A DNA stretch of 64,000 bases from NCBI GenBank assembly GCA_029262115.1, contig JAJCZZ010000073.1, positions 1 through 64,000 on the forward strand, in the 5' to 3' direction. This document shows positions 1 to 64,000 of this stretch, in pieces. The notes below the pieces were generated by a model. It saw only the letters and a list, made by a program, of their open reading frames with translations, was not told the DNA's origin and searched no databases. The stretch is from Gemmatimonadota bacterium (lineage in GTDB: Bacteria; Gemmatimonadota; Gemmatimonadetes; Longimicrobiales; Gaopeijiaceae). The translations under genes were made by a program, and so were the position numbers. Numbering within the stretch: the first letter of the stretch is position 1; the number at the start of each line of letters is the position of its first letter.

Positions 1-34
1 GGCGGGCCCCGGCCTCGTTTTCGTCGCCGGGGCC

Positions 35-1612
35 CTACCCAGCCCCCCCCCTTGTCCCCCGCGCGGGGGGCGCGGCGGCGCCCCCTAGGGTGCCCGCCCC
101 GCCGCCGTTGGACGAAATCCATCTGAGTTCGCCCATGGGAGCGACGGGACCGCCTCCCAGACCCGATCGCCGCGACGCCCACCCGTAGACGATGCGCGTG
201 CCGTCGGGACTCCATGTAGGCCAGCGCAGGTACCCGGCTTCCTGCGTCAGCCGCACGGGTTCGCCCGAGCCGTCGGAGCGGACCTTCCACAGGTACCCGC
301 CCCCGACGTCGGTCCACGTCACGTACGCGATCCAGCGACCATCGGGGGAGTACGCGGGATAGTGCTGCCGGACGTCGTCCCGGGTGAGCCGGCGTGGTGA
401 GCCGATCCCGGATGCCGAACGGGAGGCCGTCCACAGCGACCCTACGGCGGCGAACGCCAGGCCGGATCCGTCGGGCGCTTCGGTGGTCGAGATGAGCTGA
501 GTCACCTCGAGGGGGCCGTCGCTCACCTCGATGGGTAGGAACAGCCGCTCGCCCATCCCCAACTCGACATCCGTGTTGAAGGGGATGACCGACACGTTCT
601 TCGTGGCCACGTCCACCCGTTTGATCTTGCCACCGCCGTGGAAGACGACCGAACGGGAATCCGGCGTGAACGCGTATCCAGGAAAGACGTCGTTGGGCGC
701 GTATCCCTCCTGGTCGTCACGCTGGGTCTCGGCAACCAGCCACTCGTCCTCCTGTGTGGTCAGGTCCCGGATGCGCAGGGCGGTCCCATTTCCGGCGCGG
801 GTGGCGTAGACCAGCCAACGTCCATCGGGAGAGGCGATGGGCCGGAGGCCACCCCCCGCCCCGGCGGTCAGCACGGTCTCGTCCCCGGTGCGTCGATCGA
901 AGGCACGGATCTGGTAAGCGCCGAGATTCTCGCCGGAGTATCCTCCACCGTGCGACGCCACGTACATCGTACGTCCGTCGGGAGAGAATGCGACCCCGGT
1001 GTTGGTGGACTTGGCGTCCGGAGCGGCGGGATACAGGCGCACCCCCGATCCACCGTTCACATGGTACATCCATATGGGGACATTGGTGAGGTAGTTTTCC
1101 GCGGTAGGGTATGGCCCGAAGCGCCGGACGACCAGATACGCCCCATCCGGCGTCCACTCCGGCGACGACAGGGTGTTCTCCACCTCATTGGTGACTCTGC
1201 GCAGGCCCGTGCCGTCGGGCGAGACGACCCACAGATTGTCTGTTCCGTTCCGGTCGGAGACGAAGGCGATCACACTCCCGTCGGGAGACCACCTCGGCAT
1301 TCCGTCGATCGCCATGCCGCGTGTGAGCCGAACCGCCTGTCCGCCTTCGATGGGAAGCGTGTACAGGTCGCCGAGGAGGTCGAAGACGATGCGCCTCCCG
1401 TCAGGCGACACGTCAACCGAGATCCAGGTCCCCTCGTCCGTCGAAAAGCGGAGCGTACGCGCCGGCTCGATGGTCAACGCAGTGGCCGTGTCCGACGGCA
1501 CCGGTGTGGACTCCTGCGCGGAAGCGACGCCAGGGACGACGATGACCACCTGGCCCACGGCGACCCCCAAGGCGACCAGGTGAGGCGAGAGGCGGCGGCG
1601 ACCGTGTTGCAT
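35..1612 (-). CDS. TolB-like PD40 propeller protein, 3' end truncated or frameshifted
   Basis: Exported beta-propeller protein, probably the N-terminal half of a TolB-propeller/amidohydrolase fusion (family inference). The ATG at 1612 follows an AGGAG box with 7-base spacing and begins a signal peptide ending near VPGVASA. At least six PD40/WD40-like repeats with SPDG motifs follow (WSPDGSVIAF, FSPDGRTMY, YSPDGRWIAY, WSPDGTRIVY). After residue about 500 the propeller pattern collapses into Gly/Ala/Arg-rich sequence, exactly where the DNA becomes a string of G/C homopolymers (positions 1-110). A different frame at 2-25 reads DENEAGAR, as expected for a continuing propeller loop. The gene therefore probably runs past the window edge and the stop at 35 is an artefact or frameshift. 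It is divergent from the S9 peptidase, with 188 bases between the starts. Confidence 0.75.
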   Translation of the reverse strand: MQHGRRRLSPHLVALGVAVGQVVIVVPGVASAQESTPVPSDTATALTIEPARTLRFSTDEGTWISVDVSPDGRRIVFDLLGDLYTLPIEGGQAVRLTRGMAIDGMPRWSPDGSVIAFVSDRNGTDNLWVVSPDGTGLRRVTNEVENTLSSPEWTPDGAYLVVRRFGPYPTAENYLTNVPIWMYHVNGGSGVRLYPAAPDAKSTNTGVAFSPDGRTMYVASHGGGYSGENLGAYQIRAFDRRTGDETVLTAGAGGGLRPIASPDGRWLVYATRAGNGTALRIRDLTTQEDEWLVAETQRDDQEGYAPNDVFPGYAFTPDSRSVVFHGGGKIKRVDVATKNVSVIPFNTDVELGMGERLFLPIEVSDGPLEVTQLISTTEAPDGSGLAFAAVGSLWTASRSASGIGSPRRLTRDDVRQHYPAYSPDGRWIAYVTWTDVGGGYLWKVRSDGSGEPVRLTQEAGYLRWPTWSPDGTRIVYGWASRRSGLGGGPVAPMGELRWISSNGGGAGTLGGAAAPPARGTRGGAG

Positions 1613-1800
1613 GTAGGTACTCCTGAGGCGGCACGTGGCAACGGGGCGAACGGGCCTCACGGTCGATCTCTCCGGCCTTTGGCGCAATATCGGGTAGGTG
1701 TGGCGGCTCGACGGTCGAGGACAGCGCCTAGCGGTCAGCACTCCTCCAGCGCATCGTGTCTCCGGATCACGACACTCCTCCGTTTCAGCACGGACTCCGA

Positions 1801-4314
1801 ATGCGATCATCCATCGTCCGCCTCCTCGTGTTGGCCCTTCTGTGGGCGGCACCCCTCATCGCGCAGGAGCGGCCCGGCCCGACGGCCAACCCCGACGCGG
1901 AGGGATACATCCTCCCGCCGCCAGCGGTGCAGGAGGTGCTCACGACCGACAAGAACTACGCCGAGTTGAACTACGCCGGTCCGGGCGAGAACTACTTCCT
2001 GGTTCCTCACGTGAACGAGCTCTCGACGCTCGAGCTGATGTCCCGTGAGACGTACCGGCTGGCCGAACTGGAGCTTCGACCGGGCACGGACCGTCTCTGG
2101 CACCTCGACACGTATGGGATCGACGGCGCCCGTATCTACTCGCTGAGTGACCGACGCTTCGTGAATATCGACCTCCCGGAGGGCGCGTTCGCCAGCGACT
2201 TCACCTGGTCGGCCGACGGGAGACAGATCGCCTTTCTCGCGCACCTTCCCACGCATACGGAAGTGTGGGTGGCGGAGTCGTCGACCGGGCGCACCCGCAG
2301 CCTCAGCGACCGCAGAGTCCTCGCGACGCTTGCGACCTCCGCCGGCGGACAGGGGTCACGGCCGTCTCAGATGCTGCAGTGGACGCCGGGCGGGACGATC
2401 CTCACGCTCCTGGTCCCAGCCGGTCGGGGCGCCGAGCCCGTGAGGAATCCTGTGCCCTCCGGCCCGGTGGTTCGCAGGACACGGGACGAGGCGACACGGA
2501 CGCGCACCTATCCGAACCTGCTCGAGGACGCCCACGACGAAGATCTGTTCGAGTTCTACACGACGTCCCAGTTGGTCGAGATCGGTCCGGACGGCGTGCG
2601 CGCGATCGGCCCGCCCCGGATGTATCAGTCCATCAGCGCCAGTCCGGACGGGACGCACGTACTCACGAGTTGGCTCGAGCGCCCCTTTTCGTACATCACG
2701 AGCTATCGCGGTTTCCCGAACACCACGGCGGTGTTGGATCGCAACGGCGCGGTGGTGTCGGAGTTGGAGCACACCGCCTTGCGGGAAGGTGGCGGCGGGT
2801 CCGACGGGAATTCGGAACCGCGCGACTTCGCGTGGCGCCCGGACGGGGGCGGCCTCACATGGCTCCAGCGTGCTCCGCGCGAACCGGACGCGGACGCGAA
2901 CGCCCCTCGCCCCGACCGTGTCTTTACGGCCACGGCCCCCTTCTCGTTGGATCAGGGTCGGGTAGTGGCCAGGAGTGACGACCCGATCGACGAGGCGGCG
3001 TGGACTCTGGACGGCCGTCACATCCTCGGGCAGGTCGGTCGGGACGGAAAGCAGGCGTTGGTTCACTGGGCCCAGGGACGGCGGAACGCGGAACGTCACA
3101 TCCTGATCGACTTCCACGATACGGACGATCCCACCGATCTGCCCGGAGAGTTGATGACGCTGCGGAGCCACAACGGACTCGAATACGCAGCCCTGTCATC
3201 GAATGGCCGTGCCACCTTCATCCAAGGCGATGGCTATGGGGACGACTTCCGCCCGCAGCCGTTCGTGGACCGGGTATCGCTGTCGGACGGCGCGACCACT
3301 CGTGTGTTCGAAGGCAGCCGTGACACGTTCGACCAGCCCCTCGTGCCTCTGAACGCGGATATGACGCGGATGATCGCCAGCCGCGAGGATGTCCAGGACT
3401 TCCCGGACAGCTTTCTGTGGGAGGACGGGCGTTGGGGCGACAACCTCACCGAAAACGTGGATCCCTTCCCTGCCGTGACGGCCGCCAGGAGAATGGACTT
3501 CTCGTTCGAGCGGCGTGACGGTGTGGAGGTTCAGGGACGAGTGAGCATGCCCGTGGGTTGGCGCGAAGGAGATCCGCCTGTTCCGGCAATCTTCTGGACG
3601 TACCCGCGCGAGTACGAGGAGTCGGACGAGTACGAGAACGCCGCGATCCGGGCCCGCAACCGCAACGCGTTCACGCACATGAGCTGGCTGCGCTGGTCGG
3701 ACATCTGGCTGACGCAGGGCTACGCGCTCGTCTATCCCGACATCCCCATCATCGGAGAGAACTACAACGACACGTACATCGGCGCCCTCGTCGATGCCAT
3801 GTACGGTGCGATCCGTGCCGTGGACGGCCTCGGTGTGGTGGACGTGGACCGGATCGGGCACGGCGGTCACAGCTACGGCGCCTTCGCCACGGCGAACATC
3901 CTGGCCAACGCGCCCTTCTTCAAAGCCGGCATCGCAGGGGACGGAGCCTACAACCGCTCCCTCACGCCGGACGGCTTCCAGGCCGAGCGGCGCAGCATCT
4001 GGGAGGCACCGAGCACGTACATCGAGATGTCGCCGTTCTTCAAGGCCGACCAGATCGATACGCCTCTGCTGATGTACCACGGCGGCGACGACAACAACTC
4101 GGGCACCTTCCCAATCCAATCGCGACGGATGATTTCCGCACTGACTATTCTCGGGAAGGAGGCCGTGCTGTACGAGTACCCGTACGAATCGCACACACCG
4201 CGTGCCATCGAGAACAAGATGGACATGTGGGCCCGCTTCATCGACTGGTTCGATACGTACGTGAAGGAGCCCCGGGGGGCCGCGACGATCTCGCCGGATG
4301 CGGGAATGAACTAG
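1801..4314 (+). CDS. Secreted S9-family (prolyl oligopeptidase) serine peptidase
   Basis: Exported peptidase of the prolyl oligopeptidase / dipeptidyl aminopeptidase family, 837 residues. The ATG at 1801 starts a clean signal peptide (hydrophobic LLVLALLWAAP, cleavage near PLIA-QE); an in-frame ATG 45 bases upstream would bury it. Residues about 60-560 form a propeller-like region with SADGRQ and SPDGTH repeats. The C-terminal alpha/beta-hydrolase domain shows the whole catalytic triad: Ser691 in GGHSYGAF, Asp763 or 764 in GGDDNN, and His798 in YESHTP. It probably degrades peptides in the periplasm or outside the cell. Its stop overlaps the stop of the convergent small gene by 4 bases. Glutamyl-endopeptidase-like or acylaminoacyl-peptidase specificity cannot be separated by eye. 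Confidence 0.93.
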   Translation: MRSSIVRLLVLALLWAAPLIAQERPGPTANPDAEGYILPPPAVQEVLTTDKNYAELNYAGPGENYFLVPHVNELSTLELMSRETYRLAELELRPGTDRLWHLDTYGIDGARIYSLSDRRFVNIDLPEGAFASDFTWSADGRQIAFLAHLPTHTEVWVAESSTGRTRSLSDRRVLATLATSAGGQGSRPSQMLQWTPGGTILTLLVPAGRGAEPVRNPVPSGPVVRRTRDEATRTRTYPNLLEDAHDEDLFEFYTTSQLVEIGPDGVRAIGPPRMYQSISASPDGTHVLTSWLERPFSYITSYRGFPNTTAVLDRNGAVVSELEHTALREGGGGSDGNSEPRDFAWRPDGGGLTWLQRAPREPDADANAPRPDRVFTATAPFSLDQGRVVARSDDPIDEAAWTLDGRHILGQVGRDGKQALVHWAQGRRNAERHILIDFHDTDDPTDLPGELMTLRSHNGLEYAALSSNGRATFIQGDGYGDDFRPQPFVDRVSLSDGATTRVFEGSRDTFDQPLVPLNADMTRMIASREDVQDFPDSFLWEDGRWGDNLTENVDPFPAVTAARRMDFSFERRDGVEVQGRVSMPVGWREGDPPVPAIFWTYPREYEESDEYENAAIRARNRNAFTHMSWLRWSDIWLTQGYALVYPDIPIIGENYNDTYIGALVDAMYGAIRAVDGLGVVDVDRIGHGGHSYGAFATANILANAPFFKAGIAGDGAYNRSLTPDGFQAERRSIWEAPSTYIEMSPFFKADQIDTPLLMYHGGDDNNSGTFPIQSRRMISALTILGKEAVLYEYPYESHTPRAIENKMDMWARFIDWFDTYVKEPRGAATISPDAGMN

Positions 4315-4757
4315 TGCGTGAAGCTCGCAAGGGGCTGAAGGTTGTGGTCCAGCACCATGGCGATTTGGTACTCCCCGGCGGCGAAGTCGGGATCCCACGC
4401 GATGTAGCGGACGTCCTGACGCGCCGTTCCCAATCGGATCAGGTGAACAGTCCGCTCGAGTTGTCCCTTCTCTCCCAACTCCTGGGAGTATCTCCGGGCG
4501 GCCCGCCGGCACACGCTGCCCTCCAAGACGAAGGTGACGTCCGCTGAAGGAAGGAGGGGGATGCCGTAGTCGTCGGCCGTCTCGCGAAGCACGCCGTCTT
4601 CGGCCCTCACCAGCCTGGACGCGTAGAGGCGGATCGCCTCCGCGTCATCGTCGGCAGGACGGCAGAAGTTGGCCGGACCCGCCTGCGCGGCGGCTGGATG
4701 GGCGCACCCGAGCGCCGCAACGAGCAGTGCGGGGACCAGGATTCGGAAGGTAGTCAT
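4311..4757 (-). CDS. Small exported protein of unknown function, coupled to the upstream JAB-like lipoprotein
   Basis: About 148 residues, family not recognised. It starts with a signal peptide (ILVPALLVAALGCAHPAAAQA); the Cys could be a lipidation site, though the lipobox is not canonical. The ATG at 4757 is preferred over that at 4763 because AAGGAG lies 8 bases upstream of the former but only 2 from the latter. The upstream gene's TAA stop is part of this Shine-Dalgarno (TAAGGAG), so the two genes are almost certainly co-translated. The mature part is mixed alpha/beta with two Cys (FCRPADD and EGSVCRR) that could form a disulfide. A role as partner or inhibitor of the upstream protein is only a guess from the coupling. 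Confidence 0.7.
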   Translation of the reverse strand: MTTFRILVPALLVAALGCAHPAAAQAGPANFCRPADDDAEAIRLYASRLVRAEDGVLRETADDYGIPLLPSADVTFVLEGSVCRRAARRYSQELGEKGQLERTVHLIRLGTARQDVRYIAWDPDFAAGEYQIAMVLDHNLQPLASFTH

Positions 4758-4769
4758 GTTCATGTCTCC

Positions 4770-5735
4770 TTACCAGGCGCAATCGGGACGGTTCCATTGG
4801 AACCGGTTGGGGTTGCTGCCACGGGTGGCAGGCGGGGTGCTGGCGTCGAGTCGGAAGACCTCATCATTGTCGATGATGTACATTGGCAAGTTGGCGCCCT
4901 GATATGGGGTCTGGATGAAGTTCCAGTCCGCCAAGCTCCCGCCGCCCCTGGCCTGATTGTCGTACTGGGCGCCGGGCGGTCGGTTGCAGTTCGCCGGGAG
5001 GGGATCGCGGTGAGAGAAGGGGTGTGTATGGAAGACACCCACCACTTTCTCCCCGGGCTGAGGGGTCGGCCCGCCCGGCGACATGGAGCATGGCGTCGCT
5101 TGCGGATCCGACCGGGTCCGGAGGTCCACCTTTCCGTTGGTGTCCTCGTACATGTACCCACCGAACTCTCGACGGGCGGCCGGATTGTTGTTCGACGCGC
5201 CGGATTGCTGCAGGAAGTTCTTCAACTGCTGGCGCACCGCAGGATCGTCGAGGATCGGATCGCCGGTATTGCAGTTCGGGGTAGCGCGGACCGTGAAGAT
5301 GAGGTCGTTGAAGTCTCCATCTCCGCCGTCTTCACAGGCGACGGTCCAGGTGGGGTGTGACCCGGACACACGAACCATTCCAGGGCTGTTCGTAAATCCC
5401 GAGAAGAGCGAGAAGTCGACGGTCGTTCCGGCCGTGTAGGGGCCAGGGAACGACCACGACGTGCCGATAGCCTCCCGACATCCGTCCGTGGTCAGGGTGG
5501 ACGACGTCGGGGAGGTCACGCGGAACGTGTTGCCTTGGGCGGCGCACTCCCGTGACGACAAGGTCACTTCGAAGCCCTCTCCATCCTGCAGGGTCACTCC
5601 GGCCTGCGCCAAGGCCCACAAGAGCGGGAGAGTTCCACCGGCGGAATCGGACGGTGTAGCGGGTGTTACGGGGCCCCCTTCGGAGCAACCTCCGACCACC
5701 AGAGCGGCCGTGAACGCCGCGGTAATTCTCTGCAT
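4770..5735 (-). CDS. Lipoprotein with DUF4114-like segment and JAB/DUF4329-like domain
   Basis: 321 residues with a lipoprotein signal (VVGGC at residues 13-17). The middle carries CEDGGDGDFNDLIF, resembling the acidic DxDFNDLxF loop of DUF4114 surface modules. The C-terminal part has VGVFHTHP about 30 residues before a Ser-Leu-Ala-Asp (GGGSLADW), reminiscent of the metal-binding HxHP...SxxD pattern of JAB/MPN and DUF4329 domains, though the spacing is longer than classical JAMM. Likely a surface- or periplasm-anchored hydrolase or binding protein. It heads a two-gene operon with the small exported protein downstream; their junction is TAAGGAGACATG. Catalytic activity is not certain because only part of the JAMM signature is clear. 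Confidence 0.7.
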   Translation of the reverse strand: MQRITAAFTAALVVGGCSEGGPVTPATPSDSAGGTLPLLWALAQAGVTLQDGEGFEVTLSSRECAAQGNTFRVTSPTSSTLTTDGCREAIGTSWSFPGPYTAGTTVDFSLFSGFTNSPGMVRVSGSHPTWTVACEDGGDGDFNDLIFTVRATPNCNTGDPILDDPAVRQQLKNFLQQSGASNNNPAARREFGGYMYEDTNGKVDLRTRSDPQATPCSMSPGGPTPQPGEKVVGVFHTHPFSHRDPLPANCNRPPGAQYDNQARGGGSLADWNFIQTPYQGANLPMYIIDNDEVFRLDASTPPATRGSNPNRFQWNRPDCAW

Positions 5736-6126
5736 GGGACTCTCGCTGTTGGAAGGAAGTTCCTCTAGCGTATTCGGACCCGGGGTGGCCTAGCCGCAAT
5801 CGACTATAAGGCCTCGAATGCCGTCGGCGCAAGGATTGCGGGTAGTCCGCTACGTGCGCGCGGTCACCGTCCCGCCAAGAACGCGATGATACTGGTAGAC
5901 GGACTCGGCGACCGGTGGCCGCACTGGCGGTCCGGGCCGCCGAGACGAACCGCTACCGTGCTCAGTTGGGCACGGCTGAGCGAATGCCAAGCCGTGCTCG
6001 GCGTAGTCAGCGAAGTCGACGGAGCCGGCAACTGTTTGCCTCATCCTTTCGGACGATGGAGGGCTGTAGGCGCCTCCCTCACCTTCCGCCGGACTCTATG
6101 GAATCGGCTCGAAACGGGAGGTGGGT
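5736..6126. other. Intergenic region without a convincing gene
   Basis: Divergent intergenic stretch between the JAB-like lipoprotein and the degenerate metallo-beta-lactamase gene. Short open frames on both strands (for example 5850-6044 minus) have no start signal, conserved motif or recognisable product. It presumably holds both promoters, but no clear -35/-10 pair or palindrome was found. A GGGAGG box at 6116-6121 serves the downstream gene. Confidence 0.5.
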
Positions 6127-7719
6127 GTGGGGCGGTGGCAACGTGACGTATGGGACAGGGTGTCGGTGGGACTCCGGTGTGCGGCCGACCGCCGGAGGAC
6201 CGCGCGTGCCATTCGGGTTCTCCCGTTCCTCCTCGCCTCCGCGGCGACGCCCACGATCTCCGCCGGTCAGGAGGTGTCGAATTCCTGTGACGCTTCGTCG
6301 GTCGGTAGCGCGGCGGCGGCCGGCAGCGCCGCTCCCGCGCTTCTCCGTTCCGCACTGAACGCCATGGGCGTTCCCGATTCCGGAACGCTGCGAATGGATA
6401 CTCGCGGACGAGGACTCCAGGACTACCAGTCCGATCGGACCTACCCGCCGTTCTTCTCCGCCATGGTCGTGGCGGAGCATCTGTACGATGTAGCCACGGG
6501 CGCCGAACAGGTGGTGGAGGACGTGCTGTTTCCCCGAGGTGGCAACCGGCCGCGCACACTCGTTCTCGACCAGCGATCCACCTGGTTCTCCCGCGACGAC
6601 ACGCTCACCGAAGTCGGTGCGGCCCACCGCTTCTTCCGGCCCTACCGGGACATGAACCCATGGGCGGTGACGGCCGACTGGGCGGCGGACCCATCCGTCC
6701 GGATCATCGGAACGTGCATGTACCGGGACCATGACCGAACGGTTCTCGAGCGCACCGCGGAGGGCCGCCCGGAGCGGCTATTCCTCGACGCGGACAGCCA
6801 CGTCCCGGTCAAGCTCGAGCGGACCGTACTCACCGATACCTGGGGCCAACAGCACGAGGAAGTCCTCTGGTCCACCTGGATCGAAGCCGGGCCGACCGCC
6901 ATTGTTCCATCCGCATCGTTCGTCCTGCACGACGGACGGGTGGTTCGAGAGCGGACGGTCGGCGAAGTCACGCTGGAGGACTCCACGGAGTCGCCCGTTG
7001 CCACCCTGCCGGCGAAGGCGGAAGGTCCACCGCCCGAGAACATCCTCGGCGATGCCGACCAGATGCTCGCCGACACCGTCGGCCTGGGCAGCGGCGCGTA
7101 CCTGCTCGCGCACCCGTTCTACAACAACGTGATCGTACCGTCCGCGGACACCGTGTGGGTGCTCGACGCCACGCTCAACCAGGCACGTTCGCAGCAGGAC
7201 GCGGCATGGATCGACCGCCTGTTCGGGTCAGACCGCCCGGTTGCGGTGGTGGTTACCGACCTGGCCTGGCCGCACATCGGGGGCGTGCGCTGGTGGGTTG
7301 CCCGGGGCGCGACCGTGTTCGCGCACCCCTCGGCCGCGACGTTCCTCCGCCAGATCGTGGAGCGGCGCTGGACGCTCGAACCGGACGATCTCGAGGAACG
7401 CCGCCGTGCGGGAACACGAACTCCGTTCAGGTTCGTCGGGGTGGCGGATACCCGAGACGCCGCCGGAGGCAGGCTCCAGATCACGCATATGGGCGGCCTG
7501 AGCACCGAAGGCGCGCTCATGGTCTACGACCGGACGACCCGATTCCTTTGGGCCGGCGACTGGATCCAGTTCACCGATCGGCCGTCGCAGTATGCGGGAG
7601 AGGTCACGGGCGCCGCCGCACGGCGCGGCATCCAACCGCTCCAGGTGGGTGCCCAACACATTCCGGTGACCGAATGGGCGGACATCGCGGCGCTCAACCC
7701 CGTCCGTCCCTCGCGGTGA
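6127..7719 (+). CDS. Exported metallo-beta-lactamase-fold protein with degenerate metal site
   Basis: About 530 residues with an exported N-terminus (IRVLPFLLASAATPTISAG). GTG at 6127 is chosen because GGGAGG lies 5 bases upstream; GTG codons at 6121, 6160 and 6166 are alternatives. The C-terminal third follows the order of metallo-beta-lactamase hydrolases: DTVWVLDATLNQA strand, VAVVVTDLAWPHIGGVRWW, then ARGATVFAHPSA and a late MVYDRTTRFLWAGDW. Where an active enzyme has THxHxDHIGG, this protein has TDLAWPHIGG, so most zinc ligands are missing. It is therefore likely non-catalytic or uses other residues. The N-terminal 330 residues are not recognised. No operon partner. Confidence 0.72.
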   Translation: MGRWQRDVWDRVSVGLRCAADRRRTARAIRVLPFLLASAATPTISAGQEVSNSCDASSVGSAAAAGSAAPALLRSALNAMGVPDSGTLRMDTRGRGLQDYQSDRTYPPFFSAMVVAEHLYDVATGAEQVVEDVLFPRGGNRPRTLVLDQRSTWFSRDDTLTEVGAAHRFFRPYRDMNPWAVTADWAADPSVRIIGTCMYRDHDRTVLERTAEGRPERLFLDADSHVPVKLERTVLTDTWGQQHEEVLWSTWIEAGPTAIVPSASFVLHDGRVVRERTVGEVTLEDSTESPVATLPAKAEGPPPENILGDADQMLADTVGLGSGAYLLAHPFYNNVIVPSADTVWVLDATLNQARSQQDAAWIDRLFGSDRPVAVVVTDLAWPHIGGVRWWVARGATVFAHPSAATFLRQIVERRWTLEPDDLEERRRAGTRTPFRFVGVADTRDAAGGRLQITHMGGLSTEGALMVYDRTTRFLWAGDWIQFTDRPSQYAGEVTGAAARRGIQPLQVGAQHIPVTEWADIAALNPVRPSR

Positions 7720-7741
7720 GGATGCGCTCCGCCACGGCGGG

Positions 7742-10297
7742 CTATCCCCCGAGCGCCACCATCGGGTCAACGCGCGTGGCTCGGCGCGCTGGCAGGACGC
7801 ACGCCAGGGTGCCGGCGCCGGCCAGAACGAGCGCGACCACCAGCATGACGGCGGGGTCGGTCGGCGCCACCCCGAAGAGCAGCGCTTGAATCAGACGAGA
7901 GAGGAACCACGACGCCATCGCCCCGAGAACCAGACCCCCACCGATCATCCGGAGTCCCTGACCCACGACCGTGCGGAACACCGCGTCCGGCGCCGACCCC
8001 AGCGCCATGCGCAGGCCGATCTCCCTGGTGCGTTGGCTCACCGAGTACGCCAGCGAGCCGTAGATCCCGACGACGGCCAGGAAGAGGGCCACCACCGCGA
8101 ATACACCAAGCAGGACCAGAGGCACCCGCCGCCGTGCCAGCGATTCGCTGATCCGGTCCTCCATGGAGCGGATGCCGAACAGAGGCAGTTCCGCATCGAG
8201 CCTCCTCACCACAGCCCGGATGGGTGCCGTCAGGGCTTCGGCGTCTCCCGTCCTGGCCCGGGCGACCACGGTCATGAACGCCCCCGGTCTCTGACCGGTC
8301 GGAAAGTAGTACGCGCCCACGAACTCGGACTCCGGAGCCGTCAGGTCGTACTGCTTTATCGAAGCGACCACCCCGACGACAGTGAAGAGGTTGCTCTCGG
8401 GCACGGAATCCAGACCCGGAGGCGCGCCGTAGACCATCCTCTGGCCCAGCGCGCTCCGGTCGGGAAAGTAGCGTCGGGCCAACCACTCGTCGAGGACGAT
8501 CACGTTGACGGCGTCCGGCCCATCCGAGTCGCGGAAGGTACGACCCTCGAGAACCTCAATGCCCATCGCCTCGAAGTACCCGGGGCTGGCATTGGTCTGG
8601 AAGGGGGACAACAGCGATTCCCCCGGTGGCGCGACGTACCCCTCGGGAGCGATGACCGAGTTGGAGTTGTTCCCTGAAAATGGCAGTTGGGACGTGAGGG
8701 CCGCGCCGGAAACAGCGGGAAGGGCACTCACCTGCCGTCGGAGCTCCTCCTGAAAGAGGCGGCGCTCCGTCGCGCCCGGGTAGCGGGCCTCGGGCAGCGG
8801 TACGAAGGCGGTGAATACGCCTTCGGGGTCGAATCCGGGATCGACGTGCAACGCTTGCCGAAAACTCGCGAGCATCAAGCCCGCTCCGATCAGGAGCACG
8901 AACGCCAGACCCACCTGCCCGGTTACGAGGGCATTCCGCAGGAGGACCGCCCCGCGCGACGCCGTGCCGGATCGGTTGTCGCTCCGAAACACCGGTGAGA
9001 GGTCGCCGCGCACGAGCTGGATGGCCGGACCGAGTCCGAATAAGAGGGCCGCCCCGACCGCCAGAGCCATCGTGAACAGGAGCACGGTCGGACTCAGTGT
9101 GAGCTCCGCTCCCCCGGGAAGCGCGCCCACGGCGGCAGAGCGAATGGCCCGGAGTCCAAGCGTCCCCAAGAGGATCCCGAAGGCACTTCCGACCACCGCA
9201 AGGACGAACGCCTCGGTCAACGCCTGCCGTCCGATCCTGGCGCGGGCGGCACCCAGCGCCAATTGGGTTGCCACTTCCCCCGCCCTCCCGTGGGCCCGCG
9301 CCAACATCAAGTTCGCGATGTTCACACACCCGATCAGCAGCACGAATCCGACGCCCGCCCACAGCATGTACAGAGTCGGTGCGATATCACGCACGAGGTC
9401 CTCGTGCGCTGGCACGATCACGGTCTGGAAGCCGACATCTTCGAGCAACTGGCGCGCATTCGGCACCGCGGTCCACCGGTCGGTCAGACTCGAATTCAGG
9501 GCGTCGCTCTGGGCGCGTGCCTGCTCGATCGAGGCACCCGGCGCGAGGCGCGCGTACATGCTGAAGTTGTTGCTGTGCCAGTTGTCGATGTTCCGGGCCC
9601 GGGCATCGAAGGCGATGGGTACGACGAGACGGATGTCCTGCTGTCCGGGAAGCTGAAACGACGCAGGCAGTACGCCGACGATCTCGTACGCGACGCCGTC
9701 GACCCGCAGAGTCCGACCGGCCACGTCCGGGGCGCCGCCGAAGTGCTCGTTCCAGTAGCTGTCGGTCAGAATCACCTTCCGGTGGTTTCCGACTTCCATT
9801 TCGTCTTCCGTGAACGTGCGCCCGAGACGGGCTTCGACACGGAGGAGTCCGAAGAGCGAGGGGGTCACCCGAAGGCTGCGGACCCTTTCCGTGCTTCCCG
9901 CCTCTCCGACCGTGTTGCCCGATAGCTGGTACAGGGCGACTTCCTCGAAGGCCGGGACGCCCGCTCGCCTCTCAAAGAAGTCGACCGTACCGTTGGACCC
10001 CCGCGCCGAGCCCGCGCCGGGGTAGCTGTTGTAAAGGGTGACGACCCGGTCCGGATCCTCGAACGGAAGCGGCTTCAGCAGAACCGAATGCACGACGGTG
10101 AAGATGACGACGTTGGCGCCCACGCACAGCGCGAGGGTCAAGAGTACGGTCAGCGTGAATGTGCGGTCGCGGCGGAGCCGCTTCAGGCTATGTCGGAAGT
10201 CGCGAAACAGAGCGTCCACAGTCGATCCGTCGAAGTGGGGTGCAGGGCGGTGCCCCTTACGACGGAACTGGGCGGTCGGCGGTTTCGCCCGGGCCAC
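7742..10297 (-). CDS. ADOP-type (double MacB/FtsX) ABC transporter permease
   Basis: 851-residue inner-membrane permease of the ADOP class (two MacB_PCD-FtsX units in one chain), known from Acidobacteriota and Gemmatimonadota and often lacking an adjacent ATPase. The first transmembrane helix (LTVLLTLALCVGANVVIF) is followed by a periplasmic MacB-core-like domain, an FtsX block around residues 310-440 (GCVNIANLMLARAHGR), then a second TM-periplasmic-FtsX unit ending in TREIGLRMALGSAPDAVFR and PARRATRVDPMVALGG. ATG at 10297 gives a 26-residue cytoplasmic lead; GTG at 10219 (VDALFRDFRHS) would match the usual ADOP start and is a real alternative. It probably moves or senses a lipophilic or antimicrobial substrate. 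No ATP-binding subunit is nearby. Confidence 0.9.
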   Translation of the reverse strand: MARAKPPTAQFRRKGHRPAPHFDGSTVDALFRDFRHSLKRLRRDRTFTLTVLLTLALCVGANVVIFTVVHSVLLKPLPFEDPDRVVTLYNSYPGAGSARGSNGTVDFFERRAGVPAFEEVALYQLSGNTVGEAGSTERVRSLRVTPSLFGLLRVEARLGRTFTEDEMEVGNHRKVILTDSYWNEHFGGAPDVAGRTLRVDGVAYEIVGVLPASFQLPGQQDIRLVVPIAFDARARNIDNWHSNNFSMYARLAPGASIEQARAQSDALNSSLTDRWTAVPNARQLLEDVGFQTVIVPAHEDLVRDIAPTLYMLWAGVGFVLLIGCVNIANLMLARAHGRAGEVATQLALGAARARIGRQALTEAFVLAVVGSAFGILLGTLGLRAIRSAAVGALPGGAELTLSPTVLLFTMALAVGAALLFGLGPAIQLVRGDLSPVFRSDNRSGTASRGAVLLRNALVTGQVGLAFVLLIGAGLMLASFRQALHVDPGFDPEGVFTAFVPLPEARYPGATERRLFQEELRRQVSALPAVSGAALTSQLPFSGNNSNSVIAPEGYVAPPGESLLSPFQTNASPGYFEAMGIEVLEGRTFRDSDGPDAVNVIVLDEWLARRYFPDRSALGQRMVYGAPPGLDSVPESNLFTVVGVVASIKQYDLTAPESEFVGAYYFPTGQRPGAFMTVVARARTGDAEALTAPIRAVVRRLDAELPLFGIRSMEDRISESLARRRVPLVLLGVFAVVALFLAVVGIYGSLAYSVSQRTREIGLRMALGSAPDAVFRTVVGQGLRMIGGGLVLGAMASWFLSRLIQALLFGVAPTDPAVMLVVALVLAGAGTLACVLPARRATRVDPMVALGG

Positions 10298-10369
10298 CAG
10301 CGCTTCGGTTCACACCGCGTGCGCGGCCACATTGACCATGTGGTAGAGGAGTGGCTGCGGGCCCACGAC

Positions 10370-11764
10370 TCAGAACACGCCGGCGCACGCGGCGCCCCCC
10401 CGCTCGAGGAGAGAACCGAGCCGATCGAGTGCTTCGGCCAGACGCTCCCGATGGGGAGCCTGCCCGAGGCTCAGGCGGACCGCGTGCGTCACCTGTTGTC
10501 GCCCCACCGCAAAAGCCTCCGCGCCCGTAATCTGGACCCCTTCGTCCCGCGCGGCCGTGACGAAGTCCGGACTCCGCCATGGCTCGGGGAGTCGAAGCCA
10601 CGCATGAATGGACGAGGGATGGCTCGTCAGCGCGAAGCCGCCGAGCCGATCCTCCAGAAGCCGATGACGGGCCGCCAACTCCTCACTCTTCCGAGCCATC
10701 ATGTCGGCTGCGGTTCCGTCGCGGATCCACTGCGCCGTGATCTGCCCCATGAGCGGTGGGGCCATCCACATGGAGGCGCGCACGGCCGCCTTGAGGCGAT
10801 CCACGTAGGCGGCGGGCACGGCCAGAAAGCCCACGCGGAGCCCGAACGTCATCGCCTTGGCAACGGTCGATACGTGAATCGTCCGCTCCGGCGCCAACTG
10901 AAAGAGCGTGGGCGTCGACGTCGTCGCCGTGAGGCGGTAGGGATCGTCCTCGATGATGAGCGCGTCGTGCGACCACGCCACCTCGGCTACCTCCAGCCGA
11001 CGCTCCTCCCCCATCGTGACACAGGTAGGGTTCTGGTTCATCGGAATGCAGTAGACCGCCGAGGCACCCGTCTCGCGGAACATGCGATCCAGGGCGTCGG
11101 GAATGAGCCCCTGGGAGTCCAACGGCACGCCCCTGAGACGGAGGCCGAGCGTGCGCGCCAGCGACTTCATGCCCGGGTAGGTGAGCTCCCCGGTAAGCAG
11201 GTGGTCGCCCGGCGCGAGGAGGGCCGACAGGGTCACGAGCAGACCGTGCTGGGAGCCGGCTGTGAGAAGGAGGCGGTCGGGGAATGCGGGCACGCCGACG
11301 GAGCGCATGAAAGAGGCGAACGTCTCGAGTTGAGCCCGCGGTGCCGTGTCGGGTTGGTAGGCGAGCATGTCCTCCAGATCCTGGTCGGCCAGCGCGCGCA
11401 GGGTGCTCGCCAGCGCGCGACCATCCGACCCATCGGGCGGGCACCACGGGAGCGCCAGGCTCATGTCGGCAACCAGAGGGACGCCCGCACCACCGGAGGC
11501 CGGCCGCTCGAAGGCGTCCAGGTGACGGGGCCCCCGCACGAACGTGCCACGTCCCACCTCGCCCTGCGTCAGGCCCCGCCGCTCCGCCTCGGCGTACCCT
11601 CGCGTGACCGTGCCGACCGTCACGCCGAGGAGAGCCGCCAGCTCGCGATGGGTCGGCAACTTCTGTCCGGCGGCCAGGCGCCCCTGATTCACGTCCCGGG
11701 CAATCGCATCGGCAATCGCCTGATACCGAGGCCCGCCGCCATTCCCGATCTCCGGCTCCCACAT
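10370..11764 (-). CDS. MocR/GntR-family PLP-dependent transcriptional regulator
   Basis: 464 residues: an N-terminal GntR winged helix (about 10-75, RYQAIADAI...LPTHRELAALLGVTVGTVTRGYAEAE) joined to a fold-type-I aminotransferase domain (about 100-455). PLP-site features are Lys303 in STVAKAM, Asn in the NQNPTC loop near 245 and Asp/Tyr in EDDPYR near 273-276. Such proteins bind PLP and an amino compound and act on a neighbouring gene. This one is divergent from a PLP-dependent decarboxylase, with only 112 bases between starts, packed with ATTGT repeats (see 11814-11863). Likely role: control of that decarboxylase and of itself in response to an amino acid or PLP status. Confidence 0.92.
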   Translation of the reverse strand: MWEPEIGNGGGPRYQAIADAIARDVNQGRLAAGQKLPTHRELAALLGVTVGTVTRGYAEAERRGLTQGEVGRGTFVRGPRHLDAFERPASGGAGVPLVADMSLALPWCPPDGSDGRALASTLRALADQDLEDMLAYQPDTAPRAQLETFASFMRSVGVPAFPDRLLLTAGSQHGLLVTLSALLAPGDHLLTGELTYPGMKSLARTLGLRLRGVPLDSQGLIPDALDRMFRETGASAVYCIPMNQNPTCVTMGEERRLEVAEVAWSHDALIIEDDPYRLTATTSTPTLFQLAPERTIHVSTVAKAMTFGLRVGFLAVPAAYVDRLKAAVRASMWMAPPLMGQITAQWIRDGTAADMMARKSEELAARHRLLEDRLGGFALTSHPSSIHAWLRLPEPWRSPDFVTAARDEGVQITGAEAFAVGRQQVTHAVRLSLGQAPHRERLAEALDRLGSLLERGGAACAGVF

Positions 11765-11813
11765 TGTATCGCCACGCTCCGCTTGAGACCCTGACCCACC
11801 TACCGTAGCGTCG

Positions 11814-11863
11814 ATTGTACGCCCACCTCAAGACGCATTGTCTCGCTATTGTCACGGCACAAT
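11814..11863. promoter_or_regulatory. Candidate MocR operator: phased ATTGT repeats
   Basis: ATTGT occurs at 11814, 11837 and 11848 on the plus strand and as ACAAT at 11859-11863; a fourth direct copy (11763) overlaps the mocR start codon. The last two half-sites form an inverted repeat, ATTGT-CACGGC-ACAAT, and copies at 11837 and 11848 are 11 bases apart, on one helix face. MocR-type regulators typically bind such mixed direct and inverted repeats between themselves and their target (family knowledge); binding here is inferred. Confidence 0.55.
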
Positions 11864-11876
11864 CGGGTGGCCCGCA

Positions 11877-13361
11877 ATGATCCGAAACGATGACCTGGAA
11901 ACCCTCGACCCGGCGGATTGGGACGAATTTCGGCAACTCGCCCATGAGATGCTGGACGAGGCGCTCGACATGCAGCACGACATCCGAGACGCCCCGGCGT
12001 GGCGACCGATTCCCGAATCGACCGGCGCGCGCTTCCGGGAGGGGCGCCCTCTCGACGGCATCGGCACACAAGCGGCGTTCGCGGATCTCCGCGAACTGGT
12101 GCTTCCTCACCCGACCGGCACTCTTCATTCCAGGTTCTGGGGATGGGCGGGAGGCCAGGGTTCACCGACGGGAATGGTGGCCGACATGATGGCCGCCGCC
12201 ATGAACTCCGCGGCGGGCAACTTCGATGACGCCGCCTCCCGCGTCGAGGCGCAGGTGACCCAGTGGATGAAGGAGGCCATGGGCTTCCCGGAAGCGGCGT
12301 CCGGCTTCATCACGAGCGGTGGATCGGTGGCCAACCTGATCGCGCTGGCGGCCGCGCGGGACGCGCACGCGCCCGAAGACTCAGGACGCCGCGGACTGTC
12401 GGGCGGCCCTCCGATGGTGTTCTACGCCTCGTCGGAGACCCACTCGTCGATGCACAAGGCGGCCAAAATGCTGGGGCTCGGCCTCGACGCGGTTCGTACG
12501 GTCCCCGTCAACGACGCATTCCGCATGCGGGTCGACCTGTTGGCCCCGATGATTGAGCAGGACCGAGCCCGCGGCCTCCACCCGTTCGCTGTCGTCGCAA
12601 CCGTAGGCACCATCAACACCGGCTCGGTGGACGACCTGGAGGTCGCCGGGGAGGTCGCCCGAGACGCGGGGCTCTGGTTCCACGTGGACGGAGCCTTCGG
12701 TGCCATCGCAGCGCTCTCACCCCACACGGCGCACCTGGTGGCGGGGATGAGTGAGGCGGACTCGCTCGCTTTCGACTTCCACAAATGGATGTTCGTGAAC
12801 TACGAGGCGGGATGCGTTTTGATTCGCCGGCACGAAGATCATACACGGCCGTTCACGACTTCGGCGTCGTATCTGGCTCCGCTGCCCCGGGGAACTGCCG
12901 CTCAGCCGGATCCGGGCAACCTCCGGGGGCCCCAGCTCTCCAAGGGCTTCAAGGCCCTCAAGGTCTGGCTCGCGCTGAAGGACCACGGATTCGACCGACA
13001 CGGCCGGATCGTCTGGCAGAACGTCCAGCAGGCTCGCCGACTCGCCGAGATGATCGACGCGTCCGACACGCTCGAACGTGTCGCCCCCGTGGCGCTGAAC
13101 GTGGTGGCGTTTCGGCATCGAGTATCTGGGTTGTCGGACGCGGATGCGGACGAATTCAACCGGGAACTGCTCATGCGCATCCAGGAGCGCGGCATCGCCA
13201 TCCCGTCCCATACGATCGTGCACGACAGGTTCACGCTGCGCGCGTGTATCATCAATCACCGGACGCGCATGGAGGACCTCGACATTCTGGTCGACGCGCT
13301 CGAGTCCATCGGGCGGGAAGTCCTGTCCGAGATGGGTGGGGTGGGCGCGGAACGCGGCTAG
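11877..13361 (+). CDS. PLP-dependent group II decarboxylase (aromatic L-amino acid decarboxylase-like)
   Basis: 494 residues from ATG 11877; an in-frame TTG upstream at 11838 lies inside the operator-like repeats and is unlikely. Features of pyridoxal-dependent decarboxylases: SGGSVANLIALAAARD, THSSMHKAA, the HVDGAFG Asp that binds the pyridine nitrogen, and the PLP lysine Lys303 in DFHKWMFVNYEAG. The family converts aromatic amino acids or glutamate to amines. The FHKW context fits the aromatic branch, but substrate is not certain. Divergent from the MocR regulator, which probably controls it. Length matches the family (about 470-510). Confidence 0.9.
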   Translation: MIRNDDLETLDPADWDEFRQLAHEMLDEALDMQHDIRDAPAWRPIPESTGARFREGRPLDGIGTQAAFADLRELVLPHPTGTLHSRFWGWAGGQGSPTGMVADMMAAAMNSAAGNFDDAASRVEAQVTQWMKEAMGFPEAASGFITSGGSVANLIALAAARDAHAPEDSGRRGLSGGPPMVFYASSETHSSMHKAAKMLGLGLDAVRTVPVNDAFRMRVDLLAPMIEQDRARGLHPFAVVATVGTINTGSVDDLEVAGEVARDAGLWFHVDGAFGAIAALSPHTAHLVAGMSEADSLAFDFHKWMFVNYEAGCVLIRRHEDHTRPFTTSASYLAPLPRGTAAQPDPGNLRGPQLSKGFKALKVWLALKDHGFDRHGRIVWQNVQQARRLAEMIDASDTLERVAPVALNVVAFRHRVSGLSDADADEFNRELLMRIQERGIAIPSHTIVHDRFTLRACIINHRTRMEDLDILVDALESIGREVLSEMGGVGAERG

Positions 13362-13477
13362 CTCCGGCTAGCCCGACACAGGAGTCGGGCCGGAGAAGGA
13401 CCTACGGCGCGTCCGCGTAGTACCAGTGCCCTGCACACTCCGCTGCCCTGCCCACTCCGCATGACGAAAGGACGCCC

Positions 13478-15034
13478 GTGAGCCAGTTGGCGCTCGCAGA
13501 AGAGCAGCACGATATCATCTCCGCCCTACGCAAGCTGGACGGCACCGCAACCGCGGGGGACGTCGTCGCGGCCACCGGGCTTCCAAACGCCGAGGTACAG
13601 CGCGGTCTGAAGGCGCTTCTGGAAGACCGCCGCGGTCATCTTTCGGTGACCGAGTCGGGCGAGCTTCTCTATCGATTCGAGCCGGGCATGATCCGCCGGG
13701 GGAGTGAGCCGCTCCTGTCCCGGTTCAAGCGATCCGCGTGGAGCGTCTTCAAGAAGGCCTTCAAGGCGTGGATCGTGATCATGCTCGTCGTCTACTTCGT
13801 CGTGTTCGTGCTCCTGGTTCTCGCCGCCATGTTCGCCGGGAACCGGGACGGCGACAGCCGCGGGGGATTGGGCGGACGCCGGGGGGGACGCGGGGGCGGG
13901 CATTCGCACATGCCCAACCTCTGGTTCTGGTACTGGATCTGGGGCCCACGCTGGCGCTTCGGCCGACCGTACTACGGCCGACGGTGGGAATCCACGCTCC
14001 CCGGTGACGACAAGGTGCCCTTCTACAAGAAGGTGTTCGCCTTCGTCTTCGGACCCGACCGGCCCGAGCCGACGCAGCAGCAGTTGGACCGCAGCGTCCT
14101 CCGCCTGATCAAAGCTCGCCGAGGTGTTTTGACCGCGACGGAGCTCGTGGAGCACACAGGGAAGCCGCTGCCCGAGGCGGAGAGTGAGATGGGTCGCCTG
14201 ATGGGCGCATACGATGCGGAAGCTGTCGTGTCACCCACGGGTGAGGTCGCCTACGCGTTCCCGGAGCTCATGATGAGCGCGCAGCGGGCACGGCTCCCGC
14301 GGGAGCCGAACCCTGCGTGGCATCGCCTCGAATATCCTCTGGAAGTCACAGGGAACACGGCCGGAGCCAACGCCCTCGTGGCCGGCATCAACGGCTTCAA
14401 CCTGATTGCCGCAGCGACCGCGCCGGTGTTCATCTTCCCCCGCCTGGGCATCGGTGGACCGATGGCGTGGCTCTTTCTCGTGGCAATCCCAGTGATCTAC
14501 AGCCTCAGCTTTTTCGCTGTCCCGGCCCTGCGCACGTGGAGCGTGAAGCGCGAGAACCGGCGCCGCGCGCGGCGCAATGTTCGGCGGGTCGTCCTGGGTC
14601 TCGTCTACGAGCGAGCACTGGCAGGTCGGGCGGTGTCGGCGGAAGAGGCCGTCGCCCACGTGCGTGAGCGGTTGGATGCCGACACGCTCCGCGCGGTCGA
14701 TCCCGTCGAGATCTTCGAGGCAGTCGCAGCGGAGTTCGACGCGGACGTGGCACCGGATGAGGCGGGCACGCTTCAGTACGTGTTCCCGGAGGTTGAGTCC
14801 GCCTTCACCGGGAGCGAGCAGGTGCGACGGTCGCTCCGTCTGGAGTCCCGGAGTCCCGGCGACGTCGTGTTCGCAACGGACGACACGGACGCCGACGCCG
14901 GGCGCCGTGAGTTGGCGGCCTTCGACCGACAACTCGCCGGATACGTTCCGGACACGAGCTCGATCGGCTACGAGGACGACTACGAAGTGGTTGCGTTCGA
15001 GGAGGAGCTCGCTCGGAAGCAGGTGGCGTCGTAG
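13478..15034 (+). CDS. Membrane protein with three winged-helix-like repeats, family unknown
   Basis: 518 residues, GTG start at 13478 after GAAAGGA (about 6-base spacing). Residues 10-70 (DIISALRKLDGTATAGDVVAATGLP...GELLYRFE) look like a winged helix followed by a wing ending in a Tyr/Phe strand. The same plan recurs at about 205-262 (VLRLIKARRGVLTATELVEHTG...GEVAYAFPE) and, more loosely, at about 385-460 (LVYERALAGRAVSAEEAVAHV...GTLQYVFPE). A transmembrane helix lies at about 95-118, followed by a Gly/Arg-rich loop and a Trp/Tyr-rich patch (LWFWYWIWGPRWRFGRPYYGRR). Two more helices lie at about 300-350. No enzymatic motif. Stands alone; convergent with the DUF4412-like gene. Confidence 0.7.
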   Translation: MSQLALAEEQHDIISALRKLDGTATAGDVVAATGLPNAEVQRGLKALLEDRRGHLSVTESGELLYRFEPGMIRRGSEPLLSRFKRSAWSVFKKAFKAWIVIMLVVYFVVFVLLVLAAMFAGNRDGDSRGGLGGRRGGRGGGHSHMPNLWFWYWIWGPRWRFGRPYYGRRWESTLPGDDKVPFYKKVFAFVFGPDRPEPTQQQLDRSVLRLIKARRGVLTATELVEHTGKPLPEAESEMGRLMGAYDAEAVVSPTGEVAYAFPELMMSAQRARLPREPNPAWHRLEYPLEVTGNTAGANALVAGINGFNLIAAATAPVFIFPRLGIGGPMAWLFLVAIPVIYSLSFFAVPALRTWSVKRENRRRARRNVRRVVLGLVYERALAGRAVSAEEAVAHVRERLDADTLRAVDPVEIFEAVAAEFDADVAPDEAGTLQYVFPEVESAFTGSEQVRRSLRLESRSPGDVVFATDDTDADAGRRELAAFDRQLAGYVPDTSSIGYEDDYEVVAFEEELARKQVAS

Positions 15035-15094
15035 TCGAGGTCGCTCCACCGCGGCGGCCGAACGCAGTTGTCGCGGGCTGCCGAACGCAGCCGC

Positions 15095-16036
15095 CTACCG
15101 ACCCGCCTCGACCTCCGTGTAGTCGGCCGGCACGGACACGGCGGCGGGGTCCACCGGCGTCGTGTCGATCGATGTGACCTCGGTCGTCGACCGCATCACG
15201 ATCATGATGCCCAGGGGCGACTCGGAAAGGCTGCCTCTCAGAAGGGATCCGGTGTCCAGATCGTCCAGCGCGACGCCCTCGGGGACGAGGGCCATGACCA
15301 TCACCGTCCGCAGTGGGAAGGACTCCTGATCGTCCGCCGCCTCACCCCACGAAGCCTCTGGCGGCTCCACACCTCGGGCGCGGGCCATCCGCTCCGCCTG
15401 CCTCCAACCATACTCGGCCATCGCACGACCCTCCGGGACCCGGCTCGTGGCCCAGTATTCGTTGATGAGGACCGTGCGCAGCGATGCGCCTGCGTCCCCA
15501 CCGACCACCTGACGCATCAGCGTACCCGGCATCTCCGTGACCATCAGAGTTCTTCGCACGGGGAGCCCGAGCATCGACGCCGTTTCGGTCCCCCGGATCA
15601 TGATCGGCTTTGCGGACTCCATGTCCATCCGCGAGAAGTCTGGGAAGCCGGGCATCCCCCCCGGAGCCCCGACTCCTACGGGAAGAGACGATCGGTCGCC
15701 GTCCTGCCTCGTGTAGGTCCGCGTGTCGTGGCGAATCATGATGACCTCGCCAGTGTTCAAATCGGTGATGGTCGACACGCGGTCGCTGTCGAGCCGCATG
15801 CGCCCGTCGACCACGGTGATCGTGCTCTCCCGGGCCGGCATCGCGGAGGCGGCGGCCATAGGCCCCGAACCCTCCATGCGAACCGACTGGGTGTAGCGGA
15901 CCCCCTGGGCGGCGGCCGGGAGCGGCCATCCGCCAAACGTGGCGGAGGCGAACAGGATCGCCGGGAGGAGTTGGCGAGCGGGACGTAGGCCGTGCGGCCA
16001 CGGCTTCCCGATAGTCTCGACCCGATCGTTCTGCAT
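15095..16036 (-). CDS. Exported protein, DUF4412-like
   Basis: About 313 residues from ATG 16036, which has GGGAG 8 bases upstream. The signal peptide runs through LLPAILFASATFGGWPLPAAAQG. The mature part has the pattern of DUF4412-type periplasmic proteins: a strand-rich start (VRYTQSVRMEG), VDGRMRLDSDR, DLNTGEVIMIRHDTRTYTR, and later ETASMLGLPVRRTLMV and NEYWATSRVP. No catalytic residues known for the group. Divergent from the PadR gene, sharing the AT-rich, palindrome-containing region 16037-16174, so it may be under PadR control. Confidence 0.65.
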   Translation of the reverse strand: MQNDRVETIGKPWPHGLRPARQLLPAILFASATFGGWPLPAAAQGVRYTQSVRMEGSGPMAAASAMPARESTITVVDGRMRLDSDRVSTITDLNTGEVIMIRHDTRTYTRQDGDRSSLPVGVGAPGGMPGFPDFSRMDMESAKPIMIRGTETASMLGLPVRRTLMVTEMPGTLMRQVVGGDAGASLRTVLINEYWATSRVPEGRAMAEYGWRQAERMARARGVEPPEASWGEAADDQESFPLRTVMVMALVPEGVALDDLDTGSLLRGSLSESPLGIMIVMRSTTEVTSIDTTPVDPAAVSVPADYTEVEAGR

Positions 16037-16092
16037 GCCGTGCGCTCCCGGTGAAGAATCGTACTGCACATACGCTGCCGGACGAAGTCCAC

Positions 16093-16127
16093 GCAAGTCC
16101 ACTTGCAAAATGTACCTTTAAAAGGTA
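16093..16127. promoter_or_regulatory. PadR operator/promoter region with two palindromes
   Basis: In an AT-rich island in GC-rich DNA are two perfect inverted repeats: GCAAGT-CC-ACTTGC at 16093-16106 and TACCTTT-A-AAAGGTA at 16113-16127. The second resembles operators of PadR repressors that control ADOP transporters (inference). It lies 48 bases upstream of the PadR start codon and on the other side faces the start of the DUF4412-like gene. Confidence 0.6.
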
Positions 16128-16174
16128 TACTTATTGAAAGTTCATTTTCGCGGTTTTCGCAGAAGGAACCCGGC

Positions 16175-16510
16175 ATGCCAGAGGCTCCACTCACCGACCT
16201 CGCATTCAACGTCCTCGTCGCGCTCACCGGCGAAGAGCTTCACGGATACGGGCTGGTGAAGCGACTGCAGGCCCTCGACGGTCGCGCGACACTCCGCACC
16301 GGCACCGTCTACGCCGCCCTCGCTCGTCTCCAGGGGGACGGATGGGTCGAGGAGGTGGCGGCCCCACCCGACACGACCGACGGACGCCGCCGGTACTACC
16401 GAACCACGGAGTCGGGGCGGGTCGCGGCACGGGAGGAGGCGGCACGACTCTCCACGGTCCTGACCCTCGCGCAGCGGAAGGACCTCCTGGGTGATCCTGG
16501 GCATGGATGA
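16175..16510 (+). CDS. PadR-family transcriptional repressor
   Basis: 111 residues from ATG 16175, preceded by AGAAGGA. A classic compact PadR winged helix: LTDLAFNVLVALTGEELHGYGLVKRL, then LRTGTVYAALARLQGDGWVEE and the wing RRRYYRTTESGR. PadR proteins repress the adjacent transporter until a ligand binds. Its stop lies inside the start of the ADOP permease (ATGGATGA overlap), so the two are translationally coupled and the permease is the obvious target. The palindrome at 16113-16127 is the likely autoregulatory site. Confidence 0.93.
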   Translation: MPEAPLTDLAFNVLVALTGEELHGYGLVKRLQALDGRATLRTGTVYAALARLQGDGWVEEVAAPPDTTDGRRRYYRTTESGRVAAREEAARLSTVLTLAQRKDLLGDPGHG

Positions 16511-19235
16511 GTCCCGGATCAGCGTCCGGTTCGCGAGAGTCTTGCTGACCCTGGCCCTGAGAAGTTGGCCGCTCGACGGCCGTCGCGTGTTCGGACCCTC
16601 CATCGTGGACACCGCGCTGCGTCTCGTCCGCGAAACCCGGCCTGGCTTGCCTCGGTGGCGCGTGCTTCTCGGTGAGATCGGGGGCGTTGTTACCGGGGGA
16701 TTGGCGCGGCGGAGGCAGGCGCTCGCCGACGCGTGGAGCGGTGGATCCGCGGGGCTCTTGGCCGACGTGCGGTTCGCCGGACGGATGGTCGCTCGGAGCC
16801 CCGGGTTCTCATCGGTCGCGGTGGTCACGCTCGCGGTGGGCATCGGGGCCAACACCGCGGTGTTCTCCCTGGCGGACGCGGTGCTGCTTCGCCCGCCCCC
16901 CTACGAGGAACCCGACCGTCTGGCTCTGATCTGGAACCGGGTGCCCGGGAGTGACGAGCGCGTGCCAGTAGCCGGCCCGGACGCCGCCGCTATCGAAGAA
17001 CAAGTCCCGAGCCTATCGGGTGTCGCCTTCACCATCCGGGGCGTCGACGGAGGGATGGCCAGCCGGCGCGGCGGGCCGACTCGACATGTGCGACTCGCCG
17101 CGGTCACCCCCGACTTCTTCGATGTGCTGGGCGCGGAGGCCCGGCTCGGCCGGGCGTTCACCGGAAGTGACGCCTCCGGCGAGGTCCAGGGCGCCGATCG
17201 GACCAGTACGGTCGTGGTGCTCGCCCACCACGTCTGGGCGGGGGCCTTCGCGTCCGACCCGGACGTCGTGGGCGCGACCGTTCAGATCAACGACCGACCG
17301 GCCCAGATCATCGGTGTGATGCCGGAGGACTTCGTCCTGATGCTCCCGCCGGACGCGGGCATCGCCGCCGATATCGACGTGTGGCTCCCGCTCAGCGTCG
17401 CGCTCACCGACTTCCATCGAACCGACGCGCGGCTTCTGGACCAGGACTCGGACAACTCCGGAGCGGTGATCGCCCGGTTGGTGCCGGGAGCGGAACTCAC
17501 CGACGTCCAGCGCGACCTCGACCGGGTGACCGGCCGCCTTCGCAGGGAATACCCGACCTACGCCGAGGCCGGTTTCGGGTTGGAGGCCCGGGCCCTTCAG
17601 GTCGACGCAACGGCCCACGCTCGCCCACTTTTCCTCGGACTTCTGGGTGGGGTCGCAGTCGTACTTCTCGTCACTTGCCTGAACATCGGTACGCTCCTCA
17701 TCGCACGTGGCCTCGGCCGCAGGAGGGAGTTCGCCGTCCGCTCGTCACTGGGGGCCGGGCGGGGTCGGATCATGCGTCAGCTCGCGGTCGAAGGCGCTGT
17801 ACTGGTCGGCCTGGGATTGGCCGGGGCCGTACTGCTCACCTCCGCCGCCTTACCGCTGCTCTCGGCCCTCGTCCCCGACACGCTCCTCCCACCGGGCGGA
17901 GTCGATACCAGCGGTCGAGCCCTCCTCGTCATCGCCGCCGTATCCGCGGTCGCGACCGTCGGCCTCGGCTTCCTTCCATTCACTCCCTGGCCTGAGGACC
18001 GGGTGGGCGGGCGAAGCCCGGGCGCCGCTGCGCTTCGTGGAGGTCCGGCCCGCGGACGCGGCCGGCAAGGCCTGGTGGTGACGGAGGTCGCGCTGTCGGT
18101 CCTGCTTCTGGCGGGAGCGGCCCTCATGTTCCGGACCGTTCAGGCCCTGGACCGGGTCCGGCCGGGCTTCGATGTCGAGAACGCCTTGTCCTTTCGACTG
18201 TCTTTGCGGGTTCCGGACCGCTACCGCTCCCCCGGCCAACGGGCTCGCCTCATTCGGGACGTCGAAAACGGCATTGCAGCCCTGCCCGACGTGCGGGCCG
18301 TCGGTCTGGTCGGAGCTCTACCGCTGTCCGGCACCCGCTGGACGCAGCCCTACGGCCTCGCGGGCCAGGCGCCCGACGAGTGGCACGCCAACAGGGCCGA
18401 CTTCCGGGTCGTCACGGCCGGCTATTTCGAGGCGATGGGCATCCGAGTCCTGGCGGGGCGTAGCTTTCGCCGAGAGGAGGATCTGGCCGAAGGGGAACGG
18501 GTCGTCGTAGTCGACGAAAAGCTTGCGCGCCGGATCGCTCCGGAGGGGTCTGCAGTGGGGGCTACGATCGGCGTGCCGGTGGACGGTGCCCCGATCCGAG
18601 CGCGTGTGGTAGGCGTCGTCGAGCACGTCCGCCAGAGCCGTCTCGACGCGGACGGGCGTGAGACCATCTACGTGCCCTACCGGCAGGAGGCGTCCCGCGA
18701 CGTGGCCATCGTGGTCCGTACGTCCCGCGACCCGAACGCCCAGGCGGACGGGATCCGTGCCGTTGTCGCCGGTCTCGACCCTTCCATTCCGGTCCACGAC
18801 ATGCGGACGCTCGAAGCGTACGTCGACGGAGCGGTCGCGCCGAGGCGATTCGCGCTCCGGCTCCTCTCGATGTTCGCCGGCCTGGCGGTCCTGTGCGCCG
18901 CCATCGGCATGTACGGCGTGCTGGCCTTCGAGGTTCGACGCCGAACAGCGGAGATCGGCGTTCGAATGGCGGTCGGCGCGGACCGGGTGCAGGTGGTTCG
19001 AGATGTGGCGGCGTCCGGTGCGCGCCTCGGCGCCGCGGGACTGGCCATCGGAGTCGGTCTGTCGGCCGCCGCGATCGGGGGGCTCCGAGGGATGATCTAC
19101 GGGATCTCTCCGACCGACCCGGTCGCGTGGTTCGGGGTCGTCGGGGTGGTGGCGTCGGTGGCCGCGGCGGCCACATGGGTGCCGGCACTCCGGGCCAGCC
19201 GGCTCAGCCCGACGGCGGCACTCCGGGCGGAGTAG
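16503..19235 (+). CDS. ADOP-type double MacB/FtsX permease coupled to PadR
   Basis: 910 residues from ATG 16503, overlapping the PadR stop by 8 bases; GTG 16491 is an alternative. The N-terminal 75-residue cytoplasmic extension typical of PadR-linked ADOPs precedes two MacB-core/FtsX units: TM1 (VAVVTLAVGIGANTAVFSLADAVLL), periplasmic domain about 110-340, FtsX block about 370-490 (LLVTCLNIGTLLIARGLGRRREFAVRSSLGAGR), second unit from about 515, ending RTAEIGVRMAVGADRVQVVRD and PALRASRLSPTAALRAE. Probable inner-membrane exporter or sensor controlled by PadR. No ATPase gene is adjacent, as is usual for this class. Confidence 0.93.
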   Translation: MDESRISVRFARVLLTLALRSWPLDGRRVFGPSIVDTALRLVRETRPGLPRWRVLLGEIGGVVTGGLARRRQALADAWSGGSAGLLADVRFAGRMVARSPGFSSVAVVTLAVGIGANTAVFSLADAVLLRPPPYEEPDRLALIWNRVPGSDERVPVAGPDAAAIEEQVPSLSGVAFTIRGVDGGMASRRGGPTRHVRLAAVTPDFFDVLGAEARLGRAFTGSDASGEVQGADRTSTVVVLAHHVWAGAFASDPDVVGATVQINDRPAQIIGVMPEDFVLMLPPDAGIAADIDVWLPLSVALTDFHRTDARLLDQDSDNSGAVIARLVPGAELTDVQRDLDRVTGRLRREYPTYAEAGFGLEARALQVDATAHARPLFLGLLGGVAVVLLVTCLNIGTLLIARGLGRRREFAVRSSLGAGRGRIMRQLAVEGAVLVGLGLAGAVLLTSAALPLLSALVPDTLLPPGGVDTSGRALLVIAAVSAVATVGLGFLPFTPWPEDRVGGRSPGAAALRGGPARGRGRQGLVVTEVALSVLLLAGAALMFRTVQALDRVRPGFDVENALSFRLSLRVPDRYRSPGQRARLIRDVENGIAALPDVRAVGLVGALPLSGTRWTQPYGLAGQAPDEWHANRADFRVVTAGYFEAMGIRVLAGRSFRREEDLAEGERVVVVDEKLARRIAPEGSAVGATIGVPVDGAPIRARVVGVVEHVRQSRLDADGRETIYVPYRQEASRDVAIVVRTSRDPNAQADGIRAVVAGLDPSIPVHDMRTLEAYVDGAVAPRRFALRLLSMFAGLAVLCAAIGMYGVLAFEVRRRTAEIGVRMAVGADRVQVVRDVAASGARLGAAGLAIGVGLSAAAIGGLRGMIYGISPTDPVAWFGVVGVVASVAAAATWVPALRASRLSPTAALRAE

Positions 19236-19248
19236 TCGGGCGCCGCCG

Positions 19249-20070
19249 TCAACTCCGTGAAGCCGGATCGGCCAATTCCGCGAGAATCTCCGCACTTTCC
19301 GCGTCCGCCGGGAAGAACGACTCGATCCTGAGTTCCTGCAGCGTTACGTCGATCGGGGTGCCCAGCGTGGTGAACAGAGACACCAGGCGCGCCGGGCCGG
19401 CCGGCGTGTCCAACTCGATGGGGAGCATCAGCTCCGGGGGGACCTCCTCCGACGCCGGCCGTGAGGCCGGCACTGGACCGTACGACCGGAGTTCGGCGAC
19501 GACGTCCCGGAGACGTGCGGCCGACGGTGTCTCAGCCAACTCGGCCTCGAGCCGGTTCATGAGCGTGGGTGCCACGACCGACCAGTTCATGATGACCGGC
19601 CGCAGCCCGTCCGGGTGAAACGCCAGCCGATAGATGTTTTCCGCCACATGTGGAGGTGCTGTACGACCCCGGAGCACGGCCGCCAGGGTCACTACGTGCG
19701 CCTCGTTGTACATATGGACGTCCCCGGCCCGGTCGATCACGACGGCACTGTTCGGCATATGCCGGTCGATGAGGAACCGGAGAACGGCACGCACATGCGC
19801 CATCTCGGGAGCGTCGAAGTGTCGCTCCGTGTACCGGCGGGCGTGCCCCGCCGCTTCGAGGAGAGCGTTCTCCTCCCGCAACGGAAGGCGGAGCGCGCCG
19901 GCCAGGCGCTGCGCGACCTCCCGCGACGGACGTGACCGTCCGGTTTCGACGAAACTCATATGTCGCGGGGAGATGCCGATCGTGTGCGCCAACCGCATCT
20001 GGCTGAAGCCGCGCACGCTCCGCCAATGGCGAAGAACGGTACCCACCTCGGTGCCCTGATCGCTCGTCAT
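19249..20070 (-). CDS. XRE-family regulator with MmyB-like ligand-binding domain
   Basis: 273 residues. The N-terminal helix-turn-helix (about 10-65) reads LRHWRSVRGFSQMRLAHTIGISPRHMSFVETGRSRPS, the signature of MmyB-type regulators. The rest (about 105-265), with YNEAHVVTLAAV, RLAFHPDGLRPVIMNWSVVAPTLMNRL and LPIELDTPAGPARLVSLFTTLGTPIDVTL, matches the MmyB-like PAS-fold ligand-binding domain thought to bind fatty-acid-like molecules. Divergent from the DUF2834 membrane protein, 114 bases between starts, so it probably controls that gene. Convergent with the ADOP permease (13-base gap). Confidence 0.92.
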   Translation of the reverse strand: MTSDQGTEVGTVLRHWRSVRGFSQMRLAHTIGISPRHMSFVETGRSRPSREVAQRLAGALRLPLREENALLEAAGHARRYTERHFDAPEMAHVRAVLRFLIDRHMPNSAVVIDRAGDVHMYNEAHVVTLAAVLRGRTAPPHVAENIYRLAFHPDGLRPVIMNWSVVAPTLMNRLEAELAETPSAARLRDVVAELRSYGPVPASRPASEEVPPELMLPIELDTPAGPARLVSLFTTLGTPIDVTLQELRIESFFPADAESAEILAELADPASRS

Positions 20071-20184
20071 GGTGCAACGCTACGCGGATTCGGCCACCCA
20101 GTCGATGACCTCGGAGGTAATTGATTCCCCTCCACGCCCAGCGGAGCATTGAACCCCGATCTCCATCCTTTCACCCAAGGCACC

Positions 20185-20523
20185 ATGCGCACCCTCTATC
20201 TCACGCTCGCCGCCGCCGGCACGGTCCTTCCCTGGATCTTCTTCGCCGGCTTCCTGAGTTCTGGAGACAACTCCATGACGGCGTTCGTCCAGCAACTGTT
20301 CGCGACCGCTCCGGCCTCCGGCTTCACGACCGATCTTCTGGTCAGTTCGACCACATTCTGGGCGTGGTCCGCGGTCGAGTCCCATCGCAACGCGATGACG
20401 CGCTGGTGGATCTATCCACTCCTGACCCTCGGCGTCGGCCTGTCGTGTGCCTTCCCGCTGTTCCTGTGGGCACGAGAGGGAGCCCTCGCCCGTCGGGTGG
20501 ATGGAGCTCCATCCCTTGGGTAG
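20185..20523 (+). CDS. DUF2834 small membrane protein
   Basis: 112 residues from ATG 20185 (AAGG 4 bases upstream). Three hydrophobic helices: about 2-22 (TLYLTLAAAGTVLPWIFFAGF), about 48-68 (DLLVSSTTFWAWSAVE) and about 75-98 (WWIYPLLTLGVGLSCAFPLFLW). The PW...F and FWAW motifs and closing FPLFLWAREGAL match DUF2834 membrane proteins. Function unknown. It lies 44 bases before the ABC-F gene on the same strand and across from the MmyB-type regulator, its probable controller. Confidence 0.82.
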   Translation: MRTLYLTLAAAGTVLPWIFFAGFLSSGDNSMTAFVQQLFATAPASGFTTDLLVSSTTFWAWSAVESHRNAMTRWWIYPLLTLGVGLSCAFPLFLWAREGALARRVDGAPSLG

Positions 20524-20567
20524 TTTCCCGGGTCCGCGCCACGATCCCCCCTGCCCGACCCCGCCCT

Positions 20568-22511
20568 TTGAGCCTCATCGCCGCCTCTGGCGTGTCCGTC
20601 GAATTCGGCGCGACCAGGATCTTCGAAGACGTCGGCTTCACGGTCAGCAAGGGAGATCGGTGGGGTATCGTCGGACGGAACGGTACCGGTAAGACCACGC
20701 TGTTCAACCTGATCGCGGGGCGGCACGAGCCCTCCTCCGGCACGCTGACGCGGGCCAGTGGGCTCCGGCTCACCCTTCTGGACCAACATCGGGAGTTCAA
20801 GAAGGGCACGACCGTGTGGACGGCCGCGGCCTCACCCTTCGCGCATCTGCTCGACCTCGAATTATCGCTCGGCAAGCAGGCTGCGGCGATGTCCGACGAC
20901 ACGACCTCAGAGGCGGACCTCGAGCGGTACGGGCACGACCTCGAGCGGTTCCAGCGGGAGGGCGGGTACGAGATGGAGGCACGGGTGGACGCCGTCCTGG
21001 AAGGGCTCGGCTTCGACCCGAAGGCCGCGAGGTCGCAGCCGGTGCACCAACTCAGCGGAGGCGAAACCGGACGGGTCGGTCTCGCCCGCCAGTTGGTCGC
21101 GCCCGCCGACGTGCTCCTGCTCGATGAGCCGACCAACCATCTCGACCTGGAGACCACGGCCTGGCTCGAGGACTACCTGTCCGGGCTCGACGCGACAGTG
21201 TTGGTCATCAGCCACGACCGGGTGTTCCTCGACGACATGTGCGATCACGTTCTGCACTTCGAGTCGGACACGGCCTTCGCGTACGAAGGAGGCTACACGG
21301 ACTTCGTCGAACAACGCGCGGAGCGACTTCTGCAGCACGAGCGGGCCTTCAACCAACAGAAGAAGAAGATCGCCAAGGAAGAGGACTTCATCCGTCGCAA
21401 CATCGCCGGGCAGAAGACGGCCCAGGCCAAGGGACGGCGAAAGCAGTTGGCCCGCCTCCCCCGCCTGACGCCTCCCCCGGGAGCGGAGGGAGTCATGTCG
21501 GTCCGGCTGGAGCCGTACCGGCGGGGCGGGAACCAGGTACTCGTGGCCGAGGGAGTCCGCCTGGCCGTGGGCGAACGCGTACTGATCGACGGCTTTTCGT
21601 CCGTCCTCCGTCGGGGCGACGTAGTGGGACTCGTCGGCGCCAACGGCGCGGGCAAGTCGACGCTGATGGATGCCGTCATGGGCGCCCGACCCGTCGACGA
21701 CGGCACGCTTCGCGTCGGCCAGTCGATCGACGTCGCCTACTACCGGCAGGACATGGCCCAGGTCCCGCTCGGCAAGACCCTCTTCGACGTCATCAACGAT
21801 CTCCGTCCGACCTGGGACCGCGGCCAGGTGCAGGGCCACCTCGGGCGCTTCGGCTTCTCCGGTGACAGCGCGCTCCGAAAGGCCGACACCCTGTCCGGAG
21901 GCGAGCGCGCCCGCATGGCGCTGGCCATGCTCATGCTGTCGCGCGCCAACTTCATCTTGCTCGACGAGCCGACGAACCACCTCGATGTCGAGAGCGTGGA
22001 GGCTTTGGAGGACGCCCTCGACGGCTTCGGCGGCAGCGTGCTGCTGGTAAGCCATGATCGAGCGCTTCTCCGCAACCTCGTCACACGGGTGTGGTCCGTG
22101 CAGGACGGCACGGTCGTCGACTTCCCCGGATCGTTCGTGGAATGGGAAGGGGCACAGGCCGAGGGGCGGAGAACAGCAACGGCACGAGCAGCCGAAACAC
22201 AGGAGGAGGAGCGGGCGCACGCGCGGCGTGCCAGCCGCGCCGGACGGACGGATGACAAGACCGACCGGGCCCGCCTTCGCGCTCTGAGGGAGGCGGCGGC
22301 CGCAGCCGAGTCGCGTGCGCACCACCTGGAGTCCAAGATCGAGTCGCTCACCGCCGACCTGGCCGAACCATCGCTTTACGAAGACGCGTCCCGGGTCGAC
22401 GAGGCGGTGGACCTGAAGAAGAAGTTGGCGGAAGCGCGGATGGCTCTCGACGAGGCGATGGTTGCCTGGATGGAGGCAGACGACGCGGTCGCCCGTACAT
22501 TGGAGGCATGA
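20568..22511 (+). CDS. ABC-F family ATPase (Uup/EttA-like)
   Basis: 647 residues. TTG 20568 is the most likely start: MSLIAASGVSVEFG is the usual ABC-F beginning, and the long open frame upstream is only read-through over the DUF2834 gene. Two ATP-binding cassettes, Walker A at Lys42 (GRNGTGKTT) and Lys363 (GANGAGKST), signatures LSGGE near 162 and 442, Walker B LLLDEPTNHLD in both, no transmembrane segment, a P-site-tip type linker (FNQQKKKIAKEEDFIRRNIAGQ) and a C-terminal coiled coil. ABC-F proteins act on ribosomes. The stop overlaps the ATG of the HipA-like kinase (ATGA), so translation is coupled. Confidence 0.93.
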   Translation: MSLIAASGVSVEFGATRIFEDVGFTVSKGDRWGIVGRNGTGKTTLFNLIAGRHEPSSGTLTRASGLRLTLLDQHREFKKGTTVWTAAASPFAHLLDLELSLGKQAAAMSDDTTSEADLERYGHDLERFQREGGYEMEARVDAVLEGLGFDPKAARSQPVHQLSGGETGRVGLARQLVAPADVLLLDEPTNHLDLETTAWLEDYLSGLDATVLVISHDRVFLDDMCDHVLHFESDTAFAYEGGYTDFVEQRAERLLQHERAFNQQKKKIAKEEDFIRRNIAGQKTAQAKGRRKQLARLPRLTPPPGAEGVMSVRLEPYRRGGNQVLVAEGVRLAVGERVLIDGFSSVLRRGDVVGLVGANGAGKSTLMDAVMGARPVDDGTLRVGQSIDVAYYRQDMAQVPLGKTLFDVINDLRPTWDRGQVQGHLGRFGFSGDSALRKADTLSGGERARMALAMLMLSRANFILLDEPTNHLDVESVEALEDALDGFGGSVLLVSHDRALLRNLVTRVWSVQDGTVVDFPGSFVEWEGAQAEGRRTATARAAETQEEERAHARRASRAGRTDDKTDRARLRALREAAAAAESRAHHLESKIESLTADLAEPSLYEDASRVDEAVDLKKKLAEARMALDEAMVAWMEADDAVARTLEA

Positions 22512-23368
22512 CCCTCCAGCCGCTCACCCGTCGCGATGCCGCGATCTACCTCACCCCTCTGCGCGAGGGGGGATCGCTCCCGGCCGTGGTCGAGGACACG
22601 GACGGCGACCTCTGGGTCGTGAAGTTCCGGGGTGCGGGCCAGGGGCCGAAGGCGCTCGTTGCGGAAATCATCGTCGCCGGCCTGGCGGAGCACCTCGGCC
22701 TTCCCGTGCCGACACTCGCGCTGGTCTCGTTGGATGAGACGTTTGGCCAAGGTGATCGCGATCCGGAGATCCTCGACATCCTGCGCGGGAGCCACGGCGT
22801 CAACGTGGGAATGGCATATATGGACGGGGCGTTCAACCTGGACCCGGTCGCGGTTCCTGAGGCCATCACCGCGGACTTCGCCGCGCGTCTCGTCTGGCTC
22901 GACGCATTTGTCATGAACCCTGACCGCTCCGCGCGAAACCCGAATATGATGTTCTGGTCGGAGCGGCCGTGGCTGATCGATCACGGGGCGGCGCTCTTCG
23001 ACCATCACGACTGGTCCCGGGTCACGCCCGAGCGCACGGGGCGTGCGTTCCCCATGGTCGAGCAGCATTTTCTGCTCGGTCACGCCGGCGGCATCACGGA
23101 CGTCGACGCGGAGGTCGTGCCCACCCTCACCGAGGACGTTCTGAGCGGCGCGGTCGCGAGGGTGCCCGACGAGCTCCTGTTCGACCCGACGCGACCCGAC
23201 CCCCTCGTGGGTTCCGATGGGGCCGCCGGCGCGGCGGAGCTGCGGGCTCGGTACGTCGACTATCTCGTCCGCCGCCTGGAGGGTCAACGGGCCTGGGCAA
23301 CGGAGGCGGACGCGGCGCGACGCCGTCGTGCCGACGCCCCGCCCCTTCCGCTGAAGGCCCGGCGATGA
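22508..23368 (+). CDS. HipA-like kinase (HipA_2 type)
   Basis: 286 residues. Kinase-fold marks: Lys39 in DLWVVKF (ATP lysine), Glu53, catalytic loop N137-P-D139-R-S-A-R-N-P-N146, and metal-binding Asp158 in LIDHGAAL. It lacks the extra N-terminal subdomain of classical HipA and fits the short HipA-like (HipA_2) family, commonly encoded beside DUF3037 as here. Overlaps ABC-F upstream and DUF3037 downstream by 4 bases each (ATGA twice), so the three proteins are made together. Substrate unknown; classical HipA phosphorylates glutamyl-tRNA synthetase, but that must not be assumed here. Confidence 0.85.
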   Translation: MTLQPLTRRDAAIYLTPLREGGSLPAVVEDTDGDLWVVKFRGAGQGPKALVAEIIVAGLAEHLGLPVPTLALVSLDETFGQGDRDPEILDILRGSHGVNVGMAYMDGAFNLDPVAVPEAITADFAARLVWLDAFVMNPDRSARNPNMMFWSERPWLIDHGAALFDHHDWSRVTPERTGRAFPMVEQHFLLGHAGGITDVDAEVVPTLTEDVLSGAVARVPDELLFDPTRPDPLVGSDGAAGAAELRARYVDYLVRRLEGQRAWATEADAARRRRADAPPLPLKARR

Positions 23369-23760
23369 CGGAGACGGTCCGGATCGCCTATGACTTCGCG
23401 ATCCTACGAGTCGTGCCGCACCCACACCTCGAGCGGTGGATCCCGGTCGGTGTGGTCGTCCACGCCCGCACGACGGAGTACCTCGCCGCCCGAGTGGTCT
23501 CCGACCCCGAGCACCTGCGACAGATCGCCCCCGGCGTGGACGTCGACGTGCTGTCACGATACCTGCTCAACTTGTCTGCCATCGCCGCCGGCGACGAGCG
23601 GGCGGGACCCATGGCGCTCTATCCGCCCTCCGAGCGCTTCCACTGGCTGACCTGCCCCCGCTCGGACGTCCTTCAGGCGTCGGCGGTCCGGCGCGGCTTG
23701 TCGGCCGATCCGGCCGCGGCCCTCGATCACCTCTGGCGGGAGCACGTGAGCGAAGCGTAG
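23365..23760 (+). CDS. DUF3037 protein, partner of the HipA-like kinase
   Basis: 131 residues from ATG 23365 (ATGA overlap with the kinase stop). The opening YDFAILRVVPHPHLERWIPVGVVVHA and the later RFHWLTCPRSDVLQASAVRRGL are typical of DUF3037. The family has no assigned activity but is regularly next to HipA_2 kinases, so it may be their regulator, antitoxin or substrate. Last gene of the ABC-F/kinase/DUF3037 chain; convergent with the alpha/beta hydrolase with 6 bases between stops. Confidence 0.85.
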   Translation: MTETVRIAYDFAILRVVPHPHLERWIPVGVVVHARTTEYLAARVVSDPEHLRQIAPGVDVDVLSRYLLNLSAIAAGDERAGPMALYPPSERFHWLTCPRSDVLQASAVRRGLSADPAAALDHLWREHVSEA

Positions 23761-23766
23761 CTGCCC

Positions 23767-24519
23767 TCACTCCGCCAGAAACGCCGCCACCGTCTCGACC
23801 CACGCGGCCGGGCGTTCCAGATGCACGGTATGCCCCGCACCGCGCTCCATGTGCAGTCGCGACTGGGGCATACGACCCGCCATCTCCCTGGCAATTCCGA
23901 CGAACTTCCGATCCAGCTCACCGGCAATCAGGAGCGTCGGCGTCGTTATCTCGGGAAGTGCTCTCCAATAGCTGGGCAACGCTCCCGTTCCAAGGCCCCG
24001 GAGTGCCATCGCCAGCCCCGGACTGCGGTTCGCGAGCCGGATGGCGCGGAGCTCCTCCCGAAAGGCACCCGGCAGTTCAGCGCGCGATTCGAAGAGCGGG
24101 AGGCTGTCCCAGTACTCGGCGAACCACTCCACGCCTCGAGTCTCGATGGCGACGGCCAGGGCCTCATCGGCGGTGCGGCGGGCCGCTCGCTCCTTTTCGG
24201 TAGGCAACCCCGGCGACGCGGACTCCAGCACCAGGCGAGCGATCCGCTCAGGCCGTTCGGCCGCGTACGACAGCGCAAGACGACCTCCCATCGAATAGCC
24301 GATCAGCCTAGCCGGCTCCCGGCCGATCAGACGATCGATCGCGTCGTGGACGGCGCCGAGCGTGTACGCAGCCGGGTCGAGTTCGGTCGCCCGGGATCCA
24401 TGGCCCGGCACGTCGAACAGGACAGGGCGTCCCGCGACCGAGGTCAGGCCGTCCAGAACGGTCCGACCCCACGCTCGGGAGGACGCGGAGAAGCCGTGGA
24501 GGAGAATTGGAGGCGTCAT
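23767..24519 (-). CDS. Alpha/beta hydrolase, MenH-like
   Basis: 250 residues from ATG 24519 (MTPPILLHGFSASSRAW). Canonical fold: oxyanion HGF, nucleophile Ser76 in IGYSMGGRLAL, acid Asp in AGELDRKF and His in GAGHTVHLERP. The FDVPGHG and GYSMGGRLAL combination resembles MenH (2-succinyl-6-hydroxy-2,4-cyclohexadiene-1-carboxylate synthase of menaquinone biosynthesis). No other men gene is nearby, so a generic carboxylesterase remains possible. Divergent from the histidine kinase remnant. Confidence 0.83.
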   Translation of the reverse strand: MTPPILLHGFSASSRAWGRTVLDGLTSVAGRPVLFDVPGHGSRATELDPAAYTLGAVHDAIDRLIGREPARLIGYSMGGRLALSYAAERPERIARLVLESASPGLPTEKERAARRTADEALAVAIETRGVEWFAEYWDSLPLFESRAELPGAFREELRAIRLANRSPGLAMALRGLGTGALPSYWRALPEITTPTLLIAGELDRKFVGIAREMAGRMPQSRLHMERGAGHTVHLERPAAWVETVAAFLAE

Positions 24520-24596
24520 GGTCCTGGAGCCTGGCGCGTGGGTCGCGGGCCTGTCAACGTGGAGCCCATGATGCATCCTCTGCCGAATCGTGCACA

Positions 24597-25384
24597 GTGA
24601 ACCTGGCTTTCATCGGGCACGTCCTACCCCTGGCGGTCACGGCGGCCCTGTCCGTCATCCTGGTGCTCTCGGCTCTCCGCCCCTCAACGGAGTGCTGGGA
24701 ATGCTCCAGGTCCTCGATCTCTCCGACATGGATCCCGTCAACCGGCACTACGTGGAGTTGGCGCGGAAGTCGGGGGATGAGCTACTGGGGTTCGTGAACC
24801 GGATTCTGGAATTCACGTCCATCCAGTCGGGCGACCTGCCGCTGGCGGACGAACGGATCGACGTGAACGAAGTGATCGGTGCCGCCGCGGAGGCGTACCG
24901 TGCGGCGGCTGAGGGCACGGGGCTCTCCCTGCACTTCACGCCAGCCGACGACTTGCCAGAGCACGTGCGTTCCGACGCCGGGCGGCTGACCCAGATCGTA
25001 GACGCACTCGTGAGCAACGCGGTCAAATTCACGGAGGACGGCCATGTCCACGTCCGTGTTTCCAGGCGGGGTGGTACGGACGATCAGGTGACCGTGCGGA
25101 TCGAAGTGTTCGATACCGGAATCGGCATCCCCACGGGCAGCCTCGACGAGGTGTTCCAGAGCTTCGTCCAAGCCGACAGCTCGACGACGCGAACGTACGA
25201 GGGCGCGGGCCTGGGACTGTCGTTCGCCGAAAAACTCGTCCAACGTATGGGAGGACAGCTGGAGGTGGAGAGCGAGGAGGGACGGGGAAGCCGGTTCTGG
25301 TTCTCCGTTCCGCTGTCGGTCGGTCACGGCCCGGCCGTCGACGAGACGAGTCAGACCCGGGTCCACCAGTCCTTGCCCTTGTAG
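24597..25384 (+). pseudogene. Histidine kinase relic with internal deletion
   Basis: GTG 24597 opens a frame with one transmembrane helix (LAFIGHVLPLAVTAALSVILVLSALR). At about 24680-24690 the kinase resumes in another frame at PLNGVLGMLQVL, the half of the H-box that follows HEIRT; the phospho-accepting His is missing. From there the dimerisation helix and ATPase domain look healthy: N-box LVSNAVKFTEDG, G1 DTGIGIP, F-box FQSFVQADSSTT, G2 EGAGLGLS. The end is also cut short, running 34 bases into the convergent membrane gene with no receiver domain. A hybrid-type sensor kinase was probably deleted through its sensor and His, so it cannot autophosphorylate. Confidence 0.75.
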
Positions 25385-25959
25385 TTCCCCTCCACCCGCT
25401 TGAAGCCCAGCTCCTTCAGATCCTGACGCAGCGCCCGGGTCAGTCGCTCGCCTTCGCGCGCGCCCAGTTCACCCTCGAAGGTGAGAACACGTCCGCCGTC
25501 TCCTCCCACGGTGGCGGACAACGTTCGCCCGCCAAGTGTCGCCTCATCGATCTGCCGGATGAGGTCGGCCGCGTAGGCGCGCCGTTCATCCTTCGTGGCG
25601 TTGGCCCGAATGCGCCGTGTGCGGTCGCGCGCTTTGACGTCGCGCCACGACACGATCAGCCCCGGCAGCGCCAGGGGCAGACCGATCGCGACCCCCACCA
25701 GGAAAAGCGTTGCCGTACCTGGTAGCGGCAACGGACCGGCACCCGGGGCGATAAATGGGCGGGCAACGAGGTACGCCACGCCCGCGCCCGCAGCCACGAT
25801 GAAGACGGTCGCCATGGCCACCGTCGATCCGGAGGTGGCGAGGAGTCGAGCCTGTCCCCGGCCGGTTCGCGACCAGATCGTGAGACCCAACGACGCGCCG
25901 AGGCCGCCGATCAGGAGCGCCACGACCTGCGGAAGGAAGGAGTTGAGCATGGAGTTCAT
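25351..25959 (-). CDS. Membrane protein of unknown function with soluble C-terminal domain
   Basis: About 202 residues from ATG 25959 (ATG 25950 is close behind; neither has a strong Shine-Dalgarno). Four hydrophobic segments in the first half (FLPQVVALLIGGLGASLGLTIW; STVAMATVFIVAAGAGVAYLV; TATLFLVGVAIGLPLALPGLIV) are followed by a basic stretch and a soluble domain of about 85 residues ending KRVEGNYKGKDWWTRV. Not matched to a known family. Its 3' end overlaps the histidine kinase relic by 34 bases; divergent from the propeller lipoprotein. Confidence 0.68.
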   Translation of the reverse strand: MNSMLNSFLPQVVALLIGGLGASLGLTIWSRTGRGQARLLATSGSTVAMATVFIVAAGAGVAYLVARPFIAPGAGPLPLPGTATLFLVGVAIGLPLALPGLIVSWRDVKARDRTRRIRANATKDERRAYAADLIRQIDEATLGGRTLSATVGGDGGRVLTFEGELGAREGERLTRALRQDLKELGFKRVEGNYKGKDWWTRV

Positions 25960-26059
25960 CGAGGTAAGGTAGGAACGTGCGGGGTCGGGTCCAGGCTGGC
26001 GCCCGGCGCTCTCTCGTGCTACGAATACTTTCGTACACCCCTCAATTCGGCGGGAGCCC

Positions 26060-27289
26060 ATGTTACGACACACGCCAGCAGCCCCTTTGTTCGCAGTAGC
26101 CACCTTCACGCTGGCCGCGTGCACCGGCGAGACGCCCGACGCCGCCACGGTCCTCGTCCGCGACAGCGCGGGCGTCACCATTGTGGAGAACCCGACCCGC
26201 CCGGTCGGCTGGGGTGGGTGGTCGGTGGGTCCGGCACCCTCCCTGACCATCGGCGCCCTCGAGGGCGATCCGGCCTACCAGCTCTTCCGGGTGAACGGCG
26301 CGATCCGACTGGAGGATGGTCGGATTGCCGTCCTCAACGCCGGCACGAGTCAGGTCCGCATCTACGGCCCCGACGGCGTGCATCGGTCGAGTTGGGGAGG
26401 AGAAGGCGAAGGGCCCGGCGAGTTCATGAACGCCGCGGCAATCGCCCGGTGGGCAGGTGACTCGGTGGCCGTCTGGGACCGCCGCAACGGACGGCTGACG
26501 CTGTTCGACCGGGCCGGGAGGCTGGGCCGAAGCTTCGTGTTCTCCAGGCTGGAGGATGGGGGCCGGCCGGTGTTCGGCGCCCTGACGCGGGACGGGTCGG
26601 TTCTCGTGTCGGCGGTGACGTTCGGGGTGGAGGGAAACGGCATGCCGGAGAACGGCGTCCAGCGACGGGAGGTGGCGCTCGGACTGGTGGGGGCGGACGG
26701 CCGCTCCGCCACGCAGATCGGGAGCATCCCGGGTCCGGTGGTGTCGATTATGGCGAGCGCGCAGTCCGTGAACATTTGGCGCTCGAGCTACCAACCCAAC
26801 TTTCTCGTGAGCCCGGTGGGCGAATACGTGGCCGTGTCCGCCACGGAGCTTCCCTTCCTCCGGGTTCTGCAACGAGATGGACGCCTCGCCCGACGGGTAC
26901 ACCTGGGAGAGGACAATCGGGTGCTCGCCGATTCCGAGCGGGAGGCGGAGATCGAGCAGAGAATATCCGCCGTCCCGGAGGAGGCGCAGCCCGGAATGCG
27001 TCGGGTGTTCCAGGAACTCCCGATCCCCGATAGCCTGCCAATTCTGGATCAACTCGTGACGGACGATGGGGGCAACCTGTGGGCGCGCCTCTTTCACCTT
27101 CCGTCGCAGGGCGGTCCGACCTCCTGGCTGGTTCTCGATCCGGACGGGCGGGTGATGGCCAAGGTGGAGGTGCCCGCCGGCTTCGACGTCTACGAGATCG
27201 GCGCCGCCTACCTCCTCGGCAAGTCGACCGACGACCTCGACGTGGAGCGTGTGGAACTCTGGCCGCTACGGCGAGGCGGGGAGGAATAG
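26060..27289 (+). CDS. Six-bladed beta-propeller lipoprotein
   Basis: 409 residues with lipobox LAAC (Cys21). DSAGVTIVENP begins the mature chain, as in many Gemmatimonadota six-bladed propeller proteins. Blade motifs follow: IRLEDGRIAVLNAGTSQVRIYGPDG, WGGEGEGPGEF, VAVWDRRNGRLTLFDRAGRL, VGEYVAVSATELPFLRVLQRDGRL and SWLVLDPDGRVMAKVEVP. No catalytic site; probably a binding or scaffolding protein on the periplasmic face of a membrane. Stands alone on the plus strand. Confidence 0.83.
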   Translation: MLRHTPAAPLFAVATFTLAACTGETPDAATVLVRDSAGVTIVENPTRPVGWGGWSVGPAPSLTIGALEGDPAYQLFRVNGAIRLEDGRIAVLNAGTSQVRIYGPDGVHRSSWGGEGEGPGEFMNAAAIARWAGDSVAVWDRRNGRLTLFDRAGRLGRSFVFSRLEDGGRPVFGALTRDGSVLVSAVTFGVEGNGMPENGVQRREVALGLVGADGRSATQIGSIPGPVVSIMASAQSVNIWRSSYQPNFLVSPVGEYVAVSATELPFLRVLQRDGRLARRVHLGEDNRVLADSEREAEIEQRISAVPEEAQPGMRRVFQELPIPDSLPILDQLVTDDGGNLWARLFHLPSQGGPTSWLVLDPDGRVMAKVEVPAGFDVYEIGAAYLLGKSTDDLDVERVELWPLRRGGEE

Positions 27290-27445
27290 GTAGGAGGGAC
27301 GCGGCGACCAGTTCGGCGCTCGCTCACCGAACCACGGCGCCACAAGCGTGGATGGTCCATCGGCGCTAACGACCCACTCCGACGCTCACTCCACTCTGCG
27401 GTACGGGAGTCCTCGAGCAACCCGGCAACGGCGATCGTTCGACCC

Positions 27446-27477
27446 ATATTGACAAATATTTTTGTCAATATTACGAT
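27446..27477 (+). promoter_or_regulatory. ArsR promoter overlapping a perfect 11-base inverted repeat
   Basis: ATATTGACAAA (27446-27456) and TTTGTCAATAT (27461-27471) are perfect inverted arms around TATT. Inside the left arm, TTGACA (27449-27454) is a consensus -35, and TACGAT (27472-27477), exactly 17 bases on, is a good -10. The transcript should start about 27484, next to the ATG at 27485, giving a leaderless or nearly leaderless mRNA. The palindrome fills the -35/-10 spacer, the usual position of an ArsR-family autorepression site. Confidence 0.75.
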
Positions 27478-27484
27478 CACCCCC

Positions 27485-28162
27485 ATGGACGCCCTTGCTA
27501 CCGTTGTCGCGCCGAAGCACGCAGCGCTACTCATGCATCCGCTCCGGCGGAGAATCATGGAGTCGGCGGCGACGGCGCCGGTGTCCGCAACGGAGATCGC
27601 ACGGGTCCTCGAACTGCCCCGCCAGAAGGTCAACTACCACGTGCGAGTGCTGGCGGACGCGGGGCTCCTGGAGGCGGCGGGCGAGCGACCGCGCCGGGGG
27701 CTCACGGAGAAGTTGTACCGAGCCAGCGCACGCGCCTACGTGGTCTCCGCCGAGGTGCTGGGCACCCTCGCTCCCTCGGTCGAGCGCTTCCGGGACGGGT
27801 TCGGCGCCGCCACGCTCGTGTCGCTGGCAAGTCGCATGCAGACCGAGGTCGGTCAGGCGGCCGAGCAGGCCCGCGAGCGAGGCAAGCGTCTGGCCACGCT
27901 GTCGCTGGACACCGAGGTGACGTTCGAGAACGCGGAGCAGCAGGCGGCCTTCTCCGAAGCCCTGGGCCAGGCGGTAGCCGACGTCGTCGCCCGATTCTCG
28001 TCGCCCGATGACGGGCGGATCGGCCATCGGTACCGGGTTGTGGCCGCTGCGTACCCGCCGCCCCATCCAGTCGAGCCTCCCAAACCGATACCGCCAGGTG
28101 AGAGAGTGCCCGACCGCGGAGCACCATCCACCCGACATCTTTTTGGAACCCCACAGGAGTAG
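27485..28162 (+). CDS. ArsR-type winged-helix regulator
   Basis: 225 residues from ATG 27485. The first 80 form an ArsR-like winged helix: LMHPLRRRIMESAATAPVSATEIARVLELPRQKVNYHVRVLADAGLLEAAGE followed by the wing RGLTEKLYRAS. No metal-binding Cys motif. The C-terminal 140 residues are a helical effector or dimerisation region with a Pro-rich tail. Co-transcribed with the SRPBCC gene 5 bases downstream; the pairing of ArsR with an AHSA1/SRPBCC protein is widespread. Probably autorepresses through 27446-27471. Its last codons contain the SRPBCC gene's ribosome-binding site (AGGAG). Confidence 0.9.
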   Translation: MDALATVVAPKHAALLMHPLRRRIMESAATAPVSATEIARVLELPRQKVNYHVRVLADAGLLEAAGERPRRGLTEKLYRASARAYVVSAEVLGTLAPSVERFRDGFGAATLVSLASRMQTEVGQAAEQARERGKRLATLSLDTEVTFENAEQQAAFSEALGQAVADVVARFSSPDDGRIGHRYRVVAAAYPPPHPVEPPKPIPPGERVPDRGAPSTRHLFGTPQE

Positions 28163-28167
28163 CCACC

Positions 28168-29031
28168 ATGCAAGACGATTCCCCTGACCGACGGACCATC
28201 GACGTCTCCATCACCGCCGACGCGACTCCGATGCAGGCGTGGGAAGCGTGGGCCGATCCCGAAAAATTGGCGGGTTGGTTCGTGGATCGTGCGGAGGGCA
28301 ACGGCAGACGCGCCGACGAGATCATGACGTGGTTCTTCGACCGCTTCGGTTTGGCGCTTCCCTACCGGGTAGTGACCTCGGTGCCGGGGGAGCGGATCAC
28401 GTTCGGCCCGGGCTCCGACGAGCAGCCCCCATTCGTCCTCGACGTCATCCTGACGCGAGACGGCGGGGATACACGCATCCGGATCGTCAACTCCGGCTTC
28501 AGCGCCGACGCGGAGTTCGATGATCAGTTCGATGGGATCGATTCGGGATGGCGCATGGCCCTGGGAGCTCTCAAGGAGTATCTGGAGCGCCACTTCGGCG
28601 AAGACCGGTCCATTTTCATGGCCTTGCGACCAATCGACCGCGACCCTGCGGCAGCCTATCCGTTTTTCATAGATCGAGACCGCCTCCGGCAGTGGCTGGA
28701 AGCGCCCAGCGGAGCGGTCCCCAATGAAACGGCGCCCGACGACGAGGGGGACCTCGGAGCGGTGGGCCAGGAGGTATCCCTCCACTTGGAAGGGGGCGGC
28801 ACGCTCAGCGGACCGATTCTAGCTCGAACCGATGTCGAGGTCGCCCTGGCCTGGCGAGAGATCAACGGGGTCTGCGAGCTGAAAGCGTTCCGTCAGGGAC
28901 CGCAGACCATGCTCTGTGTCCGGGGCTTCGGTTGGGGGATGGGAGCGGAAGAGGCGGCCAAGTGGGAGGCTCGCATGGAAGACGCTCTGGGGCGGCTCGA
29001 CAAAGCGATAACCGGCGCCGTCAGCCCGTGA
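28168..29031 (+). CDS. SRPBCC (AHSA1/START-like) domain protein
   Basis: 287 residues. Residues about 10-145 have the AHSA1-type pattern: IDVSITADATPMQAWEAWADPEKLAGWF, VVTSVPGERITFGPG, DTRIRIVNSGF and DGIDSGWRMALGALKEYLERHF, forming a hydrophobic ligand pocket. The second half (about 150-287) has a weaker relation to the same fold. Ligand unknown. Second gene of the ArsR operon; ATG 28168 follows AGGAG inside the arsR end. Probable role in stress or small-molecule binding under ArsR control. Confidence 0.85.
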   Translation: MQDDSPDRRTIDVSITADATPMQAWEAWADPEKLAGWFVDRAEGNGRRADEIMTWFFDRFGLALPYRVVTSVPGERITFGPGSDEQPPFVLDVILTRDGGDTRIRIVNSGFSADAEFDDQFDGIDSGWRMALGALKEYLERHFGEDRSIFMALRPIDRDPAAAYPFFIDRDRLRQWLEAPSGAVPNETAPDDEGDLGAVGQEVSLHLEGGGTLSGPILARTDVEVALAWREINGVCELKAFRQGPQTMLCVRGFGWGMGAEEAAKWEARMEDALGRLDKAITGAVSP

Positions 29032-29140
29032 GCACGACGGCTGCCGAGATGCGCAGGGAGGGGCTTCGCCACCGGAGGAGGGTACGCCGCTCCAGCACAC
29101 AGCTCGGCGTGTCCTGGCCCTCGCCCTGACGGGTTGCCGC

Positions 29141-29605
29141 GTGGGCCAGCCAGTGACCAGCGAGTCACTCGACAGCGGATACGCGTACGCCTCCGTCGAT
29201 ACCGGACCGTCCCATGACGACGTGCGCCGGGTGGTCACCTCATACTACGCGGCCCTGAGCGCCCGCGACTGGGTCCGCTTCGCCGAACACTTCTGGCCGG
29301 GCGCCGATCTGACGACCGTGTGGATCGCTCCCGGCGGGCAGGAGCCCAGCGTAGTCACGATCTCCGTCCCCGACTTCGTGGCGGCGGCCCCTCGGGGGCC
29401 CGACAGCCGGGCGATCTTCGAAGAGCGCTTCGACTCCACCAGGACAACTGTGTCGGGAGGTCTCGCTCAGGCGTGGGTGTATTATTCCGCCCGCTTCGGT
29501 GAGCCCGAGGACCTGACCGAATGGAACGGCATCGACGCAATAACCCTTCTTCGCCACCGGGGTGAATGGCGCATCGTGGCCATCGCCTACGAGTCCGTCC
29601 TGTAG
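29141..29605 (+). CDS. SnoaL/NTF2-like protein, likely a lipoprotein with disturbed start
   Basis: 154 residues from GTG 29141. HDDVRRVVTSYYAALSARDWVRFAEHFWPGADLTTVW...EWRIVAIAYESVL has the cone-shaped NTF2/SnoaL fold pattern. In the same frame just upstream the DNA reads VLALALTGCRVG, a textbook lipobox, but that stretch has no ATG, GTG or TTG. An ATG with a basic leader (MRREGLRHRRR) sits at 29049 in another frame. Either a frameshift separates the leader from the body or a CTG at 29114 is used. Intact lipoprotein is the most likely ancestral state. Confidence 0.6.
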   Translation: MGQPVTSESLDSGYAYASVDTGPSHDDVRRVVTSYYAALSARDWVRFAEHFWPGADLTTVWIAPGGQEPSVVTISVPDFVAAAPRGPDSRAIFEERFDSTRTTVSGGLAQAWVYYSARFGEPEDLTEWNGIDAITLLRHRGEWRIVAIAYESVL

Positions 29606-29612
29606 CGCCCTA

Positions 29613-30902
29613 CTACCCCACCTCCCCCGCCCGCTCGTCCAACTCGCGCTGAACGCGCATGACGAACTTCCCGTCCACGCCGGTCTCCGCCGCCGCCTGC
29701 GGCCAGAGCGCGAGCGCGTCCCGCACCTGCTCGATGATCCGTTCCGGGCGCTTCACACCGAACGTCTGTGCCACACCGATCAGCTCCGCCCGTCCAATGC
29801 CCGACAGCCGATCCGCCACACGCATCTGATGCGTGGCCGTCCACCCCGTACCCTTGGCGAACGTGACATCGTACGCGGGTGTTAGTGACCATTCGCCCTC
29901 CGGCGTCATCTGGAACGACAGATTCTTCACGTGGTCGTCCTGGTTGACCGCCAGGACGTTGAAGACCATGCGCCGGTACCCTTCTTCGATCGCGGCGGGC
30001 GGGAGTCCGAGTCGGAGGGCGGTGCGCAGATACTCTTCGTAGCTGCTCGCGCCCACGTCGTTGTAGTCGACGTGCAGAATCCCACCCAGCGAGTGTTGGT
30101 GGATGCGCGTCCCGTCGGGTGTGCGGTCGAAACGTCGGATCAGGAGATGCGCGTACGGATCGCAGCCGGGCAGGATCGAGACATCCGCCATTTCGATGCC
30201 CGCCGCAGCCGCCAAATGCGAGTACGCCGCCTCGATACGATTCCACGGCTGCGCGCCACCCAGGCGCCGCTCGGTGACATCGTCGTCGACGCCGTCGAAT
30301 TTCAACAGGCACGGGACGAGGCCGGCGTCGTGCCCGGCCGTCCCGGAGCGCACCTCGTGCGACACCGGATCGTAGAGCACCACAGCTTTGGGGCGCATGC
30401 CACCCGCGGAGGAGCCGACGCGGTAGATCTCGGGCACGGCCACGGCCGGATCGCCCTGGATGACCCGCCGCGCGTCACGAACCAGCGCCGCCACCTCGAG
30501 CGCCTCGCCCTCGGCGGACCGGGTGGGTAACACCTCGGCGGGATGAAACGTCAGGGCGCCCATGCCCCGCTCGCCCACGTACAGGAGCTTCTGGACGGGG
30601 GACAGCGCCCGCCGTTCCTGCCCACGTGCCGTGAAGTACGCCCGGATCACCTTGTTCCCGAAGGCGTCCGGAAGGGAGTCGGCCAGGACGCCCGGGAGCC
30701 CGTGGAACGCCTCGCTGCGATGTAACTCCGGGAAGGCCACCGGGCCGTCCGTGCTCAACGGAAGGTGGATCGGGGAGATCTCCAGCCCCGTGCGCCGGAA
30801 CGCCTCCGTGTATTCGAACACGATCGAACGGTCGTCCTGCTCGGCGACCGCGCCGACGCGTTGGCCCCACGCCCGGACCTCCGCGACCGCCGTGATGGCC
30901 AC
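29613..30902 (-). CDS. hipA: HipA toxin kinase
   Basis: 429 residues, full-length HipA. N-terminal subdomain (about 1-110, with HLPLSTDGPVAFPELHRSEAFHGLPGVLADSLPDAFG), Gly-rich loop GSSAGGMRPKAV (163-174), ATP Lys201 in LLKFDG, catalytic NQDDHVKN (320-327) and metal-binding Asp345 in PAYDVTF. HipA kinases phosphorylate aminoacyl-tRNA synthetases and arrest growth until HipB neutralises them. Starts 3 bases after the hipB stop. Confidence 0.93.
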   Translation of the reverse strand: MAITAVAEVRAWGQRVGAVAEQDDRSIVFEYTEAFRRTGLEISPIHLPLSTDGPVAFPELHRSEAFHGLPGVLADSLPDAFGNKVIRAYFTARGQERRALSPVQKLLYVGERGMGALTFHPAEVLPTRSAEGEALEVAALVRDARRVIQGDPAVAVPEIYRVGSSAGGMRPKAVVLYDPVSHEVRSGTAGHDAGLVPCLLKFDGVDDDVTERRLGGAQPWNRIEAAYSHLAAAAGIEMADVSILPGCDPYAHLLIRRFDRTPDGTRIHQHSLGGILHVDYNDVGASSYEEYLRTALRLGLPPAAIEEGYRRMVFNVLAVNQDDHVKNLSFQMTPEGEWSLTPAYDVTFAKGTGWTATHQMRVADRLSGIGRAELIGVAQTFGVKRPERIIEQVRDALALWPQAAAETGVDGKFVMRVQRELDERAGEVG

Positions 30903-30905
30903 CGG

Positions 30906-31184
30906 TCAATCTCCTTCGCGGTCGATGGCCGCGAGCGGGCTGGGAAGCGGAGGAGGGATGAATCCGTCCAGGGCGTCGAGCCGCCCATATACCCGAAGAA
31001 GACGGACGACCGTCAGCAGCGTCGGATTGTCTCCCTGTTCTGCACGCGTGACCGTGCTGCGGCTGAGGCTCGCGCGCTCCGCCGCCGCGACAACCGTGAC
31101 CTTCCTCGACCGCCGCAGCGTCCGGAGTCGCTGACCGATGGCCTCCATCCACTCGGCATCCGTGCGTGACCCGCCGATCTCCAT
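30906..31184 (-). CDS. hipB: HipB-type XRE antitoxin
   Basis: 92 residues from ATG 31184, with GGAGG 6 bases upstream. Helix-turn-helix: IGQRLRTLRRSRKVTVVAAAERASLSRSTVTRAEQGDNPTLLTVVRLLRVYGRLDAL. The tail (about 75-92) is Pro-rich, as in many HipB proteins. Binds DNA to autoregulate and sequesters HipA. First gene of the hipBA operon; the nested inverted repeat at 31258-31303, 74 bases upstream, is its probable operator. Confidence 0.92.
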   Translation of the reverse strand: MEIGGSRTDAEWMEAIGQRLRTLRRSRKVTVVAAAERASLSRSTVTRAEQGDNPTLLTVVRLLRVYGRLDALDGFIPPPLPSPLAAIDREGD

Positions 31185-31257
31185 CGCTTCACCTCCAGGA
31201 AGAACTACCCTGAAGAAAGGTCGTCAGCAGCACGTCGGAGGTCAATAGCGATGACTG

Positions 31258-31303
31258 ATATATCGGTCGTCTTGCGCAAGAAGGCCATAAATGACCGATA
31301 TAT
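31258..31303. promoter_or_regulatory. Candidate HipB operator: nested inverted repeats
   Basis: ATATATCGGTC (31258-31268) and GACCGATATAT (31293-31303) are perfect 11-base inverted arms separated by 24 bases. Between them lies a second perfect palindrome, CTTGCGCAAG (31271-31280). HipB dimers bind inverted repeats upstream of hipBA; the assignment is from position only. Confidence 0.6.
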
Positions 31304-31355
31304 GACACATGACCTTTGCGCCGCAGTTCCTATTCCCCGCGAGGCCAGTAAGCCA

Positions 31356-33035
31356 CTACTTCCCGCCCGCCCCACCTCCGTCGCCGATTGGACGCGGCGG
31401 CGCGGGCACCACGAACGGCTCGGTGACGATATCCGGTCCGATCCCACGTTTGGATTCGGCCACAATACGCGCGACCTCCTCCATGATGGCGTCGTTCTCC
31501 ATCACGATCCCGTCCTTGATCGTGTGGAGGATGCCACGAGTCCGGTACATCTGCCGCGTTTCCGGATCCATGTTGATGGCCCCAAAGGGATACAGGTAGC
31601 GGAAGTTCTCCGCCGGATTCCCGTCCACGACCAGCAAGTCGGCGATGTAGCCCTCCTGCACCATCCCCAGCTTGGGCTCCATGAGGAACTGCGCGGAGTT
31701 GTACGTCGCGGCGCGTAGCACCTCTAGCGGGTGCATGCCCGACTCGAGCATGAGCTGAAGCTCACGGATGTTGCCGAAGCCGCCCGTGGAGAGCTGGTAG
31801 TTGTCGTCCGTGCCGAAGACGACGTTCCCGCCCCGCTTGTTGAACTGGTAGATCAGGTCGCCCCAGAGGTCGTACATGTAGTGCCAACGATACTCGTCCA
31901 GCGACGACCAGTTGTACTGGAAGGAGGCGTGGTTGTCCGGGTTCGGCAGGTGCCACTCCCACAGCGCCTGGTGCGTGTACTTCGCGTGCCACGGCAAGCC
32001 CTGGGCACGCACGATGTCCCGGTTTGCCTCGTACGTCGCGCGATTCGGCTGCATGGCCACGCCGTAGTAGACCATGGAATCGGGCAGTGCATTCAAAAGG
32101 CGATGGCGGGACTCCTCGTTCTCACCCGCTTCGACCCATACCTGCGCGGCTTCACGGAAGCGCTGGTTCTCGTCCCAGAAGTTGTACTCGATCGGGTAGT
32201 TCTGGACCTGCCGGTTGAGCACGCTTTCCGCGTAGCCGTAGTGGTGCACGATCATGCTCACGCCGAGCCGGGCGGCGTCCAGCGCGTTGACCTGCGACGT
32301 GCTGGACGGCTGGATGTGGACGCCCGTGACGCCACCCGCGGCCTCGATCGCTTTGGCCGCGGCTCCGAACATCTCCGGGTTCCAGGTCTGGCCGTTCAAG
32401 TACACCTGGCGCACACCGTTCGCGATCATGTCCCGCGCGATCCGGGGTGCCATCTCCGGGTCCCACAGCTCTTCTTCCGAATAGTCGGTCTTCGAGCCCC
32501 AACCGTAGATCGGGAACTGGCGCGGGGCCAGGATGTCGTTGTTCTCGATCTCGTCGAGGATATCCTGCACGCGCCCTTCCTCGGCCGGGCCGATCGACGT
32601 CACGCCGGTGGCGAGCTGCAAGTAGAAGATGTAGTCGAGCGGCAGCGACTCTTCCCGGAGATGCAGGTGCAGGTTGATCATGCCCGGCATCACGTAAAGC
32701 CCCTCGCCCTCAATGACGCGTTCGCCTTGCATCCGATTCGGGTCGTTCCGGTCGTGGCGGGCCATCTCAGCAATTGTGTTGCCCGTCACGAGGATGTCGT
32801 ACGGTCCCACCGCCGGTCCGCCATGGCCCGGGATGACCATCACATTGCGCAGCACCAGGCGGTCGTACGGGCCCTCGGCCAGGTCACCGAAGCGCTTGGT
32901 GTCGACGTCGGAGGTTGGCTCGGCCCGTTGGAGCTGGGCGGAGGCGGGGATGGCGACCGTGAGCGCCAGGGCTACGGCGGCGGCCAGCGTTGTCAGGCGT
33001 GCGGAGAGGCGGCGAGCGATGATGGTGGACTGCAT
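31356..33035 (-). CDS. Exported amidohydrolase (imidazolonepropionase-like)
   Basis: 559 residues from ATG 33035 (AGGAG 7 bases upstream); signal peptide ends at AIPASA. Amidohydrolase features: metal-binding His123 and His125 in GMINLHLHLRE, substrate-side VTGVHIQPSST and VSMIVHHYGY, and the Asp in VVFGTDDNYQ. C-terminal strand region KLGMVQEGYIADLLVVDGNPAENF is typical of secreted imidazolonepropionase-related hydrolases abundant in Gemmatimonadota. Substrate unknown, perhaps a dipeptide or cyclic amide. Single-gene unit; the 320-base stretch between it and hipB holds the HipB operator. Confidence 0.92.
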   Translation of the reverse strand: MQSTIIARRLSARLTTLAAAVALALTVAIPASAQLQRAEPTSDVDTKRFGDLAEGPYDRLVLRNVMVIPGHGGPAVGPYDILVTGNTIAEMARHDRNDPNRMQGERVIEGEGLYVMPGMINLHLHLREESLPLDYIFYLQLATGVTSIGPAEEGRVQDILDEIENNDILAPRQFPIYGWGSKTDYSEEELWDPEMAPRIARDMIANGVRQVYLNGQTWNPEMFGAAAKAIEAAGGVTGVHIQPSSTSQVNALDAARLGVSMIVHHYGYAESVLNRQVQNYPIEYNFWDENQRFREAAQVWVEAGENEESRHRLLNALPDSMVYYGVAMQPNRATYEANRDIVRAQGLPWHAKYTHQALWEWHLPNPDNHASFQYNWSSLDEYRWHYMYDLWGDLIYQFNKRGGNVVFGTDDNYQLSTGGFGNIRELQLMLESGMHPLEVLRAATYNSAQFLMEPKLGMVQEGYIADLLVVDGNPAENFRYLYPFGAINMDPETRQMYRTRGILHTIKDGIVMENDAIMEEVARIVAESKRGIGPDIVTEPFVVPAPPRPIGDGGGAGGK

Positions 33036-33163
33036 GGTGTGCTCCTGCGGGTGAGATGGGCAGGAGCAAAGTACGGGGGGCGGGCGGAGGGTGCACGGGG
33101 GCGGCGTGAGGCGGCACGGGGGCGGCCGGCACACCGTGCGGCAGCGGGGCGCTCTGGCCAGGA

Positions 33164-33412
33164 TCAGCCTGCGGGCGACCTATCTGTCGGAGGCCGATCC
33201 ATGCCCTTGGCAGCGTCGATCCGGTCTCGGGCTTCATCGTCGAAGAACGGCCCTTCCGCGCGGTAGATCGCCCTCAGTTCGCCCGCCGTGATGCCCATAT
33301 CCGGCCACCGGGCTCACAGGATCACCTCGCTGAACGACTCGTTCGGTGCCCGGCGGGCCTGCCGCAGTCGCTGGTACGCATCCAGCCGCACGGAAATTGT
33401 CTTCGTAGCCAT
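33164..33412 (-). pseudogene. VapB-type antitoxin interrupted by an in-frame TGA
   Basis: From ATG 33412 the frame reads MATKTISVRLDAYQRLRQ...NESFSEVIL, the start of a VapB-type antitoxin. TGA (33314-33316) follows at codon 33. The same frame continues without another stop to 33164 as ARWPDMGITAGELRAIYRAEGPFF, the usual second half of this family. The TGA stands where these antitoxins normally have Arg or another polar residue, so one substitution (CGA to TGA) is enough. No matching PIN toxin follows; the next gene is the amidohydrolase. Lies 31 bases after the FitB-like toxin stop on the same strand. Decay of an orphan antitoxin is most likely; read-through is less likely. Confidence 0.75.
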
Positions 33413-33443
33413 ACAGGTACCGTCCATGTTCGGAGTTCGACCG

Positions 33444-33908
33444 TCAACCGGTTGGCGGCGGCACCCCCACCACCCTCACCACCGCGCCGTGCCCCGGCGC
33501 ACCCGCCAGTCGAGCGTCGCAGGTCATGAGCGGGCAGGCCAACGCCTCCGCCAGCGCCACATAGGCTGCGTCGTACGCGGACAGGTTGTGGCGGAGTGCC
33601 CACACCCGAGGGAGCACAGCCTGAGCGGGATGGCGCCGGATGGGTAGCCGATCGAGGAGCCGGATCGATCCGGTCGCGCGCGGGTCCGAGACCACCCCAC
33701 CCGTCACGAGCCGGCGGAACGCTTGAGCCACCTCCAGGTCGAGAAGGTCGGGCGCATGGAGCGTGGGTGAGCCGCCAGCAGCCCCGAGCGCGTCGGCGAC
33801 CTCCTGCCCGCGGGCTCCGCCGAGCAACAGCTCCACGGCCGCCGAAGCGTCGATGACCATGGAGGGCGGTCGGGCACGCTCGGACCGGGCATGCTCATCG
33901 TCCGTCAC
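33444..33908 (-). CDS. PIN-domain ribonuclease toxin (FitB/VapC type)
   Basis: 154 residues from GTG 33908, which shares GTGA with the antitoxin stop. PIN acidic residues are all present: Asp20 (VIDASAAVELLL), Glu59 (LLDLEVAQAF), Asp113 (LSAYDAAYVALAEAL) and Asp131 (LMTCDARLA). A shorter form from ATG 33860 (MVIDAS) is possible but loses the coupling. Expected to cleave RNA unless bound by the antitoxin encoded immediately before it. Confidence 0.92.
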   Translation of the reverse strand: MTDDEHARSERARPPSMVIDASAAVELLLGGARGQEVADALGAAGGSPTLHAPDLLDLEVAQAFRRLVTGGVVSDPRATGSIRLLDRLPIRRHPAQAVLPRVWALRHNLSAYDAAYVALAEALACPLMTCDARLAGAPGHGAVVRVVGVPPPTG

Positions 33909-34126
33909 CGGCCGTCGCGTTCCTCACGAATGAGGTGGGCGGCGGACGGAGCGCCGTACACGGGGCCGAGTTCGCGGACACGGGCGACGACCTCGTCCAG
34001 AGTCATCTCCTCGACTTCGCGGCGCAGCGCTCGCAACGCGAGGTCGGACAGGGTCACCCCCTCCAGGGCCGCACGGGCCTTCGCCCGGCGGTGGAACTCG
34101 TCGGGTACGTTACGTATCTGGATCAT
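33905..34126 (-). CDS. FitA-like ribbon-helix-helix antitoxin
   Basis: 73 residues from ATG 34126; ATG 34135 is an alternative that lies within the operator. IQIRNVPDEFHRRAKARAALEGVTLSDLALRALRREVEE is a FitA/VapB ribbon-helix-helix, followed by a short toxin-wrapping tail (TLDEVVARVRE). Ends in GTGA overlap with the PIN toxin. Likely autorepressor through the direct repeats at 34132-34151. Confidence 0.9.
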   Translation of the reverse strand: MIQIRNVPDEFHRRAKARAALEGVTLSDLALRALRREVEEMTLDEVVARVRELGPVYGAPSAAHLIREERDGR

Positions 34127-34131
34127 GGTGG

Positions 34132-34151
34132 ACATGTTCAGAACATGTTCA
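34132..34151. promoter_or_regulatory. FitA-type operator: two ACATGTTCA repeats
   Basis: ACATGTTCA is repeated exactly at 34132-34140 and 34143-34151 (11-base period), and GAACATGTTC at 34141-34150 is a perfect palindrome. The site sits directly upstream of, or overlapping, the antitoxin start, as expected for ribbon-helix-helix autorepression. Confidence 0.6.
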
Positions 34152-34279
34152 CACCATGAGAGCATGTCAATCGTCGCCGCGCTCTCCACCGGCTCGGGAG
34201 GAGGAAGCGGCAGCCCGGCGCACCGATCCGGCGGAGAGGCAGCCATGGCACACACCCCCGCTCCTCTCTACTCTGCCAG

Positions 34280-35482
34280 ATGACCCTCCCCCTCGACGGC
34301 ATCCGAGTGGTCGACCTCACGCAGGTCATGGCCGGACCGTTCTGCACCATGTTGCTCGCCGACATGGGTGCCAACGTCATCAAGGTCGAGCCGCCTGATC
34401 GTGGCGATCTGTCGCGCTTGATGGGCGGCGCGGGCATGCGGATGAAGGGCGACGACAACGCGCCGTTCCTGGCGCTCAATCGCAACAAGCGCAGCGTGTG
34501 TCTGGATCTACGGACCGACGACGGTAGCAAGGTGTTCCACGCGCTCGCGGCCACCGCCGATGTGGTCGTGGAGAACTTCCGCCCGGGCGTGACGGAACGG
34601 CTGGGCGTCGACTACGACACGCTCTCGAAAACGCACGAGCGCCTCATCTACCTGAGCATCTCCGGGTTCGGGCAGACCGGCCCCTACGCCGATCGGCCGG
34701 GCTTCGACCTTATTGCGCAGGCGATGTCGGGGATCATGAGCGTGACCGGTCACGCGGGCGGCGCGCCCACCAAGGCCGGGCTGCCGATTTCCGACCTGGC
34801 CGCGGGGCTGTACGGAGCCACCGGCGTCCTGGCCGCGCTGCTCGCCCGAGAGCGCACGGGTCGAGGGCAGAAGGTGGACACCTCGCTGTTCGAGGCAGCC
34901 GTCGGACTATCCGTCTGGGAGAGCACGGAGTACTGGGCCACGGGCCGAACGCCGACGCCCTGCGGCACGGCCCATCGTTTGAACGCGCCCTATCAGGCGT
35001 TCCGCACCGGGGACGGCCACATCGTCCTGGCCGCGCTGACCCCGGAGCAGTGGACCAACTTGTGCAACGTACTGAATCGTGCCGGTCTGGCGGACGATTC
35101 GCGATTTGCGACCAACGAAGACCGAATGGCCCATCTTACAGAACTGGTGGACGAGATCGAGGGGGCTCTGGCGGGCGGCACCACCGACACCTGGGTGGAC
35201 AGGCTCCTCGGGGCGGGCGTGCCGGCCGGTCCGCTCCGGAACTACGCAGAGGTGTTCACCGACGAGCACACCCGAGCCCGGGAGATGATCGAAGACGTGG
35301 AGCATCCGGTCGAAGGTACGATTCGCACGCTGGGCTTTCCCGTGAAGTTGAGCGACACCCCGCTGCGGGTGCGGCGCCCACCGCCGCTCCTCGGGCAGCA
35401 CACCGACGAAGTCCTCGAGGAGATCGGCTGGGACGAAGGTCCCGGCGCAGACGCAGACGCCGGGCGGGGGGTCGAGCCATGA
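34280..35482 (+). CDS. Class III CoA-transferase (CaiB/BaiF family)
   Basis: 400 residues. Begins LDGIRVVDLTQVMAGPFCTMLLADMGANVIKVE, the hallmark of the family; catalytic Asp172 in LPISDLAAGLYG forms the aspartyl-CoA thioester. Further marks: NRNKRSVCLDL, ENFRPGVTERLGVDY and ISGFGQTGPY. Moves CoA between carboxylic acids in the cytoplasm. Overlaps the enoyl-CoA hydratase gene by 4 bases (ATGA), so both probably act in one acyl-CoA catabolic route; the acid is not identifiable. Confidence 0.95.
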   Translation: MTLPLDGIRVVDLTQVMAGPFCTMLLADMGANVIKVEPPDRGDLSRLMGGAGMRMKGDDNAPFLALNRNKRSVCLDLRTDDGSKVFHALAATADVVVENFRPGVTERLGVDYDTLSKTHERLIYLSISGFGQTGPYADRPGFDLIAQAMSGIMSVTGHAGGAPTKAGLPISDLAAGLYGATGVLAALLARERTGRGQKVDTSLFEAAVGLSVWESTEYWATGRTPTPCGTAHRLNAPYQAFRTGDGHIVLAALTPEQWTNLCNVLNRAGLADDSRFATNEDRMAHLTELVDEIEGALAGGTTDTWVDRLLGAGVPAGPLRNYAEVFTDEHTRAREMIEDVEHPVEGTIRTLGFPVKLSDTPLRVRRPPPLLGQHTDEVLEEIGWDEGPGADADAGRGVEP

Positions 35483-36366
35483 GCATCCGACCGGACGCAG
35501 AATCGCGGTCCCCTTCGTACGGACCCACCGAACCCACCGAACTGGGCGAACCCGCCGAGCCGGGCGAGGGTGCCGATCGCGGTGAGGGCGCGGTGCACCT
35601 CACGCGCCACGGCAGCGTCGCGCACATCACCTTCGACCGACCGGCCGCCCGCAACTCGATGACCATGGCGATGTACCGGGAGTTGGATGGGCACGTGCGC
35701 GCGCTGGCCGACTCCGGAACCGAACGCATCCGCACGGTCGTCCTTCGCGGGGCGGGCGGCCACTTCGTGGCGGGAACCGACATCGCCCACTTCCAGAACT
35801 TCCGCGGCGCGGACGACGGGGTGGCGTACGAGCGCTTCATGGAGGGGGTGATCGGGCGGCTGGAGGCCCTTCCGATCCCGACGCTGGCCGTCGTCGAAGG
35901 CGCGGCCGCGGGCGGGGGCCTGCTCCTGGCCGCTGTGTGCGACCTGAGGGTGTGCACGCCAGACGCACGCTTCGGAATGCCGATCGCCCGGACGATGGGC
36001 CACTGCCTGTCCGTGGCCAACCACGCGCGGCTCATCGCCCACCTGGGGCCGGCCCGCACCAAGAACCTGATCCTCATGGCACGCTTCATCAAATCCGACG
36101 AGGCTCTGTCGTGCGGGTTCGTCCAACGGGTCGTCGCTCCCTACGCGGTCGACGATCTCGTCAAGGGCATCTGCCGCAGGTTGGCCGAGCAGGCGCCGAT
36201 CACGTTGCGTGTGACAAAGGAGGCCGTGCGGAGGGTCGTGGCAGCCGATGGAACCCGTCCGGACGAGGGCGAGGACCTGCTCCGGGAAGCCTACGGCAGC
36301 GAGGACTTCAAGCGCGGCGTACGCGCGTTCCTGGACAAGGAACGACCGCAGTGGGAGGGTAGCTGA
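35479..36366 (+). CDS. Enoyl-CoA hydratase/isomerase (crotonase) family protein
   Basis: 295 residues from ATG 35479. The first 38 residues are a Pro/Glu/Gly-rich tail not usual in the family; the crotonase fold begins at VHLTRHGSVAHITFDRPAARNSM. Oxyanion-hole segments are GGHFVAGTDIAHF and AAAGGGLLLAAVCDLRV. The glutamates of true hydratases are not obvious (MPIARTMGHCLS at the second site), so an isomerase, lyase or carnitinyl-CoA-dehydratase-like reaction is possible. Translationally coupled to the CoA-transferase; a membrane-anchored protein follows 14 bases later. Confidence 0.9.
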   Translation: MSIRPDAESRSPSYGPTEPTELGEPAEPGEGADRGEGAVHLTRHGSVAHITFDRPAARNSMTMAMYRELDGHVRALADSGTERIRTVVLRGAGGHFVAGTDIAHFQNFRGADDGVAYERFMEGVIGRLEALPIPTLAVVEGAAAGGGLLLAAVCDLRVCTPDARFGMPIARTMGHCLSVANHARLIAHLGPARTKNLILMARFIKSDEALSCGFVQRVVAPYAVDDLVKGICRRLAEQAPITLRVTKEAVRRVVAADGTRPDEGEDLLREAYGSEDFKRGVRAFLDKERPQWEGS

Positions 36367-36380
36367 ATGGAGGGGCTCCG

Positions 36381-37115
36381 ATGAGCGGTATAGTGAAGCT
36401 CACGGTGGTGGCCGTCCTCGCGCTGATGGCCGGCGCCCTGATCGGACGCGCGTTCTTGGTCCCACCCAGGCCGTCGTTCACCGTCGAACTGGAACGGATG
36501 CGAGAGGACCTGCGCCTCGAACACGAGCGGGGTGTCACGACCACGTACCACGTCTGTCCGGAACAGGACGGCACGTTCAGCATCCCCGGCATCACCAATC
36601 GGCCCCCGAAGCTCTTTATGGTCTTTCCTGCCACGCTGCGCTACAAGCTGCCCCTGGACGATGAGTCCATGACCGTCTCAGCGACGGCGTCGGAGTACCT
36701 CGTTCGACTGGGGGCCGTCCAGGCGGACGACCCGTTCATGGACTCGGGCGGCGTCCAGGCCATCGTCACCGCCTACCGAGCGGGAACGGCCGAGTCGAGG
36801 TACCAGAATCGCGAGATCTCACGTGGGACCGCGCTGAATCGGTACTTGACGCTCCAACAGCTCGAGGCGGATCTGGAAACCATCCGAGAGCGCCTGGCGG
36901 GCGAGCTCGAAGTCGCGCTGCGCGTGCTCCTGCACGCCGTGGACGACACGGGTCGACGCGTCCGCATCGAATGGCGAGACGACGTACAGGCCGAATATCT
37001 GGCAAATGCGTTTCAGGCCCTCGAAGTGCAGCCCCCGTTCGGCATCCGGGGATGCGATGAGGAAGACCGGCCAGGTGGCCTCGTGGTAAACGGGATCGCC
37101 TGGGCGCTGTTCTAG
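36381..37115 (+). CDS. Membrane-anchored protein of unknown function
   Basis: 244 residues from ATG 36381 (GGAGGGG box, about 6 bases). One N-terminal helix (VKLTVVAVLALMAGALIGRAFLV) anchors a periplasmic domain of about 215 residues. No known motif. Two Cys (HVCPEQD, GIRGCDEE) might pair. A helical segment near 150-190 (YLTLQQLEADLETIRERLAGELEVAL) could be a short coiled coil. Last gene of the CoA-transferase operon by spacing, although a metabolic link is not evident. Confidence 0.68.
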   Translation: MSGIVKLTVVAVLALMAGALIGRAFLVPPRPSFTVELERMREDLRLEHERGVTTTYHVCPEQDGTFSIPGITNRPPKLFMVFPATLRYKLPLDDESMTVSATASEYLVRLGAVQADDPFMDSGGVQAIVTAYRAGTAESRYQNREISRGTALNRYLTLQQLEADLETIRERLAGELEVALRVLLHAVDDTGRRVRIEWRDDVQAEYLANAFQALEVQPPFGIRGCDEEDRPGGLVVNGIAWALF

Positions 37116-37193
37116 CGCGCTACCAAGCCGACCGCACACCGCGCCGCGTGTCCCGCCCACTCGCCACGTTTCCTCACTCCGACCCCCGACACA

Positions 37194-38159
37194 ATGCGTC
37201 GACTCCACACGGCCACCCTCCTCGCGGCGGCCCCCACGCTGACCCTTGCCGCCTCCTGCACCCTATTGGTGCCACCGAAGCTCGGCGCGCAGACGGACCC
37301 TTCCCGCCCACCGCTCCACCTGACCTACTTTGGTGCGGCCGGCTGGGAGATCTCGGACGGAACCGTGACGGTGCTCGTCGATCCGTACATCTCCCGGCTG
37401 AAATACGGCGGGGGCGGCGATCCGGCCGACGACCGCCCGGACTTCGCACGGACGGACCTGGCCTGGTCGGACACCATCCTCATCGACAGCATCATATCCG
37501 AAGCCAACTTCATCCTCGTCCATCACGGGCACTTCGATCACCTCGGTGACGTGCCTTACATCGCAAAGAAGACCGGAGCGAAGGTCATCGGGACGGAGAC
37601 ATCCATGACCATCCTGCGCGCGTACGGCGTTCCGGAGGCTCAGCTCTACGCCGTGCGTGGGGGCGAAGACTATCAGTTCGACGGCTTCTCGGTCCGGGTG
37701 GTCCCCACCCTCCACTCCGCACTCGGCGAGAAACACTACTACGACGCACGCCGCTGGACCGCGGACAGCGACCTCACCGCGCCCCTCCGCATCAACGAGT
37801 TCATTGAAGGCGGCTCCCTGAGCTTTCTGGCGCGATTCGCCGGCCACGACGTCTTGACCATGGGCTCGATGAACTTCATCGAACGTGAATTCGAAGGACT
37901 TGAACCCGACGTCCTGCTCGCGGGCATCAACGGGTCGCGTCTCGGGCTCTACGAGTACGATGCGCGGCTCCTCCGGACCACGGGTTACCCGCCGATCGTG
38001 ATTCCGACGCACTGGGACAACTTCCGGCTTCCCTACGGCTTCTCCCAAAAGCCCAACTACGAGCGCAACATCGTGCCGTTCATACAAACGGTCCACGAGC
38101 TGTCGCCAGACACCCGGGTGATCGCGCCGACGCACCTGGAGCCGATCGTCATCAAGTAG
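37194..38159 (+). CDS. Exported metallo-beta-lactamase-fold hydrolase
   Basis: 321 residues with a signal peptide (LLAAAPTLTLAASC) and a possible lipidated Cys. Zinc-site motif H111-G-H113-F-D115-H116-LGD is intact, with a downstream His in VPTLHSALGEKH and TMGSMN, and a closing IPTHWDNF and IAPTHLEP. Resembles UlaG/lactonase-type beta-lactamase-fold enzymes that act outside the cytoplasm. Substrate unknown. Contrast with the degenerate homologue at 6127-7719, which has lost this site. Confidence 0.9.
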   Translation: MRRLHTATLLAAAPTLTLAASCTLLVPPKLGAQTDPSRPPLHLTYFGAAGWEISDGTVTVLVDPYISRLKYGGGGDPADDRPDFARTDLAWSDTILIDSIISEANFILVHHGHFDHLGDVPYIAKKTGAKVIGTETSMTILRAYGVPEAQLYAVRGGEDYQFDGFSVRVVPTLHSALGEKHYYDARRWTADSDLTAPLRINEFIEGGSLSFLARFAGHDVLTMGSMNFIEREFEGLEPDVLLAGINGSRLGLYEYDARLLRTTGYPPIVIPTHWDNFRLPYGFSQKPNYERNIVPFIQTVHELSPDTRVIAPTHLEPIVIK

Positions 38160-38275
38160 GGGGGGCGGAGCGGGCAGGGTCGCGGTATCCCGACAAGCGC
38201 ACCCGGGCTATCGGCGAAACCCGGATGAAGTACGGCTAGCGCGCTCTGTTGAAGCGTTGGGACGACCAGACACCG

Positions 38276-38632
38276 TCATGCTTTCCCGCGCCGGGCGAGA
38301 ATCGACGTTATGAAGGCCTCGTTCTCGGTCGCCCACCGGCACAGTTCCGCGATAGGTTCGCGCAGTCGATGGCCGTCCTCAGTCAATCGGTAGTCGGTCT
38401 TGGGCGGCACCTGCCGATAGACCTTGCGGTCGACCAGACCGTCGCGCTCCAGATTGCGCAAGGTCTGGACGAGCATCTTCTTGGAAATCTCCGGAATTTG
38501 GCGCTGCAGCTCGTTGAAGCGGCGAACCTCCCCGAGTGACAAACAGTAAAGGACAACGGTCGTCCATTTGTCGCCGACGAGAGTGAGAATGCGGCGCGCC
38601 GCAAAGTCGGGGTCTTGATTCTCAGGCGTCAC
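38276..38632 (-). CDS. HxlR-family redox/electrophile-responsive regulator
   Basis: 118 residues from GTG 38632. HxlR winged helix: ILTLVGDKWTTVVLYCLSLGEVRRFNELQRQIPEISKKMLVQTLRNLERDGLVDRKVYRQVPPKTDYRLTEDG. Cys30 in VLYCLSLG could be a redox or quinone sensor, though it is not at the Cys6-type N-terminal site of YodB and HypR. Last gene of a four-gene minus-strand operon encoding flavoproteins and a DsbA-like protein, likely its targets; a candidate operator is at 41919-41934. Confidence 0.92.
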   Translation of the reverse strand: MTPENQDPDFAARRILTLVGDKWTTVVLYCLSLGEVRRFNELQRQIPEISKKMLVQTLRNLERDGLVDRKVYRQVPPKTDYRLTEDGHRLREPIAELCRWATENEAFITSILARRGKA

Positions 38633-38686
38633 TTGGTGGCTCTCGGGTAGCGGCGAGGCGTCCGAACCGGGACGTCGACAGCTGGG

Positions 38687-39964
38687 TCACACTGTCTCTT
38701 CCAGATAGCGATGGACGAAGGCGATCGCCATGGCGCCTTCGCCGGCTGCCGTCGCGACCCGCTTGATCGAACGATGGCGCACGTCCCCAGCCGCGAACGA
38801 TCCAGGAACTGCAGTTTCCAAATAGTAGGGCACGCGGTCGAGTGGCCAACATGATGGCGGTCGGCCCTCATCCAACAGGTCGGGTCCGGTGATGAGATAA
38901 CCACCGGGGTCCCGGATGATCGCGGTGTCGACCGCCCAGTCCGTATTAGGGACACCACCGATCGCCACGAAGAGGCGCGGCGTCGCGACCCATTCCGATT
39001 CCCTGGTGCCTCGCGTCGTGATCTCGATCCGTTCCAGCGCGCGCTCGCCTTCCAATCCGGTGATCTCGACATTGTAGCGGACATCAATGGTCGGTCCGGA
39101 AAGGATACGCTCGGACAGATACTGCGACATCGAGGCGGCAAGCGCCTTGGCTCGTACCAGCATGGTAACGCTGCGCGCGTGGCCGGACAGATGCATGACG
39201 GCCTGGCCCGCCGAGTTGCCCCCGCCGACAACGAACACGTCTTCACCGCCACACAGCGGCGCCTCGCTCGTGCCGGCGCCATAATAAAGGCCGCTGCCCA
39301 ACAGCCGGTCTTCGTTGGGGAGGTCGAGGCGACGCCATTCCACGCCTGTAGCGCAGATATTGGCGCGCGCGACCATCTTGCCGCCGTCGGCGAGGTCGGT
39401 CCAGATGCGGTTGTCGTGAAACTCCGACTTGACCCCTTCCTGCATCATCAGCAGCTCGACACCAAACTTGACCGCCTGCTGGCGAGCGCGCTCCGCGAGG
39501 TTCGCGCCGTTGATGCCTCGCGGAAACCCCATGTAGTTTTCGATCAGCGATGTCGTCCCGGCCTGACCGCCGACCGCGCTGCGTTCGATCAGGACCGTAC
39601 TAAGGCCTTCCGATGCGGCATAGACCGCCGCCGACAACCCCGCTGGCCCGGCGCCATAGATCGAAACGTCATACTCCCGTCGCTTGGGCTTCGAAACGAA
39701 GCCGAGTTGCCCCGCGACCTCGCGTAGCGAGGGGCCGAAGAGGCGTTCGCCGTCCGGTAGCTCGACCACGGGCAACCGCACGTTCGCAAGGGTCGGCAGG
39801 TCGAACGCGCTCTGGCGGTCGTCATTGCCGGTCAGCTCGACCCATTCGAACTCGACAACGCTGCGCTTGAGGAAGTCGCGGATTTCCCACGCCTCCGCAG
39901 AGTCGCGGTGGCCGAAGAGGCGCACGATCCGCGCCTGGACATTGTCGGATCGTCCTTCAGCCAT
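38687..39964 (-). CDS. Thioredoxin-reductase-like FAD/NAD(P) oxidoreductase without CxxC
   Basis: 425 residues. Residues 1-95 are a thioredoxin/glutaredoxin-like module without active cysteines (RLFGHRDSAEAWEI). The TrxR-like part has the FAD loop GAGPAG (104-109), SLIENYMGFPRGINGANLAERARQQA, and NAD(P) loop GGGNSAG (247-253). In place of the CATC redox pair just before the NAD(P) domain it has YYGAGTSEAPLC with a single Cys, so it cannot reduce thioredoxin by the standard mechanism. Ends VAIGGVPNTDW and AAGDVRHRSIKRVATAAGEGAMA, as in TrxR. Third gene of the operon. Confidence 0.88.
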   Translation of the reverse strand: MAEGRSDNVQARIVRLFGHRDSAEAWEIRDFLKRSVVEFEWVELTGNDDRQSAFDLPTLANVRLPVVELPDGERLFGPSLREVAGQLGFVSKPKRREYDVSIYGAGPAGLSAAVYAASEGLSTVLIERSAVGGQAGTTSLIENYMGFPRGINGANLAERARQQAVKFGVELLMMQEGVKSEFHDNRIWTDLADGGKMVARANICATGVEWRRLDLPNEDRLLGSGLYYGAGTSEAPLCGGEDVFVVGGGNSAGQAVMHLSGHARSVTMLVRAKALAASMSQYLSERILSGPTIDVRYNVEITGLEGERALERIEITTRGTRESEWVATPRLFVAIGGVPNTDWAVDTAIIRDPGGYLITGPDLLDEGRPPSCWPLDRVPYYLETAVPGSFAAGDVRHRSIKRVATAAGEGAMAIAFVHRYLEETV

Positions 39965-39991
39965 TTTCGGCTTCCTCGTCGGGTCTGTTGG

Positions 39992-41131
39992 CTATGCGGC
40001 CCAGCGTCTTCCAAGCGCGATGCCGTAGTCCGACATCGCGCGACCATACTCGAGCTGCAGGGCCTCGAAGCTCCCGAGGCCAGCGTCCACGTTATGGCGC
40101 GCGCGCTTCAACGCCGAGGCGAGGACGGATGCATCGCGCGCCGCTTTCGCAGAGGCGCCCGCTGTGTGCGGTCGGACGACGAAGGCGGCATCGCCGAGCA
40201 GACAGGTCCGGCCGAACACCATGTGCGGAATAACGACATCCACGATGGTTTGCAGAAATGGTTCGGACGTTGCCGCAACCAGCTCCGCGAGCATCGGATG
40301 GACTTCGCGACCTGCGCGTTCGACGAGCGCCCCGATCGTCGCAGCGGGCACCTCGTCTTGGCCCAAGGAGGCATGGTGGCTTCGGCCGTCGCGATCGACC
40401 AAGAGACGGTCACGCTCGGTGGCGTCGGCGGTGACATACCAAACCCAGTTCAGACGGCGCGTGCCTGGCGTCGTATCCGCCCCGCCTCCGGGAATGACAT
40501 AGACCAGGATATGGCCGCCCGAGCGTGCCTCGCAAAAGGTGAAGGTGTCATCGAAAAAGCGGACGAGGTTCGCCGGAGCATCCGCTTCGTTCAGGGTGCC
40601 GCGCCACGCGACATATCCGGCATAGCTCGACGTTACGTCGGGCAGCAGCCGGCGCCGGCTCGCCGATTGTGCGCCGTCGGCGCAGACCAGGAGATCCGCT
40701 TTGATCCGTGATTGTCCCTCGCCACCGGCTGAGATCGGAGGTCCGCTCGCATGCTCTTCGAAGTCGGAAAGCTCCGAGCCCATGTGGTATCGATCTGCCG
40801 GGAAAGTCGCGCGAAGTGTTCCGTAGATCGCCTCCCAGGAGGTGAACGCCTGGGGCGCGCGCTGCACCTGTCCGTCGCCGCCGTCCGCCTCGAGGTAGCG
40901 GCGGATGCTACAGCTCGTGGTCGACAGGGGCGGCGCACCGTTTTCGCGAAGGAGCTGCAACAGCTCGCCCTGAACCACGATGCCGGCGCCGCGCGTTTCC
41001 ATTGGGCAGGGATGCCGTTCGTGGACCTGCACGTCGAAGCCGGCCCCGTGCAACGCGACGCCGGCGCTGAGGCCGCCGATCGAGCCGCCCGCAACCAGAA
41101 TTCGCAGCGGCACGTCAGTCCCCGGCATCAC
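39992..41131 (-). CDS. FAD-dependent aromatic monooxygenase
   Basis: 379 residues. FAD dinucleotide-binding GGSIGGLSAG near the N-terminus, a DG-type segment (LLVCADGAQSASRRRLLPDV) and the second FAD motif GDAAFVVRPHTAGASAKAARDA. Overall pattern resembles 2,6-dihydroxypyridine 3-hydroxylase and related class A flavoprotein hydroxylases; substrate is not inferable. Its start overlaps the end of the DsbA-like gene by 17 bases, so the two are co-translated. Likely detoxifies or degrades an aromatic or quinone compound. Confidence 0.9.
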   Translation of the reverse strand: MMPGTDVPLRILVAGGSIGGLSAGVALHGAGFDVQVHERHPCPMETRGAGIVVQGELLQLLRENGAPPLSTTSCSIRRYLEADGGDGQVQRAPQAFTSWEAIYGTLRATFPADRYHMGSELSDFEEHASGPPISAGGEGQSRIKADLLVCADGAQSASRRRLLPDVTSSYAGYVAWRGTLNEADAPANLVRFFDDTFTFCEARSGGHILVYVIPGGGADTTPGTRRLNWVWYVTADATERDRLLVDRDGRSHHASLGQDEVPAATIGALVERAGREVHPMLAELVAATSEPFLQTIVDVVIPHMVFGRTCLLGDAAFVVRPHTAGASAKAARDASVLASALKRARHNVDAGLGSFEALQLEYGRAMSDYGIALGRRWAA

Positions 41132-41852
41132 CCGCCGCCTCCCTCAGATGCACTTCGATCAACTCAGAGCGGAGGGCCCCGGAGAAAAGCGGTCGACCGT
41201 TTACTACGACCGTCGGCACACCCGAGATTCCGAGGCTAACACCGTGGTCGAGCTCAGTTACCACCTCATTCTGACCCTCGCCCGAGGCCAGCATCGCCGA
41301 CACGCGGTCGGGGTCCATCCCACCGGCCGAACCGACCGCGACGAGTACATCGAACGCACCGACGTCGCGGCCCTCATAGAAGTAGGCGGAGAAGAGGCCC
41401 TCGACCACCGCGGCCTGTCTGCCCTCCCGGCCCGCCAGCCAGATCAGGCGGTGGGCGTCGATCGTGTTGGGCGTGCGCATCATCCGGTCGTGGCGAAAAT
41501 CCAACCCGTCCGACTTGGCGGCGGACGCGACCTGGGCATCGAGCGCTTTTGAGCGCTCCCATGAGCCGAATTTTCGCGAGCGATAGACGCGCCGATCGAC
41601 ACCTGCCTTGGGCATGTCGGGATTGAGCTCGAACGGCCGCCACGTCACCGTCGCGCTGACTGCCGGCGCGAGCGCGGCAAGGGCACGATCGAGCCGGCGC
41701 TTGCCGACCCAGCACCATGGACAGATCGCGTCGGAGATGACCTCGATCGTCAGATGTGCGTTGCCCGGAACCGAGCGATCGAGTGGGGCGTGACTGTCGT
41801 CGGGCGCGCAGCCATCTGCACCGCAAACGGCAGCGTCGGAAAATTCGGTCAC
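41115..41852 (-). CDS. DsbA-family FrnE-like oxidoreductase
   Basis: 245 residues from GTG 41852 (AAAGGA about 7 bases upstream). Active-site C44-P-W-C47 in DAICPWCWVGKRRLDRAL, cis-Pro loop GISGVPTVVVNGRPLFSGAL. No signal peptide, so a cytoplasmic FrnE-type thiol-disulfide isomerase is likely; FrnE proteins take part in polyketide or oxidative stress chemistry. A 33-residue Cys-containing N-terminal extension (AAVCGADGC) is unusual. First gene of the redox operon. Confidence 0.92.
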   Translation of the reverse strand: MTEFSDAAVCGADGCAPDDSHAPLDRSVPGNAHLTIEVISDAICPWCWVGKRRLDRALAALAPAVSATVTWRPFELNPDMPKAGVDRRVYRSRKFGSWERSKALDAQVASAAKSDGLDFRHDRMMRTPNTIDAHRLIWLAGREGRQAAVVEGLFSAYFYEGRDVGAFDVLVAVGSAGGMDPDRVSAMLASGEGQNEVVTELDHGVSLGISGVPTVVVNGRPLFSGALRSELIEVHLREAAGDAGD

Positions 41853-41918
41853 GGAGCGGTCCTTTCATTGCTCGAAGTCATGCATGAAAGACTGGGTGTG
41901 GTTTCTGAATAGCAAGTA

Positions 41919-41934
41919 GTCACCTTTGGGTAAC
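41919..41934. promoter_or_regulatory. Candidate HxlR operator upstream of the redox operon
   Basis: GTCACC-TTTG-GGTAAC is a near-perfect inverted repeat (one mismatch per arm pair) in the AT-richer region before the DsbA-like gene, 67 bases from its GTG. HxlR regulators commonly bind such GTnACC-type dyads near their target promoters; binding here is inferred. Confidence 0.45.
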
Positions 41935-41940
41935 CAACCA

Positions 41941-43125
41941 TTATGAAGACCAGGCGCCGCCCGACCCCTCCAACTCCCGCATGGCCGCCTCGACCCCGCC
42001 CCGCTCCACGGGCACGCCCGCCAGAACCAGCCCGGATTCCACGCCGCACAGGGTGGCCAGGAGCATGAGATCGTTGAAGTCGCCGAGGTGGCCGATCCGG
42101 AAGACGCGGCCGGCCACGCGGCCGAGCCCGGACCCCAGGGCCATGTTGAAGCGCTCCAGCACCAGCGAGCGGAACGCGTCCGCGTCGTGCCCTTCCGGCA
42201 TCCGGACCGCGGTCAGCACATCACTTTGATCTTCCGTGCGGGTACACTGAAGCTCGAGGCCCCACGCGGACACAGCCGCGCGCGTCGCCGACCCGTGGCG
42301 CGCGTGACGCGCGAACACCCGGTCGAGGCCTTCCTCTTCGAGCATCGCCAGCGCTTCGCGTAATCCGTACATCAGGCTTGTAGCCGGAGTGTAGGGGAAG
42401 TACCCGTCTGTGTTCTTGTCGCGCATCTGCCGCCAGTCCCAGTACGATCTGGGCAGGCGGGCGTGCTCCGTAGCCGCCATCGCCCTGGCACTGACCGCCG
42501 TGAACGCCAGGCCGGCCGGGAGCATCAGACCCTTCTGACTGCCCGCCACCGCCACGTCCACGCCCCACGTGTCGTGCTGATAGTCGATGGAGGCCAGCGA
42601 CGACACCACGTCGACCATCAGGAGCGCAGGGTGATCCGCTCGGTCGATGGCAGCCCGGATCTCGGCGATGGGGCTCACCGCCGCGGTCGACGTCTCGTTG
42701 TGGACCACGCACACCGCCCGGATCTCGTGACCAGCGTCGTCCCTCAGATGCGCCTCGATCCCGTCCGGATCGGCTCCACGCCGCCAGTCGCCGGGGAGCA
42801 TCGCTACGCGGAGACCGAAGCGCTCGGCCACGGCGGCCCACCCCAGCCCGAACTGACCCGTCTCGCACATGAGCACATGGTCACCCGGGCTGAGCGTGTT
42901 CACGAGCGCCGCCTCCCAGGCGCCCGAGCCGGACGCCGGGTACATCAGCACGGTCTGGTCGGTCTGGAACACCCGCTCGAGCCCTTCGACGCACGTGCGT
43001 GTCAGCTCGGGGAAGTCGGGACCCCGGTGGTCCTCGATCGGACGCGCCATCGCCTCGGAAACACGCTGCGGCACGTTCGTCGGGCCGGGGAGCTGAAGGA
43101 AGTGCCAGCCGGTGGGTCGGGACAT
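41941..43125 (-). CDS. Serine-glyoxylate/alanine-glyoxylate aminotransferase family (class V)
   Basis: 394 residues. LQLPGPTNVPQRVSEAM start, HRGPDFPEL, YPASGSGAWEAALVN, VVHNETSTAAVSPI, the PLP-pyridine Asp in MVDVVSSLASI, and Lys198 in AGSQKGLMLPAGL as the Schiff-base residue. The family transfers amino groups from serine or alanine to glyoxylate. With the FAD/Fe-S 2-hydroxyacid dehydrogenase and GntP permease 0.8-6 kb away it suggests a glyoxylate/2-hydroxyacid module, interrupted by a Phd-PIN cassette. Length is normal for the family. Confidence 0.92.
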   Translation of the reverse strand: MSRPTGWHFLQLPGPTNVPQRVSEAMARPIEDHRGPDFPELTRTCVEGLERVFQTDQTVLMYPASGSGAWEAALVNTLSPGDHVLMCETGQFGLGWAAVAERFGLRVAMLPGDWRRGADPDGIEAHLRDDAGHEIRAVCVVHNETSTAAVSPIAEIRAAIDRADHPALLMVDVVSSLASIDYQHDTWGVDVAVAGSQKGLMLPAGLAFTAVSARAMAATEHARLPRSYWDWRQMRDKNTDGYFPYTPATSLMYGLREALAMLEEEGLDRVFARHARHGSATRAAVSAWGLELQCTRTEDQSDVLTAVRMPEGHDADAFRSLVLERFNMALGSGLGRVAGRVFRIGHLGDFNDLMLLATLCGVESGLVLAGVPVERGGVEAAMRELEGSGGAWSS

Positions 43126-43170
43126 GGGTGTGGTGTGGTGGGAGGGGGTGTGGATGCAGGGAGAGGATCA

Positions 43171-43191
43171 TATTATCATACAATCATACAA
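43171..43191 (+). promoter_or_regulatory. Promoter/operator of the Phd-PIN module
   Basis: An AT-only patch in GC-rich DNA. TATTAT (43171-43176) fits a -10 element and is followed by a perfect tandem repeat of TCATACAA (43176-43183 and 43184-43191). Phd-type antitoxins bind short repeats at their promoter, so this is the likely autoregulatory site. A GAGGA ribosome site and ATG follow. Confidence 0.5.
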
Positions 43192-43208
43192 ACTGCGAGG
43201 ACGAATCC

Positions 43209-43478
43209 ATGAACCGGATCACCATCACTCATCTGGCGCGCAATCTGGCCGACGTGGTCAACCGAGTCGCCTACCGAGGGGAGCGCTTCATTGTGGAACG
43301 GGGAAATCGCGCTGTCGTGGAGTTGGTTCCCCCGCCGAGGGCGCGACGTCTCGGCGACTTGCCCGAAATCCTATCGTCTCTACCTCCGCTCGGGGCTACG
43401 GAAGCGGAGGAAATGGAGCGTGACATCGACCTCGCTCGGGGCGAGCCCACCATCCCAGAGAATCGTTGGGACTCCTGA
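43209..43478 (+). CDS. Phd/YefM-type antitoxin
   Basis: 89 residues from ATG 43209 (GAGGA, 8 bases). RITITHLARNLADVVNRVAYRGERFIVERGNRAVVELVPP is a Phd/YefM DNA-binding fold; the tail LGDLPEILSSLPPLGATEAEEMERDIDLAR wraps toxin. Overlaps the PIN toxin start by 13 bases. Confidence 0.92.
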   Translation: MNRITITHLARNLADVVNRVAYRGERFIVERGNRAVVELVPPPRARRLGDLPEILSSLPPLGATEAEEMERDIDLARGEPTIPENRWDS

Positions 43479-43873
43479 TCGACAGTTCGATATTCATCGC
43501 TCATGAACGGGGGCGTATCGAACTCACTGATGTGGTACGAGGCCGCGACGAAGAAGACGTGTTTCTTTCGGTGGTGACGGCCAGCGAGCTGTTGCACGGC
43601 GTCCATCGGGCAGGGGAAGCAGGACGCCGGGCTCGCCGTTCCGCGTTCGTGGAGTCAATCCTGGCGGAGTTCCCCGTTCTTCCGATCGAAGCGCTGACCG
43701 CTCGCACCCACGCGCGCCTGGGCGCCGAGATGGCCGCAGCAGGACTTATGATCGGTGCCCACGACCTTTGGTTGGCGGCGACGTGTGTCGGGCGCGGTCT
43801 GGTCATGGCAACCGGGAACGAGAGAGAGTTTGGTCGGGTCGACGGCCTGGCGGTCGAGGTCTGGAATACCTGA
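43466..43873 (+). CDS. PIN-domain ribonuclease toxin (VapC)
   Basis: 135 residues from TTG 43466, inside the antitoxin's last codons; the TTG reads MGLLIDSSIFIAHERG. Acidic cluster: Asp6, Glu41 (TASELLHG), Asp100 (IGAHDLWLAATC) and Asn118/Glu119 (TGNEREF). Expected endoribonuclease neutralised by the preceding Phd-type antitoxin. The module sits between the aminotransferase and the 2-hydroxyacid dehydrogenase, consistent with an insertion. Confidence 0.92.
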   Translation: MGLLIDSSIFIAHERGRIELTDVVRGRDEEDVFLSVVTASELLHGVHRAGEAGRRARRSAFVESILAEFPVLPIEALTARTHARLGAEMAAAGLMIGAHDLWLAATCVGRGLVMATGNEREFGRVDGLAVEVWNT

Positions 43874-43945
43874 GGGCCCGCCCCGCGTCCACCTCCCCAG
43901 CTCGCCCGACTGGCGCCCCCCGACGCCGACCGCCCTATTCCCCGC

Positions 43946-46900
43946 ATGACCCCCGCCCCTCCCCTGCCCCGGGACCTCGCGGCCGCCCTTCGTAACGCCC
44001 TGACCGGGGACGTCCAGTTCGACGAGTACTCCCGCCACATGTACGCGACGGACGCGAGCATGTACGCGATTGAGCCCATCGGAGTCGTCTACCCGTGCCA
44101 CCAGGGCGACGTCCAGGCGGCGGTCCGCATCGCCGCCGACTTCGGCGTGCCGGTGCTACCCCGAGGTGCGGGGACCAGTCTCGCAGGGCAGACGGTGGGC
44201 GCCGCGGTCATCCTCGACTTCTCCCGCCACATGACGGGCATCATCCAGATCGACCCACGGTCCCGCACCGCCATTGTCGAGCCCGGCGTAGTGCAGGACG
44301 ACCTCAATCGCGCCGCCGCGGAGCACGGCCTGCTCTTCGCGCCCGACACCTCGACCGCCAATCGGGCCACGCTCGGCGGGATGATCGGCAACAACTCCTG
44401 CGGCGCCCGCTCCGCGCGCTACGGAATGACCGTGGACCACGTGGTCGGGCTCGACGTCGTGCTGGCCGACGGCTCGGTCGCTCGATTCGAGGCGATGACG
44501 GAGAGTGAGGTGACGGCGCGAGCGGACCAGGCGTCCGATTCGCTGGAACGCACCCTGTACCAACGCATTCCCAGTCTCGTTCGCGACCACGCCGAGGTTA
44601 TCCGCTCCGCGATGCCAGCGCACTGGCGCAGATCCGGGGGATACCGCCTGGAACGTATGCTGCCGGATGCCGGACCCTTCAACTTGGCCCACCTCGTGGT
44701 CGGTTCGGAGGGCACGCTGGCCCTCACCACGCAGGCCACCGTGCGCCTGGTGCCCCTACCCGGTGCCGTGACCGCACTGGTCGGTCACTTCGAGAGCGTG
44801 GACGCCGCCCTCCGGGCCGCACCCGTGGCGATGGCGGCCGGAGCCACAACGGTCGAACTCGTCGACAAGATGATTCTCGACCTCGCGCGCGAATCGCCGG
44901 TGCACGGCCACCTGCCCGGACTTCTGGAGGGCGACCCGGGTGCCATCCTCTGGGTCGAATTCTATGGAGATGGCGAGGTGACAGCAGCGCGCGCCGACGC
45001 CACAGCCGCCATGGAGGGGCTGCGCGCCCGCTGGAGCGCCGAGGGGCACGGCTATGCCGTCCTCACCGCCCCCACGCCCGATACCCAAGCCGGCTTCCGG
45101 GCACTCCGGAAGGCCGGACTCGGTCTCCTCATGTCCGCGGGCACGGGCGGCGAGCGCTCGCTCGCGTTCGTTGAGGACACAGCGGTGGCGCCCGAGCGGC
45201 TCGCGGAATACACGCAGCGGTTGGTCGAGATCCTGGACGAGCACGGCCTGCGGGCCGGATTCTACGGGCATGCGTCGGCCGGCACGCTGCATATCCGGCC
45301 GTTCATGAACCTGGCCCGACCGGGTGCCCCGGAGCGGATGCGCTCGGTGGCCGAGTCCGTCCTCGCGCTCGTGCGAGAGTTCGGCGGGATGAACTCGAGT
45401 GAGCACGGCGACGGACTCGCCCGCGGGGAGTTCAACCGCGCCTTCTTCGGCGATGCGTACTACGGCCTCATGCAGGAGGTGAAGCGCACCTTTGATCCCG
45501 CCGGACTCCTGAACCCCGGGAAGAAGGTGGACGTGGCGCCCATGACGGAGAACCTACGGGCGGCAGCGCTTCAGGAGGCCGGGGCGCTCGAGACGTGGTT
45601 TGCGTTCGGGGGGGCCGGGGAGCGGTCGTGGGCGGGTGGGGAACGCGGCGGTCGTTCGCGGGTCGACGGCGAAGGCGATGGAGGCATACGTATCGGCGGG
45701 CCGGGCGAAGCGGTCGCACCTGCGAACCGGAACCACGCCGGCCGGCTCACCGTCGGCGGAGCTGCCGAGGCCGGCTCGCCCATGCGAGACGCCGCCGACC
45801 GGTGCGCCCGGATCGGCGCGTGTCGGAAGTCGGCCGCAGCCGGGGGCGTCATGTGTCCCTCCTACATGGCCACCCGCCAGGAAGAGCACGCCACCCGCGG
45901 GCGCGCCAACGCCCTCGTGGCCGCACTGTCCGAGCCCGACCCCAGGGCCGCGCTGTCGGACGACCGACTCCACGAGATCCTGGACCTGTGCCTGGAGTGC
46001 AAAGCGTGCAAGGTGGAGTGCCCCTTGCACGTGGACATGGCCACGCTGAAGTCCGAAGCGCTTGCCCACCGGCACGAGGTGCACGGCGTGCCGCTGCGGG
46101 ATCGCCTGTTCGGGAACGTCCGAGCGCTCAATCGGATCGGATCGGCCGCCGCACCGATGTCGAACTGGCCAGGTGGGTGGGGCGTGCTCCGCGGGCTGTT
46201 CGGAAAGGCGACCGGGATCGATCCACGGCGTCCGCTGCCCAGGTTTCAGCGGGAGACCTTGCAGAAGTGGTTCGGGCGGAGGGGGAGGGGGAGGGTGGGT
46301 CCGGCCATGGGCGAGGGAATAGCTGGATCGGCCTCAGGCGCGGCCGTGGGCGGGGGAATAGCCGGATCGGCCTCAGGGGTGGGAGTGGGCGGGGGAATGG
46401 CCAGATCTGCCTCAACGGTGGGAGTGGGCGGAAGAATAGCTGGATCGGCCGAGGGCAGGGTTGGGCACGGGGGAATGGCCACGTCGGTCGCCGAACCATC
46501 CGGGCGCGAGGGAATGGCCAGATCGGCCCACCCGCCCACCCGCGGCCCGCTCCGCGTCCTGGCCGACTCCTTCACCAGCTACACCGAACCGGAGATCGGG
46601 CGGGCGTGCATCGAGCTTCTGGAGATGGCGGGCTGGACGGTCGAGCTCGTAGGCGATGTCTGCTGCGGCCGGTCGCTCATCAGCAAGGGCATGCTGCGGG
46701 AGGCACGGGCGCGGCATGCCCATCTACTGGCACGGCTGGGTGGGCTCGCACTGTTGTCTGACGGAGGGGCGGGTGCGGAGGGGCGCGCGGGTACGGAGGG
46801 GCGCGCGGGTGCGGCGGGACACATGCGTGGGCAGGAGCCGGGCGGGCCGTCCGGCATTCCGATCACGGGATGCGAACCGTCGTGCCTCCTCACCCTGATG

Positions 46901-47392
46901 GACGAAGTGCCCGCTCTGGCGGCCGGATCGCACGGCTCCGCCGACGATGTGCGGGCGGCCGCCTCGGTCGCCCGCCGGGCTCGCCTGGTCGACGACCTGC
47001 TGGCCGACGCGCTCGACGACGGCTCCCTCGTGATCGATCCGGACGCGGACGTCGTGGGTCGACCGATCCTGTTCCACGGCCACTGCCACCAGAAGGCCGC
47101 GAGTGCGACGGCCGGGAGCGTCCGGGTTCTACGCGCCATCTCCGGGGACAAGGTTGCCGTCCTGGACGCGGGGTGCTGCGGCATGGCGGGCTCGTTCGGC
47201 TTCGAGGCCGAGCACTACGACCTGTCGATGCAGATCGGGCGGCAGCGCCTCTTTCCCGCGGTCGAGCGGACGCCGGCCGACGCGTTCGTCGCCGCGACGG
47301 GCGTGAGTTGCCGACAGCAGATCGCGCACGGCACCGGACGGACCGCCGAACATCCCGCGGTGCTGCTTCGCCGCGCGGTGCGGCAGCGGTGA
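43946..47392 (+). CDS. FAD- and Fe-S-dependent 2-hydroxyacid dehydrogenase (GlcD/YdiJ type) with low-complexity insertions
   Basis: 1148 residues, about 150 longer than usual. N-terminal FAD-binding PCMH domain (about 45-260: GVPVLPRGAGTSLAGQTVG, NNSCGARSARYGMT) and FAD-oxidase C domain to about 540 (NSSEHGDGLARGEFN, RTFDPAGLLNPGKK). Two Fe-S binding segments follow (CARIGACRKSAAAGGVMCPSY near 620; CLECKACKVECPLHV near 682), then CCG-type heterodisulfide-reductase-like domains (CCGRSL near 904, CHQKAA, CCGMAGSFGFE near 1077). Likely oxidises D-2-hydroxyglutarate, glycolate or D-lactate. Gly-rich insertions at about 550-600, 785-865 (13-residue repeats) and 935-955 extend the linkers. GntP permease follows. 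Confidence 0.92.
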   Translation: MTPAPPLPRDLAAALRNALTGDVQFDEYSRHMYATDASMYAIEPIGVVYPCHQGDVQAAVRIAADFGVPVLPRGAGTSLAGQTVGAAVILDFSRHMTGIIQIDPRSRTAIVEPGVVQDDLNRAAAEHGLLFAPDTSTANRATLGGMIGNNSCGARSARYGMTVDHVVGLDVVLADGSVARFEAMTESEVTARADQASDSLERTLYQRIPSLVRDHAEVIRSAMPAHWRRSGGYRLERMLPDAGPFNLAHLVVGSEGTLALTTQATVRLVPLPGAVTALVGHFESVDAALRAAPVAMAAGATTVELVDKMILDLARESPVHGHLPGLLEGDPGAILWVEFYGDGEVTAARADATAAMEGLRARWSAEGHGYAVLTAPTPDTQAGFRALRKAGLGLLMSAGTGGERSLAFVEDTAVAPERLAEYTQRLVEILDEHGLRAGFYGHASAGTLHIRPFMNLARPGAPERMRSVAESVLALVREFGGMNSSEHGDGLARGEFNRAFFGDAYYGLMQEVKRTFDPAGLLNPGKKVDVAPMTENLRAAALQEAGALETWFAFGGAGERSWAGGERGGRSRVDGEGDGGIRIGGPGEAVAPANRNHAGRLTVGGAAEAGSPMRDAADRCARIGACRKSAAAGGVMCPSYMATRQEEHATRGRANALVAALSEPDPRAALSDDRLHEILDLCLECKACKVECPLHVDMATLKSEALAHRHEVHGVPLRDRLFGNVRALNRIGSAAAPMSNWPGGWGVLRGLFGKATGIDPRRPLPRFQRETLQKWFGRRGRGRVGPAMGEGIAGSASGAAVGGGIAGSASGVGVGGGMARSASTVGVGGRIAGSAEGRVGHGGMATSVAEPSGREGMARSAHPPTRGPLRVLADSFTSYTEPEIGRACIELLEMAGWTVELVGDVCCGRSLISKGMLREARARHAHLLARLGGLALLSDGGAGAEGRAGTEGRAGAAGHMRGQEPGGPSGIPITGCEPSCLLTLMDEVPALAAGSHGSADDVRAAASVARRARLVDDLLADALDDGSLVIDPDADVVGRPILFHGHCHQKAASATAGSVRVLRAISGDKVAVLDAGCCGMAGSFGFEAEHYDLSMQIGRQRLFPAVERTPADAFVAATGVSCRQQIAHGTGRTAEHPAVLLRRAVRQR
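46307..46534 (+). repeat. In-frame 39-base tandem repeat (about 6 copies)
   Basis: Units begin at 46307, 46346, 46385, 46424, 46463 and 46502, each with a GGAATAGC or GGAATGGC core followed by a GGATCGGCC-type segment. The translated 13-residue unit is VGGG(I/M)A(G/R)SASGxx. Copies 2 and 3 are the most alike; later ones diverge. The repeat lies between the ferredoxin-like and CCG domains of the dehydrogenase, and a second short repeat (GAEGRAG-type, 18 bases) occurs at about 46767-46815. Confidence 0.85.
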
Positions 47393-47547
47393 GGACGCGG
47401 TGAGGACGCGGCTCGGATGGTGCGCGCTGCGTCTCCGCCGCGATCACGCTTTGGCGCAGCGAGACGCGCGGCCCGTCCAATTCCCCATCTCCATGAATCC
47501 GGGCGGAACTCTTCGGATGAACCTCTCGACGGAGACATGAACCACGT

Positions 47548-48894
47548 ATGATTACAGAGAACGTGCTCGTTGCGCTGGCAGGGCTGACGGCGGTGGTGGC
47601 GCTCCTGTTCCTGCTCATTACGCACTTCAAGTGGCACGTGTTCCTGGCGCTCCTGGTGCCGATCGTGCTCTTCGCCGCGGTGCCCGGGATCGACCGCGAG
47701 GCCTTCATCGACGCGTTCGAGGTCGGCTTCGGCGGCACGATTCAGGACATTGCCGTCGTCATCGTGCTCGGCTCGATTTTGGCGGAGGCGCTGAAGCACA
47801 CGGGAGGGGTCGAGCGCATCACCAGCACCATGATCCGGTGGGTGGGAGAGAAGCGCATGCCTCTGGCGCTTACGCTGAGCGGCTTCGTCATCGGCATCGC
47901 CATATTCTCCGACGTCGGCTACGTCATCCTGAACCCGCTGGTCCACTCCGCCGCCCTGAAGACCGGCGTGAACATGAGCGTTATGGCCACCGGCCTCGTG
48001 GGCGCCATGCAGTTGACCCACGCGATGGTGCCCCCGACGCCCGGCCCCCTTGCCGCCGTCGCGCTGGTTGATGCCGACATCGGGCGGGTCATCCTGTTCG
48101 GTAGCATCGCCACCCTGACCGGGGCTCTGGCCGGGTGGGCGTACGCCATGGTCGTCGGCCCTCACGTCGCGTCGCCTCCCTCCGAGGAGTTTGTCGGCCA
48201 GTCGCTCGTGGAACAGGGTCGCGAAGACGAGCTGCCGTCGACGGCAGCCGCATACGCGCCGATCTTGATCCCCATGCTGCTGATCGCGGGGCAGAGTTTC
48301 ACCAAGTTCGCGCTGCCCGAAGACCACATCGTCAACGCCGCCATGCTGTACCTCGGATGGCCGGTCGTCGCGCTGTCGATCGGTGTGCTGCTCGCCTACC
48401 GAAACACGAAGCCGCACCAGTCGAAGGACCGCACGACCGCGTGGGTCGAGAGCGCACTGCGCACGTCCGCGATGATCATCATGGTCACGGGCCTCGGGGG
48501 CTCGCTCAGCCGGATCCTGCGTGGGACGCCCGCCGTCGACGCGATCGCCAACGGGGTGGCCGCCACCGGCGTGCCGTCGATCTTCCTGCCGTTCGTGCTC
48601 GGCATCGTCGGCAACATGATCACCGGGTCGACGACGGTGGGCGTGATCACTGCGGCCGCCATCGCTGCGCCGATGATGGGCACCCTCGGCCTGTCTCCCG
48701 AAGCGACGATGCTGGCCGGTGCCGCCGGCTCGATCATCGTGAAGTACGTGAACTCCAGCTACTTCTGGGTATGCACGTCGCTGTCGCGGATGGAGCTACG
48801 TGCCGCCCTCATCTCGTTCGGAGGGGTCACCCTCGTCAACGGGGTCGTCGCGATGGCGTGCGTCTACGTGATGTGGGCGGTGGGGTGGCTGTAG
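47548..48894 (+). CDS. GntP-family permease
   Basis: 448 residues with about 12 hydrophobic helices. GntP signatures: GFGGTIQDIAVVIVLGSILAEALKHTGGVERI, AIFSDVGYVILNPLV, THAMVPPTPGPLAAVALV, and GNMITGSTTVGVITAAAIAAPMM. Transports gluconate, glycerate, D-serine or related hydroxyacids with protons. It follows the 2-hydroxyacid dehydrogenase on the same strand (155-base gap), so uptake of a hydroxyacid substrate for that enzyme is likely. Exact substrate unknown. Confidence 0.93.
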   Translation: MITENVLVALAGLTAVVALLFLLITHFKWHVFLALLVPIVLFAAVPGIDREAFIDAFEVGFGGTIQDIAVVIVLGSILAEALKHTGGVERITSTMIRWVGEKRMPLALTLSGFVIGIAIFSDVGYVILNPLVHSAALKTGVNMSVMATGLVGAMQLTHAMVPPTPGPLAAVALVDADIGRVILFGSIATLTGALAGWAYAMVVGPHVASPPSEEFVGQSLVEQGREDELPSTAAAYAPILIPMLLIAGQSFTKFALPEDHIVNAAMLYLGWPVVALSIGVLLAYRNTKPHQSKDRTTAWVESALRTSAMIIMVTGLGGSLSRILRGTPAVDAIANGVAATGVPSIFLPFVLGIVGNMITGSTTVGVITAAAIAAPMMGTLGLSPEATMLAGAAGSIIVKYVNSSYFWVCTSLSRMELRAALISFGGVTLVNGVVAMACVYVMWAVGWL

Positions 48895-48897
48895 CCC

Positions 48898-49167
48898 TCA
48901 GGTAGACCCAGCACGGGTCCGGCCGGCCAGCTCGTCATAGAGTCGGTCGGGCGCAACGTCGAGCCCCCCGGGCCAGACGATGGTGCCGCTCTCCTCGTCG
49001 ACGCTGAGTCGCCCGAACTCCGCTGGGTCGTCGCTCCACCGGGAGAAGACGCCACGACCGACCAGATGGGAAAGGTCGACCTCGCCCTCGAGGCCATCCT
49101 CGAACCTCAACCAGACCCGGAAGCCGTCCAGCGGCTTTGCCGCGACCACATCGTACAACGGTTGCAC
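48898..49167 (-). CDS. DUF2442 protein
   Basis: 89 residues: YDVVAAKPLDGFRVWLRFEDGLEGEVDLSHLVGRGVFSRWSDDPAEFGRLSVDEESGTIVWPGGLDVAPDRLYDEL is a full DUF2442 domain. The family is encoded next to DUF4160 proteins, as here (10-base gap), and has been discussed as part of toxin-antitoxin-like pairs. No activity is known. Confidence 0.9.
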   Translation of the reverse strand: MQPLYDVVAAKPLDGFRVWLRFEDGLEGEVDLSHLVGRGVFSRWSDDPAEFGRLSVDEESGTIVWPGGLDVAPDRLYDELAGRTRAGST

Positions 49168-49176
49168 CCTGACCTC

Positions 49177-49437
49177 CTACTCAAGAGGCGCGATCCTCGC
49201 GGGCGTCTCGTGGCGTCCCACCGCGTCCCAGGCCTCCCGAAGCTCGCTTCGATGCAACGCGACCCACTCGGCGACCATACCCAACACGCGGGGAGGAAGC
49301 TCACCGGCCAGAACCACACCGTCCTCAATCCCCACACTGGCTCGATTCTCCGCATACCCGGCGTGAACGTGGGGAGGTCCGTGATCGTCCCAATGAAGAT
49401 AGATGGTGATCCCGAAAAACTCGCTGATCTTCGGCAT
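49177..49437 (-). CDS. DUF4160 protein
   Basis: 86 residues: MPKISEFFGITIYLHWDDHGPPHVHAGYAE is diagnostic for DUF4160, including the conserved HGPPHVHA. First gene of a pair with DUF2442. Function unknown; pairing and small size suggest a stress module. Confidence 0.9.
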   Translation of the reverse strand: MPKISEFFGITIYLHWDDHGPPHVHAGYAENRASVGIEDGVVLAGELPPRVLGMVAEWVALHRSELREAWDAVGRHETPARIAPLE

Positions 49438-49488
49438 GGCCGAAGTTGACGAGGCGGTCAGGGCGATCCGATGACGCGATCGGCCTAT

Positions 49489-49887
49489 TCAGGCCGCCAC
49501 GAGCTTCAGCCCCGTGACCTCGGCGATCCGCTCGAAGTCTCGATCGTGGGCCAGCAAAGGCAGTCCTTCACGAAGCGCCACCGCGGCGATGAGGCAGTCC
49601 AGGAGCGATCGAATCGTTACACCCGCTCGACGGCAGGTTCGGTAGATCCGAGCGGCGGATTCGAAGTCCCGTAGCCCCTCCACGGGTCGGCAATCGAAAG
49701 ACTCCAGCATCGTTCGGAGGCGCTCCGCATGCGCGTCGTCACGGGCGCCCGCGAGGAATTCCATCATGACCGGAGCCGCTACGGCAATGGGGTTGCCCTC
49801 CGCGATGAGCGTGCGGACCGCGAGATGCACGGGCGACCCCGTCGCCCGGACATACTCGATGAGTGCCGACGTGTCGATGAGGGTCAC
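49489..49887 (-). CDS. PIN-domain ribonuclease toxin (VapC)
   Basis: 132 residues. Acidic site: Asp5 ([13 protein letters not shown]), Glu43 (MMEFLAG), Asp97 ([11 protein letters not shown]), Asp115 ([10 protein letters not shown]). Overlaps the antitoxin gene by 4 bases. Expected RNase, controlled by the double-RHH antitoxin. Confidence 0.93.
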
Positions 49888-50300
49888 GGAAGCCCCGACG
49901 GGAAGCGGTTCCTCCGCATCGCGTCCAGGTCCCCTTCCCAGCCCGTCCCCTGCATGGCCAGGAGCTCCTCTCGCGTCATGGGCGGATCGGCCGCGCGTCG
50001 GAGGGCAAAGTGGACGGCCGCGTCCCGGGTGGGGAAGCGATAGCGGTCCATGACGCGGTTGAGGAGATGGTCGTCTACGAGCACGGGTGAACGGCTGGAG
50101 GACCGAGCACCGGGTTCAGATGCATAAGAGGGCGCCCCCTCACGGACCCTGTCCGGGGTCGGGGCGGCGTGAGGCGCGCCTCGCGCCTCGCGAAGCACCT
50201 GCCGTACCCACTCCGAGACCGTGAGGCGGGCGCGATCGGCCGCCGCCTGGATGTCGTTCCATTCGGCCTCTTCCATGAGGACCTGCAAGCGCTTACTCAT
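49884..50300 (-). CDS. VapB-like antitoxin with two ribbon-helix-helix segments
   Basis: 138 residues from ATG 50300. Residues 1-40 ([39 protein letters not shown]) form a CopG-like ribbon-helix-helix. A Ser/Pro/Ala-rich linker leads to a second one ([31 protein letters not shown]), like a VapB domain, then a toxin-binding tail. Most VapB proteins have only one. ATGA overlap with the PIN toxin. Operator candidate at 50308-50318. Confidence 0.87.
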
Positions 50301-50307
50301 GTCGTGA

Positions 50308-50318
50308 GTATAGTATAC
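50308..50318. promoter_or_regulatory. Palindrome upstream of the double-RHH antitoxin
   Basis: GTATA-G-TATAC is a perfect inverted repeat 8 bases before the antitoxin start codon, in an AT-rich patch that also holds GTATACATAC. Likely autoregulatory site and -10 region. Confidence 0.5.
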
Positions 50319-50363
50319 ATACGTAGGATCGGACAGGGACGGCTGACGGATGTAGCAAGATCC

Positions 50364-50530
50364 CTCATGGACCGGATGTGGGTCGGTCTGGACCCCGCGA
50401 CCGTCTCGGAGCGCTCGTGAGCACCCGGCCTCCCCTTCCCCGACCACCCCGACTTCTCCGGTGGATTCTCACGCGTGCCATCCCCGGGGATGTGCGTGAG
50501 GGTATCCTCGGCGATATGGAGGAACTGTAG
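50364..50530 (+). pseudogene. Relic of a PadR-ADOP pair
   Basis: The first part reads [18 protein letters not shown] and stop, nearly identical to the C-terminus of the intact PadR at 53507-53854, in protein and DNA. The stop overlaps GTG 50417 (GTGA), opening [37 protein letters not shown], the standard beginning of an ADOP permease, and is cut by TAG at 50528; the frame continues a little as GQRHAERGG. So the tail of one PadR and the head of its permease remain. The rest was lost, probably when furA-katG or the PIN module was inserted nearby. Confidence 0.8.
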
Positions 50531-50613
50531 GGCCAGCGTCACGCTGAGCGGGGCGGCGTATATGCCATCGCCTCCGAGGGCCGTTTCTGCTGGGCCGACG
50601 GTGGCGAGCCCTG

Positions 50614-53345
<2,732 letters not shown>

Positions 53346-53365
53346 AGAGTCAGGATAGCTCCAAT

Positions 53366-53382
53366 TCTGGAACCAGTCCAGA
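53366..53382. promoter_or_regulatory. Candidate Fur/PerR box upstream of furA-katG
   Basis: TCTGGA-ACCAG-TCCAGA is a perfect 6-base inverted repeat, with a shorter CTGG-AA-CCAG nested in it. It ends 21 bases before the furA start codon. It does not look like the AT-rich classic Fur box, so assignment rests on position and symmetry. Confidence 0.5.
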
Positions 53383-53436
53383 TGGACCCTTGAGTCGTGC
53401 GTCCTCGGCCAATCGCTAGCCCACCAGAGATCCCGC

Positions 53437-53465
53437 TTGACGCCACATTGCATACCTCGTATACA
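53437..53465 (+). promoter_or_regulatory. Promoter of the PadR gene at 53507
   Basis: TTGACG (53437-53442), 17-base spacer, TATACA (53460-53465). ATAC-CTC-GTAT (53452-53462) is an inverted repeat overlapping the -10, consistent with PadR autorepression. Start codon about 35 bases after the expected transcription start. Confidence 0.65.
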
Positions 53466-53506
53466 ATACTAACCCTGCGTCTTCCCTCATTCCGCCTAGC
53501 CACACC

Positions 53507-53854
53507 ATGTCCGTCGAAACCCTCGGTGAGTTCGAACAGTTGGTCATGGTGGCGGTCGTCCAGTGCGAGCGCTCGGGCACGTCGGACGTGTACGGCGTGC
53601 CCGTGATGGAGGAGATCGAACGGCGCACCGACCGCAACATATCACGTGCCGCGGTCTACGTGACGCTCCGACGGCTCGAAAAGAAGGGACTGCTCGCGTC
53701 GTGGATGAGCGAACCGCGCGCGGAGCGGGGAGGCAAGGCGCGCCGATGCGTCCGGCTCACCGCCGCAGGGGCAGCTTCGCTCCGCGAGTCCCGCCGCCTG
53801 ATGGACCGGATGTGGGTCGGGCTGGACCCCGCGACCGTCTCGGACCGCTCGTGA
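53507..53854 (+). CDS. PadR-family regulator, orphaned from its permease
   Basis: 115 residues. LGEFEQLVMVAVVQCERSGTSDVYGVPVMEEIERRTDRNISRAAVYVTLRRLEKKGLLASWMSEPRAERGGKARRCVRLTAAGAASL is a complete PadR domain; the tail [18 protein letters not shown] is shared with the relic at 50364. Its stop forms GTGA with a GTG at 53851, where an ADOP permease would start, but no permease follows, only degenerate sequence. The repressor itself appears intact with a good promoter. Confidence 0.9.
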   Translation: MSVETLGEFEQLVMVAVVQCERSGTSDVYGVPVMEEIERRTDRNISRAAVYVTLRRLEKKGLLASWMSEPRAERGGKARRCVRLTAAGAASLRESRRLMDRMWVGLDPATVSDRS

Positions 53855-54542
53855 GCGCCCGGCACAGGCAGGACACCGGCCTGGCGTGCTACGAGCCAGT
53901 CCGCCTGAGCGCTGCCCTGACATTTTGGACAGTGGCGGTTCCTGCTGCGCGCGATTCGCGGGCACCGACGCGAAGCGTTGGTCGCTCACCCCGAACAGGG
54001 GCCCCCGGGCAACGCACGTTGCGTGGGGTGGGGGCCTCCCCCACAAGCCCCCGCCCTTCTCGCCCTCCCGCGGACCGGGGGCACCCGTGCGAAGCGTGGG
54101 TCGGCGATCTCCTCACCGGGCTCCCTCGATCAGACACGGGCCTTCGACCCCGCCGAGTCCGACCCCGTTCCCGACCAACGCTCTGCGTCGGTGCACGGGT
54201 CCTGAAAGGGTGAGTCTGGGCGAGGAGGTTGGCGGAGAGCTGCATCACATGACAAGAATGTTTCCGGGTCCGCTCCCTTCGGTTCACCTGGCTCGCACGT
54301 CGAATAACTCTCAGTGGGCGCCTGGGCGCCGCCCAGCGTCTACCGAAGTGGTCGAGGTCTCGGGCCTTGACCGTCTGACGGCTCAGATGGGGCTGGAGGC
54401 AAGGCTGGATGGTGGCTATGTCCGAGCCACCGATGCACGAGATCACCATGGGCTTGACTACCTCGATCCGCACCTCCTGCCACTCGCAAAGGCGCGCTTG
54501 GGAGAATGGCCCACAGACGTGACCCAGCCAGCCTCAGTCAGT
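53855..54542. other. Degenerate region without intact gene, hairpin-rich
   Basis: No gene here has a start signal or recognisable product. The first 340 bases are dense in inverted repeats (separate entry). From 54260 to 54542 one frame reads without stops (VSGLDRLTAQMGLEARLDGGYVRA) toward the TIR relic, but no family is recognised; it may be the N-terminal part of the same lost gene. Confidence 0.5.
53962..54194. repeat. REP-like palindromic repeat cluster
   Basis: A 23-base element at 53962-53984 with an ACGC-GAA-GCGT hairpin recurs in inverted orientation at 54172-54194 (21 of 23 bases identical) and as a degenerate direct copy at 54081-54104. Between them are GCAACG-CA-CGTTGC (54009-54022) and a 7-base stem GTGGGGG-CCT-CCCCCAC (54028-54044). 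Copies in opposite orientation flanking GC-rich hairpins resemble REP/BIME elements. Confidence 0.65.
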
Positions 54543-54764
54543 ATGGAACTCTTTATAAGCCACTCCTCGCAAGACAACGATCTGGCCCGCGCATTGATCC
54601 GTCTCCCCGGGCGATCCACTCGCTGGAGGCACTCCCACGAGGTCTCCTCAGCGTACCGAGTCCCTGGCTTCAACCACATAGCCTTCCATCGCGAGAGCGA
54701 CCGCGCTCACCCCGGTCCAAGCGCGGCCGAGAGCGCCGGGTCGCGGCCGTACACGTCGGGATAA
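54543..54764 (+). pseudogene. Relic of a TIR-domain gene
   Basis: ATG 54543 opens MELFISHSSQDNDLARALIRL, the characteristic first strand and helix of a TIR domain (FISHSS with charged AB loop). The expected following part is scrambled: LEALPR appears in one frame and SSAYRVPGF in another, so at least one frameshift occurred near 54640. The catalytic Glu region is absent and the 3' end runs into the convergent L,D-transpeptidase gene. TIR proteins of bacteria often deplete NAD in phage defence; this copy cannot be functional as read. Confidence 0.6.
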
Positions 54765-56341
54765 AAGTGGAGTTCGCCGTGGAGGTCGACTGCGGCGGTC
54801 CAGTACAGAATCAGAACGGGGAGGGGCTCGCGGAGCGGGATCGTGCGCGTTTGGCCCGAAGCTGCCTCGGACTCGAGGCGGGAACGTGTCCAGGCGGGGT
54901 CCCCGAGGACGCGTGCCGTGAGCTCCATCACGTCCTGTACGCGGATACAACCGTGGCTGAACGTTCGGATCTCTCTCGAGAAGAGGTGCCCGCTCGGCGT
55001 ATCGTGCAGAAACACGTGATACGGGTTCGGGAACACGAGCTTGAGGGCGCCGAGCGGGTTCGTCGGTCCCGGGGCCTGACGGAAAACGTAAGGGAAATTA
55101 CCGGCATTGTACGCGCTGAAGTCCACCGTCGAGGGACCGACGCGGCGCCCCGCCCGGTCCAAGACCTGCGTCCGGCTTCTGGCCAGATAGTCGGGATCGT
55201 CCGCGATGAGGTCGAGAATCTCCTGCACGATGCCAGGCGGGACCGTCCAGGTGGGGTTCAAGTCGACATACCGCAGAGTGGCACGAAAGACCGGGGTCCG
55301 GGTCTGGGTCCTCCCCACGACGACGCGGGTCTCGAAGGCCACCGAATCACCCTCCAGAAGGTAGGCCCGCGCGCCCGCCACGTTGACCGCCAGCAGCCGT
55401 GCCGGAAGTCCGGGGGCTACCCAACGTGCTCGCTCCAGGTTCACGCGCAGGGCCTCGATCCGTTGGTCGACCGGCACGTTGAGGGCGGCCAGAGTGTGGA
55501 GGCCGACGACCCCGTCGGGGTTCAGCCCGTGTCTGTGCTGGAACGCACGGACTGCCTGTTCGAGGGTAGCGTCGACACGCGCGGCGGTCGTGTCCGATCC
55601 GGGGGCGAGATCGCCGGAGACGACGAGTCTCCTTCGGAGCATGGGCACGCGGCCATCGACGCTGTCACGCGCGAGGGGAGGCCCGGGCGGCACGCTCGGC
55701 CAGCCACCCCGCGTGGCGATCCGCCGGTACGACGCCAGCGCCTCCATCAAACCCCGATACACAAAATGTCGCGGACGCGCGTCGCCGAGGACCGTAATGG
55801 GGTCCGGTTCGGAGAGCGCTTCGTCAAGACCTCCGCGGCCCGGCTCCGGTGTCTGCTGGATCCCGGAAGACTCCCGCCCGCCGTCCGGAACGCGGCCGAG
55901 GCGGAGGTCGTCGCGGGCGCGGGCGAACATCGCGGTGGCCAGGAGGTCGGTCCGGGCTTGCGCGGCGGGGTCACCGGGCGCGGCGAATCGGGCCCGCAGG
56001 AGGGGGAGTTGATAGGCCTCCGGGCGCAATCCGTCCGCGGCGAGGCCGTCCAGGGCATCCAACAATCGAGCCAGCCGGCCGGGAGGCCAGAACGGCTGGA
56101 AGCCGTTGCCCTCGTAGACCGTTGGGAGCGAGGCGTCCGCGAGCCGCACGCCTCCCGCATCGATGGACCCTTGGGCCCGCATCCACTCGACCGCTTGTTT
56201 GATCTCGACCGAGACAGGGTCCTGGGCTCGGAGGGACGGTGCCCAGACCAGAAGGCTCAGAGCGCACGCGCCCACCACATACAGGTGGGGGCGCCGAGGG
56301 GTGCTCAGCCCAATCCCCGCCATCCCGGGAGTGGGCATCAA
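54707..56341 (-). CDS. L,D-transpeptidase with scaffold and PG-binding domains (YcbB/LdtD type)
   Basis: 544 residues; signal-anchor YVVGACALSLLVWAPSLRAQ. YcbB-like scaffold domain about 70-240, peptidoglycan-binding motif near 255-290 (LEQAVRAFQHRHGLNPDGVVGLHTLAALN), YkuD catalytic domain from about 315 with H446-D-T-P and S462-H463-G-C465-IRV. Forms 3-3 cross-links in the peptidoglycan. ATG 56341 is favoured by ATGA overlap with the upstream membrane protein gene. Second gene of that operon. Confidence 0.94.
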   Translation of the reverse strand: MMPTPGMAGIGLSTPRRPHLYVVGACALSLLVWAPSLRAQDPVSVEIKQAVEWMRAQGSIDAGGVRLADASLPTVYEGNGFQPFWPPGRLARLLDALDGLAADGLRPEAYQLPLLRARFAAPGDPAAQARTDLLATAMFARARDDLRLGRVPDGGRESSGIQQTPEPGRGGLDEALSEPDPITVLGDARPRHFVYRGLMEALASYRRIATRGGWPSVPPGPPLARDSVDGRVPMLRRRLVVSGDLAPGSDTTAARVDATLEQAVRAFQHRHGLNPDGVVGLHTLAALNVPVDQRIEALRVNLERARWVAPGLPARLLAVNVAGARAYLLEGDSVAFETRVVVGRTQTRTPVFRATLRYVDLNPTWTVPPGIVQEILDLIADDPDYLARSRTQVLDRAGRRVGPSTVDFSAYNAGNFPYVFRQAPGPTNPLGALKLVFPNPYHVFLHDTPSGHLFSREIRTFSHGCIRVQDVMELTARVLGDPAWTRSRLESEAASGQTRTIPLREPLPVLILYWTAAVDLHGELHFYPDVYGRDPALSAALGPG

Positions 56342-56802
56342 CGATCGGGCCGAGCCCGACGTAGCAGCCCGATCAGGACGACCAATGTAGCGACTTCGGC
56401 TGCCACGAATGCGATGTCTCCGGCAGCGATCAAACGCGCCAACCCGGGGCCCCCGAGGCCCCCGATCACGAGGGGGAGCAGGCTCAGCAACTCAATGGTA
56501 ACGAGCACAAAGGTGAGCCTCCACGCCCATCGGTGCCCACCCAGAAGGCCCTTCGCCAGGATCCCGACGAGCACCAGATGTCCCAACGCCCATGGCGGCG
56601 CCGTGTGGACATTGGCCGCTCCGCCCATCGTCCAGACCGTGGCGGCGACGATGAGCCCACCGTAGAAAAGCAGCACCATGGCCGCGTGGCGGCGGTTGCG
56701 CGGGGCGCGCGGCGTATCCTCCCCAGTCGCACCGGACACCAGTCCACGCTCGGGCTCGGCACGCCGCCCGGCTCCCCCGCGATCCGACGACCTATGCGTC
56801 AT
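56338..56802 (-). CDS. Four-helix membrane protein, unknown family
   Basis: 154 residues. A 38-residue Arg-rich cytoplasmic lead is followed by four hydrophobic segments (MVLLFYGGLIVAATVW, ALGHLVLVGILAKGLL, LTFVLVTIELLSLLPLVI, DIAFVAAEVATLVVLIGLL). No motif recognised. Coupled to the L,D-transpeptidase by a 4-base overlap, which may point to an envelope role. Confidence 0.7.
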   Translation of the reverse strand: MTHRSSDRGGAGRRAEPERGLVSGATGEDTPRAPRNRRHAAMVLLFYGGLIVAATVWTMGGAANVHTAPPWALGHLVLVGILAKGLLGGHRWAWRLTFVLVTIELLSLLPLVIGGLGGPGLARLIAAGDIAFVAAEVATLVVLIGLLRRARPDR

Positions 56803-56808
56803 TGGGCG

Positions 56809-57375
56809 CTAGCGGCTCGGGGTCTCTCGGGACCCGGTCGATGGAACGGAGCCGCGGGAGGCGAGCGTGTCCTCGTCGGTGTGCTCGTCGTCCGAGTCTC
56901 GGTCCACGTCTTGGAGCCCCGTCGGTTCTGCGTGGGCCGCAGCCGCGCCATGTTCATAGACGAGCTCGCCTCCGGCGTGGCCCGCCAGCAGACCCGCACC
57001 CAACAGGAGGACGGCGGCCACGCCACCTGCCGGACGGGCCACCGCACCCGCCGAGGCTGGCAGAAAGCCCGCCGCCGTGATAACGAGGACGACCACCGAA
57101 AGGAACAGGAAGCGTTCGCCGGCCTCTTCGTGTTCTTCCAGCGCCGCGGCATCGACGCGCTCCTCGATCCGCTCCCCGTCGGCCTCTCCCGCCTGCACCG
57201 CTGCCCAGGCCGAAAGCGTCACCGCGGCGGCCAGTACTACGGGGAAGCGCCACCGTTGACGCGGGTCCGCCCCACGCCGGATCGCAAGCAGCGCGACCGC
57301 CATCACCAAGGGGAGCAGCACCGACCAGGCCAGCGGCAGGTGGACGAGCGCGGGATGAAGGGGCTCGGGAAGCAT
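56809..57375 (-). CDS. DUF2231-like membrane protein
   Basis: 188 residues from ATG 57375. LPEPLHPALVHLPLAWSVLLPLVMAVALL is the DUF2231 opening (HPxxVHFP-like with conserved His), with four helices and an acidic periplasmic loop (DGERIEERVDAAALEEHEEAGE). The C-terminal 45 residues are Asp/Glu/Ser-rich and disordered. The His pair suggests haem or metal binding, unproven. Upstream of the four-helix protein by 6 bases, so likely the first gene of the operon. Confidence 0.78.
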   Translation of the reverse strand: MLPEPLHPALVHLPLAWSVLLPLVMAVALLAIRRGADPRQRWRFPVVLAAAVTLSAWAAVQAGEADGERIEERVDAAALEEHEEAGERFLFLSVVVLVITAAGFLPASAGAVARPAGGVAAVLLLGAGLLAGHAGGELVYEHGAAAAHAEPTGLQDVDRDSDDEHTDEDTLASRGSVPSTGSRETPSR

Positions 57376-57763
57376 TGTCCGAGGTCTCGTGGTTGAAGTG
57401 GCATAGGAAAGTTCGTCGAGGCGGTAGGACACCGCTGTCGGGAGAAGCCCGGGAGAACTCGTCGGAAGAATTGGGTGGTGAGATCCGCCTCCGCTCGTGA
57501 GGCGCGCCGCACGCCCGGCCTCGCTACGACCGGCTCCGGAGGCGTGCGGCCAGCGATTGCACAGGTGCCAGCGGAACTCGATCACCGGGCGAGCCCGATC
57601 TCGCCCGCGTCATCTCTCCCAGACTGCTACCGTTCCTCCGACGAGAGCGGCAGCGCTCCGATCGACGCGGTCGGAGGGGAGGACCCGCGGCGTTCCCGGA
57701 CTGGGCACCTCCGTCGCCGCCGCGCGTGCCGTTTCTGACTCCGGGACGCCCACGCGCCGGCCC
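57376..57763. other. Intergenic region without a recognised gene
   Basis: 388 bases between the CBS gene's end and the DUF2231 gene's start. No open frame with a plausible start, no RNA gene and no strong palindrome were found. It should contain the promoter of the DUF2231-transpeptidase operon. Confidence 0.45.
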
Positions 57764-58195
57764 TCAACCCGCTCCGATCTCGGGGGCCTCCTCGGCGATT
57801 ACACGACCGATGTTGAACGTCTCGTCCACCATGTTGCGGAGGATGTCGTCCATCGCGACCACTCCGGTGACCGTGCCGGCGTCACCCGTCACCACCAGCC
57901 GGCGCACGCCTCCGTTGGCCATCTGCTGGAGCGCTTCGTCGACCGAAGACCCCTCGTGGATGCTCCGCACGTCCCGGGACATGATCACCCGAACCGTGCC
58001 GAGCGGGTCGTGGTCACGGGCGACACATCGAATGGCGATGTCCCGGTCGGTCACGACACCGACGGCCCGGGCATGCTCGTCCACGACGACGGCCATTCCT
58101 ACGTTGTTCTCGTCCATGCGACGGGCGATGTCGACGACGGCCTCACCTTCCGCCGCCGTGACGACGGTGCGGGTCGCGATTCGGGACACGGGCAT
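57764..58195 (-). CDS. Tandem CBS-domain protein
   Basis: 143 residues from ATG 58195 (AGGAGG, 6 bases). Two CBS domains: VVTAAEGEAVVDIARRMDENNVGMAVVVDEHARAVGVVTDRDIAIR and VRSIHEGSSVDEALQQMANGGVRRLVVTGDAGTVTGVVAMDDIL. CBS pairs bind adenine nucleotides and act as energy sensors. Divergent from the GNAT-acyl-CoA synthetase fusion. Confidence 0.92.
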   Translation of the reverse strand: MPVSRIATRTVVTAAEGEAVVDIARRMDENNVGMAVVVDEHARAVGVVTDRDIAIRCVARDHDPLGTVRVIMSRDVRSIHEGSSVDEALQQMANGGVRRLVVTGDAGTVTGVVAMDDILRNMVDETFNIGRVIAEEAPEIGAG

Positions 58196-58603
58196 GAGAT
58201 CCTCCTGGTGTATGGTGTCGCCGCGCGTACACGGCACCGAAGTATCGGAGAACGCACCGGGGCATGGGGTAGGGAGCGCGCGATCATCTGAGTGGGGAGA
58301 TCTTCGATACTTTGCGTCAGACTTCTCCGGGGGGTCTTTCCCCCTGGCGCGGCAACGGAGTGCGGAGCATGCTCAACGTAGCAACCGGGGTGTGGCCCAA
58401 GGTCAGCGCCGCGAAGGAGGCCGGCGAGGGGCGCCACGCTTACGCTGGGAGGAATTGATGACGACGACGGCCATTCCCGCCCTCCGGGCTGGAGGCCACG
58501 CGAGGACTCCGCACTGAAAGCGCCGCGCTCGTCCGGAAGCCGTGGACCATGGGGTCGCGGTGAAGGAAACGACGTTACTCAAGGACAGGGGCGGTCGATC
58601 ACA
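58196..58603. other. Divergent intergenic region with a possible 19-codon leader
   Basis: 408 bases between the CBS and GNAT-fusion genes. At 58458-58517 a 19-codon open frame starts with ATG after a strong GGAGG (MTTTAIPALRAGGHARTPH) and could be a leader peptide for the fusion gene. A 16-base string (58083-58098, inside the CBS gene) recurs within it. Otherwise no gene is visible. Confidence 0.4.
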
Positions 58604-61399
58604 ATGGACTTCATCTTGCGCGACGGCGCCGCTGTCGGGATCCGGCCGACGACGTCAGATGATGCCGCAGCGCTCCTCGACTTCTTCCGCGCACGCTCGC
58701 CCGAATCGCTCCACTCCCGCTTCTTCGGAGTGGTGGGCGATGCCTTCCTGCAGGAGGAGAGCGTACGGCTCACGCGCATGGGCACGGAAGGTGGCGTGAG
58801 TCTGTTGGCCACGGCAGGCGACGACGACGTGATTGGTCACGCATCCTACCATCCCTCAGGCCACGACCGGGCCGAGGCGGACTTCCTGGTTGCTGAATCG
58901 TGGCAGGGGCGAGGGCTCGGCACCCTCCTCGTCGGCGCCATCGCCGATGCGGCAGCCGAGAACGGGGTTCGCCGCATCCAGGCAGCTGTTTTACCCGCGA
59001 ACCACCGCATGCTGCAGGTGTTCCTCGATTCCGGCTACGAGGCCCGTGTACGTCCAGAGCCGGGTCGTCTCGTGGTCGAGTTCCCCGCGGACGGCACGCC
59101 GGGGGCTCGGGAGCGGTTCGAGGAACGGGAGTGGCTCGCTGCCGCTACGGCCGTAGAGGGATTCTTCCGGCCGCGATCTGTGGCCGTAATCGGGGCTTCG
59201 CGGCGCCATCGCACCATCGGGGGCGAACTCTTTCGGAACCTGCTGCGATACGGGTTCACGGGCTCGGTCTTTCCGGTCAATCCCTCCGCCTCGTCGGTGC
59301 AGGGAGTCTTCGCGTATCCAACCGTCGAGGACATACCCGTGGACGTCGATCTGGCCGTGATCGTCGTACCGGCCTCCGCCGTGCTCGAGGTTGTTGAGCA
59401 GTGCTCACGGAAGGGCGTGCGCCGCCTGGTCGTGATCTCCGCCGGCTTCTCCGAGGTGGGGGGCGAAGGAGTCGACCTCCAGCGCACCTTGCTCCAGCGG
59501 TGCCGAGCCGCCGGCATGCGGGTCATCGGGCCCAACTGCATGGGAATCGTCAACACGGACGAGGCCTGGCGTCTGAACGCTACGTTCGCTCCCACCGAGC
59601 CGGAACGGGGGCGGCTGGCATTCATGTCTCAGAGCGGCGCTCTCGGGCTTGCGATCATGGACTATGCCGGCCGCCTCGGGCTCGGACTCAGCACGTTCGT
59701 CTCGGTGGGGAACAAGGCCGACATCTCGGGCAATGACCTCCTCCGATACTGGGCGGACGACCCGAGCGTCGACGTAATCCTGCTCTACCTCGAGTCCTTT
59801 GGGAATCCGAGAAAATTCTCCAGAATCGCCCGCAGAGTTGGTCGACGAAAACCGATCGTAGCCGTGAAGAGCGGGCGTTCTCCTGCCGGCCTGCGCGCCA
59901 CCAGCTCCCATACGGGCGCCCTGATCTCGGCGTCGGACACCACGGTGGACGCCCTTTTCCGCCATGCTGGCGTGATCCGCACCGACACGATGGAGGAGAT
60001 GTTCGACGTGGCGTCCGTTCTGGCGCATCAGCCGCCTCCACGTGGACCGCGCGTGGCCATCGTCACCAATGCCGGCGGACCGGGCATTCTGTGCGCCGAC
60101 GCGTGTGCCGCCGAGGGTTTGGAGGTGCCATCCCTCACGCCGCCCACGGTCGATGCGCTGCGGGAGATGCTACCATCCGGAGCGAGCCCGCAGAACCCGG
60201 TGGACATGATCGCCTCCGCTTCACCTGCCGACTTTCGTCGTGCTGTGGAAATCGTGGGGCGCGATCCGCAGGTGGACGCCGTGATCGCAATCTTTGTGCC
60301 CCCTGTGGTGACCAGATCCGAAGATGTAGCGCGTTCGATCGTGGAGGCCGCCCGTGCACTCCGGGACGAAGCCAAACCCGTCCTGACGGTCTTCATGCAG
60401 TCGCGGGGGCTCCCGCCGGATCTCTCGGCCGACGATCTCCGCCTCCCGGCGTTCACCTTTCCGGAGAGCGCAGCCATCGCGCTGGCGCGCGCGGCCCACT
60501 ACGGGGCATGGCTGGCGCGGCCACACACACCCCCGGCCCGTTTCCCGGATGCGCGACGGGGCCAAGCGGCGTCCGTGGTCGCCCGCGCGCTCGCGGAGGA
60601 GAAGGGCTGGCTGGACGCCGGAGAGGTGGCGACGATTCTCGAGAGCTACGGACTACCGGTCCTGGAGCAGCGGTGGTGCGCCACGGCGGAGGAAGTAGAG
60701 GAAGCTGCGATGGCCATCGGTGCACCGGTGGCGCTCAAGGGGGCGGCCACGGGGCTGGTCCACAAAACCGAGGCCGGCGCCGTCGCGCTGGGCGTGGAGC
60801 CCGCCGATGCCCGTCAGGCCGCGACTGGCATGGTCGAAAGACTCCGGGCGGAGGGACACGAAATCGAGGGGTTTCTGGTGCAGCGAATGGCGAAGGAAGG
60901 AGTCGAGATGATCGTCGGGGTTGTGCACGACGAGCACTTCGGACCCGTCCTCGCGTGCGGTGCCGGGGGAACTCTGGTTGAATTATTGGGCGACGTGGTA
61001 GTGCGCATCGCGCCCCTTTCGGAGGACGAAGCACGTGCCATGCTTCGGGAACTGCGAACGTGGCCTGCCCTCACAGGCTACAGAGGCACGCCACCTGGCG
61101 ATGTGGACGCTCTCGTGGAGGTGGTCCTGAGGGTCGGGGTGATGGCCGATGATCTGCCCGAGATCCGCGAACTGGACCTCAATCCCGTCCTGGTCCATGA
61201 GCAGGGTATCAGCCTTGTGGATGCGCGCATCCGGGTGGAGCATCAGCCGCGAACCGGTGAGCGCCCGCCGCGTCCATCGACATCATCCGACCAGTCACCG
61301 TTCGGCTCCCCGAACGCTTCGCCTCTCCGCGGCTCTCGGATGCCGGTCGACCAGCTTTCCCCGGCACTCGACGACGCCAGGGATCGTCGGCCCGGGTGA
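58604..61399 (+). CDS. GNAT-NDP-forming acyl-CoA synthetase fusion (Pat-type protein acetyltransferase)
   Basis: 931 residues. N-terminal GNAT domain (about 10-150: FFRARSPESLHSRFF, VAESWQGRGLGTLLVGAIADAA acetyl-CoA loop), then CoA-binding domain (FFRPRSVAVIGASRR), CoA-ligase with His436 in SSHTGALISASD and a C-terminal ATP-grasp domain from about 660 (GAPVALKGAATGLVHKTEAGAVALGV). In Pat/YfiQ enzymes this architecture acetylates acetyl-CoA synthetase and other lysines. GNAT is at the N-terminus, unlike E. coli YfiQ. A Ser/Pro-rich tail of about 50 residues follows the last conserved segment. Divergent from the CBS protein. Confidence 0.93.
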   Translation: MDFILRDGAAVGIRPTTSDDAAALLDFFRARSPESLHSRFFGVVGDAFLQEESVRLTRMGTEGGVSLLATAGDDDVIGHASYHPSGHDRAEADFLVAESWQGRGLGTLLVGAIADAAAENGVRRIQAAVLPANHRMLQVFLDSGYEARVRPEPGRLVVEFPADGTPGARERFEEREWLAAATAVEGFFRPRSVAVIGASRRHRTIGGELFRNLLRYGFTGSVFPVNPSASSVQGVFAYPTVEDIPVDVDLAVIVVPASAVLEVVEQCSRKGVRRLVVISAGFSEVGGEGVDLQRTLLQRCRAAGMRVIGPNCMGIVNTDEAWRLNATFAPTEPERGRLAFMSQSGALGLAIMDYAGRLGLGLSTFVSVGNKADISGNDLLRYWADDPSVDVILLYLESFGNPRKFSRIARRVGRRKPIVAVKSGRSPAGLRATSSHTGALISASDTTVDALFRHAGVIRTDTMEEMFDVASVLAHQPPPRGPRVAIVTNAGGPGILCADACAAEGLEVPSLTPPTVDALREMLPSGASPQNPVDMIASASPADFRRAVEIVGRDPQVDAVIAIFVPPVVTRSEDVARSIVEAARALRDEAKPVLTVFMQSRGLPPDLSADDLRLPAFTFPESAAIALARAAHYGAWLARPHTPPARFPDARRGQAASVVARALAEEKGWLDAGEVATILESYGLPVLEQRWCATAEEVEEAAMAIGAPVALKGAATGLVHKTEAGAVALGVEPADARQAATGMVERLRAEGHEIEGFLVQRMAKEGVEMIVGVVHDEHFGPVLACGAGGTLVELLGDVVVRIAPLSEDEARAMLRELRTWPALTGYRGTPPGDVDALVEVVLRVGVMADDLPEIRELDLNPVLVHEQGISLVDARIRVEHQPRTGERPPRPSTSSDQSPFGSPNASPLRGSRMPVDQLSPALDDARDRRPG

Positions 61400-61401
61400 T
61401 T

Positions 61402-61434
61402 ACCTCGACATGAGGTCGAAGTTCGTCTCTTTTT
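61402..61434 (+). terminator. Weak terminator-like hairpin after the GNAT fusion gene
   Basis: ACCTC-GACAT-GAGGT (61402-61416) is a 5-base stem, followed 14 bases later by TTTTT (61430-61434). The distance is longer than in a typical intrinsic terminator, so this is tentative. Confidence 0.3.
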
Positions 61435-61553
61435 AAGCATCCGGTGAAGCGTCATCTGCGACAGGCTCGGCGCCACGTCCAGTTCCACCGCCTTTTCGGC
61501 GAGCAGTCGCACCGCCCAAGATCCGCGCGCCACGGATCAGGTCGGCGCGCTCC

Positions 61554-62072
61554 TCAGCGGATCTCTTCCCGGAGACGCTCCCGGAACGTCGAATGACACG
61601 AGACGCAGGCCTGCCTGAGCTCGGCATCGGCGGAAAGCACGGCTCCGAGCTGGCCTCCTCGTGCCTCTTCCCCCAGGCGCACGGCCAGGTCGTGGACGCG
61701 CGTGTCCATCCCCCCGAAGCTGGACATCTCCTCGCCAAGGACGCTTGAAATGCGCTGGAACTCCTCAGGAGGGACCCGGGGATGGTTGGCGACGGCGTCC
61801 GCACCTGCCGCGATGGTGTCGAAGTTCTCCAACCAGAGGCCGCGGCTGATCTGCGCCATTTGGGTCTCCAGGCCCGTCATGATGCCGAGCAGGCCCGGGA
61901 GAACGACCCGAGTGGAGGAGTCTCGAACCGTATCCGTCGTCTCCGCCTCTCGGTCGGGTCTCTGAGAGGTCGAGTCGGGCCGGTGGTCCCCGTCGCCCGA
62001 CTCGGGAGCACACGCCGCGAGGAGGAGCGTCCCGACAAGACTGATCGATGTTCGCCGGATCGAATTCTTCAT
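61554..62072 (-). CDS. Cytochrome c'-like (class II) lipoprotein
   Basis: 172 residues. Lipobox LLAAC (Cys21), Asp/Ser-rich linker, then helical bundle sequence and a single C-terminal haem motif C156-V-S-C159-H160 (CVSCHSTFRERLR), the usual position in cytochrome c' and b562-like proteins. The sixth ligand is not evident. Probably an electron carrier or gas/peroxide-binding haem protein on the periplasmic side of a membrane. Site 62232-62247 lies 160 bases upstream. Confidence 0.88.
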   Translation of the reverse strand: MKNSIRRTSISLVGTLLLAACAPESGDGDHRPDSTSQRPDREAETTDTVRDSSTRVVLPGLLGIMTGLETQMAQISRGLWLENFDTIAAGADAVANHPRVPPEEFQRISSVLGEEMSSFGGMDTRVHDLAVRLGEEARGGQLGAVLSADAELRQACVSCHSTFRERLREEIR

Positions 62073-62425
62073 TGCTTCCGGACTCCTTTGGACAACGTCA
62101 TGGAGATGAACCGCCGGTCAACCCGCCCGCGGCACGCCACGAATCGATGCTTCCGTCCTGACACTCCACCATCCGGCCCGCCCCCGGCTGCCCGGTCATG
62201 TTCAATGATGCACTGTGTCGGTGGCTGGCACTGTGATCTGCGTCACGCACCTGTCCGACCCGTCGGAGATTCTGCCGTTCCGACTCGGAGACATCGAACT
62301 TCGCCGAGCCGAGGAGAGCTTGCCCCCATTGGCATGCGAATGGCCGGGACACCGAAGCGCCCCGGCCATTCGGGTGCTGCCGTCTCGACCGGCGAGCAGC
62401 TGCGTCGGCTGGGCTACTTGTCGGC
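62073..62425. other. Upstream region of the cytochrome gene
   Basis: 353 bases between the cytochrome start and the outer-membrane gene's end. Only short frames without start signals are present. It contains the CRP-like palindrome at 62232-62247; no other structure was recognised. Confidence 0.5.
62232..62247. promoter_or_regulatory. CRP/FNR-like site (TGTGA-N6-TCACG)
   Basis: TGTGA-TCTGCG-TCACG, one base from the perfect CRP-family dyad. Lies 160 bases upstream of the cytochrome c' lipoprotein gene. Confidence 0.55.
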
Positions 62426-63088
62426 TCACCTCCCTCTGTTCCGCGCTCCCATAGTGGGTAAAGTGAACGTCAGACCGGTGGAGAGCAGGAGATCGTTCTG
62501 GATCTCCGAGTCCAGCCCGCTTATCTCCGGATCGAGCGAGGAGAGGTAGTTGCGCACGTCGATTCGAAGCGCGACGACGGGGGTCAGGTGCAAGTTGGCG
62601 CCGCCACCGAAGTTGACCGCAAAATCGGACTGCGTGTCCGCTCCCTCGTAGTCCGGGTCATAGATCTTGGCCCCGGCTCCGACGGTGAGGAACGGCTCGA
62701 TGGGACGGATCCCGACCGGGAGGAAGAGCGACAGGTTTCCGCTCACTAAGAAGATGTTCGCGTCCGTGACGGTCGGGTTCCCCGCCGAGTGCGCGTTCAC
62801 GGTGGTGGGCAGGTATCTGAGGTCCGCTTGGACACCGAAGCGGTCGCCCATCCGGACGCCCCCGGTCAAGCCGAGTGCGAGGGCGTCGTCGATGACCCCT
62901 CCGTCCAGCGCAACCAGCGTGCTTCCGTCCGCCGTGAGGCGGTACGAACTCGGGAGGTCGGACAACATCAGGCCGCCACCGATCGAAGGGGTCACCTCGA
63001 AGCGGAGCTTCGGCTGTTGGGCTGCGAGCGGGACGGCGAAGGCCAGGCCGGTGGCCGCGACCAGGAGGGTGAAGTGCGAGCGTGTCAT
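62426..63088 (-). CDS. Outer-membrane beta-barrel protein
   Basis: 220 residues from ATG 63088 (ATG 63100 is an alternative). Signal peptide TLLVAATGLAFAVPLAAQ. Alternating hydrophobic strands with short turns (RFEVTPSIGGGLMLSDL, RFGVQADLRYLPTTV, NLSLFLPVGIRPIEPFLTVGAGAKIY, LSTGLTFTLP) are typical of an eight-stranded OmpA/OmpW-like barrel. Function unknown. Divergent from the RND adaptor; two CRP-like sites lie between them. Confidence 0.82.
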   Translation of the reverse strand: MTRSHFTLLVAATGLAFAVPLAAQQPKLRFEVTPSIGGGLMLSDLPSSYRLTADGSTLVALDGGVIDDALALGLTGGVRMGDRFGVQADLRYLPTTVNAHSAGNPTVTDANIFLVSGNLSLFLPVGIRPIEPFLTVGAGAKIYDPDYEGADTQSDFAVNFGGGANLHLTPVVALRIDVRNYLSSLDPEISGLDSEIQNDLLLSTGLTFTLPTMGARNRGR

Positions 63089-63161
63089 GGTGCTCTCCAT
63101 GGGTTGGAGGTGGATTGCTCTACGTCGCACGTTGACGATCGAGGTACGATGAGCGGGACGC

Positions 63162-63177
63162 TGTGACGGCGATCACC
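63162..63177. promoter_or_regulatory. CRP/FNR-like site (TGTGA-N6-TCACC)
   Basis: TGTGA-CGGCGA-TCACC, 74 bases upstream of the outer-membrane protein start. One base from the perfect dyad. Confidence 0.55.
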
Positions 63178-63262
63178 CACGGTGTGTGCGGTGGTGCCGT
63201 CCGACCGGACACCGTCGCGAGCCGACTCATTCCGGGGCCGCCCGTGCCCTCGGTCCGGGCCG

Positions 63263-63278
63263 TGTGATTTCCATCACA
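63263..63278. promoter_or_regulatory. Perfect CRP-type site (TGTGA-N6-TCACA)
   Basis: TGTGA-TTTCCA-TCACA matches the consensus half-sites and spacing of CRP-family regulators exactly. Lies 101 bases from the first site and 101 bases before the adaptor's ATG. Confidence 0.7.
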
Positions 63279-63378
63279 GCCCGCTGCACTTCTCTCCGTG
63301 AACTTCGATCCAGGCATCGACGGAGACCGTGACGCCGCCTCCACGGACGGAGGCCGGTCACCATGCGCGGAGGGCACC

Positions 63379-64000
63379 ATGACCGCTTCCAGACTCACAC
63401 TTCTCCCTCCGGTCCTTCTGACGACACTCGTCGGCGTCGTGTTCGCGTCGTGCGGGGGCGAGGAAGCATCCCCCGGAACAGGGGTGGAAGCGGCGCGCAT
63501 CCTCTCCCCATCCGACGTGAGCGTCTCCGGGGCAGCGGACGTCGAGAGCGGTCTTCCGCTCAGTGGCTCCCTGAATCCGCATCGGTCGGTCCAGCTTCGC
63601 GCGCAGCTCTCCGGCACCATCCTGGAGGCGCCGCCGCTGGCGGGTGAGGAGGTCGAGAAAGGAGATCTCCTGGCCCGGTACGACGCCCACACCTTCCAGG
63701 TACGGCTTTCGGCCGCGCGCTCCGCCGTCGCTGCGGCGCAGGCCGCGGTGGCGACGGCCGAGCACAGCGAAAGTGGAGCGGAGGTTCTGGCCGACGCCGG
63801 TGCGATCTCGGAGCACGACCTGCGCCAGGCCCGGAGCGCGGCAGAGGCGGCCCGCGCCCAGCTCGAGGTCGCACGGGCGGAGTTCGGCCAGGCTCAGGAG
63901 ACCGTGTCGAGGACCGTCGTCCGGTCACCGATGGACGGGATCGCGGATCGCAGGCTCGTGAACGACGGAGAGGCCGTGAATCCCGGCCGACTCCTGTACT
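63379..64000 (+). CDS. RND efflux membrane-fusion (adaptor) lipoprotein, partial
   Basis: ATG 63379 has GGAGG upstream. Signal ends VVFASC, a lipidated Cys. The mature chain follows HlyD/AcrA-type adaptors: LSGSLNPHRSVQLRAQLSGTI, LAGEEVEKGDLLARYD (first lipoyl half), coiled-coil hairpin (AARSAVAAAQAAVATAE...ISEHDLRQARSAAEAARAQLEVARAE), then VVRSPMDGIADRRLVNDGEAVNPGRLL, the second lipoyl half. Runs off the window at 64000, where an RND pump should follow. The CRP-type site upstream is the likely regulator site. Confidence 0.93.
   Translation, partial: MTASRLTLLPPVLLTTLVGVVFASCGGEEASPGTGVEAARILSPSDVSVSGAADVESGLPLSGSLNPHRSVQLRAQLSGTILEAPPLAGEEVEKGDLLARYDAHTFQVRLSAARSAVAAAQAAVATAEHSESGAEVLADAGAISEHDLRQARSAAEAARAQLEVARAEFGQAQETVSRTVVRSPMDGIADRRLVNDGEAVNPGRLLY

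Follow-up and report, generated by a model that had tools for sequence, protein, structure and literature searches.

We consider it probable that the functional unit of this locus is a HipA_2 kinase together with a DUF3037 protein, from which the neighboring ABC-F gene is excluded; this pair resembles a resident regulatory kinase more than a mobile defence cassette. We conclude that the window (the whole 64,000-nucleotide stretch of DNA that was analyzed) carries a core ABC-F gene of ordinary type and, directly after it, a pair of the short-DUF3037 branch, which is most likely a kinase with its restrainer or adaptor.

Organization of the three-gene locus

The reading frames of the window confirmed three same-strand genes, ABC-F, HipA_2, and DUF3037, connected by two ATGA overlaps, as the sequence-only reading had described. 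The ABC-F ATPase gene (20568–22511, forward strand) begins with a TTG codon and encodes two ABC domains, a linker, and a C-terminal coiled coil. Its stop codon overlaps the start codon of the HipA_2 (HipA-like) Ser/Thr kinase gene (22508–23368, forward strand; 286 aa) in the ATGA at 22508–22511 (forward strand), and the kinase stop codon overlaps the start codon of the DUF3037 gene (23365–23760, forward strand) in the ATGA at 23365–23368 (forward strand). The DUF3037 gene encodes a short protein of 131 aa that is likely a restrainer or partner of the kinase. The three genes had also been called fused into one translational unit; the cistrons do overlap, but there is no fused protein.

ATGA joints are frequent in bacterial operons and, taken alone, have little meaning. 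The ABC-F/HipA_2 overlap was seen in the window alone, whereas the HipA_2/DUF3037 overlap was conserved beyond chance: among 96 distinct pairs drawn from several phyla, 82 had overlapping kinase and DUF3037 genes, 38 of them by 4 bases, with longer overlaps typical of Pseudomonadota. The promoter and terminator scan yielded no usable signal.

Upstream of the three genes lie a DUF2834 gene (20185–20523, forward strand), which ends 44 bp before the ABC-F gene, and, divergent from it, a gene for an MmyB-type (MLTR) regulator (19249–20070, reverse strand). Both were judged not to be part of the unit. It had been suggested that they might control it, but neither was conserved as a neighbor. DUF2834 was found in 5 of 118 relatives, and the four DUF2834 loci outside the window had no match to the regulator, the ABC-F, or the pair within ~1.5 kb, so that the idea of control finds no comparative support.

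Sequence and predicted structure of the kinase and the DUF3037 protein

The window kinase gave a partial match to Pfam HipA_2 (52.5 bits, E 5e-14). The catalytic residues K39, E53, D139, N144, and D158 were intact and invariant in 64 aligned kinases, and a Gly-rich loop was located near the N terminus. In the AlphaFold2 model (pLDDT 91.6), the closest solved fold was that of Helicobacter pylori CtkA (Z 14.0 over 212 residues, 14% identity), and the model also resembled PI4K II and Shewanella HipA (Z 9.7 for HipA). The intact residues and the predicted kinase fold suggest that the window kinase is catalytically active. Although CtkA shares the kinase fold with the model, it is a secreted kinase, unlike the window kinase, and it is not known to have a DUF3037 partner. 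Phmmer and profile searches of the PDB with the window kinase returned no homologue at meaningful E-values.

The 131-aa protein matched Pfam DUF3037 with 96.7 bits (E 1e-27), and its predicted model was confident (pLDDT 94.4). The model had no Foldseek match at E 0.001, an absence that does not show a new fold, and its best Z was 3.4; the profile gave only weak matches against the PDB.

Identity and distribution of the ABC-F gene

Two ABC_tran domains and ABC_tran_Xtn, the ABC-F linker, were identified by Pfam in the ABC-F protein, and its N terminus from the TTG start aligned with those of orthologues. The protein scored 406 bits against the NCBIfam model for ribosomal-protection-like ABC-F proteins, above the cut-off of 380. 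It shares the two ABC domains, the linker, and the coiled-coil tail with the housekeeping ABC-F factors EttA, Uup, YheS, and YbiT, but unlike the named ABC-F subfamilies, it scored under the cut-off of every one among the 25 models listed. All listed models of the named resistance ABC-Fs (Vga, Msr, Lsa, OptrA, and Sal) remained far under their curated cut-offs. The window ABC-F is the sole copy of its subfamily in the genome; two further ABC-F copies are separate and 34% identical to it.

A close ABC-F was present in 202 of 395 Gemmatimonadota genomes, mostly away from the kinase–DUF3037 pair. Adjacency was judged from gene positions and from inspection of the retrieved loci. Among the 59 Gemmatimonadota genomes with the kinase, the window and the distant genus g97 (three genomes: G399, G160, and G292) were the sole cases of an ABC-F next to the pair. 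In g97, the order is kinase, DUF3037, ABC-F, with the ABC-F on the same strand 36–51 bp downstream of the pair, whereas the window ABC-F is upstream and overlapping. The sister pairs of that in the window (L030 and L031) had no ABC-F alongside. The survey of the ABC-F/HipA_2/DUF3037 order that the sequence-only reading had called for showed this order in the window alone among these genomes, with a reverse placement and a different ABC-F lineage in g97. That reading had accepted that an ABC-F beside the pair in this lineage only would speak against its proposal, and the observed distribution comes close to this.

In the ABC-F tree (30 sequences), the window copy grouped with an ABC-F of the same family from G330, beside which no pair lies on its short contig, and the g97 copies fell on another branch. 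A single clade for the pair-adjacent ABC-Fs was rejected (p-AU 2.7e-64). The window and g97 ABC-Fs are separate lineages, and adjacency to the pair therefore arose twice. If a genome is taken to have ~4,000 genes and the pair two flanks, and if ~30 pair lineages are counted as independent, the chance of a second independent ABC-F adjacency is roughly ~1–3%; two independent same-strand adjacencies, somewhat above chance, are suggestive but not compelling. We judged the window ABC-F to be a core-type gene of the phylum and not a component of the pair.

Two of the g97 genomes, G399 (L160) and G160 (L161), have another ABC-F from this subfamily (~540 aa), ending shortly past the second ABC domain, in addition to the full-length pair-adjacent copy.

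Conservation, inheritance, and genomic settings of the pair

The kinase was found in 59 of 395 Gemmatimonadota genomes, and this patchiness is as expected for an accessory system. Within the short-DUF3037 branch of the kinase tree, the sequences from Gemmatimonadota and Pseudomonadota lay on opposite sides of one branch. In the genus Acidovorax, the pair was present in 35 of 47 genomes. The kinase had a median dN/dS of 0.14, and DUF3037 one of 0.08. The taxonomy-following tree, the presence within one genus, and the low dN/dS are signs of a resident pair inherited largely vertically.

The kinase start overlaps varied upstream genes, namely a CobC-type aminotransferase gene in Acidovorax, a cupin gene in Gemmatimonadaceae, and a MatE gene at one further locus (L143), and the ABC-F overlap in the window is one more such case. 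No defence system was recognized in the ten scanned neighbors of the pair.

In Acidovorax, the pair is part of a cobalamin-biosynthesis run (e.g., L075:3898–6138) that comprises CobD, the CobC-type aminotransferase, the kinase, DUF3037, CobQ, and CobT, with overlapping starts. In Acidovorax sp. SUPP3334 (L084:4977–5759), the kinase gene contains one in-frame stop and is possibly a decaying copy.

Relation to HipAD and other HipA systems

Both window proteins matched the PADLOC profiles PDC-M66A/B, which describe phage-defence candidates, and the PDC-M66B match of the window DUF3037 covered only 3–130 of 281. DS-6, renamed HipAD, is a validated defence system consisting of a kinase and a DUF3037-DUF1829 protein; mutation of the DS-6A kinase active site led to loss of defence, and AlphaFold3 predicted a DS-6A/DS-6B complex (PMC13092281). 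With Retron-Sda1, whose operon includes such a pair, protection from phage Bas51 disappeared when the HipA kinase was deleted, and removal of DUF3037 proved toxic (PMC12548924). The HipA_2–DUF3037 combination had been described as a known neighbor pair of unknown role; the pair is indeed conserved, but its role is partly known from these two studies (PMC12548924, PMC13092281).

Like HipAD, DS-6, and PDC-M66, the window has a HipA_2-type kinase with catalytic residues and a DUF3037 gene directly after it. Unlike in HipAD, the window partner is without the C-terminal extension (the DUF1829 or DNA-binding half) present in HipAD-type DUF3037 proteins, and the pair is chromosomal and largely vertical, with no mobile or defence-island setting. 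The kinases of a Klebsiella phage (L182) and a Pantoea plasmid (L181) were 244–250 aa long, scored 249–261 bits against HipA_2, and had DUF3037 partners of 276–280 aa, whereas the window, Acidovorax, Bacteroidota, and Streptomyces pairs scored 52–65 bits and had DUF3037 proteins of 127–131 aa. A very long branch separated the short-DUF3037 kinases from the phage and plasmid kinases in the kinase trees. Because the window pair belongs to this distant short-DUF3037, vertical, chromosomal branch, a defence function is not to be assumed for it.

In Klebsiella phage Kp4864-1 (L182:3938–5514), the HipA_2 kinase is accompanied by a 280-aa DUF3037 partner, and the gene just before this pair resembles a CI-type repressor in sequence (PHROGs 3162 and 5137, neither with a known function).

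The window kinase shares the HipA-like kinase core with HipBA and HipBST, and its N-terminal Gly-rich loop is common to HipT and the small Hip families (PMC8262856). The partner of the window kinase is DUF3037, unlike the antitoxins of those systems (HTH HipB, HipS, Stl-like, and resolvase-like proteins), and DUF3037 is absent from the text of Gerdes et al. 2021 (PMC8262856). No HTH HipB gene adjoins the window kinase, whose sole partner is DUF3037, and the N-terminal Couple_hipA domain is absent from it.

Solo kinases and a candidate docking site

A Gemmatimonadota clade (L184–L198; e.g., L189:6424–7149) consisted of lone HipA_2-like kinases, and DUF3037 was found nowhere in the 11 solo-kinase genomes searched, two of which are single-contig assemblies. 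The aligned solo kinases retained the active site, and in one genome (G074), the solo kinase overlapped RmuC by GTGA. The solo kinases form one clade and therefore represent one event.

The residue E20, just before the Gly-rich loop, was Glu in all 83 partnered kinases compared, including the phage and plasmid ones, whereas this position was Arg or Lys in 14 of the 15 solo kinases and Ser in the remaining one. Y14, P17, and L18 also differed between the two sets (83 versus 15). These differences hint that the E20 region is a candidate docking site for DUF3037 on the kinase, and the existence of the solo clade speaks against a constant need for DUF3037 as an antitoxin. The partnerless kinase clade and the charge reversal at E20 within it are new here.

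Discussion

Under the reading that we prefer, a HipA-like Ser/Thr kinase with its Gly-rich loop at the N terminus would be active, and DUF3037 would probably dock on the kinase N-lobe and restrain or steer the kinase, with the conserved gene overlap allowing the partner to be made in step with it. The kinase would have a substrate in the cell, and the example of HipA suggests that this could be a translation protein. In this lineage, the ABC-F, a core gene, came to lie as the cistron ahead of the pair and would thereby lend it its transcript and probably its ribosomes. The pair would work like HipAD, yet its branch, with short DUF3037 proteins and a place inside operons, has more the appearance of a resident regulatory kinase than of a mobile phage-defence cassette. 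More tentatively, and with somewhat more doubt than belief, the short-DUF3037 kinases could be an ancient, vertically inherited regulatory family embedded in cobalamin, ABC-F, RmuC, and cupin operons, and not a phage-defence toxin, with DUF3037 docking on the N-lobe at residues such as Y14, P17, L18, and E20.

A system of three components, in which a DUF3037-restrained kinase hits the ABC-F or ABC-F-bound ribosomes and translation stops under stress or phage attack, appears very improbable to us. HipA kinases do act on translation proteins, and the two independent adjacencies, on the same strand both times, would fit such a system. However, no ABC-F was found beside the pair at all other loci checked, sister pairs included, the gene order and the ABC-F lineage differ between the window and g97, in other genomes the pair shares its upstream overlap with unrelated genes, and two genomes (G005 and G105) have the pair but a best ABC-F match that is just 36–38% identical. 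The ABC-F was rejected as a third component on the basis of its distribution and tree, and a literature search on ABC-F, HipA, and toxin–antitoxin systems found nothing relevant. Of the stress, toxin, or defence role once proposed for the locus, the toxin and defence part accords with published work on related pairs, but a translation-directed system coupled to the ABC-F was not sustained.

The two remaining explanations concern the pair itself. Infection could free the kinase from DUF3037 and thereby stop translation, as in a phage-defence toxin–antitoxin cassette of the HipAD/PDC-M66 kind; the profile matches and validated relatives, the small overlapping partner gene, and the patchy occurrence in Gemmatimonadota are all consistent with this. 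We nevertheless regard it as unlikely, since the partner is longer and C-terminally extended in the two phage and plasmid relatives examined and, according to its description, in DS-6B, the window branch is far from the phage and plasmid kinases and follows taxonomy, the short branch occupies housekeeping operons and occurs in most genomes of one genus (35 of 47), and the ten scanned neighbors included no recognized defence system. Slightly better placed, although still open to considerable doubt, is a resident, non-defensive regulatory kinase for which DUF3037 serves as an adaptor or activator instead of an antitoxin and from which the solo kinases became independent. The toxicity of the DUF3037 deletion in the Retron-Sda1 operon is at odds with this explanation, and the solo kinases may simply have changed to a harmless substrate; in its favor are solo kinases with intact active sites in genomes without DUF3037, vertical inheritance with purifying selection, and the cobalamin-operon setting in Acidovorax.

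Pairs of this kind are marked by annotation pipelines as candidates for defence (PDC-M66), and the present comparison cautions against treating every HipA_2/DUF3037 pair as a defence system. It suggests that the family has two lifestyles, one mobile (long DUF3037, phages and plasmids) and one resident (short DUF3037, housekeeping operons), in addition to kinases that lost their partner. This split provides a natural experiment on the role of DUF3037. The operon of an ABC-F and a kinase also illustrates that an appealing arrangement can be a product of gene order.

Other features of the window

A separate full-length HipA gene (29613–30902, reverse strand), with Couple_hipA and HipA_C domains, has an HTH gene (30906–31184, reverse strand) directly upstream, forming a hipBA-like module ~6 kb from the HipA_2 pair. 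Close to this module, ARAGORN predicted a tRNA-Val(cac) of 90 bases (29507–29596, reverse strand), which overlaps an opposite-strand ORF (29141–29605) and is possibly spurious.
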